From the NCBI RefSeq assembly GCF_014205225.1, contig NZ_JACHNB010000001.1:2647501-2711500 (forward strand): a stretch of DNA of 64,000 bases, given 5' to 3'. Positions 1-64,000 of the stretch are shown here, piece after piece. The DNA is from Actinoplanes octamycinicus. GTDB lineage: Bacteria > Actinomycetota > Actinomycetes > Mycobacteriales > Micromonosporaceae. The notes under the pieces were generated by a model. It saw nothing but the letters and a program-made list of their open reading frames with translations. It was not told the origin of the DNA and ran no database searches. A program made the position numbers and the translations under genes. Within the stretch, counting starts at the first letter, position 1; each line of letters begins with the position of its first letter.

Positions 1-353
1 GGGTGACCCGGACCTCGGTCGTGGAGAACCTGCGCGCCGACTACGTGCGCACCGCGCGGGCCAAGGGCCTGGCCCGGATGCGCGTCATCTGGGTGCACGT
101 CATGCGCAACTCGCTGATCCCGGTGGTCACCCTGATCGGTGTCGACCTGGGAACCCTGCTGTCCGGCGCCATCGTGACCGAGCACGTCTTCAACATCCCC
201 GGGGTCGGCTTCAACCTCGCCCGTGCGATTCGTACCGAGGACGGCCCGCTCGTGGTCGGTTTCGTGAGCATCCTGGTGATCCTCGTTCTGGTCATCAACC
301 TGCTCGTCGACCTGCTGTACGCCGCCCTCGACCCCAGGATCCGCTATGAGTGA
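1..353 (+). CDS. dppB: Peptide ABC transporter permease, C-terminal part (DppB/OppB type), truncated by window edge
   Basis: Only the last roughly 117 codons are present; the reading frame is open at the window edge, so the true start lies upstream. The visible part carries the cytoplasmic EAA-type loop (RAKGLARMRVIWVHVMRNS) that docks on the ATPase subunits, followed by two hydrophobic segments and the usual short tail ending DPRIRYE. This is the inner-membrane channel subunit of a dipeptide/oligopeptide importer. The stop overlaps the start of the next permease gene by 8 bases, so it is the upstream member of a dppBCDF-type operon. The substrate cannot be read from the sequence. Confidence 0.9.
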   Translation, partial: VTRTSVVENLRADYVRTARAKGLARMRVIWVHVMRNSLIPVVTLIGVDLGTLLSGAIVTEHVFNIPGVGFNLARAIRTEDGPLVVGFVSILVILVLVINLLVDLLYAALDPRIRYE

Positions 354-1287
354 CTTGAACACCGTGACCGAGGCCGAGCTGCCGGGCGGTCAGCCGAACA
401 ATCTCCCGCGCGGCCCGGTCAAGAAGGACAAGCCGCGCAGCCTCGCCGGCGACGCCTGGGCCGACCTGCGCAAGCGGAAGGTCTTCTGGACGGCCGTCGT
501 CCTGGTGATCTTCGTTCTGACGATGGCGCTCTTCCCGAAGCTGTTCACCTCGGCCGACCCGGGCGCCTGCTCGCTGTCCAACCAGTTCAAGGGTCCGGCC
601 GGCAGCGCGCTGTTCGGCTATGACTTCCAGGGTTGTGACATCTACGCCAAGATCGTCAACGGTGCCTGGAACTCGATCAAGATCGGCGTGCTGTCCACCC
701 TGATCTCCGGCCTGATCGGCCTGATCTTCGGGCTGGCGGCCGGTTACTTCGGCGGCGCGACCGACGCGATCCTGTCCCGGATCATCGACATCATGCTGGG
801 CGTGCCGTTCCTGCTGGCCGGCATCGTGCTGTCCCGCCGGCTGAGCTCCGACCCGAAGTCCGACGGCGTCCTCGCGGTCACCCTCACACTGGGCCTGCTG
901 ACCTGGACCTCCGGGGCCCGCGTCATGCGGTCCGCGGTCATCTCGGCGAAGCAGCAGGACTACGTGGCGGCCGCCCGGATGCTGGGCGCCAAGCCGAGTC
1001 GCCTCATGCTGCGGCACATCCTGCCGAACTCCATCGCGTCCTACATCGTCATGCTGACCCTGCTCCTCGGCATCAACATCTCCAGCGAGGCGACCCTGTC
1101 GTTCCTCGGCGTCGGTCTCAAGAACGGCGCGATCAGCTGGGGCATCATGATCTCCGAGGGCACCCAGTTCGCCCGTACCCAACCGTGGCCGCTGGTCTGG
1201 CCGGCGATCTTCCTCGCCGTGACGGTGCTCGCGTTCATCATGCTCGGCGACGCCATCCGCGACGCCTTCGACCCGAAGTTGCGGTGA
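346..1287 (+). CDS. dppC: Peptide ABC transporter permease (DppC/OppC type)
   Basis: The protein has 313 residues, a normal length for DppC. It has a cytoplasmic N-terminal stretch, a first membrane helix near residues 48-65 (OppC_N), then the binding-protein-dependent permease domain with five further helices. The EAA loop is visible around residues 205-226 (AAARMLGAKPSRLMLRHILP). It pairs with the preceding permease to form the membrane channel of a peptide importer. ATG at 346 overlaps the dppB stop, which implies translational coupling. The ATPase genes follow directly. Confidence 0.93.
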   Translation: MSDLNTVTEAELPGGQPNNLPRGPVKKDKPRSLAGDAWADLRKRKVFWTAVVLVIFVLTMALFPKLFTSADPGACSLSNQFKGPAGSALFGYDFQGCDIYAKIVNGAWNSIKIGVLSTLISGLIGLIFGLAAGYFGGATDAILSRIIDIMLGVPFLLAGIVLSRRLSSDPKSDGVLAVTLTLGLLTWTSGARVMRSAVISAKQQDYVAAARMLGAKPSRLMLRHILPNSIASYIVMLTLLLGINISSEATLSFLGVGLKNGAISWGIMISEGTQFARTQPWPLVWPAIFLAVTVLAFIMLGDAIRDAFDPKLR

Positions 1288-1291
1288 CCCT

Positions 1292-2323
1292 GTGACTGAT
1301 ATCAAGGCGCAACTGGACGTCCTACCGGGCGTCGACCCGCGCGCACCTCTGCTCGAAGTGACCGACCTGCACGTCGAGTTCCGCACCCAGTACGGCGTCG
1401 CCAAGGCCGTCAACGGCGCGAACTTCCGGCTGGCCCCGGGCGAGTCCCTCGCCATCCTGGGCGAGTCCGGCTGCGGCAAGTCGGTGACCGCGCAGGCGAT
1501 CATGGGCATCCTCGACACCCCGCCCGGCTACGTCACCCAGGGCGAGATCAACTACCGCGGCGTCGACCTGCTGAAGCTGAAGGAAGAGGACCGCCGCAAG
1601 GTCCGGGCCAACAAGATCGCGATGATCTTCCAGGACGCGCTCTCCGCGCTGAACCCGGTCTACACGGTCGGTTTCCAGCTCAGCGAGCTGTTCCGGAAGC
1701 ACCGCGGGATGTCCCGGGCCGACGCCAAGAAGCGGTCCATCGACCTGCTGGAGCAGGTGAAGATCCCGGCGGCGCGGACCCGCGTCGACGACTACCCGCA
1801 CCAGTTCTCGGGTGGTATGCGGCAGCGCGTCATGATCGCCATGGCGCTGGCGCTCGACCCCGAGGTGCTGATCGCCGACGAGCCCACCACGGCGCTCGAC
1901 GTCACCGTGCAGGCGCAGATCATGGGCCTGCTCGCCGACCTGCAGCGGCAGCGCAACATGGGCCTGATCCTGATCACGCACGACATGGGCGTGGTCGCCG
2001 ACGTGGCCGACCGGATCTCGGTGATGTACGCGGGCAAGGTGGTCGAGGAGGCGGGTGTCTACGACATCTACTCGCGGCCGGCGCACCCGTACACCAAGGC
2101 GCTCCTCGAGTCGATTCCCCGGCTCGACATGAAGGGTCAGCAGCTCAGCGTCATCCGGGGCCTGCCCCCGGCGCTGACCGACATCCCGCGTGGTTGCGCG
2201 TTCAACCCGCGGTGCGCGTACGCCCGGGACGCCTGCCGGCAGGATCCGCCGCCGCCGGCGTACGCCGTGGCCCCGCACCGCACGGCCCGCTGCCACTTCT
2301 TCCGGGAGGTCATCGGTGAGTGA
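1292..2323 (+). CDS. dppD: Peptide ABC transporter ATP-binding protein (DppD/OppD type)
   Basis: This 343-residue cytoplasmic ATPase energises the peptide importer. Walker A is GESGCGKS at residues 57-64, the ABC signature is FSGGMRQR, and Walker B is LIADEPTTALD. The C-terminal oligopeptide/dipeptide-transporter extension (PRGCAFNPRCAYARDAC) places it in the DppD/DppF group rather than in other importers. The start is GTG four bases after the dppC stop. The gene overlaps the second ATPase gene by eight bases. Confidence 0.94.
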   Translation: MTDIKAQLDVLPGVDPRAPLLEVTDLHVEFRTQYGVAKAVNGANFRLAPGESLAILGESGCGKSVTAQAIMGILDTPPGYVTQGEINYRGVDLLKLKEEDRRKVRANKIAMIFQDALSALNPVYTVGFQLSELFRKHRGMSRADAKKRSIDLLEQVKIPAARTRVDDYPHQFSGGMRQRVMIAMALALDPEVLIADEPTTALDVTVQAQIMGLLADLQRQRNMGLILITHDMGVVADVADRISVMYAGKVVEEAGVYDIYSRPAHPYTKALLESIPRLDMKGQQLSVIRGLPPALTDIPRGCAFNPRCAYARDACRQDPPPPAYAVAPHRTARCHFFREVIGE

Positions 2324-3323
2324 CGTCGTCCTCGAGACCAAGGGTCTGGTCAAGCACTTCCCGATCACCCAGGGCATCGTCTTCAAGAGCAAGGTCGGCG
2401 CGGTCCGGGCGGTCGACGGGGTCGACATCCACCTGCGCCGGGGCGAGACCCTGGGCGTCGTCGGCGAGTCCGGCTGTGGCAAGTCGACCCTGGCCAAGCT
2501 GCTGGTCGGCCTGGAGAAGCCGACCGCCGGCTCGATCAACGTCCGCGGTCAGGACATGGTGAAGCTGAAGGGGTCGGCGCTGCGCCGGGCCCGGCGGAAC
2601 ATCCAGATGGTGCTGCAGGACCCGTACACGTCGCTGAACCCGCGCATGACGGTCGGCGACATCATCGGGGAGCCGTTCACGATCCACCCCGAGGCGGTGC
2701 CGAAGAACGGCCGGCAGCGCGCGGTGCAGGACCTGCTGGACACGGTCGGTCTCAACCCCGACCACATCAACCGGTACCCGCACCAGTTCTCCGGCGGTCA
2801 GCGCCAGCGCATCGGCATCGCCCGGGCGCTCGCGCTCAAGCCCGAGATCATCGTCTGTGACGAGCCGGTGTCGGCGCTCGACGTGTCCATCCAGGCCCAG
2901 GTGATCAACCTGCTGGAGCGGCTGCAGAACGAGTTCGGCCTGTCGTACATCTTCATCGCGCACGACCTGTCGGTGGTCCGGCACATCTCCGACCGGGTCG
3001 CCGTGATGTACCTCGGCAAGGTCATCGAGACGGGCCACGACCAGGCGATCTACGAGCAGCCGACGCACCCGTACACGCAGGCGCTGCTCTCCGCGGTCCC
3101 GGTCCCGGACCCGCGCCTGCGCGGCCAGCGCGACCAGATCGTGCTGGAGGGCGACGTCCCGTCCCCGGCCAACCCGCCGTCGGGTTGCCGGTTCCGCACC
3201 CGGTGCTGGAAGGCCCAGGAGATCTGCGCCCAGCAGGAGCCCCTGCTGCAGATCCGCGACCGCTCCCCGCACCCCAGCGCGTGCCACTTCGCGGAGATCC
3301 GCGACGTGGTCCACGGCCGCTGA
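2316..3323 (+). CDS. dppF: Peptide ABC transporter ATP-binding protein (DppF/OppF type)
   Basis: This is the second ATPase of the importer, 335 residues from GTG 2316. That start is preferred over the longer open frame because it overlaps the dppD stop, has a GGGAGG ribosome site at 2303-2308, and begins the family-like MSDVVLETKGLVKHFP. Walker A is GESGCGKST (residues 50-58), the signature is FSGGQRQR, and Walker B is VCDEPVSALD. The C-terminal Cys-containing peptide-transporter motif (GCRFRTRC) is present. It is the last gene of the operon; a strong terminator follows within 15 bases. Confidence 0.94.
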   Translation: MSDVVLETKGLVKHFPITQGIVFKSKVGAVRAVDGVDIHLRRGETLGVVGESGCGKSTLAKLLVGLEKPTAGSINVRGQDMVKLKGSALRRARRNIQMVLQDPYTSLNPRMTVGDIIGEPFTIHPEAVPKNGRQRAVQDLLDTVGLNPDHINRYPHQFSGGQRQRIGIARALALKPEIIVCDEPVSALDVSIQAQVINLLERLQNEFGLSYIFIAHDLSVVRHISDRVAVMYLGKVIETGHDQAIYEQPTHPYTQALLSAVPVPDPRLRGQRDQIVLEGDVPSPANPPSGCRFRTRCWKAQEICAQQEPLLQIRDRSPHPSACHFAEIRDVVHGR

Positions 3324-3336
3324 CGTTCGCCGTAGG

Positions 3337-3367
3337 AAGGCCGGACCGTTCGCGGTCCGGCCTTTTT
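3337..3367 (+). terminator. Rho-independent terminator of the dpp operon
   Basis: A perfect 12-bp stem (3337-3348 with 3353-3364) closes a TTCG tetraloop, and the stem runs into a T tract at 3363-3367. It lies 13 bases after the dppF stop. Confidence 0.93.
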
Positions 3368-3422
3368 GCTGCCCCAGGCAGGTAACGAGGGTTTCAGCTA
3401 CCTGCCGCTGCCGCGGACTTCG

Positions 3423-3489
3423 AAGATCAAATTCGTCATTCAAGATCTTCATTTACGCGCGTCCGCCGGGGTACGGACCGCATGCTCCC
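3423..3489 (-). repeat. Dispersed palindromic repeat, copy A, distal half (split by the IS110 element)
   Basis: Read on the minus strand, this segment starts GGGAGCATGCGGTCCG and continues through GGCGGAC and GCGTAAAT to AATTTGATCTT. It matches the second half of copy B (47242-47300) with a few substitutions and one insertion of about a dozen bases. The first half of copy A lies on the other side of the IS element at 4915-4981. Confidence 0.85.
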
Positions 3490-3501
3490 GGCACCCCTCT
3501 G

Positions 3502-4680
3502 TCAAGGGGTTGGTGTGAGGGGTGTTTTAGGGTGGTGGTTGGCGGGTCCGGGTTGTGACTTTTCCGAAGTGTCGATCTTGGGGTTTGGGTCGGCCGCGCT
3601 GGAGTTCAGAGTCGCCCCCGTGTGTCCTCCCGGACCCGTCGCTGTCTGTTGTGCCGTGTGGTCGTCTTTGATCATTTGGCGGTAGACGGTGTCGGACAGG
3701 CGTCGTTTCAACGCTCGCATGGCTTCCATCGCGGTTTTGCCTTCGGCGCGTTTGCGCTGGTAGTAGGCGCGGCCGGGGGTGTCGAAGCGGAGCTGGGTGA
3801 TGGCCATGATGTGCAGGACCCGGTTGATGCGCCGGTTCCCGGCCCGGTTGAGCCGGTGATGATGGTTGTCGCCGGAGGACACGTCGATGGGGGCGGTGCC
3901 GTTCCAGGTGGCGAAGTGCCCGCGGGTCGGGAAGCGGCTGATGTCGCCGATGTCGCCGAGCAGGCGGGCGGCGCCGGAGGGGCCGATGCCGTTGAGGCTG
4001 GTCAGCTGGGTGCCGGTGGCGGCCAGCACGGTCTTCAGCTGCCGGTTGGCTGCTTTGATCTTGGTGTCCAGGGTGGTGAGCTCGTCGGCCAGGTCGCCGG
4101 CCAGCTGATAGCGGGTGGCGGTGACGATGTCGCCGGCCGGGACGCTGACGCGTTCGAGCAGGGTGCGGGCCTGGTCGGTGGTCAGGTTCTTCTTCGCGCC
4201 GCCGGGGATCAGTTCGAGCAGTAGCTGGTGCAGCCGGTTGATGGTCTCGGTGCGGGCGACACCGAGCTGGTCGCGGCGGTCGGCCAGCAGCCGCAGCGCG
4301 ACGGTGGCGCCGTCGGCGTGAACGCGGCGCAGGCCCGGGGTGCGCAGGGCGGTCACCGCGATGTGGTGCGCGTCGTGACCGTCGGTTTTACGGCCGTGCC
4401 CGGTGTCAAAGTTGCGGGCTTTCGCGGCGAGTTTCGCCGGGACGTCCAGCACGGTTTCGCCGTCGGCGACCAGCCGCTGGGCCAGGTGCCGGCCGATGCC
4501 GTTACAGCCCTCGACCGCCCACACCCGGCCGGCGTGACGGCGGCCGGCGGCGAGCATCTGCTGGTAGCCACCGGTGTCGGTGCCGTACCTGCCACGGGCC
4601 AGCACCTGTTCACGCTCGTTGATGATCTCGATCGTCGCGGACCGCTTGTGCGGATCGACTCCAATGATCAGCTGACCCAT
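3502..4680 (-). CDS. IS110-family transposase (DEDD recombinase), intact
   Basis: From the ATG at 4680 the protein has 392 residues, normal for the family; an in-frame ATG at 4719 would add 13 residues that lack family character. The N-terminal RuvC-like DEDD domain shows D9 (GVDPHK), E57 (AVEG), D100 and D103 (KTDGHDA). The C-terminal Transposase_20 domain contains the helix-hairpin-helix-like SLNGIGPSGAARLLGDIG and the APIDVSSGDNHHH segment expected to carry the catalytic serine. No frameshift or internal stop is seen, so the enzyme may be active. It moves the element by RNA-guided recombination if it behaves like IS621. The Pro/Thr-rich tail is atypical but not disruptive. Confidence 0.93.
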   Translation of the reverse strand: MGQLIIGVDPHKRSATIEIINEREQVLARGRYGTDTGGYQQMLAAGRRHAGRVWAVEGCNGIGRHLAQRLVADGETVLDVPAKLAAKARNFDTGHGRKTDGHDAHHIAVTALRTPGLRRVHADGATVALRLLADRRDQLGVARTETINRLHQLLLELIPGGAKKNLTTDQARTLLERVSVPAGDIVTATRYQLAGDLADELTTLDTKIKAANRQLKTVLAATGTQLTSLNGIGPSGAARLLGDIGDISRFPTRGHFATWNGTAPIDVSSGDNHHHRLNRAGNRRINRVLHIMAITQLRFDTPGRAYYQRKRAEGKTAMEAMRALKRRLSDTVYRQMIKDDHTAQQTATGPGGHTGATLNSSAADPNPKIDTSEKSQPGPANHHPKTPLTPTP

Positions 4681-4914
4681 GTACCCGTTGACCTTCCCGT
4701 CGTCGCGGCAGAACCACACCAGCGGGAGGGCAACGCTACTTACAGCTGGGCAAACCCCTCTTCAGCCACTCCGCGCCACGGTGACCGGCAGGGTCCAAGC
4801 CGGGAGAGAGCCACACCCCGCCATATGAGTGGGCAGCGCGGGCCTGAGCACCCTACCGATCACCTCGACCAAGCCTGGCCGGGCCGCGGTCGTACACCAA
4901 ATTCTCTTTAAGTA
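4681..4914 (-). ncRNA. Candidate bridge-RNA region (left end of the IS110 element)
   Basis: This is the non-coding left end between the element boundary and the transposase start. In IS110-group elements such as IS621 a structured bridge RNA is transcribed from this part, with one loop matching the target and one matching the donor. A 10-base string here (4835-4844, AGCGCGGGCC on the plus strand) is identical to the target flank at the left junction (4914-4923), as expected of a target-binding guide. Folding was not computed, and a matching guide for the other half-target was not found. RNA identity is inferred from position and this match. Confidence 0.45.
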
Positions 4915-4981
4915 GCGCGGGCCGGGCACGGCGATCTGGCCGCTGGCGCGTCCAGAGCGATCGCCGCACCCTTCATTCTCC
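4915..4981 (-). repeat. Dispersed palindromic repeat, copy A, proximal half
   Basis: Read on the minus strand, this is nearly identical to 47175-47241, with about five differences in 67 positions. It contains the hairpin arms GGCGA...TCGCC enclosing TCTGG...CCAGA. Identity stops at 4915, exactly where the IS110 element begins. Confidence 0.88.
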
Positions 4982-5246
4982 GTGGGTGGTCGCTGTTCGG
5001 GGCGCTGCGTGGGCGGTCGCTGTCCGGGGCGCTGTGTGGGGGTTGCTGTTCGGGGCGCTGCGTGGGCGGTCGCTGTCCGGGCGCTGCGTGGGCGGTCGCT
5101 GTCCGGGCGCTGTGGGTGGTTGTTGTCCGGGGCGTTCCGTGGGTGGTCGCTGTCCGAGGCGTTCCGTCGTTGGTCGCTGTCCGGGCGCTCTGTGCGTGGT
5201 CGCTGTCCGAGGCGACATCGAAGCGTGGTCGCTGTCCGAGGCGACA
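4981..5246. repeat. Minisatellite, about ten copies of a 25-28 bp unit
   Basis: Successive units resemble GTGGGCGGTCGCTGTCCGGG followed by GCGCT; they vary by one-base indels and substitutions. Unit length is not a multiple of three throughout and the region lies in a gap between genes. Long open frames across it are therefore by-products of the repeat and not genes. Confidence 0.9.
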
Positions 5247-5261
5247 TCGAAGTCGCCCCTC

Positions 5262-5375
5262 GCCCGCCCACTCGTCCAGCCCGCCCACCCAAGGGGGAGC
5301 CCCCGCTGGCCAGTGTGGCGAAATTTTGGGTGGGCGAAAGGGCGGGCTGTGGATCGGCCGCCAGTGTGGACAACG
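5262..5375. repeat. Dispersed module, copy 1, with two DnaA-box-like sites
   Basis: This shares order and sequence with 22424-22520: CCAGCCCGCCCACCCA, a G5 run, CAGTGTGGCG, then GGGCGGGCTGTGGATCG and TGTGGACAA. The last two contain TGTGGATCG (5348-5356) and TGTGGACAA (5365-5373; reverse complement TTGTCCACA), spaced 17 bp start to start. The module lies just beyond the chorismate mutase stop codon and next to a minisatellite. Confidence 0.7.
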
Positions 5376-5455
5376 CTTGCCGGCGCCGGGGGACGGTTTG
5401 GCCTGGTGGCGTGCGCAGCACGGGGTGCACGCCACTCGGCGTCGGTCCGAGGTGC

Positions 5456-5986
5456 CTACAGGGGGCCGCGGCCGGAGCGGAGCAGGAGGAGGGCGACCTG
5501 GGTGCCGTCCGGGCCGAGGGCGGTGCGGAAGCGCTCGACGATCTCGCGCTCGCGGGCCAGGACCAGGCGGGTGCCGCCGGAGGCCATCCGGGTCTTGCCG
5601 ACCTCCTGGGAGAGGCGGGAGCGCTCCTGCCAGAGGTCGATGATGGCCTGGTCGATCTCGTCGATCCGCTCCCGCATGCCGCGGATCTCGTCGGCGGCCA
5701 GCGGCTTGGCGGCGCCGGTGGACTGGTCAAGCGCGGCGCCCGGGGAGGCAGCAGCGCCCGGGGAAGTAGCGGCGCCCGGGGAGGCAGCAGCGCCCAGGGA
5801 GGCACCAGCGCCCGGAGAAGTAGCGGCTCCCGGCGAGGCGGCGGCACCCGGGGAAGTAGCGGCGGCCGGGGAAGGCGCGGCGCCCAGGGGAATTGTGGCG
5901 GTGGGGGACTTCTCGGCGATGGCGGAGTGGTCAGCGCTGAGGGACTTCTCGGCGTTGGTGGACTGGTCCATCACGTCGGCGGTCAT
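5456..5986 (-). CDS. Chorismate mutase (AroQ class) with repetitive N-terminal extension
   Basis: The C-terminal 90 residues form a compact AroQ-type helical chorismate mutase domain (IRGMRERIDEIDQAIIDLW, then KTRMASGGTRLVLARERE). Expected active-site residues are Arg near the start of helix 1, Lys in VGKTRMASG, and Arg/Glu in LAREREIVERF. The enzyme converts chorismate to prephenate for Phe and Tyr synthesis. The N-terminal 85 residues are unlike the family: a Pro/Ala/Ser/Thr-rich tract with six-residue repeats SPGAAA/SPGAAT, which makes the protein 176 residues instead of about 90-110. The start ATG has GAGGAG just upstream. The leader ORF at 6085-6150 suggests control by Phe/Tyr supply. 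Confidence 0.9.
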   Translation of the reverse strand: MTADVMDQSTNAEKSLSADHSAIAEKSPTATIPLGAAPSPAAATSPGAAASPGAATSPGAGASLGAAASPGAATSPGAAASPGAALDQSTGAAKPLAADEIRGMRERIDEIDQAIIDLWQERSRLSQEVGKTRMASGGTRLVLAREREIVERFRTALGPDGTQVALLLLRSGRGPL

Positions 5987-6031
5987 GTCGTGCTCCTCGG
6001 GTGCTCATCGCCCCGGACAGCCCGGCCCGGG

Positions 6032-6068
6032 AAGCAACAAGCCCCGGGCCTGTGGGAGCCCGGGGCTT
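6032..6068 (-). terminator. Terminator-like hairpin in the chorismate mutase leader
   Basis: A perfect 11-bp stem (6068-6058 with 6049-6039) and 8-base loop is followed on the minus strand by GTTGCTT. It lies between the leader ORF and the chorismate mutase start, the place for an attenuator. The T tract is weak, so termination may be partial. Confidence 0.6.
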
Positions 6069-6084
6069 GAAGTAGGTCTGTCGA

Positions 6085-6150
6085 TCAGGGGCGACCTACG
6101 GCTGCCGGACTTCCGGTGCCGTAGTAAAAAAATCGCGCCTGCTGGATCAC
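6085..6150 (-). CDS. Leader peptide with Phe-Phe-Tyr-Tyr control codons, upstream of chorismate mutase
   Basis: This is a 21-codon ORF from GTG 6150 to TGA 6085. Codons 7-10 are TTT TTT TAC TAC, giving FFYY, the end products of the pathway the next gene feeds. TTT is very rare in this genome, where TTC dominates. A CATACT -10-like hexamer at 6162-6157 lies six bases before the GTG, as for a leaderless transcript. A hairpin (6099-6093 with 6078-6072) overlaps the end of the ORF, and a terminator-like hairpin follows. I could not identify a clean antiterminator that excludes the terminator, so the exact mechanism is open. Confidence 0.75.
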   Translation of the reverse strand: MIQQARFFYYGTGSPAAVGRP

Positions 6151-6156
6151 GAGCCG

Positions 6157-6162
6157 AGTATG
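6157..6162 (-). promoter_or_regulatory. Putative -10 element of the chorismate mutase transcript
   Basis: CATACT is followed by six bases and the GTG of the leader ORF, the same spacing seen at purN, the ABC ATPase gene at 39979 and the VOC gene at 28015. No convincing -35 was recognised. Confidence 0.45.
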
Positions 6163-6295
6163 CCCCCCGGCCGGACCGCCCCGCAAGGAAACCGCCCGAA
6201 CGATGGGACACCGGCCGCGGCGGTGGCGGTGGAAGCGGCCGGGGCGGTGCCTGCGGCGTACCGCGAAGGGAAGAGCGGCGTACCGGAAGGGAAGA

Positions 6296-6322
6296 GAAAC
6301 GGCCCGGCGCGAAGGCCGGGCC
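6296..6322 (-). terminator. Terminator of the 5'-nucleotidase gene
   Basis: The inverted repeat GGCCCGGC (6301-6308) with GCCGGGCC (6315-6322) is followed on the minus strand by GTTTCTCTT. It lies 20 bases after the stop codon. Confidence 0.75.
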
Positions 6323-6341
6323 GCGGGGGAGAGCGGTCGAA

Positions 6342-8186
6342 TCAGGGGATCGTGGTGATCCGGTTGGCCGGGCCCGGCGGGATGGTGCCGGTGCCGAGGT
6401 ACGCGGTGAGCGCGTCCACGTCGAAGCCGGGCGCGGTCACCACCAGCGACGGGTCGACGACCAGCTTGCTGAAGCCGTCACCGCCGTTGGCCAGGAAGTT
6501 GTTCATGGTGACCTGGTAGGTGGCGGCCGGGTCGATCGGGGTGCCGTTCAGCGCCAGGTTGCTGACCTTGGCGCCGAGCGGGGCCGAGGCGCTCCAGGTG
6601 TAGGTGAAGCCCGCCGAGACCTGCAGGATCTTCGTGGTGGTCTGCCCCTGGTAGCCGGCGAACTGCTGCTCCAGGGCCTCCTTGAGCTGGGCGCCGGTGA
6701 GCGGCTCGGTGGTGACCAGGTTGTTGAACGGCTGGACGGTGAACGCCTCGCCGTAGGTGACCTGGCCGTAGGCCTCGCCGCCGGACGACTGGTCGGCGTC
6801 CAGGTCGGCGCGGATGCCGCCCGGGTTCATCAGCGCGAGCTGGGCCCCGGCGCCGGTCGTGTACCGCAGCTGGGCGTCGGCGATCACGTCGCCGAGCGGG
6901 CTCTCGCCGGCCGCGTTGTTCGTCCGCACGATGTCGCCGGTGATCGCGCCGACCAGCTTGTTGGCGATCGGGGCGACCGCGGTGCGGTACTTGTCGGCGA
7001 CCTGCTTCGCGGCCGGGTCGACGGTGTCCGGGTTCTTCAGGTAGGCGCCGGACGCGTCCTTCTTCCAGCCGCCGTTGCCGTCCGGCACGCCGTTCTCCAC
7101 GATCACGTTCTTCGCGGTGATCTCGGCGAACCGGCCGGTGCGCCGGTCCAGCGCGTAGTCGATGTCGGTGATCAGCTGGCCGTTGGTGCCGGCGCTGGTC
7201 ACCACGGTGTCCTTGCCGGCCGAGTTCGGCAGCTTGCAGGAGTAGAACCGGTGGGTGTGCCCGGACACCACGATGCTGATCTCCGGGTTCAGCCCGGCCA
7301 CGATCGGCACCACCGCGCCGGAGAAGTTCACGCAGTCGGAGACGCCCGGGGTGGGCGTGGCCGTGCCCTGCGAGCCGCCCTCGTGCAGCAGCAGCACCTG
7401 GGCCTTGACCCCGAACAGCTTGAGCACCCGGCTCCACTTGTTCGCGGTCGCCACCTCGTCGGTGAAGTGCACGTTCTTGATCCCGGCCGGGTTCACGATG
7501 CCGGCCGTGCCCTCCAGGGTCATGCCGATGAAGCCGACCGGCACGCCGCCGACGAACCGGATGTCGACCGGCGGCAGGATCGGCTTGCCGGTCTTGTTGT
7601 CGATGGTGTTCGCGGCCAGATAGCTGAACTCGGCGCCGCCGAAGCCGTCGCCGTCCTGGCAGCCGTCGACCGGGTGGCAGCCGCCGCGCTGCATCCGGAT
7701 CAGCTCGTCCACGCCCTCGTCGAACTCGTGGTTGCCCACCGAGCTGACCTGCAGGCCGACCGTGTTCATCAGCTCGATCGTCGGCTCGTCGTGGAACGCC
7801 GCGCTGACCAGCGGGGTGGCCCCGATCAGGTCGCCGGCGCCGACCGTGGTGGTTACCCGGCCCTCCTGCTTCGCCTCGGCGCGCAACCTCTTCAGGTACG
7901 TCGCGAGGTATTCCACACCGCCGGCCGGGGTGCTGGTGCCGCTGGCGTTGACCACCGCGCCGCTGCCGGTCGGCGGGTCGATCGCGCCGTGGAAGTCGTT
8001 GTAGCTGAGGAACTGGCCCTTCACCAGCGAGCCGCCGGTGGTCGCGCCGTACGCGGCGGTCACCGGGGCGAACTCGGCGGGCGGCGCGGCGGCCGCGGGC
8101 CGGGCGGTGGGCAGGGCGGTGAGCGTGCCGGCGACAGCCAGCGCGACCGCTGGTACGGCGACGCGCCGCCGCAGTGCGGATGGCAT
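6342..8186 (-). CDS. Secreted 5'-nucleotidase / bifunctional metallophosphoesterase (UshA type)
   Basis: The protein has 614 residues from the ATG at 8186, which has GGGAGG upstream. The longer frame would start inside the leader DNA. A Sec signal peptide (basic MPSALRRR, hydrophobic core, ending around ARPAAAAP) directs export. The metallophosphatase domain shows the metal-binding motifs NDFHGA, GNHEFDEG and GHTHRFYSC. The C-terminal 5'-nucleotidase domain (from about residue 400) contains NPGGIRADL and the substrate-stacking segment near TYGEAFTVQPFNN. It likely dephosphorylates external nucleotides or cyclic nucleotides to salvage phosphate and nucleosides. The gene is monocistronic, divergent from pcrA. 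Confidence 0.92.
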   Translation of the reverse strand: MPSALRRRVAVPAVALAVAGTLTALPTARPAAAAPPAEFAPVTAAYGATTGGSLVKGQFLSYNDFHGAIDPPTGSGAVVNASGTSTPAGGVEYLATYLKRLRAEAKQEGRVTTTVGAGDLIGATPLVSAAFHDEPTIELMNTVGLQVSSVGNHEFDEGVDELIRMQRGGCHPVDGCQDGDGFGGAEFSYLAANTIDNKTGKPILPPVDIRFVGGVPVGFIGMTLEGTAGIVNPAGIKNVHFTDEVATANKWSRVLKLFGVKAQVLLLHEGGSQGTATPTPGVSDCVNFSGAVVPIVAGLNPEISIVVSGHTHRFYSCKLPNSAGKDTVVTSAGTNGQLITDIDYALDRRTGRFAEITAKNVIVENGVPDGNGGWKKDASGAYLKNPDTVDPAAKQVADKYRTAVAPIANKLVGAITGDIVRTNNAAGESPLGDVIADAQLRYTTGAGAQLALMNPGGIRADLDADQSSGGEAYGQVTYGEAFTVQPFNNLVTTEPLTGAQLKEALEQQFAGYQGQTTTKILQVSAGFTYTWSASAPLGAKVSNLALNGTPIDPAATYQVTMNNFLANGGDGFSKLVVDPSLVVTAPGFDVDALTAYLGTGTIPPGPANRITTIP

Positions 8187-8339
8187 GAGCTTCGATCCTC
8201 CCGATCGATGTGGACGATCAGTCAACTCGCTCAGCCTGGTGGATCCGGGAAGACGGCGCTACCACTTCGGGGTGACAAGTCGATTGCTGATCACCGATGT
8301 CGAGGCGTTCCAGGGCGATTCCGTGTCAGGGGGTCGGCA

Positions 8340-8345
8340 TACACT
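8340..8345 (+). promoter_or_regulatory. Putative -10 element for pcrA
   Basis: TACACT lies ten bases upstream of the pcrA ATG, predicting a start site only a few bases before the coding region. There is no ribosome site before the ATG, which fits a near-leaderless message. The -35 is not recognisable. Confidence 0.4.
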
Positions 8346-8355
8346 GGCTCCCGCG

Positions 8356-10794
8356 ATGCGACCTTCCTCAGATTCTCCCGATGACGCCCTGTTCCCGCTG
8401 CCCACGGCGGCCCCGCCGGCCCCGGCGCCGCCGCCGGTCCGGCTGGCCCCGCGGGCTCCGCAGGCACGCCGGTCGGTCGACCCGGAGTCGCTGCTGGAGG
8501 GGCTGAACGGCCCGCAGCGGGACGCGGTCACCCACGCCGGCGGCCCGCTGCTGATCGTGGCCGGCGCGGGCTCCGGCAAGACCCGGGTGCTCACCCACCG
8601 GATCGCCTACCTGCTGGCCAAGCGGGACGTGCACCCCGGCGAGATCATCGCGATCACGTTCACCAACAAGGCGGCCGGCGAGATGAAGGAGCGGGTGGCC
8701 CACCTGGTCGGCCCGCGCGCCCGGTTGATGTGGGTGTCGACCTTCCACTCGGCCTGTGTCCGGATCCTGCGCGCCGAGCACGAGCACGCCGGGCTGAAAA
8801 GCACCTTCTCGATCTACGACGCGGACGACTCCCGCCGGCTGATGCAGATGGTGGCCCGCGAGCTCGACCTGGACCCGAAGCGCTACACCGCCCGGGGCCT
8901 GGCCGCCCAGGTGTCGAACCTGAAGAACGAGCTGGTCGACCCGGAGGAGTTCAAGCAGCGGGCGAAAGGGCCGAACGAGCGGGCCGTCGCCGAGGCCTAC
9001 GAGCTCTACCAGCGCCGGCTGAAAGAGGCGCACGCGCTGGACTTCGACGACATCATCATGGCCGTGGTGCACCTGTTCCAGTCGCACCCGCTGGTCGCCG
9101 AGGCCTACCGCCGGCGGTTCCGGCACGTCCTGGTCGACGAGTACCAGGACACCAACCACGCGCAGTACACGCTGATCCGTGAGCTGGTCGGCACCGAGGA
9201 CCCGTCGGAGCTGTGCGTGGTCGGTGACGCCGACCAGTCGATCTACGCGTTCCGCGGCGCGACGATCCGCAACATCCTGGAGTTCGAGCGCGACTACCCG
9301 GACGCCCGGACCATCCTGCTGGAGCAGAACTACCGGTCCACCCAGACCATCCTCTCCGCGGCCAACGCGGTGATCGACCGGAACACCTCGCGCAAGCCCA
9401 AGCGGCTCTGGAGCGACCAGGGCGCCGGCGAGCAGATCGTCGGCTACGTGGCGGACACCGAGCACGCCGAGGCGGACTGGGTGGCCCGGGAGATCGACCG
9501 GCTCGCCGACCGGCACGAGGTGCGCCCCGGCGACGTGGCGGTCTTCTACCGCACCAACAACCAGTCCCGGGTGTTCGAGGAGGTGTTCATCCGGGTCGGC
9601 CTGCCCTACAAGGTGGTCGGCGGGGTGCGCTTCTACGAGCGCAAGGAGGTCCGCGACGCGCTGGCCTACCTGCGCGCGATCGTGAACGAGGACGACACGG
9701 TCAGCGTCCGCCGGGTGCTGAACACGCCGAAACGCGGGATCGGCGACCGGGCCGAGGCGTGCGTGGAGGCGCTGTCGACCCGGGACCGGATCTCGTTCGG
9801 CCAGGCGCTGCGGCACGCCCGGTCCGCGCCCGGCATCTCCACCCGGGCGGCCAACAGCATCGCCGACTTCGTGCAGCTGCTCGACGACCTGCGGGAGCTG
9901 TCGCTGACCGCCCCGCCGGAGGAGGTGCTGGAGTCGGTGCTGCAGCGTTCCGGCCTGCTCAGCGAGCTGGAGGAGAGCCTCGACCCGCAGGACCAGGGCC
10001 GGGTGGAGAACCTGCAGGAGCTGGTCAGCGTCGCCCGGGAGTACACCGAGCGGGTGGAGTCGCAGCAGGACGAGGAGGACCCGGAGGCCCCGTCCGCCAC
10101 GCTGGCCGGCTTCCTGGAGCAGGTGGCCCTGGTCGCCGACGCCGACCAGATCCCCACCGACGACCCCGACCACCAGGGTGTGGTCACCCTGATGACCCTG
10201 CACACCGCGAAAGGCCTGGAGTTCCCGGTGGTCTTCCTGACCGGCCTGGAGGACGGCGTCTTCCCGCACATGCGGGCGATGTCGGACAACTCGGAGCTGG
10301 AGGAGGAGCGCCGGCTGGCCTATGTCGGGATCACCCGGGCCCGGCAGCGGCTCTACCTGTCCCGGGCGGTGACCCGGTCGGCGTGGGGCCAGCCGCAGTA
10401 CAACCCGCCGTCCCGGTTCACCGACGAGCTGCCGGCCGAGCTGGTCCGCTGGGAGCGCACCGGCGGGTCGTACACGTCCTGGTCGGGCACCGGTGGCGGG
10501 GTGGGCGGCCGCGGCGGCGGGGACCGGCAGCGCGGCGGCGGCTTCGCCGGGGGCACGCCCAAGGCGCAGCGCATCGCCGAGCGGCTCGGCATCGACGGCA
10601 GCAAGCTGGCCACCGCCAGCGAGCTCAAGCAGACGCCGAAGGTGGCGCCCGGCGACCGGGTCAACCACCAGCGCTACGGGCTCGGCCGGGTGGTCGTGGT
10701 GGAGGGCCAGGGCCCGGGCGCTCGCGCCCAGATCGACTTCGGCGACCAGGTGATGTGGCTGATCCTGCGGCACGCCCCGATCGAGAAGATCTAG
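8356..10794 (+). CDS. pcrA: ATP-dependent DNA helicase PcrA/UvrD (superfamily 1A)
   Basis: The protein has 812 residues from ATG 8356. The open frame continues further upstream, but those residues overlap the nucleotidase gene and lack family similarity. Superfamily 1 motifs are in order: LNGPQRDAVTH (Q motif), GAGSGKTRVLTHRI (Walker A near residue 70), VDEYQDTNHAQY, GDADQSIYAFRGA, EQNYRST, the LMTLHTAKGLEFPVVFL segment and VGITRARQRLYL. A Pro-rich N-terminal tail and a Gly-rich linker precede the C-terminal RNA-polymerase-interacting Tudor-like domain (VNHQRYGLGRVVVVEGQG), as in actinobacterial PcrA. It unwinds DNA 3'-5' in repair and resolves replication-transcription conflicts. Confidence 0.96.
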   Translation: MRPSSDSPDDALFPLPTAAPPAPAPPPVRLAPRAPQARRSVDPESLLEGLNGPQRDAVTHAGGPLLIVAGAGSGKTRVLTHRIAYLLAKRDVHPGEIIAITFTNKAAGEMKERVAHLVGPRARLMWVSTFHSACVRILRAEHEHAGLKSTFSIYDADDSRRLMQMVARELDLDPKRYTARGLAAQVSNLKNELVDPEEFKQRAKGPNERAVAEAYELYQRRLKEAHALDFDDIIMAVVHLFQSHPLVAEAYRRRFRHVLVDEYQDTNHAQYTLIRELVGTEDPSELCVVGDADQSIYAFRGATIRNILEFERDYPDARTILLEQNYRSTQTILSAANAVIDRNTSRKPKRLWSDQGAGEQIVGYVADTEHAEADWVAREIDRLADRHEVRPGDVAVFYRTNNQSRVFEEVFIRVGLPYKVVGGVRFYERKEVRDALAYLRAIVNEDDTVSVRRVLNTPKRGIGDRAEACVEALSTRDRISFGQALRHARSAPGISTRAANSIADFVQLLDDLRELSLTAPPEEVLESVLQRSGLLSELEESLDPQDQGRVENLQELVSVAREYTERVESQQDEEDPEAPSATLAGFLEQVALVADADQIPTDDPDHQGVVTLMTLHTAKGLEFPVVFLTGLEDGVFPHMRAMSDNSELEEERRLAYVGITRARQRLYLSRAVTRSAWGQPQYNPPSRFTDELPAELVRWERTGGSYTSWSGTGGGVGGRGGGDRQRGGGFAGGTPKAQRIAERLGIDGSKLATASELKQTPKVAPGDRVNHQRYGLGRVVVVEGQGPGARAQIDFGDQVMWLILRHAPIEKI

Positions 10795-10813
10795 ACCCTT
10801 TTCGGGTACGGGG

Positions 10814-11590
10814 TCAGTACCCGCCGCACCCCGGGATGTCCACGCCGTGCTCGTGCATCCACGCGGTCGGCTCGACCGGGTTCTTGTAGTGCCCCCGGTG
10901 CACCTCGAAGTGCAGGTGCGGGCCGGTGGAGTGCCCGGTCGAGCCCTCGTCGCCGATCTGCTGCCCGGCCCGCACCGTCTGGCCGACGGCCACCGCGATC
11001 CGGGACAGGTGGCCGTAATGGGTGAGCCAGCCGTCGCCGTGGTCGATCAGGATGGCGTTGCCGTATCCCTGGGCCATGCCGGCCGCGACCACCACGCCGG
11101 CGCCGGCCGCGACGATCGGGGTGCCGTCCGGGCCGGCCAGGTCGACGCCGGCGTGCAGCCGGCCCCAGCGCGGGCCGAAGCAGGAGGTGACCCGGGCGGC
11201 CGGGTTCGGGTTGACCCAGGCGGCGCCAGTCGTCGCCACCGTCTTCTCCTTCCGCTGGACCGCGGCGGGCACGATGGCGGCGCCGGTCCGGGCCGGCTGC
11301 CGGGGGTGGGTCTTGGCCGGGGCCTGGTCACCGGACGGCGGGACGATCGGCAGGGCGGCCGGGGCGTGCGCGGCGGTGTGCTGCTCGGTGGAGACCTGCC
11401 CGACTGGCGCGGCCGAGGCCGCGGCGCCGGCCACGCCGACACCGGTGGCCAGGGTGGCGGTCAGCGCGGTCACCGAGAGCGCGGAGCGGCTGCGGGTGGC
11501 GAAGAGGGCCGGGAAAGCCGGGGCGCGGTGCCGGCGGAGGCGCTCCTGCCGGTGCCGTCCGGTGCTCTCCGATGCCGAGGTCTGCGCCAC
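10814..11590 (-). CDS. Secreted M23-family peptidase (LytM domain)
   Basis: The protein has 258 residues from GTG 11590, with GGAAGGGG 8-15 bases upstream. A long basic N-region is followed by a hydrophobic export segment (SALSVTALTATLATGVGVAGAAASA). A Pro/Ala/Thr linker leads to the C-terminal peptidase domain. Zinc ligands are visible: His and Asp in LHAGVDLAGPDGTP and the HLHFEV motif, with the catalytic His in HYGHLS. Cys residues in TSCFGPRWG and DIPGCGGY could form a disulfide. The likely role is peptidoglycan cross-bridge cleavage or amidase activation outside the membrane. It has a paralogue immediately upstream (11714-12469). Confidence 0.92.
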   Translation of the reverse strand: MAQTSASESTGRHRQERLRRHRAPAFPALFATRSRSALSVTALTATLATGVGVAGAAASAAPVGQVSTEQHTAAHAPAALPIVPPSGDQAPAKTHPRQPARTGAAIVPAAVQRKEKTVATTGAAWVNPNPAARVTSCFGPRWGRLHAGVDLAGPDGTPIVAAGAGVVVAAGMAQGYGNAILIDHGDGWLTHYGHLSRIAVAVGQTVRAGQQIGDEGSTGHSTGPHLHFEVHRGHYKNPVEPTAWMHEHGVDIPGCGGY

Positions 11591-11713
11591 GCGAGATTCC
11601 CCTTCCGACGTCCGTGATCAGTGCTGTCACGGTTCTGTCGGCCCGGGGCGGAGGGCGCTGAGGGGTGTGGCGGCCGGTTCAACCGACTCGCAACCGGGTA
11701 GAACCCGGGCAGA

Positions 11714-12469
11714 TCAGGAAGCGGCCTCGGCGGCGGCCATGCCGGCGTAGACCGACTCCATCTGGAGCTGGATGTCGACGCCGTGCGGCTTGAGGAAGGT
11801 GATCGGGTCGACCGGCTTGCCGCCGACGTGGATCTCCAGGTGCAGGTGCGTGCCGTACGAATAACCGGTGTTGCCGACCTCGCCGATCACCTGGCCGGCC
11901 TTGACCGCGTCGCCCTTTTTCACCAGCAGGCGCCGGGAGTGGGCGTAGATGACCTCGGTGCCGTCGTCCTGCTGGACGGTGATCGAGTAGCCGTAACCGC
12001 CGTTGTACCCGGCCGCGGTGACCGTGCCGGCGTGGATCGACTTGTACGGCGTGCCGTCCGGGGCGGCCAGGTCGATGCCGGCGTGCAGCTTGCCGAACCG
12101 GACCCCGAACGCCGAGGTGAACTGGTAGTCGTCCAGCGGGAGCAGGTAGACCTCGGCGGCCGCCTGCTCGTCGGTCAGCTTGTCGTTCGCCTTGGCGGCG
12201 GTGTCCCGGCTCTCCGAGCGGGAGGCGCGGGTCTGGTCACCGGCGCGGCTCTGCAGCGCGTCCGTGGCGACCTGGGACTGGTCCAGGCTGGACAGGATGT
12301 CCGGGCTGACCGTCTTGGCGTCCGGCAGGTTCGAGGCCGCGCCGAGGGCGACCACACCGGCGCCGACGAAGGCGGAGGTGACGACTGCGGCGTAGCGGCT
12401 GCGGGGAGGGGTCGGCACACGGCGTCGGCCGCGATAGCGATCGGGCTCAGACGACAAGCGCTGGCGCAC
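11714..12469 (-). CDS. Secreted or membrane-anchored M23-family peptidase
   Basis: The protein has 251 residues from GTG 12469, which has GGAGG seven bases upstream. An Arg-rich N-terminus precedes one hydrophobic helix (YAAVVTSAFVGAGVVALGAAS) that serves as signal or anchor. A polar Ser/Arg/Asp linker follows, then the LytM domain with FGVRFGKLHAGIDLAAPDGTP (zinc ligands H and D), a catalytic-His segment YAHSRRLLV, and GTHLHLEIH. It is probably a cell-wall hydrolase. It is a tandem paralogue of the neighbouring peptidase gene. The 124-base gap to that gene contains no clear terminator, so read-through is possible. Confidence 0.92.
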   Translation of the reverse strand: MRQRLSSEPDRYRGRRRVPTPPRSRYAAVVTSAFVGAGVVALGAASNLPDAKTVSPDILSSLDQSQVATDALQSRAGDQTRASRSESRDTAAKANDKLTDEQAAAEVYLLPLDDYQFTSAFGVRFGKLHAGIDLAAPDGTPYKSIHAGTVTAAGYNGGYGYSITVQQDDGTEVIYAHSRRLLVKKGDAVKAGQVIGEVGNTGYSYGTHLHLEIHVGGKPVDPITFLKPHGVDIQLQMESVYAGMAAAEAAS

Positions 12470-12852
12470 GAAGGACCCTCCGTCGGTGGCATTGCGGCGG
12501 CACGCTCATGGCCCCGCGCAAGCGGTTAACGAGTGTTGGCCGGGCGGTCGCTGGGGGGTGAACCTGTGCGACAGCCGTGGCCACGGTAACGAAACGACTG
12601 CCGGGTCACAAGTCGCAGCGCCATTTTCGTGACAGTTCCACGCCGGTATTGATCAGCTATTGTCCGAATTGGTTACCTTTCCTTAGGGGGAGATTAGCGA
12701 CGGTGTGTGATCACCTATAAAACGGAAAGTAATGTGACCGGGCTAACCATTACCTGGCCGTGTCGTGGCCGGAGGCGCTGTCCGGGGCCCGGGGGCTCGG
12801 GTTACCGTTCGTTCAGGTGGGACGTCGAGGTCCCCGGTGTGGAGGGGTCAGC
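12470..12852. other. 383-bp intergenic region between M23 and B12-binding genes, AT-richer than its surroundings
   Basis: No gene is supported here. It holds a good minus-strand promoter (12583-12611) and a plus-strand TATAAAA box at 12716-12722 preceded by the palindrome GTGATCAC (12706-12713), which could bind a CRP-like regulator. The stretch 12640-12730 is clearly richer in A+T than the flanking genes. I found no match to the ydaO/c-di-AMP riboswitch often seen upstream of actinobacterial wall hydrolases. Confidence 0.5.
12583..12611 (-). promoter_or_regulatory. Promoter of the M23 peptidase gene(s)
   Basis: Read on the minus strand, TTGTGA (12611-12606), a 17-base spacer and TACCGT (12588-12583) match the housekeeping sigma pattern. 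The predicted 5' leader is about 107 bases before GTG 12469. Confidence 0.5.
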
Positions 12853-13257
12853 ATGCAAGCACGGATCAGGGTCGTCGTCGCCAAGCCCGGGCTGGACGGG
12901 CACGACCGGGGAGCCAAGGTGGTCGCCCGGGCGCTCCGCGACGCCGGCATGGAAGTCGTCTACACCGGGCTGCACCAGACGCCCGAGCAGATCGTCGAGA
13001 CCGCGATCCAGGAGGACGCGGACGCGGTCGGCCTGTCGATCCTCTCCGGGGCGCACATGACGTTGTTCCGCCGCGTGATGGAACTGTTGGCGGAGCGTGA
13101 TGCCGCGGACATCGTGGTATTCGGCGGCGGCATCATTCCGGAGGACGACATCACGGAATTGGAATCACTCGGCGTAGCCAAGGTATTCACGCCGGGTGCG
13201 ACCACGGCATCCATCATCGAATGGGTCCGCGCCAATGTGGGGACCCAGGTCGGCTGA
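12853..13257 (+). CDS. Small cobalamin (B12)-binding domain protein (MutA/IcmB-like small subunit)
   Basis: The protein has 134 residues from ATG 12853, which has GGAGGGG at 12841-12847. The longer in-frame start at 12760 has no ribosome site. The entire protein is a Rossmann-like B12-binding domain. [10 protein letters not shown] near residue 16 contains the DxHxxG signature whose His replaces dimethylbenzimidazole as the cobalt ligand. SILSGAHM and VVFGGGIIP form the nucleotide-tail pocket, and FTPGATT closes the fold. It matches the C-terminal domain of methylmalonyl-CoA mutase or the small subunit of isobutyryl-CoA mutase. The large subunit is not in this window. Confidence 0.9.
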
Positions 13258-13280
13258 GCCGGAGCCGGCAAACAGAAAAA

Positions 13281-13320
13281 GGGAGAGGCCGGACGCACCC
13301 CTCACACGTCCGGCCCCTCT
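13281..13320 (+). terminator. Terminator after the B12-binding gene
   Basis: A long stem, GAGGCCGGACG-type arm at 13285-13295 paired with 13307-13319, has an 11-base loop. No T tract follows, as is common in actinobacteria. Confidence 0.7.
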
Positions 13321-13733
13321 ATGCGCGATGCCCCGCCGCCACCCCTCGACCGACAGGGCATCGGCCGTTCTCATCCGCGGGCCCGTGTAGCACCTCGCTG
13401 ACATCACACTCAACGACGCCCTTCTCGGCGGGGTTACGCGTGCATCCATGACTTTTTCCGACCAGTTGCCGGGCAGTCACTCCGGTCACTCGGCGCACGG
13501 CCGTGCCAACCGTCCCGGAGCTGCGATTTCGTCCCTCTGGTGTGTGGTCTTGCACACCGTGTACCCGCGCGGGCACAGAGCCCGTTTAGGTCGCTAGTCT
13601 GCGGATGACGGCCATTTGGGTGGCCGGACGATCCTCACGCTGGCGGCGCCGCTGCGACGCGCCGCGCACACAACAGGTCGGGACGCAATGGTGCGGCTTG
13701 CCGGCGCTTGGCGTCGCGAGCGAAAGGAGACAC
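13321..13733. other. 413-bp gap: upstream region and leader of sucC
   Basis: No gene is supported. A TAGTCT -10-like hexamer at 13595-13600 predicts a transcript with about 127 bases of 5' leader before sucC. An in-frame ATG at 13605 would extend SucC by 43 residues without family similarity. An imperfect hairpin CGGGC/GCCCG precedes TTTAGG near 13570-13590. Confidence 0.45.
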
Positions 13734-14912
13734 GTGGACCTGTTCGAGTATCAGGGGCGCGACCTGTTCGAACGGCACGGGCTGCCCGTGCTGGGCGGCG
13801 GTGTCGCCGAGACCCCGCAGGAGGCCCGGGCGATCGCCGAGCGGCTGGGCGGCAAGGTCGTCGTCAAGGCGCAGGTCAAGGTCGGCGGCCGGGGCAAGGC
13901 CGGCGGCGTCAAGCTGGCCGACGGCGCGGACGAGGCCGAGGCGCGCGCCACCGACATCCTGGGCATGGACATCAAGGGCCACACGGTCCACAAGGTGATG
14001 CTGGCCGAGACGGCCGACATCAAGGAGGAGTACTACTTCTCCTACCTGCTCGACCGCGCGAACCGGACCTTCCTCTGCATCGCCAGCGTGGCCGGCGGTA
14101 TGGAGATCGAGACGGTCGCCGAGGAGGACCCGGAGCGGGTCGCCAAGATCGCGATCGACGCGAGCAAGGGCGTGGACGAGGCGACGGCGCGGGAGATCGT
14201 CACCGCCGCCAAGTTCCCGGCCGACGTCGCCGACCAGGTCGTCGACATCGCGGTGAAGCTGTGGCAGGCGTTCGTCGCCGAGGACGCCCTGCTGGTCGAG
14301 GTCAACCCGCTGGCCAAGGTGGGCGACGGCCGGGTGCTGGCGCTGGACGCCAAGGTCACGCTGGACGAGAACGCCGGCTTCCGGCACCCCGACCACGAGG
14401 CGCTCGAGGACAAGTCCGCGGTCGACCCGATCGAGCAGGCGGCCAAGGCCAAGAACCTCAACTACGTCAAGCTCGACGGCGAGGTCGGCATCATCGGCAA
14501 CGGCGCGGGCCTGGTCATGTCGACCCTGGACGTGGTGGCGTACGCGGGTGAGCGGCACGGCGGCGTCAAGCCGGCCAACTTCCTCGACATCGGCGGTGGC
14601 GCGAGCGCCCAGGTGATGGCGAACGGCCTGGAGATCGTCCTCGGCGACCCGTCGGTGAAGTCGGTCTTCGTGAACGTCTTCGGCGGCATCACCGCCTGTG
14701 ACGCGGTGGCCAACGGCATCATCCAGGCGCTGGCCCTGCTCGCCGAGCGCGGCGAGACGGTGACCAAGCCGCTGGTCGTGCGGCTGGACGGCAACAACGC
14801 CGAGGCCGGTCGGGCCATCCTCGACGGCGCCAACAACCCGCTCGTCACGCGGGTCGACACGATGGACGGAGCGGCAGAGAAGGCCGCCGAGCTCGCGGCT
14901 GCGGGGAAGTGA
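13734..14912 (+). CDS. sucC: Succinyl-CoA synthetase, beta subunit (ADP-forming)
   Basis: The protein has 392 residues from GTG 13734. This start is chosen because AAAGGAGA sits at 13723-13729 and the protein begins [16 protein letters not shown], the conserved SucC start. An ATP-grasp fold occupies the first 230 residues ([19 protein letters not shown] binds nucleotide; [10 protein letters not shown] binds magnesium). The C-terminal CoA-ligase domain carries [12 protein letters not shown] and [18 protein letters not shown], which contacts the phosphohistidine of SucD. Together with SucD it interconverts succinyl-CoA and succinate with ATP formation in the TCA cycle. sucD follows after four bases. 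Confidence 0.97.
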
Positions 14913-14916
14913 ACTA

Positions 14917-15798
14917 ATGGCTATCTGGCTCACCAAGGACTCCAAGGTCATCGTCCAGGGCATCACCGGTGGTGAGGGCTCCAAGCACACCAAGCGGATG
15001 CTCGCCGCGGGCACCCAGGTGGTCGGCGGCGTGAACCCGCGCAAGGCCGGCACCAAGGTGGACTTCGACGGCACCGAGCTGCCGGTGTTCGCCACGGTCG
15101 CCGAGGCGATCAAGGAGACCGGCGCGGACGTATCGGTGATCTTCGTGCCGCCGGCGTTCACCAAGGCCGCGGTGGTCGAGGCGATCGACGCCGAGATCCC
15201 GCTCGCCGTGGTGATCACCGAGGGCGTCCCGGTGCAGGACTCGGCGTCCTTCTGGGCGTACAACGTGGCCAAGGGGCAGAAGACCCGGATCATCGGCCCG
15301 AACTGCCCGGGCATCGCCTCGCCGGGCGCGTCGAACGCCGGCATCATCCCGGCCGACATCACCCCGCAGGGCCGGATCGGCCTGGTCAGCAAGAGCGGCA
15401 CGCTGACCTACCAGCTGATGTACGAGCTCCGCGAGTTCGGCTTCTCCACGGCGGTGGGCATCGGTGGTGACCCGATCATCGGCACCACGCACATCGACGC
15501 GCTGAAGGCCTTCCAGGAGGACCCGGAGACCGACGCGATCGTCATGATCGGTGAGATCGGTGGCGACGCCGAGGAGCGGGCCGCCGAGTTCATCAAGGCG
15601 AACGTGACCAAGCCGGTGGTCGGCTACATCGCCGGCTTCACCGCCCCGCCCGGCAAGACCATGGGTCACGCCGGCGCGATCATCTCCGGCTCGGCCGGCA
15701 CCGCCGACGCGAAGAAGGCGGCGCTCGAGGCGGCCGGCGTCAAGGTCGGCAAGACGCCGAGCGAGACCGCGCAGCTCATGCGCGAGGTCATGAGCTGA
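14917..15798 (+). CDS. sucD: Succinyl-CoA synthetase, alpha subunit
   Basis: The protein has 293 residues, the usual length. The N-terminal CoA-binding Rossmann domain begins [20 protein letters not shown]. The second domain carries the phosphorylated active-site histidine, H251, in [30 protein letters not shown] and [10 protein letters not shown] are standard SucD signatures. It forms the catalytic heterodimer with SucC. The gene is four bases after sucC, so both are read from one message. A stem-loop terminator follows. Confidence 0.97.
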
Positions 15799-15800
15799 GC

Positions 15801-15864
15801 ACAGCACGGACGGCGCGCCGTCGATCAGGTCGATGCGACCCGATCGGCGGCGCGCCGCTGTTTC
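15801..15864 (+). terminator. Terminator after sucCD
   Basis: CGGCGCGCCG (15811-15820) pairs with the same self-complementary string near 15847-15857, extended by ACAGC with GCTGT across a small bulge, and TTT follows. Confidence 0.7.
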
Positions 15865-15904
15865 TGCATCGCCGTGAGCGTCGCGGCGTGACAAGGTAGT
15901 CGCG

Positions 15905-17320
15905 ATGTCCAGCACAACCGACCGTCCCGGCGGCTCGGAAGACCCGTTCGCGGTCGCCGAGGCGCTGCAATCCGTGGTGCGGGACACCGAGCCACTGGAC
16001 GTCGCGCCGGACCGGGACGAGGAGAACCGGGACACCGTCGTCGTCGACGAGGCGATGCTCGGCCGCCGGGAGACCGTCCGGGTCCCCGCCCCGCGCCGTC
16101 CCGAGCCGCGCCGCGGTGCGCCGCTGCCGGTGGCGGTGCTCTTCGCCACGCTCTGGGCCGCGCTGCTCACCTACGTGCCGGTCGCCGCGGTGCTCGGGCT
16201 GGCCCGCACGCTGGAGGGCGCCGGCGGGCTGCTCGGCGCGGCCCGGGCCGGGGCGGCCGCCTGGTTGCTCGGGCACGGCGTGCCGATCGGCACCTCGCTC
16301 GGCCCGCTCGGGCTGGCCCCGCTGCTGCTCACCGGGCTGGTGGTGTGGCGGCTGAACCGGGCCGGGCTGCACGTCACCCGGGCGATCGGGGCGCGGGGTT
16401 CCGGCTCGATCGGGTCGGCGCTGCTGGTGGCCACGGGCGTCGCGGTGGCGTACGCGGGAATCGGCGCCCTGACCGCCCAGCTGACCGACGGCCGCGGCAC
16501 CCAGGTCTCCACCGCGAACGCCGCGGTGCACTTCCTGCTCGTCGGCCTGTGCGGGGCGCTGATCGGCGCGCTGCGCGGCAGCGACGCGGTGACCACGCTG
16601 GCCCGCCGGGTCCCGCCGGTGCTCCGGCACGGGGTGCGCACCGGCCTGGTCGGGGCCTTCTTGATGGTCGGCGCCGGCGCCGCGGTCGGCGGCCTGTCGG
16701 TGGCGCTCGGCGGTGGCGACGCCGCGAAGATCCTCTCCGCCTATCACACCGGGGTGGCCGGCCAGGCCGGGATCACCCTGATCAGCGTGGCCTACGCGGC
16801 GAACGCGGCGATCTGGGCCACCGCCTACCTGCTGGGACCGGGTTTCGCGCTGGGCGTCGGCTCGGTGATCCGGCTGACCGAGTTCACCGTCGGTGACCTG
16901 CCCGCCGTGCCGCTGCTGGCCGGGCTGCCGGCCGGTCCGATCGGCGCGGCCGGCACGCTGCTGCTGATGCTCCCGGTGATCGCCGGCGGGGTGGCCGGCT
17001 GGGGCCTCACCCAGCGTCTGCGGTACGGCCGGGCGCACGCCTGGGGCCCGGGCCGCGGGTCCGGCGCGGACGGGCCGGAGCCGGCCTGGTCGCTGCTGGT
17101 CGGCGCGAGCCTGCTGGCCGGGCCGGTGGCCGGGCTGACCCTGGCCGCGCTGGCCTGGGCCTCCGGTGGACCGGTCGGCGGCGGCCGGCTGGCCGAGATC
17201 GGGCCGTCCGCCTCGCAGGTGGGGCTGGTGACCTCGATCGTCGCCGCGATCGCGGTGCTGGCGGGCGCTTCCGCGGCCCGCGCCTTCCACCCGCCGCGCC
17301 GCCCGAAAGGCCGCAAGTAA
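15905..17320 (+). CDS. PerM-like integral membrane protein (DUF6350)
   Basis: The protein has 471 residues: a charged cytoplasmic N-terminus of about 75 residues, then eight to ten hydrophobic segments separated by Gly/Ala-rich loops. No catalytic motif is recognised. Size, topology and position between sucD and purN match PerM of Mycobacterium tuberculosis (Rv0955, next to purN and purH), a membrane protein needed for cell division under stress. Identity rests on synteny and topology more than on motifs. The Ala/Leu/Gly content makes homology claims from short segments unreliable. Confidence 0.8.
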   Translation: MSSTTDRPGGSEDPFAVAEALQSVVRDTEPLDVAPDRDEENRDTVVVDEAMLGRRETVRVPAPRRPEPRRGAPLPVAVLFATLWAALLTYVPVAAVLGLARTLEGAGGLLGAARAGAAAWLLGHGVPIGTSLGPLGLAPLLLTGLVVWRLNRAGLHVTRAIGARGSGSIGSALLVATGVAVAYAGIGALTAQLTDGRGTQVSTANAAVHFLLVGLCGALIGALRGSDAVTTLARRVPPVLRHGVRTGLVGAFLMVGAGAAVGGLSVALGGGDAAKILSAYHTGVAGQAGITLISVAYAANAAIWATAYLLGPGFALGVGSVIRLTEFTVGDLPAVPLLAGLPAGPIGAAGTLLLMLPVIAGGVAGWGLTQRLRYGRAHAWGPGRGSGADGPEPAWSLLVGASLLAGPVAGLTLAALAWASGGPVGGGRLAEIGPSASQVGLVTSIVAAIAVLAGASAARAFHPPRRPKGRK

Positions 17321-17366
17321 CCGCCTCCCGCGCCGCCCCGAAGGCCGGAGATAACCGCTGCCCGGA

Positions 17367-17372
17367 TAGGGT
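17367..17372 (+). promoter_or_regulatory. -10 element of a leaderless purN promoter
   Basis: TAGGGT is followed by six bases and GTG 17379, so transcription would begin at or next to the start codon. No ribosome site precedes the GTG, which fits. Confidence 0.6.
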
Positions 17373-17378
17373 GCACGG

Positions 17379-17996
17379 GTGACTGAGCCCGCGCCCGCCC
17401 GCCTGGTCGTCCTGATCTCCGGGTCCGGCAGCAACCTGCAAGCCCTGCTCGAAGCCACCCGCGACCCGGCGTACGGCGCCGAGGTGGTCGCGGTCGGCGC
17501 GGACCGGGACGGCATCGCCGGTCTGGACATCGCCGCCGCCGCCGGGATCCCCACCTTCGTGGACTCGGTGAAGGCCTACCCGACCCGGGACGACTGGGAT
17601 GCCGCGCTCACCGGGCACGTCGCCGCCCACCGCCCGGACCTGGTGATCTCGGCCGGCTTCCTGAAACTGGTCGGCAAGCAGTTCCTGGACGCGTTCGGCG
17701 ACCGCTACATCAACACGCACAACGCGCTGCTGCCCGCCTTCCCCGGCATCCACGGCCCGCGCGACGCGCTCGCCTACGGCGTGAAGCTGGCCGGCGCGAC
17801 CCTCTTCTTCGTCGACGCCGGTGTCGACACCGGACCGATCATCGCCCAGGTCAGCGTCCCCGTGCTCGACGACGACACGGAGGAGACGCTGACCGAGCGG
17901 ATCAAGGTGGCCGAGCGGGCCCAGCTGGTCGAGTTCGTCGGCCGCCTGGTCCGGGACGGCTGGACCATTCAAGACAGGAAGGTACGGATTCCGTGA
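17379..17996 (+). CDS. purN: Phosphoribosylglycinamide formyltransferase (GAR transformylase)
   Basis: The protein has 205 residues. It transfers formyl from 10-formyltetrahydrofolate to GAR, the third step of purine synthesis. The N-terminal [18 protein letters not shown] binds the phosphate of GAR. The catalytic segment [13 protein letters not shown] carries the conserved Asn and His (the actinobacterial variant of NIHPSLLP), and [16 protein letters not shown] carries the catalytic Asp. The GTG start is leaderless. The stop overlaps purH by four bases (GTGA), which couples the two enzymes. Confidence 0.96.
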
Positions 17997-19555
17997 GTTC
18001 CGAAGGTCTGCGGCCGATCAAGCGGGCGCTGCTGAGCGTGTGGGACAAGGCGGGGATCGTCGAACTCGCCCAGGCCCTGCACGCCGCCGGGGTGGAGATC
18101 GTCTCGACCGGCTCCACCGCGTCGACCGTGGAGAAATCCGGTGTGCCGGTGACCCGGGTGGAGGATCTGACCGGCTTCCCGGAGATCCTCAGCGACCGGG
18201 TCAAGACCCTGCACCCGAAGGTGCACGGTGGTCTGCTCGCCGACCTGCGGCTGGAGAGCCACGTGGCGGAGCTGGCCGAGCACGGCATCGAGCCGTTCGA
18301 CCTGCTGGTCAGCAGCCTCTACCCGTTCTCCGAGACGGTCGCCTCGGGGGCCGGCGAGGAGGAGTGCATCGCCAAGATCGACATTGGCGGCCCGGCCATG
18401 GTCCGCGCGGCGGCGAAGAACCACGCGTCGGTCGCGGTCGTCGTCTCCACCGAGGGTTACCCGCTGATCCGCGAGGCGATCGAGAACGGCGGCTTCACCC
18501 TGGCCCAGCGCAAGGTCCTGGCCGCCCGCGCCTTCGCCGAGATCGCTGAGTACGACGTCGCGGTCGCCGAGTGGACCGCGCAGGAGCTGGCCCCGGACGA
18601 GCAGTGGTGGCCGCGGTTCGCCGGCCTCGCCCTGCGCCGCTCGGCGGTGCTCCGCTACGGCGAGAACCCGCACCAGAAAGCGGCCCTTTACACCGACCCG
18701 TCGGCCGCGCCCGGGCTCGCCCAGGCGGAACAGTTGCACGGCAAGGAGATGTCGTACAACAACTACGTCGACGCCGACGCGGCCTGGCGCAGCGCCAACG
18801 ACTTCACCGACCCGTGCGTGGCGATCATCAAGCACGCCAACCCGTGTGGCATCGCGATCGGCGCGGACGTGGCCGAGGCACACCGCAAGGCGCACGAGTG
18901 CGACCCGGTCTCCGCGTTCGGCGGCGTGATCGCGGTCAACCGCGAGGTCACCGTCGAGCTGGCGCGCCAGGTCGCGGAAATCTTCACCGAGGTGATCGTG
19001 GCGCCGTCCTACGCGCCCGAGGCACTGGAGATCCTCCGGGAGAAGAAGAACCTGCGGCTGCTGGCCGCCCCGGCCTGGAACCCGCCGCCAGTCGAGTTCA
19101 AGCAGGTCGGGGGTGGCCTGCTGGTGCAGACCCCGGACCGGATCGACGCCGACGGCGACGACCCGGCGAACTGGACCCTGGCCACCGGCCCGGCCGCCTC
19201 CGCCGAGGTGCTGAACGACCTGGTCTTCGCCTGGCGGGCGATCCGCAGCGTGAAGAGCAACGCGATCCTGCTGGCCAGCGACGGCGCCACGGTCGGCGTC
19301 GGGATGGGCCAGGTCAACCGGGTCGACTCGGCGAAGCTGGCGGTCGACCGGGCCGGCGCCGAGCGGGCGGCCGGCAGCGTGGCCGCCTCGGACGCGTTCT
19401 TCCCGTTCCCCGACGGCCTCGAGGTGCTGATCGCGGCCGGCGTCAAGGCGGTCGTCCAGCCGGGCGGCTCGATCCGCGACAACCTGGTGATCGAGGCCGC
19501 CGAAAAAGCCGGCCTGACCGTCTACCTCACCGGCACCCGGCACTTCTACCATTGA
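17993..19555 (+). CDS. purH: Bifunctional AICAR formyltransferase / IMP cyclohydrolase
   Basis: The protein has 520 residues, full length. It catalyses the last two steps to IMP. The N-terminal IMP cyclohydrolase (MGS-like) domain covers about residues 8-155 and includes STGSTAS and [15 protein letters not shown]. The AICAR transformylase domain follows with the Lys-His pair in [13 protein letters not shown] and the substrate loop [11 protein letters not shown]. The C-terminal [25 protein letters not shown] and the ending TGTRHFYH are typical. It is the last gene of the purNH unit, with a strong terminator after it. Confidence 0.97.
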
Positions 19556-19566
19556 GGTTCGCTTTC

Positions 19567-19606
19567 CGGCGCCGGACCGCTCGCGGTCCGGCGCCGCTTG
19601 CTTTTT
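19567..19606 (+). terminator. Terminator after purH
   Basis: A perfect 13-bp stem (19567-19579 with 19584-19596) and CTCG loop are followed by CTTGCTTTTT. Confidence 0.92.
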
Positions 19607-19683
19607 CGGTACGCCCTCAGCGCGCGTGGCGGCCCGGCGTCGCTTGTCTTTTCCCGGTACGCCTCAGCTCGCGTGGCGGCCGG
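19592..19683. repeat. Direct repeat, two 46-bp copies
   Basis: 19592-19637 and 19638-19683 are about 85-90% identical (CGCCGCTTG...GGTACGCC...GCGTGGCGGCC). The first copy begins inside the terminator arm. Confidence 0.85.
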
Positions 19684-19727
19684 TGACGAGCGGCGCTCGC
19701 GGCGTACCGAAAGTGTCTGATCGTGAA

Positions 19728-20324
19728 TCAACCGGCGACCGTGACCGCCGTGACCAGCGCGCCCACGCTGAACGCCGCGCCGACCAGCACGCAGGCGAGC
19801 ACCCGCCGCCGCTCGGCGGGATCGGCCGTCACCACCGGCTCGCCTCGGCGGAAGCTCGGGCCGTCCAGCGAGGCGGAGATCACTCCGATGATCGGGATGG
19901 CGATCAGCGCGAACCCGGCCCAGCGCAGCCCGTCCGCGAAGCCGGCCGCGCCCAGACCGGACAGCCCGGCCTCGATCCGCTCGCCGCGGCCGGGCAGGAA
20001 CGGCGCCATCGGCACGAGCAGCAGCAACGGGGGGATGCCGAGCCAGATGCGGCGCAGGCCGAGGGCGAGGGCGGCCGCGAGCCAGATCGGCAGGTGCGTG
20101 AAAGCCCAGGCGGCGGCCGCCATGGCCGGATCCGGGCCGCCGGTCAGGTCGCGGGCCAGGCCGAGCACCATGGCCTTGAGGTGCTCGCCGGTCACCACGT
20201 AGAAGGCGACGACGGCCAGCGCCGCTGCGAACACGGCGACGAAGCGCAACACTGGGAAGAGCGTCGCGAAGCGGTCACCACCGTGTCGGGGCCGGTATCG
20301 CTGATCGGCACGCGGGCTCTTCAT
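19728..20324 (-). CDS. Integral membrane protein of unknown function
   Basis: The protein has 198 residues from ATG 20324 with five probable membrane helices: about residues 22-42, 66-84, 88-107, 127-150 and 176-196. A basic N-terminus suggests a cytoplasmic start. No enzymatic motif or known domain was recognised. TACCAT eight bases upstream of the ATG could be the -10 of a near-leaderless message. It is convergent with purH and divergent from icd. No function is proposed. Confidence 0.75.
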   Translation of the reverse strand: MKSPRADQRYRPRHGGDRFATLFPVLRFVAVFAAALAVVAFYVVTGEHLKAMVLGLARDLTGGPDPAMAAAAWAFTHLPIWLAAALALGLRRIWLGIPPLLLLVPMAPFLPGRGERIEAGLSGLGAAGFADGLRWAGFALIAIPIIGVISASLDGPSFRRGEPVVTADPAERRRVLACVLVGAAFSVGALVTAVTVAG

Positions 20325-20436
20325 GGCCTGGGATGGTAGAGGCAGATCACCAGTTCGGGGCCGCCCGGCGATCTTCAGTGGGCGGGCAGTACGCTCGTAC
20401 TGCTAAGCATGTGTTTCGGGAGAGGAGCGCCGGCCG

Positions 20437-21651
20437 ATGGCGAAAATCAAGGTCAAGAACCCGGTCGTGGAGATCGACGGCGACGAGATGACCCGGATCA
20501 TCTGGAAGCAGATCCGTGAGCAGCTGATCCTGCCCTACCTCGACGTCAACCTCGAGTACTACGACCTCGGGATCCAGTACCGGGACGAGACCGACGACCA
20601 GGTGACGATCGACTCGGCCAACGCCATCAAGCGGCACGGCGTCGGCGTCAAGTGCGCCACGATCACCCCGGATGAGGCGCGGGTCCAGGAGTTCGGCCTG
20701 AAGAAGATGTGGCGGTCGCCGAACGGCACCATCCGCAACATCCTCGGCGGTGTCGTCTTCCGCGAGCCGATCATTCTGAAGAACGTACCCCGGCTGGTGC
20801 CGAGCTGGACCAAGCCGATCATCATCGGCCGTCACGCGCACGGTGACCAGTACAAGGCCTCCGACTTCGTCGCGCCCAGCAAGGGCAAGATGACCGTCAC
20901 CTTCACCCCGGAGGACGGGTCGGAGCCGATCGAGATGCACGTGGCCGACTTCCCGGCCGGCGGCGTCGGCATGGCGATGTACAACTTCGACGAGTCGATC
21001 CGCGACTTCGCGCGCGCCTCGTTCCGGTACGGCCTGGCCCGCAACTACCCGGTCTACCTGTCCACCAAGAACACCATCCTGAAGGCCTACGACGGCCGCT
21101 TCAAGGACCTGTTCGCGGAGATCTTCGAGACCGAGTTCGCCTCTGACTTCGCCGCCGCGGGGATCACCTACGAGCACCGGCTGATCGACGACATGGTCGC
21201 GGCCGCGCTCAAGTGGGAGGGTGGCTACGTCTGGGCCTGCAAGAACTACGACGGTGACGTGCAGTCCGACACCGTCGCGCAGGGCTTCGGCTCGCTCGGC
21301 CTGATGACGTCGGTGCTGATGACCCCGGACGGCCAGACCGTCGAGGCGGAGGCCGCGCACGGCACGGTCACCCGGCACTACCGGCAGTGGCAGAAGGGCG
21401 AGAAGACCTCGACCAACCCGATCGCGTCGATCTTCGCGTGGACGGGCGGGCTCAAGCACCGCGGCAAGCTGGATGGGACGCCGGAGGTCACCCAGTTCGC
21501 CGAGACGCTGGAGCGGGTCTGCATCGAGACCGTCGAGGGCGGTCAGATGACCAAGGACCTGGCCCTGCTGATCAGCAAGGACGCGCCGTGGCTCACCACG
21601 GACGAGTTCATGAACGCGCTCGACGAGAACCTGGCGCGCAAGCTCGCCTGA
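20437..21651 (+). CDS. icd: NADP-dependent isocitrate dehydrogenase (eukaryote-like homodimeric type)
   Basis: The protein has 404 residues, the type II dimeric class (about 400 residues) and not the monomeric 740-residue enzyme found in many other actinobacteria. It converts isocitrate to 2-oxoglutarate in the TCA cycle. [36 protein letters not shown] and [13 protein letters not shown] are substrate, metal and catalytic segments. [13 protein letters not shown] provides the NADP adenine and 2'-phosphate contacts. GGAGAGGAG precedes the ATG. It is monocistronic with its own terminator. Confidence 0.96.
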
Positions 21652-21666
21652 TCTCGCATCGCGGAG

Positions 21667-21699
21667 AACGCCCGTCGGCCTGCTGGCCGGCGGGCGTTT
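21667..21699 (+). terminator. Terminator after icd
   Basis: AACGCCCG-CGGCC pairs with GGCCG-CGGGCGTT around a TGCT loop, with one mismatch, and ends in TTT. Confidence 0.9.
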
Positions 21700-21724
21700 C
21701 CCGTGCGGTCCACCGGTCCCTTCG

Positions 21725-21880
21725 CGATGCGCTCGCTCGGTCCGTCCCGGGTGTGCTCGCTTGGTGCCGTCCCGTGCGCTCGCTTGGTTCCTTCCGGGTG
21801 CGCTCGCTTGGTCCCTTCGGGGTGCGCTCGCTTGGTCCCGTTTCCTGCGCTTGCTTGGTCCCTTCCCGGGCGCCGACCGG
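21725..21880. repeat. Minisatellite, six to seven copies of a 23-25 bp unit
   Basis: The unit is GTGCGCTCGCTTGGTCCCTT followed by a variable CGGG-type stretch. It lies in the icd-galT gap (21700-22542), where no gene is supported. Confidence 0.88.
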
Positions 21881-22186
21881 TTTCCTGACGCCCGCCCGAC
21901 CGTTCCGGTGTGCGCGCTGGTCCTGCGGAGTGGGGCGAGCCGATAAGCGAACGGGTGACTTCGCAAAACGGATGTTTTACCTCGTAACCGCTGGGTACAA
22001 GGGTTCGTTTGTCTCAGTGGTGCGGGTGGTGGGCTTGGGTACGCCGCTCGCCGTCCCCTTCAGCGGGGGCCTTGTCCCGGGCCCCCGCTGGTCCCTTTTC
22101 CGCCGCCCGCACCCCCCAGCGGATCCGGGTCCGCCCGTCGCTCCCGGTCCCGGGCCGGCCCTCAGGGTTTTCGAGACGGTCGAGAC

Positions 22187-22260
22187 ACCCCGAAAAGCCA
22201 GCCGACGACCATCCCCGCTGCCGCGATCTCCGCTCGCCCGTTCGCGGATCTTTTCGGGGT
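22187..22260. repeat. 74-bp element with perfect 11-bp inverted ends
   Basis: ACCCCGAAAAG (22187-22197) and CTTTTCGGGGT (22250-22260) are exact reverse complements. The 52-bp interior has no evident gene. It could be a small palindromic repeat, a processed hairpin or a relic of a transposable element. Confidence 0.65.
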
Positions 22261-22309
22261 ACGACCGGCAGCGCTGTGGCGGCCGGCCCGCGAGGTCCGC
22301 CCTGGGCAC

Positions 22310-22410
22310 GGCCGTGGCGCGTGTCGTGCGGGTCCGCTCCGCCTGGGGTCGCTTCGCCTGGATCCGCTTTGCCCTGGGTTGCTTTGCCCGGGGTCGCTTC
22401 GGCCCCACCG
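22310..22410. repeat. Short degenerate tandem repeat next to dispersed module copy 2
   Basis: Units resemble GGGTCGCTTCGCCTGGATCC and GGGTTGCTTTGCCC, about 18-24 bp and imperfect. It occupies the same relative place as the minisatellite beside module copy 1. Confidence 0.65.
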
Positions 22411-22423
22411 CCGCAACTCTCCC

Positions 22424-22520
22424 AGCCCACCCACCCAGGGGGCCGCCCTGAGGACAGTCTGGCGGAAGAGCGCGGGCTTCGGCGGGCGGCCTGTGGACAG
22501 CCGCCCGCTGTGGATGAGCG
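22424..22520. repeat. Dispersed module, copy 2, with two DnaA-box-like sites
   Basis: This is homologous to 5262-5375. CCCAGCCCACCCACCCAGGG, ACAGTCTGGCG and GGGCGGCCTGTGGACAG occur in the same order. TGTGGACAG (22492-22500) and TGTGGATGA (22509-22517) are 17 bp apart, as in copy 1. It lies 22 bp beyond the galT stop. Confidence 0.7.
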
Positions 22521-22542
22521 GTATCGGTGGGCCGGCTCCGTG

Positions 22543-23637
22543 CTAGATGGCGTCGCGGAGCATCTGGGCGGCTTTTTCCGGAACCACGTCGCTGACGAAG
22601 GCGCCCATCGCGGACTCCGAGCCGGCCAGGAACTTCAGCTTGTCGGCGGCGCGGCGGATGCTGAACACCTGCAGGTGCAGGTAGCCCAGCTCGCGGCCCT
22701 CGCCGACGACCGCCTGGTGCCAGGCGGAGATGTACGGCATCGGCTTGCCGAACAGGCCGTCGAAGCGGCGCAGCACCTCCAGGTAGAGCGGGCCGAACGC
22801 GTCGCGCTCCTCGTCGGTCAGCGCGGGCAGGTCGGCGACCTGCCGGTGCGGGGCCAGCTGCACCTCGAACGGCCAGCGGGCGGCGGCCGGCACGTACGCC
22901 GTCCAGTGCTCGTTGGCGGTGATCACCCGCACCTTCGCCTCCTGCTCGGCGGCGAGCACGTCGGCGTAGAGGTTGCGGCCGCCGGTCTTCTCGGCGTGCT
23001 TGCGGGCGGCCCGCAGCATGGCCGCGGTGCGCGGCGGCACCGTCGGGTACGCGTAGATCTGCCCGTGCGGGTGGTGCAGCGTCACGCCGATCTCGACGCC
23101 CCGGTTCTCGAACGGGAAGACCTGGGCGACGCCCGGCAGCCCGGACATCTCGGCGGTCCGGTCGGCGAGCGCGTCGATCACGGTGCGCACCCGGGCCGGC
23201 GACAGCGCGCCGAACGAGCTGTTGTGGTCGCTGGTGAAGCAGACCACCTCGCAGCGGCCCAGCCCGGGGCGGACCGGCACCATGTCGGTCAGCTCGGTGA
23301 TCTCCCCGCCGGGCACCTCGCGGTAGCTGAACGAGGGGAACTGGTTCTCGAAGACCACCACGTCGTAGTCCGGCGCCGGGATCTCGCTGGCGAACGACGC
23401 GGTCGTCGGGCAGAGCGGGCAGGCGTCGGACGGCGGCAGGAAGGTGCGGGTCTGCCGGTGCGCGGCGACCGCGACCCACTCGTCGACCAGCGGGTCGTAG
23501 CGCAGCTGCGAGGCCGGCGGTGGCGGCGGCAGCTCCCGGGTGTCCTGGTACTCCGCCCGGCCGGAGTCCGGTTTCTCGTCGAAGTAGATGAGTTCGCGGC
23601 CGTCGGAGAGGTTGACGGCGGAGCGGACGAGGGTCAC
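22543..23637 (-). CDS. galT: Galactose-1-phosphate uridylyltransferase
   Basis: The protein has 364 residues from GTG 23637, chosen because it overlaps the deoR stop by four bases and gives a family-like start. It moves UMP between UDP-glucose and galactose-1-phosphate in the Leloir pathway. The zinc-site Cys pair is in DACPLCP. The catalytic-His region is VTLHHPHGQIYAYP (HPHGQ, the bacterial variant), and the second HIT half contains SAWHQAVV. It is co-transcribed with the DeoR regulator upstream. Neither galK nor galE is in the window, so UDP-galactose could also feed the polysaccharide genes nearby. Confidence 0.93.
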   Translation of the reverse strand: MTLVRSAVNLSDGRELIYFDEKPDSGRAEYQDTRELPPPPPASQLRYDPLVDEWVAVAAHRQTRTFLPPSDACPLCPTTASFASEIPAPDYDVVVFENQFPSFSYREVPGGEITELTDMVPVRPGLGRCEVVCFTSDHNSSFGALSPARVRTVIDALADRTAEMSGLPGVAQVFPFENRGVEIGVTLHHPHGQIYAYPTVPPRTAAMLRAARKHAEKTGGRNLYADVLAAEQEAKVRVITANEHWTAYVPAAARWPFEVQLAPHRQVADLPALTDEERDAFGPLYLEVLRRFDGLFGKPMPYISAWHQAVVGEGRELGYLHLQVFSIRRAADKLKFLAGSESAMGAFVSDVVPEKAAQMLRDAI

Positions 23638-24416
23638 TGCGGGTTCACCACCACGAGCTCGGGGACGGTTTCGGAGAGCAGGGAACGCGTGGCGGCGTCC
23701 ACGCCGTCGTCGGTGATCAGCACGTCGGCGCGCTGCAACGGCACGATCGAGGAGATGCCGACGGTGCCCCACTTGGTGCTGTCGGCGAGCACGACCAGCC
23801 GCTCCGCCGCCTCCACCAGGGCCCGGTTGACGTCCGCCTCCATCAGGTTGGGCGTGGTGTAGCCGGCCCGCTCGCTCATCCCGTGCACGCCGAGGAAGAG
23901 CACGTCCAGGTGCAGGGTGCCGATCGCGGCCACCGCCACCGGGCCGACCAAAGCGTCGGACGGGGTGCGGGTGCCGCCGGTGAGCACCACGGTCTGGTCG
24001 GGCCGGCCGGCCCGGTAGAACACGTCGGCGACCGGGATCGAGTTGGTCACCACGGTCAGCGAGGGCACGTCGACCAGCAGCTGGGCGAGCCCGGCCGTGG
24101 TGGTGCCGGCGGACAGCGCGATGGCGTCGCCCGGGGAGACCAGGGCGGCCGCGCGGGCCGCGATCGCGGCTTTCTCGTCGCGCTGGCGCACCGACTTGGC
24201 GGCGAACCCCGGCTCGTGTGCGGATCCGGGGCTGACCGTGGTCGCGCCGCCGTGTACTTTCGCCAGCAAACCTCGGTCGGCGAGCGCCTCCAGGTCGCGG
24301 CGGATGGTCATGTCGGAGACGCCGTACTCGGCGGCCAGCTCGCTGACCCGGACGCCTCCGGTGGCGCGGACCCGGTCGAGGATCGCGGCTTGGCGTTGCT
24401 GTGCCAGCATCAGCAA
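23634..24416 (-). CDS. DeoR-family transcriptional regulator
   Basis: The protein has 260 residues. The N-terminal winged helix (RQAAILDRVRATGGVRVSELAAEYGVSDMTIRRDLEALADRGL) is the DeoR DNA-binding signature. The C-terminal DeoRC sugar-phosphate sensing domain contains IALSAGTTTAGLAQLL, TNSIPVADV, VLTGGTR and VLADSTKWG. It lies upstream of and overlaps galT, so it probably represses galT and itself until a sugar phosphate accumulates. A 16-bp inverted repeat at 24449-24464 is the likely operator. A second in-frame ATG six bases later is an equally possible start. Confidence 0.92.
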   Translation of the reverse strand: MLMLAQQRQAAILDRVRATGGVRVSELAAEYGVSDMTIRRDLEALADRGLLAKVHGGATTVSPGSAHEPGFAAKSVRQRDEKAAIAARAAALVSPGDAIALSAGTTTAGLAQLLVDVPSLTVVTNSIPVADVFYRAGRPDQTVVLTGGTRTPSDALVGPVAVAAIGTLHLDVLFLGVHGMSERAGYTTPNLMEADVNRALVEAAERLVVLADSTKWGTVGISSIVPLQRADVLITDDGVDAATRSLLSETVPELVVVNPQ

Positions 24417-24448
24417 ACCACCATCATCAGCCGTAGATTCCGCACGAA

Positions 24449-24464
24449 TTCAAACACACTTGAA
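24449..24464. promoter_or_regulatory. Probable DeoR operator
   Basis: TTCAAACACACTTGAA has perfect TTCAA/TTGAA half-sites around a six-base spacer, 33-48 bases upstream of the regulator start, in an A+T-rich promoter region. Confidence 0.6.
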
Positions 24465-24501
24465 CAGTACCGCGTGATCGGGTGTGCGCGAAAGAGTGAC
24501 T

Positions 24502-25416
24502 TCAGATACCTCGGCCACGCTTGTGCAGCGCTGAAAGGACGTTCTCCACTTTGACCGCCCCGGTCATCGCCGCGAGGGCGATCGCGGTCCGCGGCTCCTT
24601 CCAGTTCGCCCGCACCGCCTCCTTGCTGAACTGCCACGCCTGACTGCGGTTGCCGGTCGCCGCCGACCAGCAGGCGAGCTGCCCGTACACCCGGGCGGCG
24701 CCGGGCCGGCAGCCACTGATCTCCGGGTGCCGCTGCATCATCCAGCGCAGCGAGGAGATCTTGGTGGCGTACTCGTAGGCGTAGTGCGAACTGCGCCCCC
24801 AGAGCACCTGCACCAGCGGCTCGTCCAGATGCACGATCGGCGTCCGGCGGGCGGCCCTGAGCAGAAGGTCCCAATCCTCGTTCTGGCTGCCCGGGGCGTC
24901 CTCGGCGACCAGGCCCATGGCGTCCTCGGCGAGCGCCTCCCGGCGGATCAGGAACGACGACGAGTGCAGCATCGCCATCCGGGACCGGGCCAGGTCGTCG
25001 ACCGTCACCCGGCTGCGCCCGGCCAGCCGGGGCGTGGTGTGCCCCTCGAACTCCACCTCGATCGCGCAGGTGGCGAACTCGGCGTCCGGCTCGGCCAGCA
25101 GTGCGGCCACCTGGCGGCGCAGCTTGTCCGGCAGCCAGCGGTCGTCGTCGTCGCAGAACGCCACCAGCTCGGTGTCCAGGGCCAGGACCCCGGTGTTCCG
25201 GGCCCCGGCCAGGCCGGCGGGCCGCCAGTTGGTCAGGACCAGCACCGGTACGTCCTCGGTGCAGGCCAGCGAGAAGTCCGGCTCGGTCTGGTCGTAGACC
25301 ACGATCACCTTGAGCTCGCCCGGGTACCGCTGCTCGCGGACCGCGGCGATCGACCGGCGGACCAGTTCCGGGCGGTTCCGGGTGGGGATGACGACCCCGA
25401 CCGACGGCCAGTTCAT
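24502..25416 (-). CDS. Family 2 glycosyltransferase
   Basis: The protein has 304 residues from ATG 25416, which has AGGAGG upstream and overlaps the preceding sulfotransferase stop by four bases (ATGA). A GT-A fold is evident: VGVVIPTRNRPELVRRSI at the N-terminus, and VAFCDDDDRWLPDKL as the Asp-rich metal/nucleotide-sugar site. NEDWDLLLRAARR is a likely ED(Y)-type catalytic-base segment. It is cytoplasmic or membrane-peripheral and transfers a sugar to a glycan acceptor. Sugar and linkage cannot be told. Pairing with a sulfotransferase suggests both act on one surface glycan. Confidence 0.9.
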   Translation of the reverse strand: MNWPSVGVVIPTRNRPELVRRSIAAVREQRYPGELKVIVVYDQTEPDFSLACTEDVPVLVLTNWRPAGLAGARNTGVLALDTELVAFCDDDDRWLPDKLRRQVAALLAEPDAEFATCAIEVEFEGHTTPRLAGRSRVTVDDLARSRMAMLHSSSFLIRREALAEDAMGLVAEDAPGSQNEDWDLLLRAARRTPIVHLDEPLVQVLWGRSSHYAYEYATKISSLRWMMQRHPEISGCRPGAARVYGQLACWSAATGNRSQAWQFSKEAVRANWKEPRTAIALAAMTGAVKVENVLSALHKRGRGI

Positions 25417-26345
25417 CGCGCCTCCTGTGGGTTCAGCGGGTAGCCGTACGCGCGCAGCATCGGCCCGCACACCGCGCCGACCAGGCGGCGCTGACCGGCC
25501 GGCAGCGAGCGCATCCAGGCGTCGTCGTGGCGCAGCGGCAGGCGGCCGACGGTGAAGCGCATCGGGTTGCCCGCCGCGCTGTGCCCGACCCGCAGGTCGG
25601 CGTGGCCGGGCCGGAGGAAGTCCAGGTCGGTGGGGTGCAGGGTGAGCCCGGCGAAGTCGGCCAGCCGGATCAGCGCGGCCCGCGGATCGGCCAGGAACTC
25701 CTCGTAACGGATCCGGCGGACCGGCACGCCGCGGCGGGCGAGCAGGCCGAACGCGGCGTTGTGCGCGTTCCACAGCAGCGCCGAGCGGCCGGGGGAGTAG
25801 CGGGTCATCTCCTGCGCGCCGTCGGTCTCCGGGCGGGCCACCCGCTTGGTCCACGAGTACGCCACCCCGCGCGCGTCCCGGACCACGTGCACCACCTTGA
25901 GGTCGATGTCGCCGGCCGCGCGCAGCACGTGGGCCAGGGCGGAGTGTTTCGACGAGTCGACCACCAGCCGGGCGCCGGAGATCTCGGCCGCCGCGGTGTA
26001 GATCCGCGAGTAGTAGCCGGCGTATTCCCGGACGTCGGCGGCGGGCGTGCCGGAGGCGGCCAGCCGGGGGATGTGCCGGGTCCGCTCGACCGCGTCGCGC
26101 AGCGCGTGCACCCGGTCGACATCCACGTTCGCCCAGCCGTCGAAGGCGTGCTTGCCGACCTGCTGCCAGAACGCGCAGGCCGAGAAGCGCTCGCCGCAGC
26201 CACAGCGCTCGTCGTCGCGCAGGTCGCGCTGCCAGAGGTGGACGACCTCGCCGAGCGCGCAGACGCCGGGCAGTTCGCCGAGCAGACGTTCGACGAGTGT
26301 GGTGCCGCTTCGCCCCAATCCGCCCAGAAATAGCACTTGTGCCAC
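25413..26345 (-). CDS. Sulfotransferase-family protein
   Basis: The protein has 310 residues from GTG 26345. The 5'-phosphosulfate-binding loop of PAPS sulfotransferases is at residues 8-20 (GGLGRSGTTLVERLL). The 3'-phosphate-binding region follows at VVDSSKHSALAHVLRAAG and VVHVVRDARGVAYSWTKR. It resembles bacterial carbohydrate and Stf0-like sulfotransferases. It is predicted to add sulfate from PAPS to a sugar. CGCGERFSACAFW near residue 48 contains clustered Cys of unknown role. It is the first gene of a two-gene unit with the glycosyltransferase, divergent from the WecG/TagA gene. Confidence 0.88.
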   Translation of the reverse strand: MAQVLFLGGLGRSGTTLVERLLGELPGVCALGEVVHLWQRDLRDDERCGCGERFSACAFWQQVGKHAFDGWANVDVDRVHALRDAVERTRHIPRLAASGTPAADVREYAGYYSRIYTAAAEISGARLVVDSSKHSALAHVLRAAGDIDLKVVHVVRDARGVAYSWTKRVARPETDGAQEMTRYSPGRSALLWNAHNAAFGLLARRGVPVRRIRYEEFLADPRAALIRLADFAGLTLHPTDLDFLRPGHADLRVGHSAAGNPMRFTVGRLPLRHDDAWMRSLPAGQRRLVGAVCGPMLRAYGYPLNPQEAR

Positions 26346-26407
26346 TTTGGCCCGCCTTCGATCGTTTCGCTCTGGTAACGAGTGAAGCAGGCAAAAGGAG
26401 GCGTCAG

Positions 26408-27322
26408 GTGGTTATCGAGGCTTTCGACCGCGTGCAGCTGGACGGCACGGGGATCGACCGGATCACCGAGGACGAGGTGGTCGCGGTGGTCCGGGACGCG
26501 CTGTCCCGGGGCCGTGGCGGCCGGATCATCACCCCCAACGTCGACATCCTGCGGCGCGCGTCGACCGATCCGGAGGCGCGCCGGCACTTGAACGACGCCG
26601 ACCTGATCGTGGCCGACGGGATGCCGCTGATCTGGGCCAGCCGGCTGGGCGGGGCGCCGCTGCCCGAACGGGTGGCCGGCAGCAGCCTGATCTGGACCCT
26701 CTCCGAGGGGCTGGGCCGGGACGAGCGCTCGGTCTTCGTGATCGGCGGCACGCCGGCGCCCCGGGCCTGGAACGCCGAGCCGGAGCGCGCGGTGCTGAAC
26801 GGGCCCACCGTCGAGGTGCCGATCGTCGGGCGGCGGCGGGGCACGGCCGGCACCGCGGTCGCCGGCGCGGTCACCGTGCGCGAGGTGCGGGCCTCCGGCG
26901 CGGTGCGCGCGGCCGTGCGGCTCGCCGCGGCCAGCCCGGGGCTGCGGATCGCCGGGGCGGTCAGCCCGCCCTTCGGTTTCGAGCGGGACGAGGCGTCTTA
27001 CGCCGAGGTGTGCGAGCAGGTCGCGGATGCCCGGCCGGACCTGGTCTTCGTCGGCCTCGGATTCCCCAAGCAGGAGCTGGTCATCGAGCGGCTGCGCGGG
27101 CTGCTGCCGGCGACCTGGTTCGTCGGGTGCGGGGCGGCGGTCAATTTCGTCGCCGGCGACGTGCACCGGGCGCCGCGCTGGATGCAGCGCACCGGCCTGG
27201 AGTGGGCGCACCGGCTGGGCACCGAGCCGCGCCGGCTGGCCGGCCGCTATCTGCGGCACGACGCCCCTTATGCCCTGCGGCTGCTGGCTCGCGCACCCCG
27301 CCGCCGCACCCGGCGCGGCTGA
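26408..27322 (+). CDS. WecG/TagA/CpsF-family glycosyltransferase with an unusual insertion
   Basis: The protein has 304 residues from GTG 26408, preceded by AAAAGGAGG. The GT26 core is clear: ITPNVDILRRA, DADLIVADGMPLIWASRLGG (catalytic Asp), GLGFPKQELVIERL and GCGAAVNFVAGDVHRAPRWMQRTGLEW. The family adds ManNAc(A) or another sugar to an undecaprenyl-PP-linked sugar, an early step of teichoic acid, enterobacterial common antigen or capsule synthesis. After VFVIGGTPAP there are about 45 extra residues (NAEPERAVLNGPTVEV and onward) before the usual helix; related proteins lack this. The 3' end lies in a 54-bp direct duplication. Confidence 0.9.
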   Translation: MVIEAFDRVQLDGTGIDRITEDEVVAVVRDALSRGRGGRIITPNVDILRRASTDPEARRHLNDADLIVADGMPLIWASRLGGAPLPERVAGSSLIWTLSEGLGRDERSVFVIGGTPAPRAWNAEPERAVLNGPTVEVPIVGRRRGTAGTAVAGAVTVREVRASGAVRAAVRLAAASPGLRIAGAVSPPFGFERDEASYAEVCEQVADARPDLVFVGLGFPKQELVIERLRGLLPATWFVGCGAAVNFVAGDVHRAPRWMQRTGLEWAHRLGTEPRRLAGRYLRHDAPYALRLLARAPRRRTRRG

Positions 27323-27407
27323 GCCGCGGGCGGTCACCGGCTGGTCCGGCCACGCCGCCGCACCCGGCGCGGCTGAGGTGCGGGCGGTCATCGGCTGGTC
27401 CGGCCGC
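27299..27407. repeat. 54-bp direct tandem duplication spanning the glycosyltransferase stop codon
   Basis: 27299-27352 and 27353-27407 are over 90% identical (CGCCGCCGCACCCGGCGCGG...GCTGGTCCGGCC). The first copy contains the TGA of the WecG/TagA-like gene. The second overlaps the 3' end of the convergent DUF4262 gene. Confidence 0.9.
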
Positions 27408-27915
27408 GCCGGCCGAGCGGGCCGGCCAGGCTGCGCGGCGCGTGGCAGCGCGGCACGGTGACCGGCGGGGCGTCGATCAGCGGCTGCCGGTACTCCTCCG
27501 CCGGGTAGGCCGGCTGCCAGGGGAAGTGGTCCGCCGGGTCGGGCCAGACCAGCTGCTGCAGGCGGACCCGGCGCTGCCCGTACCGCGCCAGGGCGGCGCC
27601 CGGCCACAGCTCGGCGGTGGGCGAGCCGGCCAGGATCACCACGTCCTGGTCGACGATCAGGTCGGCCACCCGGCGGCCGTGCCGGAACCGGGCGCCCTCC
27701 TCGTGCACCCGGCCGGCCACCTCGTTGAGCAGCTGGTGGCCGAGGTCCGGTGGCAGCCCCGCGATGATCAGCTCGGGATGGCCGTCGGCGGTCAGGCCGA
27801 CCGTGTAGGCGAACGGGACGGCGTCCGGCGGGTCCTCCTCGGAGGGCAGCACGTGCACCACGGCCCAGCCGAACTGCTGGATGATCTCGGTCTGCTCGCT
27901 GAAGAAGTCGGACAT
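27388..27915 (-). CDS. DUF4262 domain protein
   Basis: The protein has 175 residues from ATG 27915, with GAGGGGGG upstream. FGWAVVHVLPSEEDPPDAVPFAYTVGLTADGHPELIIAGLP is the characteristic DUF4262 start (a Tyr-Thr-Val-Gly-Leu core). The family has no assigned biochemical role. The last 20 residues are Arg/Gly/Pro-rich, and the stop lies inside the 54-bp duplication, so the tail may have changed by repeat expansion. It is divergent from the VOC gene with 99 bases between them. Confidence 0.82.
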   Translation of the reverse strand: MSDFFSEQTEIIQQFGWAVVHVLPSEEDPPDAVPFAYTVGLTADGHPELIIAGLPPDLGHQLLNEVAGRVHEEGARFRHGRRVADLIVDQDVVILAGSPTAELWPGAALARYGQRRVRLQQLVWPDPADHFPWQPAYPAEEYRQPLIDAPPVTVPRCHAPRSLAGPLGRRGRTSR

Positions 27916-28002
27916 GGGACCCCCCTCGAAAGACGACTGAGGCCCACTATGGAACACGTGTACGACACTTTTCGCGCGATGCAAACCGTACGTACGTACT
28001 GT

Positions 28003-28008
28003 TAGAAT
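28003..28008 (+). promoter_or_regulatory. -10 element of a leaderless promoter for the VOC gene
   Basis: TAGAAT is followed by six bases and ATG 28015. Just upstream is the palindromic run CGTACGTACGTA (27988-27999), a possible operator. Confidence 0.6.
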
Positions 28009-28014
28009 GCCGCC

Positions 28015-28383
28015 ATGCGCATCGTCGGTCTGCATCATGTCCAACTGCTCACCCCGCCCGGCGGCGAAGCCGTCGCGCGGGCCTTCTACAGCGGCGTCCT
28101 CGGCATGGCCGAGGTGGTGAAACCGCCGGTGCTGGCGGCCCGCGGCGGCTGCTGGTTCCGGGGCGGCGGCTGGGAGGTGCACCTCAGCCCGGTGGACGGC
28201 TTCGTCCCGGCCACCAAGGCCCACCCGGGCGTACTGATCGAGGACCTGGACGACCTCGCCGAGACGCTGCGAGCCGCCGGCCACCCGGTCGAGTGGGATC
28301 CCCACTTCCCGGGTCACCGGCGGCTCTACTCGGCGGACGGCCACGGCAACCGCCTGGAGTTCCTGGAGCGGCTCAGGGGTTGA
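28015..28383 (+). CDS. VOC-superfamily (glyoxalase/bleomycin-resistance fold) protein
   Basis: The protein has 122 residues. It starts with the paired beta-alpha-beta-beta-beta pattern MRIVGLHHVQLLTPPGGEAVARAFYSGVLGM. The first His (HHVQL) and Glu in GNRLEFLERL are the usual metal-ligand positions; HLSP and HPVEWDPHFPGHRRLYS supply others. The substrate is unknown. The message appears leaderless. It overlaps the convergent hydrolase gene by 11 bases at the stops. Confidence 0.87.
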   Translation: MRIVGLHHVQLLTPPGGEAVARAFYSGVLGMAEVVKPPVLAARGGCWFRGGGWEVHLSPVDGFVPATKAHPGVLIEDLDDLAETLRAAGHPVEWDPHFPGHRRLYSADGHGNRLEFLERLRG

Positions 28384-29368
28384 AGTAGGGATCCTTGACC
28401 AGCGAGTGGAACGCGCCGAAGGCCGCCTCGTCGCCGGTGAGCTGGAACTGCTGGTTGGGACCGTTGCCCTCGGGGTCGGACTCGAAGTAGGCGACCGCCT
28501 TGATCTGCCGGTTCGCCTTGAAGGTGCGTTCCGCGTCGCGCAGCCAGGCGGCCCGGTTCGCCGAGCCCCACGCCTTGGCCACCCCGAACTCGCCGATGAT
28601 GATCGGTTTCGGGCGCTGGGCGGCCCACTGCAGGAACGGTCCCATCAGCTCGCCGATCGGCTGGAAGTCCGCTCCGGCGTAGACGTCGACGCAGGTCCAG
28701 TCGACCTGGTCGTCGCCCGGGTAGAAGTCGGGGGCCTCGCCGCGCTGGAACCCCTCGGCGGTCGGGCACCACACCCAGGAGACGTTGTCCGCGCGCTCCT
28801 TGCGGAAGATCGCCCGGACGTACTTCCAGGCCGCGATGTAGTCGGCGCCGGACCACATGGTGGCCCGCAGGTTCGGCCGGTCCATCTCCCAGCGCATCCG
28901 CAGCAGCACCGGGCGCTTGATCTTCCGGATCCGCCGGGCCTGCTGCGCGATCAGCCGGTCGTGCTCGCCGTCCAGGATGGACCGGTTGTCGCCGGTCGCC
29001 CAGCTGATCATCAGGGATTGTCCCTGTGCCAGGAACTCCTGGTCCGAGGCGGTACCGACCAGCTGGTCGAAACGCCGGTAGGTGTTCAGGATGTCCAGCC
29101 GCCGGCCCAGTGAGCTCTCCAGCGAGTCGACCGCGGCCAGCCGGCCCACGTGGGTCAGCTCGTCCGGTTTGATCCAGGCGCCGACGTACGCTCCCTTCGC
29201 CGGCGGCGCGAACGGCCCGGCGGCGAACGGGCCGTCCTGCACCGCGACCGCCGGCGGCCGCGCGGAGAGGTCCGGCGCGGGTGGTGGCGCGGGTTTCTCC
29301 CGCTCGCCGGTGCAGGCCGCGGAGAGCAGCAGCACGGCGAGGAACGTCCCGAGCAGTCCCTTACGCAT
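28373..29368 (-). CDS. GH26-like glycoside hydrolase, predicted lipoprotein
   Basis: The protein has 331 residues. The signal peptide MRKGLLGTFLAVLLLSAACTG suggests export and lipidation at the Cys, although the lipobox lacks Leu at -3. A Pro-rich spacer precedes a TIM-barrel like family 26 mannanases/glucanases. The acid/base Glu is probably in VLLRMRWEMDRPN and the nucleophile Glu in PIIIGEFGVAKAW. WVWCPTAEGF and DQVDWTCVDVY are typical of bacterial GH26 barrels in polysaccharide loci. It is the last gene of the minus-strand glycan operon (ATG overlaps the methyltransferase stop by eight bases). It could trim or release the glycan. Confidence 0.83.
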   Translation of the reverse strand: MRKGLLGTFLAVLLLSAACTGEREKPAPPPAPDLSARPPAVAVQDGPFAAGPFAPPAKGAYVGAWIKPDELTHVGRLAAVDSLESSLGRRLDILNTYRRFDQLVGTASDQEFLAQGQSLMISWATGDNRSILDGEHDRLIAQQARRIRKIKRPVLLRMRWEMDRPNLRATMWSGADYIAAWKYVRAIFRKERADNVSWVWCPTAEGFQRGEAPDFYPGDDQVDWTCVDVYAGADFQPIGELMGPFLQWAAQRPKPIIIGEFGVAKAWGSANRAAWLRDAERTFKANRQIKAVAYFESDPEGNGPNQQFQLTGDEAAFGAFHSLVKDPYFNP

Positions 29369-30098
29369 GGACCCGCCGGGCGGTGTAGAGCACGTTCACC
29401 GCGTACCCGTCGGTGCCGGGCAGGCGCCGCGCCGCGGCGTCGGCGAGCCGGGCCAGCCGGTGGTCGTGCAGCGACGGGGTGAGCATCGAGAAGCCCCGCC
29501 GTTCCACGATCTCGAAGCCGTGCCGGTCGAGCAGCGCGGCCACCTCCTCGTGGGACAGCTCGGCGAACCAGCGCTCCCCGTGGTGCCGCCGGGCCCGCAG
29601 GTGCCGCACCGATCCGGCGTTGCCGTGGTTCTCCACCACCAGCACCCCGGAGCCGCGGTGCGGGAGCGCCTTCGCGGCGAACGCCAGCGCCCGGTCGCGG
29701 ACCGTCTCGTCCACGTTGAGCAGCAGCCGGAACACCGTCACGATCGCCGGGAAACCGGCCGCCACCGGGGCCGGGACCGGGCCGTCGACGGCCACCCGGT
29801 GCCAGTACGCCCGGGAGCCGACCTCGGCCGCCTTCGCCATCATCTCGGCCGACGTGTCGTAGCCGTGCGCCTCGCGGACCAGCCCGTGCAGGGTCCGGAT
29901 GGCCCGCCCGGTGCCGCAGGCGAAGTCGTGGTGGACCGGCGGGTGGTGGCCCTCGAACTCGCGGCGGACCAGCTCGCGCAGGTAGTCACGCTGCCGGTCG
30001 TTGATCTTCGACGCGTAACTGTCCGGCGCGTAGGTCACCGACTCGTATTTCTCCACCGCCTCGGTGTCCCGGAACACCTGCGTGTAGTCGCTGGTCAA
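29361..30098 (-). CDS. SAM-dependent methyltransferase (class I)
   Basis: The protein has 245 residues from TTG 30098; AGGAGG lies seven bases upstream and the start overlaps the flippase stop. A Rossmann-type motif I is visible in HHDFACGTGRAIRTL (degenerate GxGxG), motif II near AHGYDTSAEMMAKA, and a late strand GVLVVENHG. FACGTGR indicates SAM binding. From its place between flippase and hydrolase genes it likely O-methylates a sugar of the glycan. A different acceptor cannot be excluded. Confidence 0.85.
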   Translation of the reverse strand: MTSDYTQVFRDTEAVEKYESVTYAPDSYASKINDRQRDYLRELVRREFEGHHPPVHHDFACGTGRAIRTLHGLVREAHGYDTSAEMMAKAAEVGSRAYWHRVAVDGPVPAPVAAGFPAIVTVFRLLLNVDETVRDRALAFAAKALPHRGSGVLVVENHGNAGSVRHLRARRHHGERWFAELSHEEVAALLDRHGFEIVERRGFSMLTPSLHDHRLARLADAAARRLPGTDGYAVNVLYTARRVHA

Positions 30099-31591
30099 CT
30101 CGCCTCCTGAGGGTTTCGTCGGGTGAACGCGCCGAGTTCGAGCCGGTCGCGCAGCAGCCAGGCGCCGGCCGCGAAGGCCGGAGTGGCGACCGCGACGGCC
30201 AGCGCCAGGCCGGCCGGGCCGTCCCCGGCGAGGGCGGTCACCGCCCGCGGCAGCAGGCCGAAGCAGCCGATCGCGAGCAGCGCCGCGGCCCGGGTGCCCG
30301 GGCCGAACGGGTGCAGACGGGCGCCGCGGTACACCTGGACCAGCGGCAGCAGATTGTTGGCGAGCATCGCGCCGGCCAGCCCCGCGGCCGCGCCCAGCGC
30401 GCCCCACCGGGGAATCAACAGCACGTCCAGGCCGATCGTGACGGCCAGCGCGACCAGCACGTTGCCGAGGTTGACCGAGGTGCGCCCGGCCATCGCCAGC
30501 ACCATGTCGACCATGCCGCAGCCGGTGGCGACCAGCATCGCGACGGCCAGCAGCCGGACCACCGGCGTGCCGGCGGTGTAGGCGTCGCCGAACAGCCGCA
30601 GGTAGGCCGGCGCGAACAGGATCACCAGCAGGCAGATCGGCCAGGTGACCAGCACCAGCCAGCCGGTGGCCACCTGGTAGAGCCGGTTCGCGGTGACCCG
30701 GTCGCCGGTGCTCAGCGCCTCGGCCAGCCGGGGCTGCACGGACTGCGAGATGCCCTGGTTGGCGAACTGGATCAGGATCACGAACCGGCCGGCGACGGCG
30801 TAGACCGCGGCCGCGCCGAGCCCGCCGAGCGCGGCGACCAGCAGCACGTCCACCCGTTGCAGGGCCAGCTGGGCCACCGCGGCCACCGCGCGCGGGCCGG
30901 TGAACAGCCAGAAGTCGCGGCGCAGGGCGCGGCGTTCGGCCCGGCGGCTGGTCGCGCCCGGGGGACGTCCGGCCAGGTAGATCCGGCGCAGGGCGAGCCC
31001 GGCGAGCACCGCGGCCGGCAGGTAGGGCAGGGCCCAGGCCAGCGCGAAACCGGGCAGCGAGGCGAACCACAGCGCCGCGGCGCCGACCGCGAGCAGCTGC
31101 AGGACGTTGCGCAGCACCCGGTCCACCAGCACGGTCGGGCGCATCGAGCGATACCCGCGGGTGGCGGTGAGCAGGGTGTCGGTGAGCACCTGCAGCGGAA
31201 GGAGGAACGCCAGCGTCCGCAGCGTGTCGTTCGGCGCGGCGAACCCCAGCACCGCCGCCAGGACCAGCGACAACCCGACCACCGGGACGAGTCCGGTGCG
31301 CAGGCAGGCGCCGAGCAGGTGGCTGCCGCCGGTGGTCCGCAGCCGGGCCGGCCAGTAGACCAGGCCGGTGCCGGTGCCCAGCTTGGCCAGGCCGCCGGCC
31401 AGCACGAACGCGGCGGTGGCGGAGAAGAACGCGCCCGCCTCGGCCTGACCGAGGCGGCGCGCGACGATCCAGGTGACCACCACGCCGACACCGCCGGCCA
31501 GCGCCGATCCGGCCATGTTGGCCAGTCCGCCGCGGGCCGCGCCGCGCGTCCCCTTGGCGGAGTCCGGCGCGAGCACCCCTCCCAGCGTCAC
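30095..31591 (-). CDS. Polysaccharide flippase (Wzx/MATE-like, MVF superfamily)
   Basis: The protein has about 498 residues with 12-14 hydrophobic helices and few charges inside them. The GTG at 31591 overlaps the sulfotransferase stop (GTGA) and is preferred to the GTG at 31624. The N-terminal helix pattern GGLANMAGSALAGGVGVVVTWIVARRLGQAEAGAFF is typical of Wzx/RfbX exporters. It is expected to move lipid-linked repeat units across the membrane. The next genes encode ligase/polymerase and chain-length functions, consistent with a Wzx/Wzy route. Confidence 0.9.
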   Translation of the reverse strand: MTLGGVLAPDSAKGTRGAARGGLANMAGSALAGGVGVVVTWIVARRLGQAEAGAFFSATAAFVLAGGLAKLGTGTGLVYWPARLRTTGGSHLLGACLRTGLVPVVGLSLVLAAVLGFAAPNDTLRTLAFLLPLQVLTDTLLTATRGYRSMRPTVLVDRVLRNVLQLLAVGAAALWFASLPGFALAWALPYLPAAVLAGLALRRIYLAGRPPGATSRRAERRALRRDFWLFTGPRAVAAVAQLALQRVDVLLVAALGGLGAAAVYAVAGRFVILIQFANQGISQSVQPRLAEALSTGDRVTANRLYQVATGWLVLVTWPICLLVILFAPAYLRLFGDAYTAGTPVVRLLAVAMLVATGCGMVDMVLAMAGRTSVNLGNVLVALAVTIGLDVLLIPRWGALGAAAGLAGAMLANNLLPLVQVYRGARLHPFGPGTRAAALLAIGCFGLLPRAVTALAGDGPAGLALAVAVATPAFAAGAWLLRDRLELGAFTRRNPQEAS

Positions 31592-32466
31592 TCGCGCCGC
31601 CAGATCGGCGCGTGTCCCAGCCACCCGGCCAGGGCCTCGTCGTGCGGCTGGTAGTAGGCGCGCAGCTCACGCCGCAGCGCCGGGTCCATGTCGGCCTGCC
31701 GGGGCCGGGCGTTGTGCCGCTCGAAGGCCGGGCGTTCCAGCTGCGGCGGCAGTCCGAGGAAGCGGCAGACCTCGTCGTAGACCGGCTCGGGGTCGGTGAA
31801 GAACCGCTCCGATTCGACCACGTGGATGCGTTCCCGGCCGACGTGCTGGGCCATCACGCTCAGGTAGCGGGCGTACTCGCCGCGTCCCCGATAGGCGTGG
31901 TGCTGGTGGGCGAAGCTGTAGTACTCCGGATCGGCGGCCAGCCGCTCCTCCTGCCGGTGCAGCCGGGCCGGCTCCAGGGCCAGCGCCGCGCCGAAGTCCC
32001 GCTCGGTGTCGAAACCCCGGGCCACCTCGTGGTGGTGCTGTGAGTAGGCCCGTTCCACCGGGTCGCGGACCAGGACCACGATCTTCGCGTACGGCAGGTC
32101 GCGCGCGATCCGGGCCACCGCCTGGGGGTGGTACATGTAGTACGGGCTGGACTCGAAGGTCTGCGCCGGGACGCCGTACCGTTCGGCCACCTTCTCCGCC
32201 GCCCGCCGGGCCGGGAAGTGCGCCCGGTACCAGTCGATCCCGCGGTGGTACGACGTGTCGAAGTAGTGCACGCCCTTGTGCAGCACCGCCTTGAGCACCA
32301 CCGGGTGCGCGGCCATCGCCCGGTAGAGCGAGGTGGTGCCGCAGCGTTGGCCGCCGCAGATCAAGAAGGACGGCAGCATCCGCTGGTCGGAGGTGAGCCG
32401 GCCGTACGAGCGGGAGCCCAGGTGCACCACCGCCTTCATCGGGGCGGGCAGGTTGCGCACGTTCAT
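31588..32466 (-). CDS. PAPS-dependent sulfotransferase (heparan sulfate type)
   Basis: The protein has 292 residues. SFLICGGQRCGTTSLYRAM (residues 33-51) is the PAPS 5'-phosphosulfate loop and KIVVLVRDPVERAYSQHHHE is the 3'-phosphate loop. The sulfotransferase domain 1 fold with HKGVHYFDTSYHRG and FESSPYYMYHP resembles heparan-sulfate N/O-sulfotransferases and their bacterial relatives. It is cytoplasmic and sulfates a sugar of the growing glycan. The start ATG is immediately after the TAG of the kinase-like gene (no gap). It is one of two sulfotransferases in the locus and only distantly similar to the other. Confidence 0.92.
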   Translation of the reverse strand: MNVRNLPAPMKAVVHLGSRSYGRLTSDQRMLPSFLICGGQRCGTTSLYRAMAAHPVVLKAVLHKGVHYFDTSYHRGIDWYRAHFPARRAAEKVAERYGVPAQTFESSPYYMYHPQAVARIARDLPYAKIVVLVRDPVERAYSQHHHEVARGFDTERDFGAALALEPARLHRQEERLAADPEYYSFAHQHHAYRGRGEYARYLSVMAQHVGRERIHVVESERFFTDPEPVYDEVCRFLGLPPQLERPAFERHNARPRQADMDPALRRELRAYYQPHDEALAGWLGHAPIWRRE

Positions 32467-33702
32467 CTAGAGCTCCTCCACGCGCCGGATGAGCACCGGC
32501 AGCAGCCAGGTGCCGAGCACCCCGAGGCGGGCGCCGGCCTCGGCCTGGCGATCGGTCAGGTACCGCACGGCGAGATCGACCAGGTAGAGCAACGCGGTGG
32601 TCTCGCGGGCCACCGGGGCGACGCCGAACGGGGCGAGCAGCTCGTCGGCCCGGCGTACCGTGGCCTCCACCGCCCCCCGCGCGTCGCCGCTGGTCTGGAT
32701 GCGTTTCTGCAGCTCGTGGTGGACCGCGTCGAACCCGAGCGGAACCCCGGTGGCGAACCGTTCCCAGTCCCAGACGAGCAGCGCGTCGGCCAGGTTGGCC
32801 ATGTTCCAGGGCGCCCAGTCGCCGTGCCACGCGCCGTAGCGCAGCGTGGTCTCGCCGCTGTGCGCGGCGAGCAGGTCGACCGCGGCGGCCAGCCCGGCGC
32901 CCTCCGGCCGCTCGGCGACCGCGGCCAGCCGGGCCCGCAGCTCGTGCCAGTACGCGCTCTGCACCAGCGGCCCGGTGGTGTACCCGCAGCACCCGGCGAT
33001 GTCGACCATCGCCGCGGTGAGCCGGCGCGGGGTCAGCGGCGCGCGCGGCAGCCAGACCGGCAGCGCGGTCTGGACCAGCACCTGCAGGCCGCGCCACTGC
33101 CCGGCGTGCAGCACCCGGGGCACGGTCAGCTTGGTCAGCCCGCTGCTGCCGAGCGCGTGCAGCGCCGCGGTCTCGGCGCGGACCAGGCGCTGGGTGAGCG
33201 GCCCGGTGCCGATCTTGCCGAAGGCGAACGTCTCGCCCTCCGGGGTGAGCAGCTGGAGCACCGGCTTGCGGTTGGCCCGAGCCGGACCAATGTGGACACT
33301 TACTGACAAATCGCGCCTGAGCGCGTCGCTCAGGTAGCCGTCGATGCTGGCCGAGACCGGGCCGGTGATCCGGATCCGGTCGCGGAAGACCAGCCGGTCG
33401 GCCCGGCTGTGCACGGCGGCCACCACCGCGTTGCGTTTGAGCCGGGCCATCCGGGACTGCGGCTCGGCGTAGCGGCGGACCGCGGCGGCGGCCACCGGCC
33501 GGGACGCGTTCGGGACCAGCAGCCGGGGGCGGTGCGCGTTCGGCACCACCAGGTACTCGGCGATCAGGTTGCCCTCGCCGGCCTCGGTGCTGGCCTGGCA
33601 GGGCCGCGGGTAGAGCAGGCTCAGCACCTCGGTGAGGTATTGGGTGCGCAGCGCCGCGTCGCCGGCGGTGAGCTCCGCCGGCGCGGTTCGTACCGGACTC
33701 AA
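32467..33702 (-). CDS. APH-fold phosphotransferase-family protein
   Basis: The protein has 411 residues from TTG 33702, which overlaps the ligase stop and has AGGGGA upstream. The C-terminal half has the aminoglycoside/choline-kinase catalytic loop YGAWHGDWAPWNMANL (HGD..N) and the metal-site LLVWDWERFATG, so the kinase may be active. The N-terminal 150 residues are poorly conserved (a Pro/Arg-rich start, then FAFGKIGTGPLTQRLVRAETAAL, which resembles the ATP-binding lobe with Lys). The substrate is unknown. From its operon position it may phosphorylate a glycan sugar or a small-molecule glycan substituent. Confidence 0.8.
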   Translation of the reverse strand: MSPVRTAPAELTAGDAALRTQYLTEVLSLLYPRPCQASTEAGEGNLIAEYLVVPNAHRPRLLVPNASRPVAAAAVRRYAEPQSRMARLKRNAVVAAVHSRADRLVFRDRIRITGPVSASIDGYLSDALRRDLSVSVHIGPARANRKPVLQLLTPEGETFAFGKIGTGPLTQRLVRAETAALHALGSSGLTKLTVPRVLHAGQWRGLQVLVQTALPVWLPRAPLTPRRLTAAMVDIAGCCGYTTGPLVQSAYWHELRARLAAVAERPEGAGLAAAVDLLAAHSGETTLRYGAWHGDWAPWNMANLADALLVWDWERFATGVPLGFDAVHHELQKRIQTSGDARGAVEATVRRADELLAPFGVAPVARETTALLYLVDLAVRYLTDRQAEAGARLGVLGTWLLPVLIRRVEEL

Positions 33703-35069
33703 ATCGTCTTCCCCTCGATCCAGTTGCGCCAGAGCAGCGCGTACGCGAGAACCATGAAGGCCAGAGGGGTGACCAGCGAGTTGTACCAGAGCATCGCGGA
33801 GAACGAGCTGACCAGCGCGGCGCTGCCGGCCACCCCGACGGCGGTGCGGTCGCGGCGGAATCGCCACAGGCCGTACCCGAAGAAGCCGAGATATCCGGCG
33901 GCGCCGACCGCGCCGTGCGCGTAGAGCAGCTGCCAGAGCTGGCCGTTGCCGCCGACGGTGAAGTTGCCGCAGCGCTCGCACTCGGAGCTCTCGCCGACCG
34001 TGATCGAGTTGCGCCCGCCGAGGGTGTTGCGGGTGCCGCCGTAACCGATCACCGGGGAGTCGGCGAACCCGTCCAGGGCCCGCTCGATCAGGAACGACCG
34101 GACCCCGTTCGACTTGCCGTTGTCCAGCCGGGCCTGCACGGTGTCGCCGAGCGGGGTGGCGGTCAGCGCGATCGCGATCGCGGCCGAGGCCAGCGCCAGC
34201 GCGCCCAGCACCCAGAGCTTGCCGGCCAGGATGTAGCGGGCCGAGACGTAGAGGACCAGCACGCCCAGGCCGATCCACAGGCCCCGGTTCAGCGAGACCA
34301 CGGCCGGCGCGACCGCCACCAGCAGGCAGACCCAGGCGAGGACCTTGCGGCTGCGCCGGGCGCTGGCCGCGGCCGCCACCAGCAGCCACGGGACCAGCAG
34401 GCAGAAGTTGTTGCCCCAGGTGTTGGTGTAACCCCAGGGCGCCGCCGGGCGCGGCTTCTCGCCGCCGACGATGTCCATGATCTGCGCGGCGTAGGGGTGC
34501 ACCAGCGACCGGACGAAACCCTTGCTCCGGATCCCGTGCGGCAGCAGCCACTCCACCGGCGAGGTGAACTCGAACGTCCCGGCCACCATGCCGAGCAGCC
34601 CGCCCAGCACGGTGAGCACGAACATCCCGGCGAGCAGCCGGACCAGCCGGCGCCGGGGCAGCTCCCGCTCGGTCAGGTTGCCGGTGTAGAGCAGCAGCAC
34701 GGTCAGTGAGAGGTACATGGACAGCTTGTAGAGCACCGCCGGGAGCCGGCCGGCGGCCCGCTCGACCACGGTCTGCGCCGGATCCGCGCCGAGCGCCGCG
34801 ATGCTCACCACCACGGCGATCAGGAAGATCGCCCACCAGGCGAAACCCGGCGGCAGGCGGAGCGGGCGGCCCGCGGCCCGCCGGCGGATCAGCAGGACCA
34901 GCATCGGTACGGCCAGCAGCGGGAAGATCAGCACGCCGAGCCCGAGCGCCCACCAGAGCGGGTACAGCAGCAGGATCCCGGTCACCGGCCAGGCCGGCAG
35001 ACTCAGGTCCCGTCCGGCGCGGTGCTGGGCCGGTCCGGCGGAGGGTGCCGCCGGGACGACCGTGGTCAT
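33699..35069 (-). CDS. O-antigen ligase / Wzy-type polymerase
   Basis: The protein has 456 residues with about 11-12 membrane helices and one large periplasmic-side loop between residues about 300 and 390. The Wzy_C pattern is visible: LNRGLWIGLGVLVLY, with the conserved Arg after Asn, and then the loop GGTRNTLGG...ECERCGNFTVGGNGQLWQLLYAHGAVG containing the conserved His. It joins glycan repeats or transfers the glycan to its final acceptor. The Cys pair in ECERCGN is unusual. The ATG overlaps the stop of the chain-length gene (ATGA). Confidence 0.88.
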   Translation of the reverse strand: MTTVVPAAPSAGPAQHRAGRDLSLPAWPVTGILLLYPLWWALGLGVLIFPLLAVPMLVLLIRRRAAGRPLRLPPGFAWWAIFLIAVVVSIAALGADPAQTVVERAAGRLPAVLYKLSMYLSLTVLLLYTGNLTERELPRRRLVRLLAGMFVLTVLGGLLGMVAGTFEFTSPVEWLLPHGIRSKGFVRSLVHPYAAQIMDIVGGEKPRPAAPWGYTNTWGNNFCLLVPWLLVAAAASARRSRKVLAWVCLLVAVAPAVVSLNRGLWIGLGVLVLYVSARYILAGKLWVLGALALASAAIAIALTATPLGDTVQARLDNGKSNGVRSFLIERALDGFADSPVIGYGGTRNTLGGRNSITVGESSECERCGNFTVGGNGQLWQLLYAHGAVGAAGYLGFFGYGLWRFRRDRTAVGVAGSAALVSSFSAMLWYNSLVTPLAFMVLAYALLWRNWIEGKTI

Positions 35070-36817
35070 TTCTCGTCGCCGTCCGCGGCGCCCGTGCCGG
35101 CCAGGTCGATGATCGAGGTCTGGTCGGCGGACTCGCCGTCGGCCGGGCGCGGCCGGACCGTGGCGGACACCGGCTCGCCGCGCTCGGCGCGCGGGCCTTG
35201 CTCGCCGCGCTCCGGCAGGGCGGAGAGCTGCTGGGTGGCCTCGTCGACGAGCGGTTCGGCGCCGGGCAGCGGCAGGGTCACCGCCGGTCCGGATCCGGCA
35301 TCGGTACGCCGGGCGGCCAGCCGTGGCAGCACCACCGCGCCCAGCAGCCGGGTGCCCACCCGCTGCAGCTGCTCGGCCGCGTCCACCAGCGCCGGGCGCC
35401 GGGTGCGGCGCAGCTCGACCGCGAGGATCGCCGCGTCGGCCAGGCTGGCCAGGCTCTGCGCGTCGGCGCTGCTGCTGGTCGACGGCGCCTCGACGACCAC
35501 GTAGCCGCCCTGCCGGCGCAGCGTCTGCAGGGTGTCCCGGAGCCGCTGCGACTGCATCAGGCCGGCCGCGGTCGCGGTGCCCCCGGTGGTGATCACCCGC
35601 AGCGACGGGATGCGCGGGGTGCGCTGCAGCACCCGGCCCAGCGGGACCCGGCCGGCCAGCAGATCGGAGAGGCCGGGCGTGGCGGCCACGCCGAGCATCC
35701 GGGCCAGCGGCGCGGCGTCCACCACGCTGTCCGGCAGGTGCGCGCCGATCAGCACCACGTCACCGCCGGTGCGGGCCAGGGCGGCGGCCAGGTTCGCGGC
35801 CACCAGGGTGCTCGCCGAGCCCCGGCTGGTCCCGGTCACCACGATCACCCGGTCCTCCGGGCGCAGGCTGGCCAGCACCTCGTTGCGCAGCCGGTTGAAC
35901 ACCCGGCCGCCCGGGCCGTACGGCTGCAGCACGTCGTCGAAGTGCGGGGTGGTCCGCTCGTCCAGGGCGGCCAGCACGGTGACCCGGCCCCGGTCCCGGA
36001 CGTCCACCGCGGTGACCAGCCGCCGGTCGAACCGCTCCCGCAGGTAGGCCAGCGCCAGCCCGAGCAGCAGCCCGATCATCCCGCCGGTGGCGATGTCCAG
36101 CAGCGTGTTCGGGCTGGACGGGCGGTCCGGCACCCGGGCGTCGCTGATGATGCTGCCGCCGCCGACCGTGGTGGTGGTCAGCTCGTTCAGCCGGCCGGTC
36201 AGGTTGTTCAGCTGATTCTGCGAGTTGCTCCGCAGGCTCAGCAGGTTGCTCTCGGTCGAGCTGCCGCTGCGGGCGGTGGCCAGCCGGGCGTTGATCCCGG
36301 TGAGCGCGGTGGTGAGCTGCTTGACCTTCAGGTTCAGCGAGGCGATCTGCTTGTCCAGCGCCGACCGGGCGGTCTCCTCCCGGTTGCGCAGGTACGCCTC
36401 GGCGAACGCGTGCGATCCGGCTTGCGCCTTCATTGCGGTGTCCGCCTGGAAGGTGATCACCAGAACGGTGGTGTTCGCCGGCACCTGCACCGACACCGAG
36501 TGGGCCAGCTCCAGCGGCGACACCGTGGTGCGCAGCAGCGCGGCGGCCTTCGCGGCGACCGCGCCGGAGCCGACCAGCTGGGCCTCGGTGTCCAGGTTGA
36601 CCGCGCCCTTGGTCCGGCCGCCCTGGGCGTTCACGTCCTGGTCCACCGCCTGCACCAGGACCGCGGAGGAGGACTCGTAGACCCGCGGCAGCGCGTGCGT
36701 CACCAGGGTGCCCACGCCCAGGCCGGCGGCCGTCGCGACCAGGGCGATCCACCAGTGCCGGCGGACCGCGCCCAGGTAGTGCGCGACATCGGAGGACGGT
36801 GGGCGAGACGCTTCCAT
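35066..36817 (-). CDS. Wzz-like chain-length protein fused to a degenerate tyrosine-kinase domain
   Basis: The protein has 583 residues. The N-terminal Wzz domain has helix 1 at about residues 23-45, a periplasmic coiled-coil region (about 130-215), a Pro-rich RVPDRPSSPNTLLDIATGG motif, and helix 2 at about 240-258. The cytoplasmic half resembles BY-kinases or CpsD, but the Walker A position reads VVTGTSRGSASTLVAANLA (residues 326-344), lacking the GK[ST] lysine. No Tyr-rich C-terminal tail is present. It probably sets glycan length without autophosphorylation. The downstream gene overlaps by four bases. Confidence 0.88.
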   Translation of the reverse strand: MEASRPPSSDVAHYLGAVRRHWWIALVATAAGLGVGTLVTHALPRVYESSSAVLVQAVDQDVNAQGGRTKGAVNLDTEAQLVGSGAVAAKAAALLRTTVSPLELAHSVSVQVPANTTVLVITFQADTAMKAQAGSHAFAEAYLRNREETARSALDKQIASLNLKVKQLTTALTGINARLATARSGSSTESNLLSLRSNSQNQLNNLTGRLNELTTTTVGGGSIISDARVPDRPSSPNTLLDIATGGMIGLLLGLALAYLRERFDRRLVTAVDVRDRGRVTVLAALDERTTPHFDDVLQPYGPGGRVFNRLRNEVLASLRPEDRVIVVTGTSRGSASTLVAANLAAALARTGGDVVLIGAHLPDSVVDAAPLARMLGVAATPGLSDLLAGRVPLGRVLQRTPRIPSLRVITTGGTATAAGLMQSQRLRDTLQTLRRQGGYVVVEAPSTSSSADAQSLASLADAAILAVELRRTRRPALVDAAEQLQRVGTRLLGAVVLPRLAARRTDAGSGPAVTLPLPGAEPLVDEATQQLSALPERGEQGPRAERGEPVSATVRPRPADGESADQTSIIDLAGTGAADGDEK

Positions 36818-36917
36818 CGGTTTCCGCGGCCTTTCGAGGAGGAGTGTCAGCTTTGGGCGTTTCGCCCCAAGGGGCTAACGTCCCACTCCAGCCGCGAGTG
36901 ATGGGTGCGGGTACCGC

Positions 36918-38438
36918 CTAGCTCAACTTGGGCTCCACCCAGCCGTTCTCCACCAGGTAACCGAGGACCTGCTCGACCGCCTCGGCCACCGACATCGTCG
37001 TGGTGTCCAGGGTGAGCTCGGCGTTGCCCGGCTCCTCGTACGGGTCGTCGATGCCGGTCATGCCGCGCAGCTGGCCGGCCCGGGCGCGGGCGTACAGCCC
37101 CTTGCGGTCGCGGCGCTCGCAGACCTCCAGCGGGGTGGCCACGTGCACCAGGATGAAGCCGGCGCCGGCCTCCACCGCCATCCGGCGGACCGCGGCCCGG
37201 GCCGCCTCGTACGGCGCGATCGGGCAGGCCACCGCCATCCCGCGGTGCCGGCCCACCTCGGCCGCCACCCAGCCGATCCGGCGGACGTTGCGGTCCCGGT
37301 CGGCCTTGCTGAAGCCCAGCCCGGCGGTCAGCTCCCGGCGCACCACGTCGCCGTCGAGCAGGGTGACCGTACGGTCGCCGGACTCCCGCAGCGCGTCCGC
37401 CAGGTTGCGCGCGATGGTCGACTTGCCGGAGCCGGACAGGCCGGTGAAGAAGACCACCAGGCCGCGGTGCCGCCGCGGCGGCCGGACCCGGGACAGCTCC
37501 TTGGCCACCGCCGGCGGGGTGTGCCACTCGGGCAGCGGGAAACCGCGGTCCAGCAGGTCGTCGATCTCCGCCGGGGTCATCGCCAGCCGGCGGTTGCGCG
37601 GCGGGATGTCGTCCCGCCAGCGCCACTGCCCGTCCCGGTTGTCGTAGGCCAGCTCGCGCGGGACCAGCACCCGCAGGCCGGCGCCGGGCAGCGCCTCGAC
37701 GGTGGAGAGCACGTGGGTCACGCCGTAGGCGGCGGCCACCCGGGAGCGCAGCAGCGCGTCGCGCATCTCGTCGCCGCGCGGCATCAGCGGCACCGCGACC
37801 ACGGTGGCCGGGGGCATCCGGTCGCGGGCCGCGAAGATCGCCCGGACCAGCGCCTCGGGCGGCAGGCCGTCCGGCCCGTGCCCGCTGATCGGGATCAGGA
37901 TGAGCAGGTGCGCGGCGAGCGTCCGGGCGGCGTGCGCGATCTGCGCGAGCTGCGGCCGGTGCAGCGGCCGGTCGGCGATCACGCCGAGCACCCGGCCGGG
38001 CGGGAGCAGCGACCGGACCTCCTCCGGCGGGCGGCGCAGGCGCTGGAACGGGCCGTGCCCGCCGTCGCCCATCCGGCGGACCGGGCCGCCCAGCCCGTAC
38101 CGGTTGTCGGCGATCCGCCAGACGTCGGCCGCCTCGATCGCGGCGATCGGCGCGCCCTCCAGGTCGGTGAGCACCACGGTGCGCCGGGCCGGGTCGGCCG
38201 GGTCCAGCCGCTCGGCCAGCTCGGCCGGGATCTCGCAGGTCACCGGGACCGGCCAGGGCGTCCCGTCGGCCAGCCGGCCGGTACGGGCCAGCGCGACCAG
38301 GTCGGCGCGGACCAGGAACCCGGTCAGCGGCGCGTACGCCCCGGAGAGCAGCAGTTCGAGATCTGCCAGCTCAAAGGGGCGCGGGGCGAACGACGGTGCG
38401 TCCCGCAGGACGTCTTCGGGCAGTACCGAGCCACTCAC
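36918..38438 (-). CDS. Adenylylsulfate (APS) kinase with an N-terminal, divergent ATP-sulfurylase-like domain
   Basis: The protein has 506 residues from GTG 38438. The C-terminal APS kinase is well conserved: P-loop GLSGSGKST (333-341), LLDGDVVRREL, GFSKADRDRNVRRIGWVA, and VACPIAPYEAARAAVR. It makes PAPS, the sulfate donor needed by the two sulfotransferases. The N-terminal 300 residues follow the ATP-sulfurylase layout (PUA-like then catalytic fold), but the nucleotide motif is VIADRPLHRPQ instead of QxRNPxHRxH, and the later GDI/P motif is missing. That half may be inactive or changed in role. It is the first gene of the minus-strand glycan operon. Confidence 0.9.
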   Translation of the reverse strand: MSGSVLPEDVLRDAPSFAPRPFELADLELLLSGAYAPLTGFLVRADLVALARTGRLADGTPWPVPVTCEIPAELAERLDPADPARRTVVLTDLEGAPIAAIEAADVWRIADNRYGLGGPVRRMGDGGHGPFQRLRRPPEEVRSLLPPGRVLGVIADRPLHRPQLAQIAHAARTLAAHLLILIPISGHGPDGLPPEALVRAIFAARDRMPPATVVAVPLMPRGDEMRDALLRSRVAAAYGVTHVLSTVEALPGAGLRVLVPRELAYDNRDGQWRWRDDIPPRNRRLAMTPAEIDDLLDRGFPLPEWHTPPAVAKELSRVRPPRRHRGLVVFFTGLSGSGKSTIARNLADALRESGDRTVTLLDGDVVRRELTAGLGFSKADRDRNVRRIGWVAAEVGRHRGMAVACPIAPYEAARAAVRRMAVEAGAGFILVHVATPLEVCERRDRKGLYARARAGQLRGMTGIDDPYEEPGNAELTLDTTTMSVAEAVEQVLGYLVENGWVEPKLS

Positions 38439-38577
38439 CTTGCGATCCCCTTGCCGCGGCTGACTTGGGTGACAGTTTCGCAGCCCGGCCAGATCCGGTC
38501 GAGGCGGGATCGCGATCTCGTGTTCGCGGCGACAAAATCGTCCGTTTACCCGATACCAGTTTGCGGCCGGAGCTTCC

Positions 38578-38605
38578 TGGACAATTACGGATGATCCTCT
38601 AATAC
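38578..38605 (+). promoter_or_regulatory. Promoter of the plus-strand GH26-like gene
   Basis: TGGACA (38578-38583), a 16-base spacer and TAATAC (38600-38605) form a good housekeeping promoter. The start site would be within a few bases of GTG 38615. The region is AT-richer and divergent from the APS kinase gene. Confidence 0.6.
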
Positions 38606-38614
38606 TGGGCGATT

Positions 38615-39868
38615 GTGAGACAGATCCTGCACGTCACCGCGCTGGGCACCGCCTTCGCGATGGCCGTGGCGGCCACCCTGGCCTGGGCCTGGACCGGCGG
38701 TGTCGAACAGCTCGGGCTGACGCCGTACGGGGACCCGGTGGTCACCGCGGCGCCCGGCGCCAGCACGTCGTACCGGGAAATCCCGCCCGCCGGAACCACC
38801 GCGCCCACCGTGACCCGCACCGCGGACCTGGAGCGACCCGCCCGGATCCGGCCGACCGTGCTCAGCGGCGCGCAGCGGCCGCTGCGCGCCGGCCTGCCGG
38901 ACGGGGCCGCCTCCGCGCGCAGGCCCTGCCGCACCGGGCACAAACTGGTACCCACCTGCGGCATCCTCTGGGGCGTCGCGCCCGGCGCGCGGACCGAGGA
39001 GCGGGGCTCCAGCGCGCTCGCCGACTTCGAGCGCAAGACCGGCCGGCACCAGGCGATCTACCACGGCTACCACCACGGGATCCGGCAGGTGTTCCCGACC
39101 GAGCAGGAGATCGCCATCGCCCGGCAGCCCGGGCGCAAGCGGATCCTGCTGCTCAACTGGAAGCCGGAGAGCACCACCTGGGCCGGCATCGCCCGCGGCG
39201 ACCGGCGCACCGACGCCTTCCTCGACCGGATGGCCGAGCACCTGCGCCGCAACTTCCACGAGCCGTTCTTCTTCGCGATCCACCACGAGGCCGAGGACCA
39301 GGTGCGCGAACGGCGCGGGTCGGGGTACACGGCGCGCGACTACTCGGCGATGTTCCGGCACGTGGTGCACCGGCTGCGGGCGCGCGGGGCGAGCAACATG
39401 GTGACCGTGCTGGTGCACATGGCGTACGTCCCGCACACCACGAAGAGCTGGTTCACCGACATGTACCCGGGGGACGACGTGGTCGACTGGATCGGGTTCG
39501 ACACGTACTCGTACAGCGACCCCGGATACGGCCACGGCGACTTCGCCGAACTGCTCAACCGGCGGTCCGCGCTCAAGCCGCGGTGGCCCGGCTTCTACAA
39601 CTGGGTGCGCGCCCGGCACCCCGGGAAACCGCTGATGGTGGCCGAGTGGGGGGTGTGGTTCAGCAAGCGCAACCCCGGACACATGGCGGAGTTCTACCGC
39701 GAAGTGGGGCAGCAGATCGGCCGGTTCCCGGCGATCAAGGCGATGGTGCACTTCGAGACGCCGGCCAACCAGAAGGGGCAGGACTCGTCGGTGGACTGCA
39801 CGCCGGCCGCCCTGCGCGAGTACCGCAGGCTGGGCCGGCTCCCAGTCTTCCAGGTGTCGCTGGGCTGA
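38615..39868 (+). CDS. GH26-like glycoside hydrolase, secreted or membrane-anchored
   Basis: The protein has 417 residues from GTG 38615. A hydrophobic N-terminal segment (TALGTAFAMAVAATLAWAW) acts as signal or anchor. A Pro/Thr/Arg-rich linker of about 90 residues follows, then a GH26-like barrel. Likely catalytic residues are the acid/base Glu in FFFAIHHEAEDQ and the nucleophile Glu in PLMVAEWGVWF. WIGFDTYSYSDPGYG and FYNWVRARHPG are other barrel segments. It is a distant paralogue of the lipoprotein hydrolase at the other end of the operon. It may modify the exported glycan outside the cell. Confidence 0.85.
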   Translation: MRQILHVTALGTAFAMAVAATLAWAWTGGVEQLGLTPYGDPVVTAAPGASTSYREIPPAGTTAPTVTRTADLERPARIRPTVLSGAQRPLRAGLPDGAASARRPCRTGHKLVPTCGILWGVAPGARTEERGSSALADFERKTGRHQAIYHGYHHGIRQVFPTEQEIAIARQPGRKRILLLNWKPESTTWAGIARGDRRTDAFLDRMAEHLRRNFHEPFFFAIHHEAEDQVRERRGSGYTARDYSAMFRHVVHRLRARGASNMVTVLVHMAYVPHTTKSWFTDMYPGDDVVDWIGFDTYSYSDPGYGHGDFAELLNRRSALKPRWPGFYNWVRARHPGKPLMVAEWGVWFSKRNPGHMAEFYREVGQQIGRFPAIKAMVHFETPANQKGQDSSVDCTPAALREYRRLGRLPVFQVSLG

Positions 39869-39909
39869 TCCACCCGGTTCCCGATCCGGTCGAACCTGTG
39901 AGAACGCTG

Positions 39910-39938
39910 AGGGACCCTGAGGACGCCTCAGGGTCCTT
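39910..39938 (+). terminator. Terminator after the plus-strand GH26-like gene
   Basis: AGGGACCCTGAGG and CCTCAGGGTCCTT form a 13-bp stem with one mismatch around an ACG loop. Confidence 0.85.
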
Positions 39939-39966
39939 CCGGATTCAGTGGCGTGCGGCGGCTTCC

Positions 39967-39972
39967 TAGGCT
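39967..39972 (+). promoter_or_regulatory. -10 element of a leaderless promoter for the ABC operon
   Basis: TAGGCT is followed by six bases and GTG 39979, the same spacing as purN and the VOC gene. Confidence 0.6.
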
Positions 39973-39978
39973 GAGGCC

Positions 39979-40893
39979 GTGAACATCATCGCTACTCAAG
40001 CGCTCACCAAGACGTACGGGGGCGGGGTGACCGCCCTGGCCGACCTCACCGTCGAGGTCGAGGCCGGCGTCATCGGCCTTGTCGGCGCCAACGGCGCCGG
40101 CAAGAGCACGTTCATCAAAATCATGCTCGGCCTGATCGCGCCCACCGCCGGCACCGTCCGCGTCTTCGACCTCGACCCGGTCACCGAGACCGACAAGGTG
40201 CGGGCCCGGGTCGGATACATGCCGGAGAACGACTGCCTGCCGCCCGACGTGTCGGCCGCCGAATTCGTCACCCACCTGGCCCGGATGAGTGGCCTGCCGC
40301 GCACCACCGCCCGGGAGCGGGCCTCCGAGGCGCTCCGCCACGTCGGCCTCTACGAGGAGCGGTACCGGCAGATCGGCGGCTACTCCACCGGCATGAAGCA
40401 GCGGGTCAAGCTCGCCCAGGCGCTGGTGCACGACCCGGACCTGCTGCTGCTGGACGAGCCGACCAACGGCCTCGACCCGGCCGGCCGGGACGCCATGCTG
40501 GCCCTGATCCACCGGATCGGCAACGAGTTCGGCATCTCCGTGGTGGTCTGCTCGCACCTGCTCGGCGAGGTCGAGCGGATCTGCGACTCGCTGATCGCCA
40601 TCCAGGGCGGCCGCCTGCTGCGCGCCGACCGGATCTCCTCGATGACCGCCGCCTCCGACGTGCTCGCGGTCGAGGTCAGCGAGGGCACCGACGAGCTGGC
40701 CGCACACCTGACGCAGATGGGCCTGCCGGTGTCCCGGGACGGCCGGATGCTGCTCGTGCCGCTCGACTCGGACGCGGCGTACGACCGGATCCTGCGCGCG
40801 GTCACCGACCTCGACCTCAACCTGCACCGTCTGGACCAGCGCCGGCACCGGGTCGCCGAGCTCTTCACCACGAAGGAGACCGCCGATGTCTGA
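39979..40893 (+). CDS. ABC-2 exporter ATP-binding protein, first pair
   Basis: The protein has 304 residues from a leaderless GTG. Walker A is GLVGANGAGKST near residue 33, the signature is YSTGMKQRVKLAQ, and Walker B is LLLLDEPTNGLDP. The C-terminal 90 residues (EVSEGTDELAAHLTQMG onward) are an accessory domain common in ABC-2 ATPases. It pairs with the next gene, which it overlaps by eight bases. The substrate is unknown. Its position just after the glycan locus does not by itself link it to the glycan, since it has its own promoter. Confidence 0.92.
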   Translation: MNIIATQALTKTYGGGVTALADLTVEVEAGVIGLVGANGAGKSTFIKIMLGLIAPTAGTVRVFDLDPVTETDKVRARVGYMPENDCLPPDVSAAEFVTHLARMSGLPRTTARERASEALRHVGLYEERYRQIGGYSTGMKQRVKLAQALVHDPDLLLLDEPTNGLDPAGRDAMLALIHRIGNEFGISVVVCSHLLGEVERICDSLIAIQGGRLLRADRISSMTAASDVLAVEVSEGTDELAAHLTQMGLPVSRDGRMLLVPLDSDAAYDRILRAVTDLDLNLHRLDQRRHRVAELFTTKETADV

Positions 40894-41746
40894 GACCGGC
40901 GTCATCCATGACATCGGCTATCAGCGGTACACCGGCCCCCGGCTGGGCCGCGCCGCCGCGATCAACGCGCTCTACGTGCACGGCCTGCGCGCCGCGTACG
41001 GGCTGGGCCGCTCCGCCAAGGCCAAGATCTTCCCGTGGCTGGTCGCCGGGATCACCGTGCTGGTCGCGGTGATCATCGCGGCGGTGAAGTCGCAGATCCC
41101 GGACTTCGAGTTCGGGTACGCCGAGTTCGACGACTCGCTCAGCTGGCTGATCATCTTCTTCGCCGCGATCTTGGCCCCGGCGCTGGTCTCCCGGGACATC
41201 CGCTCCGGGACGCTGCCGCTCTACTTCAGCCGCCCGCTGCGCGCCGCCGACTACGTGATCGCCAAGTTCCTGGCGATGACCACGGCGATCTTCCTGCTCC
41301 TCGGCGTCCCGCAGCTGATCATGTTCCTGGGCGCCGCGTTCACCACCAAGAAGGGCTTCTCCGGGGTCTGGGACGAGGTGCAGGACCTGGTGCCCGGGCT
41401 GGGGTACAGCGTGGTCTGGGCACTGCTGTTCACCAGCATCGGCCTGCTGATCGCGTCGCTGACCGGCAAGCAGGCGTTCGCCGCCGGTGGCATCGTCGCG
41501 GTCTTCCTGATGACCACCCCGGTGGTCGGCGTGATGAGCGTGCTGCCCTCCACCACCGCCAACCACCTGGCCGGCCTGGTCAGCCCGATGACGCTGATCA
41601 GCGGATTCGGCTCGTGGGCGTTCGGCACCGACATCGGCATCGACCTCGGGCGGTACGGCCCGATCTACGGCATCGAGGCGTTCTGCCTGATCGCCGCCTG
41701 CTTCCTGCTCCTGCTCGCCCGCTACCGGAAGGTGGCCGCGCTGTGA
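40886..41746 (+). CDS. ABC-2 type permease, first pair
   Basis: The protein has 286 residues with six membrane helices. The first helix is near residue 50 (FPWLVAGITVLVAVIIAAV). SRDIRSGTLPLYFSRPLRAADYVIAKFLAM is the ABC-2 cytoplasmic coupling segment. Start and stop overlap both neighbouring ATPase genes (8 and 4 bases), so the four genes are one translational unit. It forms the membrane part of an exporter. Confidence 0.9.
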   Translation: MSETGVIHDIGYQRYTGPRLGRAAAINALYVHGLRAAYGLGRSAKAKIFPWLVAGITVLVAVIIAAVKSQIPDFEFGYAEFDDSLSWLIIFFAAILAPALVSRDIRSGTLPLYFSRPLRAADYVIAKFLAMTTAIFLLLGVPQLIMFLGAAFTTKKGFSGVWDEVQDLVPGLGYSVVWALLFTSIGLLIASLTGKQAFAAGGIVAVFLMTTPVVGVMSVLPSTTANHLAGLVSPMTLISGFGSWAFGTDIGIDLGRYGPIYGIEAFCLIAACFLLLLARYRKVAAL

Positions 41747-42705
41747 CGACCTCCGTGGAATCCTCGGCCCCCGCCGTGCCCGACGACATCGCGCCCGGGG
41801 TGGTCGACCTGCGCAACGTCTCCCGCTGGTACGGCAACGTGGTCGCGGTCAACGACATCACCATGGCGCTCGGCACCGGGGTGACCGGCCTGCTCGGCCC
41901 GAACGGCGCCGGCAAGACCACGATCCTGCACATGATGGCCGGCTTCCTGGCCCCGTCCCGTGGCTCGGTCACCATCGAGGGCAAGCCGACCTGGCGCAAC
42001 CCGGCCGTCTACCGCGACCTGGGCCTGGTCACCGAGCGCGAGGCGGTGCACGCCTTCCTCACCGCCGAGCAGTTCGTGCTGGCCTGCGCCCGGATGCAGA
42101 AACTGCACGACCCGGCCGGGGCCACCCGCCGGGCCCTCGAACTGGTCGAGATGACCGACGCGGCGAACCGGCGGATCGGCACCTTCTCCAAGGGCATGCG
42201 GCAGCGCACCCGGGTGGCCGCCGCGCTGGTCCACGAGCCGCGGGTGCTGCTGCTCGACGAGCCGTTCAACGGCATGGACCCGCGGCAGCGGATGCACATG
42301 ATGGAGCTGCTGCACCGGCTCGGCGACAACGGGCACACCATCCTGTTCAGCTCGCACATCCTGGAGGAGGTCGAGCAGGTCGCCGGGCTGGTCCAGGTGA
42401 TCGTCGCGGGCCGGCTCGCCGCCTCCGGCGACTACCGCAAGATCCGCCGGCTGATGACCAACCGGCCGCACGTGTTCGCCGTCCGCAGCTCCGACGACCG
42501 CCGGCTGGCGGTGGCGCTGATCGGCGAGAAATCGGTGGCCGGCATCGAGATCGAGAACGGCGGGATGACCGTCCGCGCCTCGGACTACGGCGACTTCACC
42601 CGTGCCCTGCCCCGTATCGCCCTCGACCAGGGGATCCGGCTGCACCAGCTGGTGCCGTCCGACGAGTCCCTGGAGAGCGTCTTCTCCTACCTGCTGGAGG
42701 CCTGA
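41743..42705 (+). CDS. ABC-2 exporter ATP-binding protein, second pair
   Basis: The protein has 320 residues from GTG 41743, which overlaps the previous stop (GTGA). Walker A is GLLGPNGAGKTT, the signature is FSKGMRQRTRVAA, and Walker B is VLLLDEPFNGMDP. The C-terminal extension after about residue 230 differs from that of the first ATPase. It is cytoplasmic and partners with the following permease. The duplicated ATPase-permease layout suggests either two exporters or one hetero-assembled exporter. Confidence 0.92.
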   Translation: MTTSVESSAPAVPDDIAPGVVDLRNVSRWYGNVVAVNDITMALGTGVTGLLGPNGAGKTTILHMMAGFLAPSRGSVTIEGKPTWRNPAVYRDLGLVTEREAVHAFLTAEQFVLACARMQKLHDPAGATRRALELVEMTDAANRRIGTFSKGMRQRTRVAAALVHEPRVLLLDEPFNGMDPRQRMHMMELLHRLGDNGHTILFSSHILEEVEQVAGLVQVIVAGRLAASGDYRKIRRLMTNRPHVFAVRSSDDRRLAVALIGEKSVAGIEIENGGMTVRASDYGDFTRALPRIALDQGIRLHQLVPSDESLESVFSYLLEA

Positions 42706-43415
42706 TGTCGACCGTCGCGATGATCACGGCGCGCGGCCTCTTCGGCCGGCGCCGGGCGCTGCTGCTCCTGCCGCTGCCCCTGCTGCTGATCGGCCTGGCA
42801 GCCATCTGCAAGGCCTACGACCTGGAACCCACCCAGTGGGGCGAGGCGGTTCTGGTCGGCCTCGGTTTCGCCGTGGTGCTGCCGGTGGTGGCCCTGATCG
42901 TCGGCACCGGAGTCCTCGGCTCCGAGGTCGACGACGGCACCCTGGTGCACATCCTGACCAAGCCGCTCCCGCGCCGGGACATCATCCTGGCGAAATTCGG
43001 GGTCGCCGTGCTGGCCACCGCGGTCACCACCACGATCCCGCTCTTCGTGGCCGGCGCGCTGGCCGGCTCGGCCAAACTCGGCCTGGCCCTGGCGGTCGCC
43101 GCGCTGGTCGGCTCGTTCGCCTACACCGCCCTGTTCCTGCTGCTCAGCCTCCTCACCCGGCGGCCGGTGCTGCTCGGCCTGGTCTACATCCTGATCTGGG
43201 AAGGCCTGCTGGGCCGCTGGGTGAGCGGCACCCGGGTCCTCTCCATCGAGCAGTACGTGATCACCATCGCCCACAAGCTCCAGCCCACCACCCTGCTCGA
43301 CGCCGAGGTCGGCCTGACCACGGCGGTGGTGATGAGCGCGGTCTTCGTGGTGCTCTGCACGGTCGTCGCGATCAACCGCCTGGGCTCCTTCAGCCTGGCC
43401 GGCGAGACCAGCTGA
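42705..43415 (+). CDS. ABC-2 type permease, second pair
   Basis: The protein has 236 residues. The ATG shares one base with the preceding TGA (TGATG). Six helices are predicted. GSEVDDGTLVHILTKPLPRRDIILAKFGVAVLAT is the ABC-2 coupling region, corresponding to the RSGTLPLYFSRPL segment of the first permease. It is the last gene of the four-gene ABC operon; a GC-rich terminator follows 18 bases later. Confidence 0.9.
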   Translation: MSTVAMITARGLFGRRRALLLLPLPLLLIGLAAICKAYDLEPTQWGEAVLVGLGFAVVLPVVALIVGTGVLGSEVDDGTLVHILTKPLPRRDIILAKFGVAVLATAVTTTIPLFVAGALAGSAKLGLALAVAALVGSFAYTALFLLLSLLTRRPVLLGLVYILIWEGLLGRWVSGTRVLSIEQYVITIAHKLQPTTLLDAEVGLTTAVVMSAVFVVLCTVVAINRLGSFSLAGETS

Positions 43416-43433
43416 CCGCAGCCGGCACCTTCA

Positions 43434-43472
43434 CCCCGCGCGGACGGTCGTGGCCGTCCGCGCGGGGTTCTT
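43434..43472 (+). terminator. Terminator after the ABC operon
   Basis: CCCCGCGCGGACGG (43434-43447) pairs perfectly with 43454-43467, and TTCTT follows. Confidence 0.92.
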
Positions 43473-43479
43473 CACGCCG

Positions 43480-43900
43480 CGCCGCACTCCGCTTTTCCGC
43501 GCCGCACCCCTTTCCCGCGCCGCCCGCGCTGGACCGCGCTTTCCCGCGCTTCCCGCGCTGGACCGCGCTTCCCCGCGCCGCCCGCGCCGCTCGCGCTTTC
43601 CCGCGCCGCCCGCGCCGCTCGCGCTTTCCCGCGCCGCCCGCGCCGCCCGCGCCGCCCGCGCCGCTCGCGCTTTCCCGCGCCGCCCGCGCCGCTCGCGCTT
43701 TCCCGCGCCGCCCGCGCCGCTCGCGCTTTCCCGCGCCGCCCGCGCCGCCCGCGCCGCTCGCGCTTCCCGCGTTGGACCGCGCTTTCCCGTGCCGCCGGCG
43801 CTTCCCGCGCCGGGACCGCGCTTCCCGCCCCTGGACCACGCTTTCCGCGCCTGGACCACGCCCTTCTGCCCCGGACCGCGTTTCATGCGCCCGTACCACG
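43480..43900. repeat. Minisatellite of GC-rich 10- to 28-bp units
   Basis: The main unit is CGCGCCGCCCGCGCCGCTCG followed by CGCTTTCC, repeated about eight times between 43560 and 43770, with related shorter units (GGACCGCGCTTTCC) on both sides. The gap 43416-43962 holds no supported gene. Open frames through the tract come from the repeat composition. Confidence 0.9.
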
Positions 43901-43962
43901 CCTTTCCGCGTCCGGCCGGGTACATCTCCTGCGCCCGGCCGGGCTTGTCTTGTTGGCGGTTC

Positions 43963-44586
43963 TTACGCGCGGCCGGCGAGGCGGGTGCCGGCGGTGGCCG
44001 TCATCGCGCCGGACGGCCGGGTGGCGGCCTGCTCCGAGCTCCACACGGACGCGCAGAGCCAGATCAGGCATCCGCCCGCGAGGACGTGGACGACACTGGT
44101 CCAGGGCGTGTCGGGCAGCGGCGCGAGCAGCGCCAGCAGCGTGAACATGACGCCGTAACCGGCGGCGGGGAGCCACGGGAACACCCGGGCCCGGAGCATC
44201 GAGACGCTGAACATGACGGTGCCGATGACGAAGACGGCGGCGCTGCCCAGCACCGCGGCGTTGGTGGGCCCGTCCAGCAGCCGCTCGACCACCGCGTCGT
44301 CGAGATAGAACAGCACTAGGTTGAGGGCGAACGCCACCCCGGCGAACAGGCCCAGGCCGATCACGTTCACCGCGAAGGCCACCGCGCCGAACCGGCCCGC
44401 GGCGGCGGCCTGCCGCAGGTGGAGAGCGGTCAGGGCGGGCGTCCCGAAGGCGGCGCCGACGCCGATGACGAAGCTCGTGGCGGTGGTCTCGCCGGTGAAC
44501 GCCTCGAACAGGGCCGGCACTCCGGTGGACAGACCCAGTACCACCCCGCAGACGGCGCCGAAACGTAGCAGCCAGGACACAGACAT
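43963..44586 (-). CDS. Integral membrane protein of unknown function
   Basis: The protein has 207 residues from ATG 44586, which has AAGGAG upstream. Six hydrophobic segments are predicted: about residues 5-25, 38-55, 67-88, 105-125, 135-153 and 160-180. No conserved motif was recognised. It is divergent from the histidine kinase gene; a TAGGGT hexamer at 44635-44630 may be its -10. It could be regulated by, or sense with, the two-component system, but this is inference from position only. Confidence 0.75.
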   Translation of the reverse strand: MSVSWLLRFGAVCGVVLGLSTGVPALFEAFTGETTATSFVIGVGAAFGTPALTALHLRQAAAAGRFGAVAFAVNVIGLGLFAGVAFALNLVLFYLDDAVVERLLDGPTNAAVLGSAAVFVIGTVMFSVSMLRARVFPWLPAAGYGVMFTLLALLAPLPDTPWTSVVHVLAGGCLIWLCASVWSSEQAATRPSGAMTATAGTRLAGRA

Positions 44587-44825
44587 CGGAGAACTCCTTG
44601 GTCGAACGGACCGGAATCGGAATGAGGCGACCCTAGGAGCGCGGGATCGAGCGGGATAAGTGCCGGACAGCCGGATGTCGGCGGGACGGCATGTGCCGGT
44701 CACGCCGCCGTTGGCCAACCGGCACGTGCCGGTTGGCCAGTTCTGTCATTCCGGCTGTGACGCCCGGGCCGCGACGGGCCCGAGGGTCGTAGCCTGTGGG
44801 CGGGAAACGGCGGAGGAGGGCGCAG

Positions 44826-46004
44826 ATGGGCGGTATTCCCCAGCCTGGCCGGTGGGTGCCGTTGGTGATCTACGGCGCCGTGCTCGCCGGCGGTGTGTAC
44901 TGGGAACTGACCGGGGACAGCAGCGGACAGCCGATCCGGCTGATCGGCTTCGTCGCCGTCATCGCCCTGCTCTTCGCCCTGGAGACGGTGCTGTGGCGCC
45001 GCCCACCGGCCTCGACGACGGCCGCCGCCGGGCTGCTGGTCGTCCGCGTCCTGCTCTTCGTCGCGGCGTCGGCGCTCGACGGATCGGGCACGGCCCGGGC
45101 GCTGATCGTGCTGGTGCCCTTCCTCGGCTACTTCGCCTTCGGCCGGCCGGTGGCGATCGCTCTCGCGGGCGGGTGCGTCGCGCTGGTCGTCACCGGCTAC
45201 ACCGTCAGGACGCCGGGGTGGTACCGCGACGCGGCGTACGTCTCCGATCTCTTGATGATCTCCATCGGCCTGGTGCTCGCGGTCGCCATGGCCGCCGTGG
45301 CCGTCGCCGAGCGGGGCGCCCGTGCCCGGCTGGAGCGGATGCTCGAGCGGGTCGCCGAGCTCTCCACGACGACCGAGCGCAACCGGCTGGCCCGGGACAT
45401 CCACGACAGCCTCGGCCACCACCTCACCGCGATCAGCATCCAGCTGGAGAAGGCGTCGGCCTTCATCCATCGCGATCCGGCCCTGGCCGAGCAGGCGCTG
45501 CTCGACGCCCGGTCGTCGGCGAAACACGCGCTCAGCGAGGTCCGGCGGTCGGTCGGCGCGCTGCGCGACGAGCCGTCCGGCTTCTCGCTGCGGGCCGCTC
45601 TCACCGAGCTGTCCGACAGCGTGGACGACGGCCTGACGGTCACCGTCGACATCACCGGTGAGCCGGACCGGCACGACGCCGCGTCGCTGACCGCGCTGTA
45701 CCGTGCCGCTCAGGAGGCCCTGACCAACGCCCGGCGGCACGCGCGAGCCGGCCGGGTGTCCGTCGCCGTGACGTTCGACGAGGCCGGCGCCCGGCTCGTG
45801 GTGGCCGACGACGGCTGCGGCCTGGCCGCTGCCGGGGAGCGGCAGCGGGCCGGCGGCGACCCACCCGGCTTCGGCCTGCTCGGGATGCGCGAGCGGGTGC
45901 AGCTCCTCGGGGGAGAGGTCAGCATCGACAGCCCGCGCGACGCCGGCACCGTGCTCACCGTGACGATCCCTCGACCGGCGGCCGTCGTCGGGGAGGCGAG
46001 ATGA
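44826..46004 (+). CDS. Sensor histidine kinase (NarL/DesK type, HisKA_3)
   Basis: The protein has 392 residues from ATG 44826 (GGAGGAGG at 44811-44818). The N-terminal half has five or six membrane helices (about residues 10-155) with almost no extracellular loop. The dimerisation/phosphoacceptor helix has RNRLARDIHDSLGHHLTAI with H193. The HATPase domain shows the N box EALTNARRHARA, G1 DDGCGL and G2 GFGLLGMRERV. It phosphorylates the response regulator whose gene overlaps by four bases. The signal is unknown and may be membrane stress, as in other small-loop kinases. Confidence 0.93.
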   Translation: MGGIPQPGRWVPLVIYGAVLAGGVYWELTGDSSGQPIRLIGFVAVIALLFALETVLWRRPPASTTAAAGLLVVRVLLFVAASALDGSGTARALIVLVPFLGYFAFGRPVAIALAGGCVALVVTGYTVRTPGWYRDAAYVSDLLMISIGLVLAVAMAAVAVAERGARARLERMLERVAELSTTTERNRLARDIHDSLGHHLTAISIQLEKASAFIHRDPALAEQALLDARSSAKHALSEVRRSVGALRDEPSGFSLRAALTELSDSVDDGLTVTVDITGEPDRHDAASLTALYRAAQEALTNARRHARAGRVSVAVTFDEAGARLVVADDGCGLAAAGERQRAGGDPPGFGLLGMRERVQLLGGEVSIDSPRDAGTVLTVTIPRPAAVVGEAR

Positions 46005-46972
46005 GCGACGGCGATCCGGTGCGCGTCCTCGTCGTCGACGACCAGCAGCTCATCCGGGACGGCATCGCGTCCCTGCTCGACATCCAGCCGGGCGTCACCG
46101 TGGTGGGCACCGCCCCGGACGGGAAAGCCGCGATCAGCGCGGCCGTCCAGCTCCAGCCGGACGTCGTCCTGATGGACATCCGGATGCCCCGGATGGACGG
46201 CGTGGAGGCCGCCGCGGTCCTGCGCCGGCAGGCCCCGCTGGTCAAGGTGATCATGCTGACCACCTTCGACGACGAGGACTACGTGGTGCAGGCGCTGCGC
46301 GCGGGCGCCGCCGGCTACCTCCTCAAGGACCTGCCCGCGGCCGAGCTCGCCGACGCCGTCCGGCTGGCACACGCGGGCGTCACCCCACTCGACTCCTCAG
46401 TCGCCGCCCGCCTGGCCGCCAGCCTGTCCCGGCCCGGCGACCACCCCGCCCTGTCCCGGCCCGGCGATCATTTCGACCCGTCCCGGCCCACCGATCGCGG
46501 CGACCCGTCCCGGCCCAGCGATCGCGGCGACCCGTCCCGGCCCGGCGATCGTGGCGACCCGTCCCGGCCCAGCGATCGCGGCGGCCCTTCTCGGCCCGGC
46601 GATCGCGGCGGCCTTCCCCGGCCGGGCGATCGCGGCGGCGCGGCTCGGCCGGGCGATCACGGCGGTCTGTCCCGGCCCGGCGATCGCGGCACCCCGTCCG
46701 GGCTCGGCGGTCCCGGCGGTCTGTCCCGACCCGGCGATCACCACGTGGAGCCGGCCCGGCAGCAGGCCGGCGACACGCTGACCGCCCGCGAGATCGAGGT
46801 GCTCCGGCTGGTCGCCACCGGTTCGACCAACCGTGAGATAGCCGGCCACATGTTCCTCAGCGAGGGCACCGTCAAGAACCACATCTCTCGCATCCTCACC
46901 CGCCTGGGCCTGCGCGACCGCACCCAGGCGGCGGTCTACGCCCGCGACCACGGCCTGCTCCCACGCCCCTGA
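46001..46972 (+). CDS. NarL-family response regulator with a repeat-expanded linker
   Basis: The protein has 323 residues, about 100 more than the family norm of 210-225. The receiver domain is normal: D13/D14 acidic pocket, phosphoacceptor D59 (VVLMDIRMPRMDG), T87/T88 and K109 (AGYLLKD). The C-terminal LuxR-type helix-turn-helix is normal (LTAREIEVLRLVATGSTNREIAGHMFLSEGTVKNHISRIL). Between them, residues 143-250 are twelve nine-residue units of the type SRPGDRGDP. The reading frame is kept through the repeat. It overlaps the kinase gene (ATGA) and has no own terminator in view. Confidence 0.93.
   Translation: MSDGDPVRVLVVDDQQLIRDGIASLLDIQPGVTVVGTAPDGKAAISAAVQLQPDVVLMDIRMPRMDGVEAAAVLRRQAPLVKVIMLTTFDDEDYVVQALRAGAAGYLLKDLPAAELADAVRLAHAGVTPLDSSVAARLAASLSRPGDHPALSRPGDHFDPSRPTDRGDPSRPSDRGDPSRPGDRGDPSRPSDRGGPSRPGDRGGLPRPGDRGGAARPGDHGGLSRPGDRGTPSGLGGPGGLSRPGDHHVEPARQQAGDTLTAREIEVLRLVATGSTNREIAGHMFLSEGTVKNHISRILTRLGLRDRTQAAVYARDHGLLPRP
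46427..46750 (+). repeat. In-frame 27-bp minisatellite inside the response regulator gene
   Basis: Twelve consecutive 27-bp units encode SRPGDRGDP-like peptides. Variation is mostly at the last three codons. Because the unit is a multiple of three, copy-number changes alter linker length without a frameshift. Confidence 0.92.
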
Positions 46973-47174
46973 CCACCCGCCACCCCCGCCCGCGCCCCAC
47001 TCACGGTCAGATCATTTCCGGTACGCCCGCCGCTCACCTGCCTGCCGGCCGTTCCGTCTTCCTCCGGCTCGTCCACGCCCGGACGGGATTCGCACCCTGG
47101 GGTCGGGGCGGCGGTGGGAATCCTGAGGTGTGCGAGGTGGTGGGGAGGGGCTTTTGATCTCCGGAACCACCCGC

Positions 47175-47300
47175 GGGCAATGAAGGGCGCGGCGATCGTT
47201 CTGGACGCGCCAGCGGCCAGATCGCCGGGCCCGGCCCGCGCGGGAGCATGCGATCCGAACCCTGGCGGACCTGCGTGAATAGCAATTTTGATCTTGGAGG
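47175..47300 (+). repeat. Dispersed palindromic repeat, copy B (uninterrupted)
   Basis: This matches copy A on both sides of the IS110 element (4981-4915, then 3489-3423, minus strand). The core hairpin is GGCGA (47191-47195) with TCGCC (47222-47226), and TCTGG (47200-47204) with CCAGA (47217-47221). A 32-codon open frame starting ATGAAG at 47180 also exists in copy A, but the differences between copies do not favour synonymous sites, so I treat it as non-coding. Confidence 0.85.
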
Positions 47301-47319
47301 AATGGCTGGGCAGGAAAGC

Positions 47320-47485
47320 GCCGCCCGAACAGGAAGCGGCCCGAACAGGCAGCGGCCCGCGCAAGAAAGCGGTCCGCACAAGGAAGCGGTCCGCAGCACA
47401 GGGAAGCGGTCCGGGCAAGGGAGCAGTCCGCACAGGGAGCGACCCCGGCAAGGGAGCGGTCCGCGCATGGGAGCGGGCCGGGAAA
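47320..47485. repeat. Minisatellite of about 16-18 bp units
   Basis: Units resemble CAAGGAAGCGGTCCGCA and GGGAGCGGTCCG, about nine copies with variable linkers. The gap 46973-47533 contains this tract, the dispersed repeat and the ppc terminator, and no supported gene. Confidence 0.85.
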
Positions 47486-47491
47486 GCAAAC

Positions 47492-47518
47492 GGCCCGGAA
47501 GCTGATCGCTTCCGGGCC
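47492..47518 (-). terminator. Terminator after ppc
   Basis: A perfect 11-bp stem GGCCCGGAAGC/GCTTCCGGGCC with a five-base loop is followed on the minus strand by GTTTGCTTT, 16 bases beyond the stop. Confidence 0.9.
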
Positions 47519-47533
47519 GCTCGGAGAAAACCG

Positions 47534-50332
47534 TCAGCCGGTGTTGCGCATGCCGGCAGCGATGCCGTTGACCGTGGTGAGCAGGGCGCGCTCCAGGGCC
47601 GTCGAATCCGACGGCCCGCGGCGGACGCCCGGCGCGGTCGGCAGCTGGCGGCCGGCCTCGCCCAGGTCGCGGTACTGGCGGAGCAGCGCCACCTGCAGGT
47701 GGTGCAGCGGCTCCAGGTAGGTGTCGCGGACTCCCAGCGTGCGGGACAGCTCCGGCTGGGCCGCCAGGATCTGCGGCTCGCCGGTGATCGCCAGGACCTC
47801 GTCGACGGTCCGCTGGTACTCCGCCTCGATGGTGGCGAAGATCGGGTGCAGCTCGGCCGGGACCAGCGTCTCGACATAGCGGCGGGCGATCGACAGGTCG
47901 GTCTTGGCCAGCATCATCGCCACGTTCGACAGGAACGTGCGGAAGAACTGCCAGTTCTCGTGCATCTCGTCGAGCACGTCACCGAGGCCGGCGGCGCGGG
48001 CCGCGGCCAGGCCGGAGCCGACGCCGAACCAGCCGGGCACGATCTGCCGGGTCTGGGTCCAGCCGAACACCCACGGGATGGCCCGCAGACCGCCCAGGCC
48101 GGCGTCCGCGTTCGGCCGCTTGGCCGGGCGGGAGCCGATGTTCAGCGCGCCGAGCAGCTCGGTCGGGGTGGCCGCCCAGAAGTAGGCCGGCAGATCCGGA
48201 TTTTCCACCAGCGCGCGGTACGCCCGGAACGCCGCGTCCGAGGCGGTGTCCATGGTGGCGTCCCACACCTCGAGCCGGCTCGGGTCGACCGAGAGCGTGG
48301 TGTGCAGCAGCGTGGCCTGCAGCACCGCCGCCGTGGTGAGCTCCAGGTTCTCCCGGGCCAGGGCGGGCACGGTGTACTTGTCGGAGATCACCTCGCCCTG
48401 CTCGGTCACCTTGATCGCGCCGTCCAGCGTGCCGTAGGGCTGCGCCAGGATCGCCTCGTGGGTCGGGCCGCCACCGCGGCCGACGGTGCCGCCGCGGCCG
48501 TGGAAGAGCCGCAGCCGGACCCCGTGCCGGGCGGCCACGTCCCGCAGCGAGCGCTGCGCCTTGTGGATCCGCCACTGGCTGGTGGTGATCCCGGCCTCCT
48601 TGTTGGAGTCCGAGTAGCCGAGCATGACCTCCTGCAGGTCGCCGCGCGCGCGGACGATCTCCCGGTAGGCCGGCAGGGACAGCATCTCGTCCAGCAGGTC
48701 GCCGCCCGCGTCCAGCTCGGCCGGGGTCTCCAGGAGCGGCACGATGTTGACCCGGGCCCGCCCGGTCTGGATGTCGATCAGGCCGGCCTCGCGGGCCAGC
48801 ACCGCCGCGGCGAGCACGTCGTCGACGCCCAGGGTCATCGAGATGATGTAGGTCTCGATGACGTCCATGCCGAACCGGTCCTGCGCGTCCCGGATCGTGT
48901 GGAAGACGTCGAAGGTCTTCCGCGCCGAGTCGGTCAGCGGGGTGTCCGCGCTGGACAGCGGCCGGCGCCCGGTCAACTCGGTGGCGAGCAGCTTGGTCCG
49001 CTCGGTGCGGTCCAGGGTGGCGTAGTCCTCGACCTCGCCGACCTGGGTGTACATCTGCTGCAGCACCTCGTGGTGCTTCTCCGCGTGCTCGCGCACGTCG
49101 AGCGTGGCCAGCTGCAGGCCGAAGGCGGACACCTGGCGGATCGCGGTGGCCACCACGCCGACCGCGGAGAGCTGGCCGGAGTTGCGGGCCAGCGACGCGC
49201 GCATCAGCTCCAGGTCGGCGATCAGCTCGTCGCTGCCCAGGTAGTCCCGGCCGGCCACGTGCGGGGTGCCGTGCTGCAGCCGGGCCCGGGTGTTGGCCAG
49301 CTTCGCCTTGATCGCGCGGACCTTCAGCCGGTACGGCTCCTCGGCGTTGACCCGGCGGAACCGCGGCGCCACCTCGGGCAGGTTGTCCAGGTCCTGGGCC
49401 AGGCTGGCGGAGAGGTCGAGGGACACCCCGCGCAGCCGGCGGGAGACGGACAGCTCCTCGATCAGCTTGTCCATCACCTTCTCGGCGGCCTGGATGCCGT
49501 GCTCGTGCTGGATGAGCAGCACGTCCCGGGTGACCGCCGGGGTGACGAACGGGTTGCCGTCCCGGTCGCCGCCGATCCACGAGCCGAAGGTCAGCGGGCG
49601 GGACGTCGGCGCGGTCTCCACGCCCAGCCGGCGCAGCGTCTCGGCCAGGTCGTCGAGCACCTGCGGGGCGGCCTCGGCGTAGAGGTCCTTGAGGTAGTAG
49701 ACCGCGTTGCGCGCCTCGTCCAGCGGGTCCGGCCGGTCCAGCCGCAGCTCGTCGGTCTGCCAGAGCAGGTCGATCAGCTCGGCGAACCGCTTGGTGGAGA
49801 CCGTGGTGTCGGTGTCGCCGTAGAGCACCGCGGCGGCCGACTCGGCGTCCAGCGAGTCGGCGACCTGGCGCAGCTTGCTCAGGATCGAACGGCGGGCGGC
49901 CTCGGTCGGGTGCGCGGTGAAGACCGGGCGGACCGCGAGCCGGCGGGCGGCCGCGGCGATCTCGTCGGCCGGGACGCCCTGCTCGGCGATCCGCTTGGCC
50001 GCCTGGTCCAGCCAGCCGCCCTCCTTGGCGCGGCGGCGCCGCAGGTCCCGGGCGCGGTGCACCTGCTCGGTGATGTTGGCCAGGTGGAAGTAGGTGGAGA
50101 AGGCACGGGCCAGTTTGGTGCCGGTGGTGATGTCCATCGCGGCGAGCCGCTCGGCGGCCGCCGGCGCGTCCTGCCGGACCAGGGCGCGGATCTCCTCGAC
50201 CAGGTCGAGCAGGGGACGGCCCTCCTGGCGGGCCAGGGTCTGCCCGAGCAACGTGCCGATCCGGCGGATGTCGGCACGTAGCTCCGCGTCGGGCCCCTCT
50301 CGCTCGTCGAGATGGGCAGGCTGCTCTGTCAT
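47534..50332 (-). CDS. ppc: Phosphoenolpyruvate carboxylase
   Basis: The protein has 932 residues, full length. It carboxylates PEP to oxaloacetate to refill the TCA cycle. The catalytic His is H141 in PVFTAHPTEAARRS. Other signatures are TFGSWIGGDRDGNPFVT, MLGYSDSNKEAGI and FHGRGGTVGRGGGPTHEAI (the flexible Gly loop near residue 607). The C-terminus ends GIAAGMRNTG, the usual end of the allosteric site. It is monocistronic, with a strong terminator. Confidence 0.97.
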   Translation of the reverse strand: MTEQPAHLDEREGPDAELRADIRRIGTLLGQTLARQEGRPLLDLVEEIRALVRQDAPAAAERLAAMDITTGTKLARAFSTYFHLANITEQVHRARDLRRRRAKEGGWLDQAAKRIAEQGVPADEIAAAARRLAVRPVFTAHPTEAARRSILSKLRQVADSLDAESAAAVLYGDTDTTVSTKRFAELIDLLWQTDELRLDRPDPLDEARNAVYYLKDLYAEAAPQVLDDLAETLRRLGVETAPTSRPLTFGSWIGGDRDGNPFVTPAVTRDVLLIQHEHGIQAAEKVMDKLIEELSVSRRLRGVSLDLSASLAQDLDNLPEVAPRFRRVNAEEPYRLKVRAIKAKLANTRARLQHGTPHVAGRDYLGSDELIADLELMRASLARNSGQLSAVGVVATAIRQVSAFGLQLATLDVREHAEKHHEVLQQMYTQVGEVEDYATLDRTERTKLLATELTGRRPLSSADTPLTDSARKTFDVFHTIRDAQDRFGMDVIETYIISMTLGVDDVLAAAVLAREAGLIDIQTGRARVNIVPLLETPAELDAGGDLLDEMLSLPAYREIVRARGDLQEVMLGYSDSNKEAGITTSQWRIHKAQRSLRDVAARHGVRLRLFHGRGGTVGRGGGPTHEAILAQPYGTLDGAIKVTEQGEVISDKYTVPALARENLELTTAAVLQATLLHTTLSVDPSRLEVWDATMDTASDAAFRAYRALVENPDLPAYFWAATPTELLGALNIGSRPAKRPNADAGLGGLRAIPWVFGWTQTRQIVPGWFGVGSGLAAARAAGLGDVLDEMHENWQFFRTFLSNVAMMLAKTDLSIARRYVETLVPAELHPIFATIEAEYQRTVDEVLAITGEPQILAAQPELSRTLGVRDTYLEPLHHLQVALLRQYRDLGEAGRQLPTAPGVRRGPSDSTALERALLTTVNGIAAGMRNTG

Positions 50333-50505
50333 CGGGGCGCTCCTTCACTCGGATGGCTCCAGGACGGCGCTGTCCCGACTTCGCCGATCGTATCGGCGTC
50401 CCCCGTCGCAGGGGTGAATTGAGTCAAGAGTCTCACGGTCGTTCAGGCGGTCCACGTGCTGGTCCGGCCAAGATCAGGATCAAGACCGGTTTCCGGTACG
50501 CCGGG

Positions 50506-52290
50506 TCAGGCGGTCACCGGCACGGCGGGCCGCACCGTCACCGGGGCACGCCGGTCGCCCGGCCCGGCGTTGCCGGTGCGGGGCCGCGTGCCGATCGCCG
50601 GTCCCAGGTTCCCGGCCAGCAGCAGCCTCCGCGGCGTGCCACCGGTCCCGGCCTTGGTCACGAACGCCCGCCGGGCCGCCGCGAAACCGGACCGGTCGGC
50701 GTAGATGTCCCGGCTCATCTCGGCCAGCTCGCGGGTCTCGTAGACGTCCAGCGGCACCCGCTCCGCGGCCAGCCGCCGGGCCTTCGCGGCCCGCCGCTTG
50801 CGGACCGTGCGCGGGTCCGCGTGCCGCTCGGCGAGCAGGCCGAGCCACTGCGCGTAGGCCTCCGGATGCCGCGGCCCGACCTCGTCGACCAGGCCGATCC
50901 GGACCGCCTGGGCGGTGCTCACCGGCAGCTTGTCGTCGATCAGCCGCTGCGCCCGGTCCGCGCCGACCCGGCGCGGCAGGGCGAAGGTGTGCAGCTCGGA
51001 GCCGAACAGCCCGATGTCGTAGTACGGGTTCAGCACGATCCCGTCCCGGGCCGCGACCACGTCCGCGCCCAGCCCGAGCATCGCCCCGCCGGCCCCGGCG
51101 CTGCCGGCGTAGGCGGCCACCACCACCTGCCGGGTGCAGCTGACGATCTCCCGGCACACCTGGTTGATCGCCCGGATGTTCGCCCACGCGGTCCCGGCCG
51201 GGTCCGGCGCCGCCTCGATCACGTTGAGGTGGATGCCGTTGCTGAACGCCTCGGTCCCGCCGCGCAGCACCAGCACCCGGGTGTCCTGGGCGGCCGCGTG
51301 CCGCAGTCCGGCCAGCAGCCGCCGGCAGTGCCCGGGCGCCATCGCGCCGTTGTAGAAGTCGAAGAAGAGCCAGCCGACCGGGCCGCTGCGCCGGTAGCGG
51401 ATCTGCCGGTACGTGTGCGCCGCCTCCGGCTCCTGATCCGCCCCGAGCGGCGTGTGCGGCACCCCGCGCAGCCGCGCGCCGAGCACCATGGTGGCCGGCA
51501 GCTTGATCCCGCCCTCCGCGGTGCGCAGGTGCCCGAGCCACAGGCTCCCGTCGCCGGTGGCCACCAGCACCGCGCCCTGCCGGCGGCTGAGCAGCGTGCC
51601 GGGCCGGGCGCCGCGGGCCACCCCGGGGTGCGCGTCGTAGACGTACGCCGACCGGCCGCCCACCTCGGTGAGCACCCCGGGCGCCCCGTCCGCGGCCCGG
51701 ATCCGGCGCAGGATCGCCTCGGTCGACTCGCCCCAGTCGAACGCCCGGTCGGCCTGCCGCATCGGCGGGCGGGGCCGGGCGCCGGGCGTCTGGGTCGGCG
51801 TGTTCTCCGCCGGCACCGGGCGGAACGCCGGGTCGGCGGCCTTGGCCACCACCTCCAGCGCGCACTCCAGCGCGGCGTCCGAGACCGGCCCGGCGTAGAG
51901 CGCCGACTTGCGCGGCGGGACGGCCGGCAGCGAGAAGGTCCGGGTGGCCCAGATCGGTCCGGCGTCGAACTCCTGGACCGCCTGCAGGGCGGTGACCCCC
52001 CAGGTCCGCGCGCCCTCGGTGATCGCCCAGTCCAGGGCGGACGGGCCGCGGTCGCCGACCGGGCCGGGGTGCAGGATCACCGTGCGCCGGCGCTGCCAGA
52101 CCCCGGCCGGCACCCGGTGCTTGAGGTACGGGCAGAGGATCAGCTCCGGGTCGGCGGCGCGCACCCCGTCGGCGATCTGCTCCTCGTTCTCCGCGATCAG
52201 CACGCCGACCTGGTGCCCGGCGTCGCGCAGCGCGCACCAGACCCGCTGGCTCAAGCCGTTGAAAGCGCTGACCAGCAGCAGGACCCGCAC
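50506..52290 (-). CDS. hypX: HypX-like protein (formyltransferase domain plus enoyl-CoA hydratase domain)
   Basis: The protein has 594 residues from GTG 52290 (GGGGAGG upstream; the longer in-frame start lacks a ribosome site). The N-terminal domain resembles formyl-THF transferases: VRVLLLVSAFNGLSQRVWCAL, LHPGPVGDRGPSALDWAI and TALQAVQEFDAGPIWA. The middle and C-terminal crotonase domain has FFDFYNGAMAPGH, EAFSNGIHLNVIEAA and AGAGGAMLGLGADVVAARDGIVLNPYYDIGLFGSELHTF. This pairing is that of HypX/HoxX, which makes CO from formyl-CoA for the active site of O2-tolerant [NiFe]-hydrogenases. No hydrogenase or other hyp gene is in the window. Confidence 0.83.
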   Translation of the reverse strand: MRVLLLVSAFNGLSQRVWCALRDAGHQVGVLIAENEEQIADGVRAADPELILCPYLKHRVPAGVWQRRRTVILHPGPVGDRGPSALDWAITEGARTWGVTALQAVQEFDAGPIWATRTFSLPAVPPRKSALYAGPVSDAALECALEVVAKAADPAFRPVPAENTPTQTPGARPRPPMRQADRAFDWGESTEAILRRIRAADGAPGVLTEVGGRSAYVYDAHPGVARGARPGTLLSRRQGAVLVATGDGSLWLGHLRTAEGGIKLPATMVLGARLRGVPHTPLGADQEPEAAHTYRQIRYRRSGPVGWLFFDFYNGAMAPGHCRRLLAGLRHAAAQDTRVLVLRGGTEAFSNGIHLNVIEAAPDPAGTAWANIRAINQVCREIVSCTRQVVVAAYAGSAGAGGAMLGLGADVVAARDGIVLNPYYDIGLFGSELHTFALPRRVGADRAQRLIDDKLPVSTAQAVRIGLVDEVGPRHPEAYAQWLGLLAERHADPRTVRKRRAAKARRLAAERVPLDVYETRELAEMSRDIYADRSGFAAARRAFVTKAGTGGTPRRLLLAGNLGPAIGTRPRTGNAGPGDRRAPVTVRPAVPVTA

Positions 52291-52396
52291 GTCGCCTCCC
52301 CAAGGTTCGCCAGGAAGCTTCGGCGGCGGAGCCGCCCGCATGTCGGACATGCGGTGCGATGAGGCGCACGCCGCGGGAAGTGTCGGTGGGGCGGAC

Positions 52397-52402
52397 TAAG
52401 CT
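52397..52402 (+). promoter_or_regulatory. Putative -10 element for mfd
   Basis: TAAGCT lies about 70 bases upstream of ATG 52471, predicting a leader of about 60 bases. No convincing -35 was seen. Confidence 0.35.
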
Positions 52403-52470
52403 GGTCACACAGACCCCCGCCCCACTGGGCGACCGGGGTTGTTCGTCGTGCCCTCGGGGGGTTCTTCGCC

Positions 52471-55400
52471 ATGCAGCTCGCCGGTCTGATCCCAGCCGCC
52501 CTGCGCGACCGTGGCCTGGCCCGGGCGCGCGACCTGGCCCGCAAGGGCTTCGTCGACTCCGATGCGATGGACCTCACCGCGCCGGTCTCGCTGCGCCCGT
52601 TCGTGGTGGCCACGGTGGCCGGTCCGGCCGACGCCGGCGGCGCCCAGCGCCCGGTGCTCGCGATCACCGCGACCTCCCGGGAGGCCGACGACCTGGCCGA
52701 CGCGCTGGGCTGCCTGATCACGCCGGACCGGGTGGCCGTCTACCCGTCCTGGGAGACGCTGCCGCACGAGCGGCTGTCCCCGCGCTCGGACACGGTCGGC
52801 AAGCGGCTGGCCGTGCTGCGCCGCCTGGCCCACCCGGGCGAGGAGCCGCTGCAGGTCGTCGTGGCGCCGGTCCGGTCGCTGCTCCAGCCGCAGCTCAAGG
52901 GCCTCGGCGACCTGGAGCCGGTGGAGCTGGTCACCGGCCGCGGGGCGGAGCTGGAGGAGGTCGCCCGGCGGCTGTCCGACATGGCCTACGCCCGGGTCGA
53001 CCTGGTCACCAAGCGCGGCGAGTTCGCGGTCCGCGGCGGCATCCTGGACGTCTTCCCGCCCACCGACGAGCACCCGTCCCGGGTGGAGTTCTGGGGCGAC
53101 GAGGTGGAGGAGATCCGCACCTTCGCGGTCGCCGACCAGCGGACCATCGACCCGGTCGAGCGGCTCTGGGCGCCGCCCTGCCGGGAGCTGCTGCTCACCC
53201 CGGCGGTCCGGGAGCGGGCCGCTCAGCTCGCCGCCCAGCACCCGGAGCTGGCCGAGATCCTGGACAAGCTCTCCGCCGGCATCCCGGTCGAGGGGATGGA
53301 GTCGCTGGCGCCGGCGCTGCTGGACGGCACCGACAGCATGGAGCTGCTGATCGACTGCATGCCGGCCGGGACGCACGTGCTGCTCTGCGACCCGGAGCGG
53401 ATCCGGACCCGGGCGCACGACCTGACCCGCACCTCGGACGAGTTCCTGGAGGCGTCCTGGGCCGCGGCCGCGGTGGGCGGCCAGGCGCCGATCGACGTCG
53501 GCGCGGTCGCCTTCCGCAGCCTGGCCGATGTCCGGGCGCACGCGGCCGTCCTCAAGCAGCCGTGGTGGACGATCTCGCCGTTCGGGCTGGCCGTCGCCGA
53601 CGAGCCGGCCGCTCTGCCGTGGGAGGACGCCGCGCCGGTCGAGGTCACCCCGGACACCGGTGATGCGATCGCCCTGGCGGCTCAGCCGGTCCCGCTCTAT
53701 CACGGCGACACCGCGAAACTGGCGGGCGACCTGTCCGAGTGGGCGTCTGCCGGTTGGGCGATCGCCCTGGTCTTCGAGGGCAAGGGGACCGCGCAGCGGG
53801 CCACCGAGCTGCTCCGCGACGCCGGCCTCGGGGTCACCCCGGTCGAAGCGATCAGCAACCCGATCGCCGACGGCCAGCTGCTGGTCACCTGCGGGGGGCT
53901 GAACCACGGGTTCGTCGACGCCGCGTCCCGGCTCGCGGTGATCACCGGCAACGACATCTCCGGCGGCCGTGGCGCGTCCACCAAGGACATGCGCAAGATG
54001 CCGGCCCGCCGGCGCAACACGATCGACCCGCTCGAACTGAAGACCGGCGACTTCGTGGTGCACGAGCAGCACGGCATCGGGCGCTACATCGAGCTGGTCC
54101 AGCGCACCGTCAACGGCGCCGACCGGGAATACCTGGTGATCGAGTACGCCGCCGCCAAGCGCGGTCAGCCCGGCGACCGGCTCTACGTGCCCACCGACCA
54201 GCTCGACCAGCTTTCCCGCTACGTCGGCGGCGAGCAGCCCACGCTGCACAAGATGGGCGGTGCCGACTGGCAGAAGAGCAAGGCCCGAGCGAAGAAGGCG
54301 GTCAAGGAGATCGCCGCTCAGCTGATCCAGCTCTACGCCGCCCGGCAGGCCTCGAAAGGCCACGCGTTCGGACCGGACACGCCGTGGCAGCGGGAGCTGG
54401 AGGACGCGTTCCCGTACACCGAGACGCCGGACCAGCTGGCCGCCATCCACGAGGTCAAGCACGACATGGAGCTGCAGACCCCGATGGACCGGCTGATCTG
54501 CGGCGACGTCGGTTACGGCAAGACCGAGATCGCGGTGCGCGCCGCGTTCAAGGCGGTGCAGGACGGCAAGCAGGTGGCCGTGCTGGTGCCCACCACGCTG
54601 CTGGCCCAGCAGCACTTCAACACGTTCACCGAGCGGATGAGCCAGTTCCCGGTGCAGATCAAGCAGCTGTCCCGGTTCCAGACGCCGAAAGAGGCGGCGC
54701 TCACCCTGGAGCAGGCCGCCGAGGGCACCGCGGACATCGTGATCGGCACCCACCGGCTGCTGGCCAAGTCGACCCGGTTCAAGAACCTCGGCCTGATCAT
54801 CGTGGACGAGGAGCAGCGGTTCGGCGTCGAGCACAAGGAGCAGCTCAAGGCGCTGCGCGCGTCGGTGGACGTGCTCACCATGTCGGCCACCCCGATCCCG
54901 CGGACCCTGGAGATGGCGATCACCGGCATCCGGGAGATGTCCACCATCGCCACCCCGCCGGAGGAGCGGCACCCGGTGCTGACCTACGTCGGGGCCTACG
55001 ACGACAAGCAGGTCGCCGCCGCCATCCACCGCGAGCTGCTCCGCGACGGCCAGGTGTTCTACCTGCACAACCGGGTCGAGTCGATCGACCGGGCGGCCCG
55101 CAAGCTGCGCGAGCTGGTGCCCGAGGCCCGGGTCGCGGTGGCGCACGGCCAGATGAGCGAGGAGCAGTTGGAGAAGGTGATGGTCGGCTTCTGGGAGAAG
55201 GAGTTCGACGTCCTGGTCTGCACCACGATCGTCGAGTCCGGCATCGACATCCCGAACGCCAACACGCTGATCCTGGAGCGCGCCGACCTGCTCGGCCTGG
55301 CCCAGCTGCACCAGATCCGCGGCCGGGTCGGGCGGGGCCGGGAGCGGGCGTACGCGTACTTCCTCTACCCGCGGGACAAGCCGCTCACCGAGCACGCGCA

Positions 55401-56079
55401 CGAGCGGCTGGCCACCATCGCCCAGCACACCGAGCTGGGCGCCGGCATGTATGTGGCGATGAAGGACCTGGAGATCCGCGGCGCCGGCAACCTGCTCGGC
55501 GGCGAGCAGTCCGGGCACATCGAGGGCGTCGGCTTCGATCTCTACGTGCGGATGGTCGGCGAGGCGGTCAGCGCGTTCAAGGGCGAGCGCCCCGAGGAGG
55601 AGCCCGAGGTCAAGATCGACCTGCCGGTCGACGCGCACCTGCCCACCGAGTACATCGCCGTCGAGCGGCTGCGCCTGGAGATGTACCGCAAGCTCGCCGA
55701 GGCCCGCGACGACGCCCGCCTGGAGGAGGTGATCGCCGAGATGACCGACCGGTACGGCGAGCCGCCCGCCCCGGTGGTCAACCTGATCGCGGTCGCCCGG
55801 TTCCGCCAGCTGGCCCGCGCCTACGGCCTGACCGACGTCTCGATGCAGGGCAAGCACCTGCGGTTCGCCCCGCTCGCCCTGCCCGACTCCAAGCAGCTGC
55901 GGCTCAAGCGCTACCACCCGGACTCCGTCTACAAGCCGGCGAACGACCAGGTCAGCGTGCCGCGCCCGAGCACCCGGCGGGTCGGCGGCGAGCCGCTGCG
56001 CGATCAGGAGCTGTTGCAGTGGTGCGCCCAGCTGCTCAAGGACGTGCTCGGCGAGGCGCCCGCCCCGGCCCGGGTGTGA
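52471..56079 (+). CDS. mfd: Transcription-repair coupling factor
   Basis: The protein has 1202 residues, full length. It removes RNA polymerase stalled at DNA damage and recruits UvrA. The N-terminal UvrB-homology region covers residues 1-350 (YPSWETLPHERLSPRSD; VRGGILDVFPPTDEHP). The CarD-like RNA-polymerase-binding domain is near 520-590 (LKTGDFVVHEQHGIGRYIELV). The superfamily 2 translocase has Walker A GDVGYGKTE near 677 and DEEQRFG near 778, plus TMSATPIPRTLEMA and IHQIRGRVGRGRERAYAY. The C-terminal regulatory domain closes the protein. The next genes follow in the same direction, as in other actinobacteria. Confidence 0.97.
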   Translation: MQLAGLIPAALRDRGLARARDLARKGFVDSDAMDLTAPVSLRPFVVATVAGPADAGGAQRPVLAITATSREADDLADALGCLITPDRVAVYPSWETLPHERLSPRSDTVGKRLAVLRRLAHPGEEPLQVVVAPVRSLLQPQLKGLGDLEPVELVTGRGAELEEVARRLSDMAYARVDLVTKRGEFAVRGGILDVFPPTDEHPSRVEFWGDEVEEIRTFAVADQRTIDPVERLWAPPCRELLLTPAVRERAAQLAAQHPELAEILDKLSAGIPVEGMESLAPALLDGTDSMELLIDCMPAGTHVLLCDPERIRTRAHDLTRTSDEFLEASWAAAAVGGQAPIDVGAVAFRSLADVRAHAAVLKQPWWTISPFGLAVADEPAALPWEDAAPVEVTPDTGDAIALAAQPVPLYHGDTAKLAGDLSEWASAGWAIALVFEGKGTAQRATELLRDAGLGVTPVEAISNPIADGQLLVTCGGLNHGFVDAASRLAVITGNDISGGRGASTKDMRKMPARRRNTIDPLELKTGDFVVHEQHGIGRYIELVQRTVNGADREYLVIEYAAAKRGQPGDRLYVPTDQLDQLSRYVGGEQPTLHKMGGADWQKSKARAKKAVKEIAAQLIQLYAARQASKGHAFGPDTPWQRELEDAFPYTETPDQLAAIHEVKHDMELQTPMDRLICGDVGYGKTEIAVRAAFKAVQDGKQVAVLVPTTLLAQQHFNTFTERMSQFPVQIKQLSRFQTPKEAALTLEQAAEGTADIVIGTHRLLAKSTRFKNLGLIIVDEEQRFGVEHKEQLKALRASVDVLTMSATPIPRTLEMAITGIREMSTIATPPEERHPVLTYVGAYDDKQVAAAIHRELLRDGQVFYLHNRVESIDRAARKLRELVPEARVAVAHGQMSEEQLEKVMVGFWEKEFDVLVCTTIVESGIDIPNANTLILERADLLGLAQLHQIRGRVGRGRERAYAYFLYPRDKPLTEHAHERLATIAQHTELGAGMYVAMKDLEIRGAGNLLGGEQSGHIEGVGFDLYVRMVGEAVSAFKGERPEEEPEVKIDLPVDAHLPTEYIAVERLRLEMYRKLAEARDDARLEEVIAEMTDRYGEPPAPVVNLIAVARFRQLARAYGLTDVSMQGKHLRFAPLALPDSKQLRLKRYHPDSVYKPANDQVSVPRPSTRRVGGEPLRDQELLQWCAQLLKDVLGEAPAPARV

Positions 56080-56111
56080 CGGATCACACTGAGCGTGAGA
56101 CAGTGTTGACC

Positions 56112-56939
56112 ATGCAGCGTACCCGCCGACTCGCATCCATGGCCGTCGTCGCGTCCCTGGCGATCGCCGGCCTCTCCGCGTGCCGTTCCGCCCCGGCTGT
56201 CGCCGCCTACGTGGGCGACAGCCAGATCCCGGAGAGCCGGGTCCAGGACATCTGGGACGACGCGCGGCAGGCCTTCGACGCCGAGGCCGTCGGCAAGCGC
56301 GCCGAGGCGCAGAAAGCGGTCGACGCGGCGAAGCAGCAGCTGGCGGCGGGCCAGGCGACCGAGGTGGACGTCAAGACCGCCGAGGACGCGCTGGCCCAGG
56401 TCGGCAAGCAGATGCCGATCCAGCGGGCCGATGTGGTCAGCGTGCTGGTCAGCCGGAAACTGTACGACCAGCTGGCCCAGCGGCACAGCGTGACGCTGCC
56501 GGCCGAGCTGGCCTACGACCGGGCCGGCGCCGCCGTCGGCCTGCCGGCCACCACCGAGTACGTCCGGCTCTACACCCAGAACGCGGTCCTGCAATACCTG
56601 GTGTCGCAGTCGCTCACCGGCGCCCCGGCGCTCACCGAGGCCGACCTGAAGGAGGTCTTCCGGCGCGCCGAGGAGAAGGACGCGATCCAGCCGGGCACCA
56701 CCTTCGAGAAATTCCGGAGCGGGCTGAACGCGCAGTTCACCGAGGAGCTGAAGAGCGGCGTCGCGCTGCGCAACGAGCTCACCTCGGTGGCCGGGCCGCT
56801 GCACATCACGATCAACCCGCGCTACCAGCCGATGGAGATCGTCACGTACTCCTACCCGCTGCAGAACGGGACCGGCCTCGACCTGGTCGGGGCGCGCCTG
56901 GACGAGCAGTCCGGCCTGCCGGTCAAAGACGTCTCTTGA
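56112..56939 (+). CDS. SurA-like lipoprotein (foldase-type N-domain, no catalytic PPIase seen)
   Basis: The protein has 275 residues from ATG 56112; a GTG nine bases earlier is possible. The signal peptide ends in a good lipobox, AGLSAC, so the mature protein is anchored to the outer face of the membrane. The region VAAYVGDSQIPESRVQDIWDDARQ resembles the SurA N-terminal chaperone domain. A charged helical stretch (KRAEAQKAVDAAKQQLAAGQATEVDVKTAEDALAQVG) is likely coiled coil. No parvulin domain was recognised. It is placed between mfd and mazG, a conserved actinobacterial order, and overlaps mazG by four bases. Confidence 0.85.
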   Translation: MQRTRRLASMAVVASLAIAGLSACRSAPAVAAYVGDSQIPESRVQDIWDDARQAFDAEAVGKRAEAQKAVDAAKQQLAAGQATEVDVKTAEDALAQVGKQMPIQRADVVSVLVSRKLYDQLAQRHSVTLPAELAYDRAGAAVGLPATTEYVRLYTQNAVLQYLVSQSLTGAPALTEADLKEVFRRAEEKDAIQPGTTFEKFRSGLNAQFTEELKSGVALRNELTSVAGPLHITINPRYQPMEIVTYSYPLQNGTGLDLVGARLDEQSGLPVKDVS

Positions 56940-57895
56940 GCACTCGGATCGTTCTGCTGGTCACCTCGCCGCGGCTGCCGGCCGGGCTGCTCACCGCGGA
57001 GGCGTGGGACACCGTGCGCTCCGGCCCGGTCTTCGCCGCGGCCGAGTCCGAGCAGGCGGTGGCGCTGCGGGCAGCCGGCGTCCCGGTCACCGTGCTGGAC
57101 ACCGACGCGCAGGGGCTGCTCGACGCGATCGGCACCGCGCCGCTCGCGGTCTGGCTGGCCGGTCCGCACGGCGACCAGCCGTTCGCCCGGCAGCTCGGCC
57201 TGCGGCTGGCCCGTGAGCCCGGCCTGGCCGAGCTGGAGCTGATGTACGGCTCCTGGGACCCGCCCGGCGCCCGCCTGCTGGACGCGGTGGCGGTGATGGA
57301 CCGGCTGCTCTCGCCCGGCGGCGACCCGTGGAAACGGGCGCAGAGCCACCGCACCCTCGCGCCCTACCTGCTGGAGGAGAGCTACGAGGCGTACGACGCG
57401 ATCGAGCGCGACGACTTGGACGAGCTCCGCGAGGAACTGGGCGACGTGCTGCTGCAGATCGTGCTGCACGCCCGGCTCGCCCAGGAGCTGCCGGACGGCC
57501 GGGCCTGGACCGTCGACGACGTGGCCGCGACCCTGGTGGAGAAGATGGTCCGGCGCAACCCGCACGTCTTCGCCGGTGAGCCGGTCGAGGACATCGAGGA
57601 GATCACCGCCAACTGGGAGCGGATCAAGCGCGAGGAGAAGGCGCGGGACTCGGTCCTGGACGGGGTGGCGCTGAGCCAGCCGGCGCTGGCGCTGGCCGCG
57701 AAGATCCTGCAGCGGGTCGAGCGGGGCGCGGTGGACGTGCCGCTGCCGGCCGGTGACGACCTCGGTCCGGCGCTGTTGCGGCTGGTCGCGGAGGCCCGCG
57801 CGGCGGGCCGCGACCCGGAGGCCGAGCTGCGGCAGGCCACCTTGGAGTACGCCGAAGCCGTGCGTGCGGCGGAAATTGTCGGACCCGCCGAGTAG
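56936..57895 (+). CDS. mazG: Nucleoside triphosphate pyrophosphohydrolase MazG, long actinobacterial form
   Basis: The protein has 319 residues from TTG 56936, which overlaps the lipoprotein stop (TTGA). The MazG all-alpha NTP pyrophosphohydrolase domain starts near residue 115. The metal site is visible as LLEESYEAYDAI (ExxE) and LREELGDVLLQI (ExxD). A second segment KMVRRNPHVFAGEPVEDIEEITANWERIKREEK is typical of MazG. The first 110 residues are a Rossmann-like extension also found in mycobacterial MazG (about 325 residues). It cleanses non-canonical NTPs. Confidence 0.94.
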   Translation: MSTRIVLLVTSPRLPAGLLTAEAWDTVRSGPVFAAAESEQAVALRAAGVPVTVLDTDAQGLLDAIGTAPLAVWLAGPHGDQPFARQLGLRLAREPGLAELELMYGSWDPPGARLLDAVAVMDRLLSPGGDPWKRAQSHRTLAPYLLEESYEAYDAIERDDLDELREELGDVLLQIVLHARLAQELPDGRAWTVDDVAATLVEKMVRRNPHVFAGEPVEDIEEITANWERIKREEKARDSVLDGVALSQPALALAAKILQRVERGAVDVPLPAGDDLGPALLRLVAEARAAGRDPEAELRQATLEYAEAVRAAEIVGPAE

Positions 57896-57905
57896 TTTTC
57901 TCGGC

Positions 57906-59522
57906 ATGCCGGAGTTTGTGCCGCTCGCCGACCGCATCGCCGACGCTCTGCTGGAGAGCGACCCCGTGACGGCCCTCTACGCGGGGGACCATCGCTTCGA
58001 CGACCGCCTGCCCGACCTCTCGGCCGGCGCGGTCCAGGCCCGGGTGGCCATGCTGCGCGACGCGGCCGACGCGCTCAGCGGGATCGACGCCGACGGGCTC
58101 GACGCACAGGAGCAGGTCGACCACGCCATCCTCACCGCCCAGGTGGAGCGCGGGCTGTTCGAGCTCACCGACGTGCGCGAGCACGAGTGGAACCCGTTGG
58201 AGCACAACCCCGGCCCGCTGCTGCACGGCCTGCTGTCCCGGCCGTTCGCGCCGGCCGCCGAGCGGCTGGAGAGCCTGCGCGGCCGGCTCGCCGCGCTGCC
58301 CGACGCGCTGGCCACCGCCCGGTCGGTGCTGCGCGACGTGCCCCGGATCCACGCCGAGACCGCGGCCGGCCAGTTCGCCGGCACGGCCGGGCTGATCCGC
58401 GACGAGCTGCCCGTCCTGCTGGCGCAGGAGCCCGGGCTGCGTGACTCGGTCGAGCCGGTCGCCGCGGCCGCGCTCCAGGCGCTCGGCGAGTTCGACCGCT
58501 GGCTGCACGGCCGGCTGGAGAGCGGCGAGCCCGGCCGCGACCCGCGGCTCGGCCGCCGCCTGTGGGAGGCCCGGCTGTGGCACACCCTGGACACCGAGCT
58601 GTCCGCGGCCGAGGTCCTCGCGCGGGCCCGGGAGAATGTCGAGCGGGTCGGCGCCGAGCTGCGCACGCTCGCCACCGAGCTGGTCGGCGGCCCGGCCGAG
58701 GACGCGACCGTGCGCCGGGCGCTGGACACCATCGCCGAGCGGCATCCGGACAACGCCACGATCGTCGGCCTGGCCAAGCTGACGATGGACGAGGCGACCG
58801 CGTTCGTCCGGGAGCACGACGTGGTGTCGCTGGTCGACGACCCGTGCGTGATCGAGGAGATGCCGGAGTTCGCCCGCGGCGTCGCGGTGGCCTATTGCGA
58901 CCCGCCGGGCCCGCTGGAGACCGCCGACGTGCCGACGTTCTACTGCATCGCCCCGGCCCCGGCGGGCTGGCCGGCCGAGCGCGTCCGCAGCTTCTACCGG
59001 GAGTACAACAACGAGATGATCCGCAACCTCACCGTGCACGAGGCGATGCCCGGGCACTTCCTCCAGCTGGCGCACGCGCGCCGGTTCCGGGGGAGCAGCA
59101 AGGTGCGGGCGCTCGGCTGGTCCGGTCCGTTCGTCGAGGGCTGGGCGGTCTACGCCGAGGAGCTGATGACCGGCCTCGGGTTCGGCGGCCCGGCGGTTAA
59201 GTTGCAGCAGCTCAAGATGCAGCTGCGGATGAGTCTGAACGCGATCATCGATCAGCTGGTGCACTGCGAGGGGCTGGCCGAGTCCGAGGCGATGGCGCTG
59301 ATGACCGGGCCCGGCTTCCAGGAGGAGGGCGAGGCGGCCGGCAAGTGGCGGCGGGCGCTGCTCACCTCGGCCCAGCTCTCCACCTATTTCGTCGGCTACA
59401 CCGAGGTGTCCGCGCTGGCCGCGGCCCGGCCGTTCGGGGCGACGCCCAAGGCGTGGCACGACGCGATGCTGGCGCACGGCTCGCCGCCGCCGCGGCACCT
59501 GCGCACGCTGCTGGGCGTCTGA
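57906..59522 (+). CDS. DUF885 family protein, predicted zinc metallopeptidase
   Basis: The protein has 538 residues from ATG 57906. The start follows a TAGTTT hexamer by seven bases, so the message may be leaderless or the gene may be read from the mazG transcript 10 bases upstream. The active-site motif HExxPGH is present as TVHEAMPGHFLQLAHARRF near residue 380. FVEGWAVYAEELMTGLGF supplies the downstream zinc-ligand Glu. No signal peptide is seen, so it is probably cytoplasmic. Substrates of DUF885 peptidases are mostly unknown. Confidence 0.9.
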   Translation: MPEFVPLADRIADALLESDPVTALYAGDHRFDDRLPDLSAGAVQARVAMLRDAADALSGIDADGLDAQEQVDHAILTAQVERGLFELTDVREHEWNPLEHNPGPLLHGLLSRPFAPAAERLESLRGRLAALPDALATARSVLRDVPRIHAETAAGQFAGTAGLIRDELPVLLAQEPGLRDSVEPVAAAALQALGEFDRWLHGRLESGEPGRDPRLGRRLWEARLWHTLDTELSAAEVLARARENVERVGAELRTLATELVGGPAEDATVRRALDTIAERHPDNATIVGLAKLTMDEATAFVREHDVVSLVDDPCVIEEMPEFARGVAVAYCDPPGPLETADVPTFYCIAPAPAGWPAERVRSFYREYNNEMIRNLTVHEAMPGHFLQLAHARRFRGSSKVRALGWSGPFVEGWAVYAEELMTGLGFGGPAVKLQQLKMQLRMSLNAIIDQLVHCEGLAESEAMALMTGPGFQEEGEAAGKWRRALLTSAQLSTYFVGYTEVSALAAARPFGATPKAWHDAMLAHGSPPPRHLRTLLGV

Positions 59523-59540
59523 CCCCGCCGGTCGCCCGGG

Positions 59541-59745
59541 CCGCGAAGTCAGCGGGCGCGCGGGGCCGGGATTCGGCGGCGCGCGGGGACCGCGAAGTCA
59601 GCGGGCGTGCGGGGCCGGAATTTGGCGGCGCATGGGGGCCGCGAAGTGAGCGGGCGTGCGGGGCCGGAATTTGGCGGCGCGCGGGGGCCGCGAAGTGAGC
59701 GGGCGTGCGGGGCCGGGATTCAGCGGACGCGCTTGGGCCGGGGCC
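59541..59745. repeat. Minisatellite, about four 48-bp units
   Basis: The unit begins CGCGAAGTCAGCGGGCGTGC and continues GGGGCCGGAATTTGGCGGCG. It fills the 239-bp convergent gap between the DUF885 and lipoprotein genes. The last unit is degenerate and grades into the 3' end of the lipoprotein gene. Confidence 0.9.
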
Positions 59746-59761
59746 AGCGGACGTGCTGGGG

Positions 59762-60403
59762 TCAGCGGGTGCGCTGGTCGAGCACCTCGACGCCCGCCGG
59801 CAGCTGGAAACCGGCCGGGTCGGCGGTCGGGGTGAGCTCGGTGAGCGTCACCTCCAGGCGGGTCCCGGCCAGCGTCCCGGTGAAGGCGGCCAGGGTCCCG
59901 TCGCCGGTCACGCACGTCTCGAAGGCGGACGGCCCGCCCCACCGGATGCAGGCGGCGTGCCGCTCGGCGATCGTGGTGTCCCGCTGGCTGATGGTCAGCG
60001 CCGGGTCGGCCTCGGCCCGGCGGAGCATCGCGGCGACCGCCTCCGGGGTGATCAGGCCGGACGCGGCCGGCAGCTCCGGGTCGGCCTTGGCGGTGATCAC
60101 GCAGGTCCGGGCGGCGCAGCGGGTGGTGTCCGCCGGGGTGACGATGAGCCGGCCGGCCGGCCAGCGGTAGGCGGTGCGGGCCGGGTCCTGCGCCCGGGCC
60201 ACGGTGGCGGTGCCGCCGTCGCCGAGGCGGTAGGTCGCGGTGTATGTCGCTCCGGCCGACTCGGCGAGCTGGCCGGCGATCACGGCCACCGCGTCCGCCG
60301 GGCCGACCCCGGCGGCGTCGGCCTGGTCGATGCCGGTGCAGGCCGTTCCGGCGAGCAGCGCGCCGGCGGCCAGTAATCCCTGCGTGAAACGACGGCGGGC
60401 CAC
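59762..60403 (-). CDS. Exported hypothetical protein, probable lipoprotein
   Basis: The protein has 213 residues from GTG 60403; in-frame GTGs at 60409 and 60412 are alternatives, but GGGGCAGGG is best spaced for 60403. A twin-Arg-like basic N-terminus (ARRRFTQGLLAAGALLAGTACTG) is followed by a possible lipid-anchored Cys. The mature part is Ala/Thr-rich with four further Cys in RCAARTCVIT and AACIRWGG...ETCVTG, possibly paired as disulfides. No known domain was recognised. Confidence 0.75.
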   Translation of the reverse strand: MARRRFTQGLLAAGALLAGTACTGIDQADAAGVGPADAVAVIAGQLAESAGATYTATYRLGDGGTATVARAQDPARTAYRWPAGRLIVTPADTTRCAARTCVITAKADPELPAASGLITPEAVAAMLRRAEADPALTISQRDTTIAERHAACIRWGGPSAFETCVTGDGTLAAFTGTLAGTRLEVTLTELTPTADPAGFQLPAGVEVLDQRTR

Positions 60404-60489
60404 GATCACCACCCTGCCCCGGGGCGGCGGGGGCGCGCAAACGATATCCGCCGATCCATCGGACCGGCGGATCTCCGGCACCCGTTTCC

Positions 60490-61119
60490 TCAGGCCGACT
60501 CGGCGGTCCGGGTGCGCATCTGGAGTTGATAACGCATGACATAACGGCGAAGGATCTTCGCCTGCCACTCCTCCGGGTCGTAGAGCGCCACCATCTCGAC
60601 CGAGAGCGGCCCGCGTACCGGCACCTGCTGGCGCATCGCGCTGGCCTTGGTCACCGTGCCGGTCAGCTCCACCTCGTCCGCGCCGAGCTGGACCCGCAGC
60701 GTCACCTCGTGGCCGGGCCGCACCTCGACGTCGGTGAAGTGGGCGCGCACCGAGCGCTCGCTGATGTCGTGCACCCAGCCGATCGCCTCGGGCAGCTCCG
60801 GCCGGGTCATCACGATCGGTTCACCGCCGCCGCCGCGCACGTAGAGCCGGCTCTGGCTGATCTGCGGCTCGCCGATCAGCCGCAGCTCGACCCGGTTCTC
60901 GTCGACCGCGGCGACCGCGGCGGAGACGACGTACCGGCCGCGGGGCGCGGCCGACCAGCGCAGGGTCACCACGGTGCCGAGGAGCGGCACGTCGGCACGG
61001 GCGAGCGAGACGGTCACGGCCGCGGCGGAGGCGGCCACGACACGGACGCCGGTGTGGCATTCGCCCCCGGCCTCCATCTCGATGCGTGAGCCGTCCTCGG
61101 GAAACAGGCTGCTGCTCAT
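60490..61119 (-). CDS. PilZ-like domain protein with incomplete c-di-GMP motif
   Basis: The protein has 209 residues from ATG 61119 (AGGGGGC upstream). Two beta-rich halves are seen. The second begins RLYVRGGGGEPIVMTRPE and carries WVHDISERSVRAHFTDV, the position of the PilZ [D/N]xSxxG motif, but the Gly is replaced by Val. The first Arg motif (RxxxR) is also not clear. It may be a PilZ protein that no longer binds c-di-GMP or binds it differently. It is divergent from eno, with a repeat tract in the promoter region. Confidence 0.7.
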   Translation of the reverse strand: MSSSLFPEDGSRIEMEAGGECHTGVRVVAASAAAVTVSLARADVPLLGTVVTLRWSAAPRGRYVVSAAVAAVDENRVELRLIGEPQISQSRLYVRGGGGEPIVMTRPELPEAIGWVHDISERSVRAHFTDVEVRPGHEVTLRVQLGADEVELTGTVTKASAMRQQVPVRGPLSVEMVALYDPEEWQAKILRRYVMRYQLQMRTRTAESA

Positions 61120-61157
61120 AGTGCCCCCTGTTTCGGCAGGCGGGCCCCGGTTTTGAG

Positions 61158-61335
61158 GCATACCGGCGAGTGAAGTTCGCCGGGCGGGTGGCGGCGCCGG
61201 AAGACATACCAGCTAGTCAAGTTCTCCGGTTCGGCGGCGGCGCCGGAAGACATCCCGGCGAGTGGAGCCCACCGGGCGGGCGGCGGCGGCGGAAGACATA
61301 CCGGCCGGTGAAGTTGACCGGCCGGGCGAACGCGC
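61158..61335. repeat. Tandem repeat, four 46-bp units, in the pilZ-eno intergenic region
   Basis: Each unit contains GAAGACATACCGGCNNGTGAAGTT followed by a CCGG-rich half, for example at 61202-61247 and 61248-61293. The tract lies between the divergent PilZ-like and eno genes, where both promoters are expected, and takes up most of the 310-bp gap. Confidence 0.88.
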
Positions 61336-61414
61336 GGCGGGTGGGCTCGATACGCTCAGGAGCGTGGTCGGCCCGCAGGGTCGCGGACCGAAACGGTATT
61401 CGTACAACGCTTAG

Positions 61415-62713
<1,299 letters not shown>

Positions 62714-62736
62714 CACCGGACCGGCAGATCATGGAG

Positions 62737-62764
62737 GTGGCACCCACCCGTCGGTGGGTGCCAC
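62737..62764 (+). terminator. Stem-loop terminator after eno
   Basis: GTGGCACCCACC (62737-62748) pairs perfectly with GGTGGGTGCCAC (62753-62764) around CGTC. There is no T tract, so some read-through into ftsB is likely. Confidence 0.8.
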
Positions 62765-62802
62765 AATCCGTGACGGTCGCATCGATCGGGGGAGGGGCGG
62801 AG

Positions 62803-63402
62803 ATGACACAGCGTCGCATGCCGAGCGGTCAGGGTCCGTCCCGCCGCACGGGTGGCGCGAGTGGTCGTCCCGGCACGTCCCGCGCCCGGGTGACCGCCCC
62901 GGTGCGGACCGAGGCCCGCCCGACGGTCCGGGTTCCCACCTCGCGCACCGCCCGCCCGGCCGGCTCCCGGCGGACGTCCCAGTCCGGCGGCCCGGCCGCC
63001 AAGCGCACCGCCGCCCCGCGCCCCCGCTCGCTGACCAGCCGGGCCACCGTGCTGCTCGCGATCTTCGTGGTGCTGGCTCTGGCCTACACCTACCCGCTGC
63101 GGGTCTACCTGCAGCAGGAGGCGCAGATCGCGGAGATGGAGCGGGCCCAGGCCGCGCAGCAGGCCAAGATCGACGCCACCCGCAAGGAGCTGGCGAAATG
63201 GAACGACGACGACTACATCCGGATTCAGGCCCGGGAGCAGAACTTCTTCGTGCGCCCCGGTGAGACGCCGTTGCGGGTCTACTCCGACCCGGACGCCGCC
63301 GCCCGTGAGTCCGACCAGAAATCGCCGGCGGCCGCACCCGACCGCTGGTACGACACGCTGTGGCACAGCGTCCAAGCCGCGAACGCGGAGCCCTCGAACT
63401 GA
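62803..63402 (+). CDS. ftsB: Septum formation initiator, FtsB/DivIC family
   Basis: The protein has 199 residues from ATG 62803, with GGGAGGGGCGG upstream. An upstream in-frame ATG at 62731 lies in the terminator and is rejected. A long disordered cytoplasmic tail rich in Arg/Pro/Thr (residues 1-78) precedes one membrane helix (81-98). A short extracellular coiled coil (101-131) and the hallmark KWNDDDYIRIQAREQNFFVRPGE follow. It bridges FtsQ and FtsL in the divisome. Its stop overlaps the DUF501 gene by one base (TGATG). Confidence 0.93.
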   Translation: MTQRRMPSGQGPSRRTGGASGRPGTSRARVTAPVRTEARPTVRVPTSRTARPAGSRRTSQSGGPAAKRTAAPRPRSLTSRATVLLAIFVVLALAYTYPLRVYLQQEAQIAEMERAQAAQQAKIDATRKELAKWNDDDYIRIQAREQNFFVRPGETPLRVYSDPDAAARESDQKSPAAAPDRWYDTLWHSVQAANAEPSN

Positions 63403-63902
63403 TGGACGAACCGACCCCCGCCGACCTCGACATCGTGGCGGCCCAGCTCGGCCGCCGCCCCCGCGGCACCCGGGCGATCGCACACCGCTGCCCGTGCGGC
63501 AACCCGGACGTGGTGGAGACCTCGCCGCGGCTGGACGACGGCACGCCGTTCCCGACGATGTACTACCTCACCTGTCCACATGCCACCGCCGCGTGCTCCC
63601 GGCTGGAGTCGGCCGGCGTGATGCGGGACATGCAGGAGCGGCTGAGCACCGATCCGGAGCTGGCCGCCCACTACGCCCGGGCGCACCGGGACTACTTGGA
63701 CCGTCGCCAGGCGATCGAGGACGTGCCGGAGATCCACGACGTCTCCGCCGGTGGCATGCCGGACCGGGTGAAATGCCTGCACGTCCACCTCGGGCACGCG
63801 CTGGCCGCCGGCCGCGGGGTGAACCCGTTCGGGGACGAGGTGCGCGACGCCGTCGAGCCGTGGTGGGCCGAGGGCCCCTGCGTCAAGCGCGACGAATGCT
63901 GA
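63402..63902 (+). CDS. DUF501 family protein
   Basis: The protein has 166 residues. HRCPCGNPDVVETSPRLDDGTPFPTMYYLTCPHATAACSRLESAGVM is the conserved core, with a CxC and two further Cys that could bind a metal. GGMPDRVKCLHVHLGHALAAGRGVNPFGDEV forms the second conserved block. The family regularly follows eno and ftsB in actinobacteria but has no proven function. It overlaps the next gene by seven bases. Confidence 0.93.
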   Translation: MDEPTPADLDIVAAQLGRRPRGTRAIAHRCPCGNPDVVETSPRLDDGTPFPTMYYLTCPHATAACSRLESAGVMRDMQERLSTDPELAAHYARAHRDYLDRRQAIEDVPEIHDVSAGGMPDRVKCLHVHLGHALAAGRGVNPFGDEVRDAVEPWWAEGPCVKRDEC

Positions 63903-64000
63903 TCCGCCGGGCCCGCACCGGGGACGTCAAGGCGATCCGCGCCCTGGTCGACACGTACACCACCGACCGGCGGCTGCTCAGCAAGGCGACGGTCACCCTC
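63896..64000 (+). CDS. GNAT-family N-acetyltransferase, probably amino-acid N-acetyltransferase (ArgA-like), truncated by window edge
   Basis: Only the first 35 codons are visible. They read LIRRARTGDVKAIRALVDT and continue YTTDRRLLSKATVTL. This is the beta1-alpha1-alpha2 start of a GNAT domain, and the RRLL(S/A)K segment resembles actinobacterial N-acetylglutamate synthases. The gene overlaps the DUF501 gene. In many relatives ppx follows at this position, so the acetyltransferase is a local difference. The assignment rests on a short segment. Confidence 0.6.
   Translation, partial: MLIRRARTGDVKAIRALVDTYTTDRRLLSKATVTL

What the first reader, a model, noticed from the sequence alone, without database searches (positions are those of the whole stretch)
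3423..4981. Complete IS110 element inserted inside a palindromic repeat, with its ends defined by an empty copy in the same window
The minus-strand sequence 4981-4915 matches 47175-47241, and 3489-3423 matches 47242-47300. Joined together, the two flanks rebuild copy B almost base for base, so 3490-4914 is an insertion of about 1425 bp. IS110 ends are normally hard to define because they lack inverted repeats. IS110 relatives such as IS621 are known to target REP-type palindromes, which fits here. A GC dinucleotide is found at both junctions and may be the core.
Basis: partly seen in the sequence, partly recalled or inferred. Interest (0 to 1): 0.78.

Follow-up and report, generated by a model that had tools for sequence, protein, structure and literature searches.

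The report
RNA-guided jumping gene in palindromic repeats
A jumping gene in an Actinoplanes-type soil bacterium sits 34 times at the same base of a folded DNA repeat, apparently aimed by its own guide RNA, and at one key base its guides match the joined product rather than the two starting DNAs, which hints at how such insertions could be pushed forward.

Summary
The 1,425-bp IS110 element at 3490-4914 (minus strand) is one of 34 copies in its 10.28-Mb genome. All 34 sit at the same base, in the same orientation, of a three-hairpin palindromic repeat. For 14 of the 34 sites an orthologous uninterrupted repeat was found in one sister genome, so the ends 3490 and 4914 hold. "GC core at both junctions" is wrong: left junctions read GC, right junctions CC, and the uninterrupted repeats GC; only one C is shared. 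The 5' noncoding region has an IS621-like set of guide arms. The left target guide equals target positions 1-9. The two right arms mismatch target or donor at positions 7-8 but pair with the products. The position-8 asymmetry recurs in relatives: target, left guide and both right arms show it in 80 of 90 aligned. In IS621 terms, handshake pairing reaches into the core. No RNA, circle or reaction was observed; a forward bias for insertion is inferred. Verdict: new variant of a known kind.

The parts
3490..4914 (-). IS110 element, 1,425 bp, inserted between position 9 and 10 of its target
   Evidence: 34 copies with identical ends; orthologous uninterrupted site
3502..4680 (-). transposase/recombinase CDS (ATG at 4680, TGA at 3504-3502); PF01548 + PF02371
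   Evidence: D22, E70, D113, D116 and S282 (numbering from 4719) invariant in the 11 aligned sequences, window and 10 relatives; their equivalence to IS621 catalytic residues is inferred, helped by the alignment with ISCro4
4681..4914 (-). left noncoding end (234 nt) that carries the predicted bridge RNA
   Evidence: guide matches; guide-flank agreement across relatives; fold (z -1.07, 27 of 200 shuffles fold as well, so not significant by itself)
4836..4844 (-). left target guide (LTG) GGCCCGCGC, identical to target positions 1-9
4799..4806 (-). right target guide (RTG) plus handshake base, CTCCCGG-C; pairs with right product G-CC-GGGAG
4754..4761 (-). left donor guide (LDG) AGAGGGGT, identical to the element's right end up to donor position 6
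4734..4742 (-). right donor guide (RDG) plus handshake base, TAAGTA-GC-G; pairs with left product C-GC-TACTTA
3500..3505 (-). TTGACA (-35-like) at the right end; overlaps the stop codon
   Evidence: sequence
4901..4906 (-). GAGAAT (-10-like, 4 of 6) at the left end; would lie 18 nt from TTGACA across a circle junction
   Evidence: sequence; promoter not tested
4915..4981 (-). left half of the palindromic repeat; target positions 1-9 at 4923-4915
3423..3489 (-). right half of the palindromic repeat; target positions 10-14 at 3489-3485
47175..47300 (+). uninterrupted copy of the repeat; exact 14-base target at 47233-47246

Best explanation
It is an IS110-family insertion sequence aimed by a bridge RNA made from its left end. 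SHOWN by sequence: one fixed insertion point and orientation in the second hairpin (CCC-GCGC-GGG) of a three-hairpin repeat; net insertion of 1,425 bp between GC and GGGAG with no duplicated target base; guide-like arms in the left end that match target and element ends; the same layout in relatives with other targets; at position 8 the target has G and the element C, the left target guide encodes the target's G, and the right target and right donor arms pair at positions 7 and 8 only with the recombined products. INFERRED: the RNA is transcribed from a promoter rebuilt in the excised circle; top strands are cut after position 9 and swapped as in IS621. LEAST SURE: the product-only pairs at 7-8 act as handshake guides that pull the strand swap forward and favour insertion over excision. 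The confidence below is for RNA-guided insertion with unequal cores; for the forward ratchet it is 0.45, as in the section on the most novel reading.
For: 34 of 34 copies with identical junctions and orientation. Uninterrupted sites without the extra C: 13 of 13, all 126 printed of 131 counted in 7 of 67 genus genomes, 14 of 14 orthologous sites. Guides: LTG 9 of 9 target bases; RTG 7 of 10 pairs (G-U counted) with the target before and 9 of 10 with the right product after; RDG 7 of 10 with the donor and 9 of 10 with the left product; positions 7 and 8 mismatched before and Watson-Crick after in both arms. Each arm occurs in under 1% of 20,000 mononucleotide shuffles of the left end (132, 194, 128 and 8). 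Relatives: guide-to-own-flank matches exceed all 10,000 permutations for LTG (490 of 576 against mean 406, sd 8.9; 64 elements) and RTG (171 of 205 against mean 141, sd 5.3; 41 elements). Alignment without motif rules, 90 relatives: target8 G 82, LTG8 G 88, RTG8 G 87, RDG8 C 89, all four together 80; right end CC in 61 of 62 located. All 34 insertions are in perfect 14-base targets, against 13 of 23 uninterrupted repeats (Fisher p 2.6e-5). A single RE-LE abutment in another genome reads TG-CC-TACTT. IS621 geometry: passages and section 11 of PMC11208158.
Against: No RNA, circle or protein activity was observed. The arms were looked for with the IS621 layout in mind. The fold energy is not exceptional (z -1.07, 27 of 200 shuffles as good). 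LDG matches the donor only up to position 6 and not at 7-9. In most relatives target position 7 is G (84 of 90), so the position-7 handshake of the donor loop belongs to this element, not to the clade. Because RTG8 and RDG8 hardly vary, no covariation can be shown at position 8 itself, and they could have a structural role; the mismatch could simply be tolerated. The orthologous empty repeats are not identical to the joined flanks (105 of 124 up to 136 of 140 identical, 0-4 internal gaps), so the exact pre-insertion letters are inferred from neighbours. 35 of 109 relatives were not parsed, and its parser anchors on GC, GGC and CGGC motifs; 28 of 90 right ends were not located. 8 of 90 relatives do not have G at target position 8 (3 A, 2 C, 3 gap).
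Confidence: 0.8

Rival explanations
2. Same element and guides, but the position-8 mismatch is neutral: a one-base core (C) is enough, and the RTG/RDG bases at position 8 are held by RNA structure or protein contact, with no handshake role. (This rival concerns only the ratchet step of the best explanation.)
For: RTG8 and RDG8 hardly vary in the clade (87 and 89 of 90), so covariation at position 8 itself cannot be shown.
Against: Both arms fit the products and neither fits its own substrate at this base; IS621 work shows that product-only pairing just upstream promotes strand exchange and that substrate pairing blocks it (PMC11208158 section 11).
Confidence: 0.4
3. Site choice by the transposase protein reading the hairpin (REP-like DNA structure), with the RNA matches incidental.
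For: Target lies in a conserved hairpin whose neighbour stem has compensatory changes; older work proposed protein recognition of REPs (PMC1525189 passages).
Against: Guide arms follow the flanks across relatives with different targets; insertions are found only in perfect targets; RNA guidance is established for IS621 and ISEc21.
Confidence: 0.04
4. The 34 copies were not inserted independently but spread together with the repeats by duplication or gene conversion.
For: Only 5 distinct element sequences among 34 copies.
Against: 34 distinct flanks and 14 sites with empty orthologs at matching loci in a sister genome.
Confidence: 0.03

Closest known systems
IS621 (Escherichia coli), IS110 family, with bridge RNA
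   Same: RuvC-like DEDD plus serine recombinase, long left noncoding end, target and donor loops with two guide arms each, insertion into palindromic repeats, -35/-10 halves at the two ends, handshake pairing (PMC11208158 and PMC11208160, passages and one section).
   Different: IS621 has the same CT core in target and donor; here position 8 differs (G in target, C in element) and pairs only in the products. Protein similarity to IS621 and ISCro4 is weak outside the C-terminal domain.
ISPpu9, ISPpu10, ISPa11, ISRm19 (IS110 members with all copies in REPs)
   Same: All copies associated with REPs (7/7, 7/7, 6/6, 4/4; PMC1525189 passages).
   Different: Other bacteria; here 34 of 34 copies in an actinobacterial three-hairpin repeat, with orthologous empty sites for 14. 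Their guides and cores were not examined here.
ISEc21 (IS110, seekRNA)
   Same: Upstream noncoding region, insertion without duplicated target bases (PMC11187229 section 12).
   Different: Its target is a linear sequence inside other IS; unequal cores and handshake pairing do not appear in the section and passages I saw.
54-72% identical IS110 elements of Actinoplanes, Micromonospora, Nocardia and others
   Same: Mostly the same ends (TACTT...G[TA]GCC), same RNA layout, same position-8 asymmetry.
   Different: Other targets, usually CGGC at the left of the cut; this element has GCGC with a matching change in its guide.

Membership tests
IS110 family | transposase with PF01548 and PF02371 above cut-off | tested here: met
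   75.4 and 77.8 bits, cut-offs 29 and 21.3; NF033542 equivalog 180.8 bits, cut-off 140
IS110 family | catalytic D-E-D-D and serine | tested here: met
   D22, E70, D113, D116, S282 invariant in 11 aligned sequences; equivalence to the IS621 residues by alignment with ISCro4 and inference
IS110 family | no terminal inverted repeats; noncoding region upstream of the gene (IS110 rather than IS1111 type) | tested here: met
   no inverted pair of 12 or more in 3490-4914; 234 nt upstream of the ATG, 12 nt after the stop codon
IS110 family | circular double-stranded intermediate with promoter at the junction | tested here: inconclusive
   TTGACA and GAGAAT would lie 18 nt apart; one RE-LE abutment in another genome; no circle observed
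bridge RNA system (IS621 type) | target loop with two arms that pair with left target bottom strand and right target top strand | tested here: met
   by sequence only; the RNA was not observed
bridge RNA system (IS621 type) | donor loop with two arms that pair with both element ends | tested here: met
   by sequence only: RDG positions 9-14, LDG up to position 6
bridge RNA system (IS621 type) | identical core dinucleotide in target and donor | tested here: not met
   GC left and CC right in 34 of 34 copies, GC in uninterrupted sites. Reported for IS621 and orthologues; I do not take it as a definition of the IS110 family
REP-targeting IS | all copies at one point of a palindromic repeat | tested here: met
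   34 of 34; repeat structure
RAYT-associated REP | repeat mobilised by a RAYT | tested here: inconclusive
   5 Y1_Tnp genes in the genome; a link to the repeat was not tested

The most novel reading that the evidence does not exclude
A whole clade of actinobacterial IS110 elements carries a built-in mismatch at the first core base between target and donor, and its bridge RNA is written for the products, not the substrates: the handshake reaches into the core. This would make position 8 (and in this element also 7) a ratchet that drives the first strand swap forward, biases towards insertion over excision, and removes the need for a shared core dinucleotide.
Probability: 0.45. Interest if true: 0.7.

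Novelty: new variant of a known kind. Interest (0 to 1): 0.55.

Why it matters
Bridge recombinases are being developed as genome-editing tools, and for IS621 pairing to a shared CT core is strongly preferred (PMC11208160 passages). A natural clade with unequal cores gives a direct test of whether core identity or product pairing matters, and a possible design rule for one-way insertion. The published boundary method took repeated sequences near the ends as cores and kept hits only if the core was concordant (PMC11208160 passage), so unequal cores may have been missed (inference). Because target and element differ at positions 6, 7 and 8, the 34 pairs of junctions also record which strand's information survives: the target's on the left and the element's on the right, in 34 of 34.

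Tried and rejected
Rfam: five weak matches at E<=1 in 3300-5100, all below gathering score; none at E<=1 in four repeat loci. TIGR-Tas similarity: below its cut-off (52.3 against 100 bits). Defence-system models: none. Promoter scan of the integrated element: 0 found (it could not test a joined circle junction). Parsers for relatives: one search was a first look and one search placed only 3 elements; both were replaced. Because anchors on GC, GGC and CGGC motifs, the position-8 statement rests on the alignment without motif rules. Target motif of relatives, CTCATCGGC(N0-2)AGATCCGG, in 120 genomes: 20 places, 13 without spacer, 6 with one base (1 of them C), 1 with two; supportive only. Perfect targets: 23 of the 26 uninterrupted or partial repeats had a locus and entered the count; the scar L046 was dropped; of the 3 without a locus 2 are perfect and including them does not change the result (p 2e-5 to 5e-5). 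The 14-base target is GC-rich: its reversed control also has 6 matches in the genome, but the 15 true matches all lie in repeats listed.

Full report
OBSERVATION. The window is G000:C1:2647501-2711500 of a single-contig genome of 10,277,926 bases. The tool calls G041 and G064 same-genus genomes; their loci L086 and L092 have the same flanks as named loci of Actinoplanes sandaracinus and A. philippinensis (L135, L137), so the host is taken to be Actinoplanes. A search with 3423-4981 gave 34 full-length copies plus half-matches in repeats without the element (40 of 927 candidates scored); a protein search with all 77 candidates scored gave the same 34 plus 3 distant IS110 genes. All 34 have the same junctions: left ...GGCCCGCGC|TACTTAAAG, right ...GACAGAGGGGTGCC|GGGAGC. 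They are 5 distinct sequences (19, 5, 5, 4 and 1 copies) with 34 distinct flanks, which suggests a recent burst.

ENDS. The sister genome G051 has only two IS110 matches, both distant (best E 8e-25; 9 of 40 candidates scored). It carries an uninterrupted repeat at the place of the window's insertion. I fetched 58 G051 regions that cover the 59 repeats printed, of 64 counted, and compared them with the flanks of all 34 sites, leaving out 120 and 80 bases next to the junctions: 14 sites have both flanks in one region, 11 have one flank, 9 none. In all 14 the intact site reads GGCCCGCGC|GGGAG (for L020 the region holds two repeats on opposite strands, both without an extra base). The repeats themselves have diverged (105 of 124 to 136 of 140 identical to the joined flanks; the best, L012, has no gap). 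So the element is 1,425 bp inserted between C and G with no duplicated target base. One former copy is now a 6-base scar (TACTTA, L046).

CORE. If a shared GC were the core, the right junction should read GTGC|GGGAG; it reads GTGCC|GGGAG in 34 of 34. Either the element brings the extra C or the targets once had it. The second is contradicted by the intact repeats: 13 of 13 in the own genome with a pattern that allowed 0-2 extra bases, all 126 places printed of 131 counted in 7 of 67 genus genomes with 0-2 extra bases allowed, and 14 of 14 orthologs. In IS621 numbering (core = 8-9, cut after 9) the target has G8 C9 and the element C8 C9.

BRIDGE RNA. The 234 nt before the ATG contain, in order, GGCCCGCGC (identical to target 1-9), CTCCCGGC, AGAGGGGT and TAAGTAGCG, the order LTG, RTG, LDG, RDG of IS621. 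The predicted fold puts the first two on opposite sides of a loop region closed by a long stem and holding a hairpin, but its energy is not exceptional (z -1.07). RTG pairs with the target at 9-14 but not at 7-8; with the right product it pairs at 7-14. RDG pairs with the donor at 9-14 but not at 7-8; with the left product it pairs at 7-14. LDG matches the donor only to position 6. In the IS621 structure the top strands are cut after position 9 and swapped; RTG then pairs with the incoming donor core and RDG with the incoming target core; pairing of the handshake bases to the incoming strand promotes exchange and pairing to the own strand blocks it (PMC11208158, passages, section 11). The element fits this scheme with the handshake moved one base into the core.

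RELATIVES. I had 109 relatives (29, 80 named). One search placed ends and guides in 63 non-redundant ones plus the window (35 not placed, 11 duplicates). LTG matches its own left flank at 490 of 576 cells (positions 1-9, G-U allowed) against 406 (sd 8.9) for permuted pairs; RTG matches its own right flank at 171 of 205 cells (positions 10-14, 41 elements) against 141 (sd 5.3); none of 10,000 permutations reached either. Related sequences are not independent, so this is support, not a probability. Without motif rules I aligned 90 distinct relatives with the window: target position 8 is G in 82, LTG8 G in 88, RTG8 G (pairs C) in 87, RDG8 C (pairs G) in 89, all four together in 80. The right end, located in 62 of 90, has CC in 61. 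Target position 7 is G in 84 of 90, so the position-7 handshake seen here is not general. One abutted RE-LE pair (G043:C134), the only one found in 200 genomes with the pattern used, reads TG-CC-TACTT, as expected if the donor core is CC; it could itself be an insertion product.

TARGET. The consensus fold of 23 uninterrupted repeats has three hairpins; 7 of 30 predicted pairs have changes on both sides, all in the first hairpin. The insertion lies in the second, CCC-GCGC-GGG. That hairpin is itself a palindrome, so the reverse orientation differs from the guide only at outer positions (from the sequence), yet all 34 copies point one way. All 34 are in perfect 14-base targets, against 13 of 23 intact repeats (Fisher p 2.6e-5). 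The intact ones were found by similarity to copy B with 40 of 222 candidates scored, which should favour perfect ones. Fifteen perfect intact targets remain in the genome.

WHAT IS INFERRED. No RNA, circle or reaction was observed. That product-only pairing drives insertion forward extends IS621 results by one base. The uniform junctions (target bases 6-8 left, element bases 6-8 right, 34 of 34) mean either that both strands are exchanged at the same place or that the top strand always wins; the structure paper offers bottom-strand exchange and repair only as a possibility (passage).

NOVELTY. REP-targeting IS110s with all copies in REPs are known (PMC1525189 passages), bridge and seek RNAs are known, and insertion without duplication is reported (PMC11187229 section 12 and passages). 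An unequal core with guides written for the products was not in what I saw: passages of PMC11208160 and PMC11208158, section 11 of the latter, section 12 and passages of PMC11187229, passages of PMC1525189, and the listings of searches (open-licence library only; figures and supplements not seen). So I claim only that I did not find it.

Noticed in passing
G000:C1:7272570-7272684 (L046): A repeat with only TACTTA of the element left and part of the right half gone: a 6-base scar that looks like a deleted 35th insertion.
   Followed up: partly
window 4981-5214 and 47331-47480: Tandem arrays (27-bp unit and 17-bp unit) lie next to both copies of the palindromic repeat in the window; the first begins at the edge of the half-repeat.
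   Followed up: partly
G051, G035, G022, own genome: The palindromic repeat is abundant in four of 67 genus genomes (64, 42, 10 and 12 places with an exact pattern), single in three and not found by this pattern in the other 60.
   Followed up: no
L166 and L172 (flanks): The targets of some related elements are themselves palindromic, e.g. CGCTCAT-CGGC-ATGAGCG in L166, so the clade may favour inverted repeats.
   Followed up: no
G043:C134:1390-1406 (L294): Two related but different elements abut head to tail, right end to left end, with CC between them.
   Followed up: partly
L097 and L101 upstream: Two relatives have GAC instead of GGC left of the cut, do not match their own left guide, and share a similar stretch upstream that again contains GACTACTT.
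   Followed up: no
G000, five places: Five Y1_Tnp (HUH) transposase genes in the genome; a link to the palindromic repeat was not tested.
   Followed up: no
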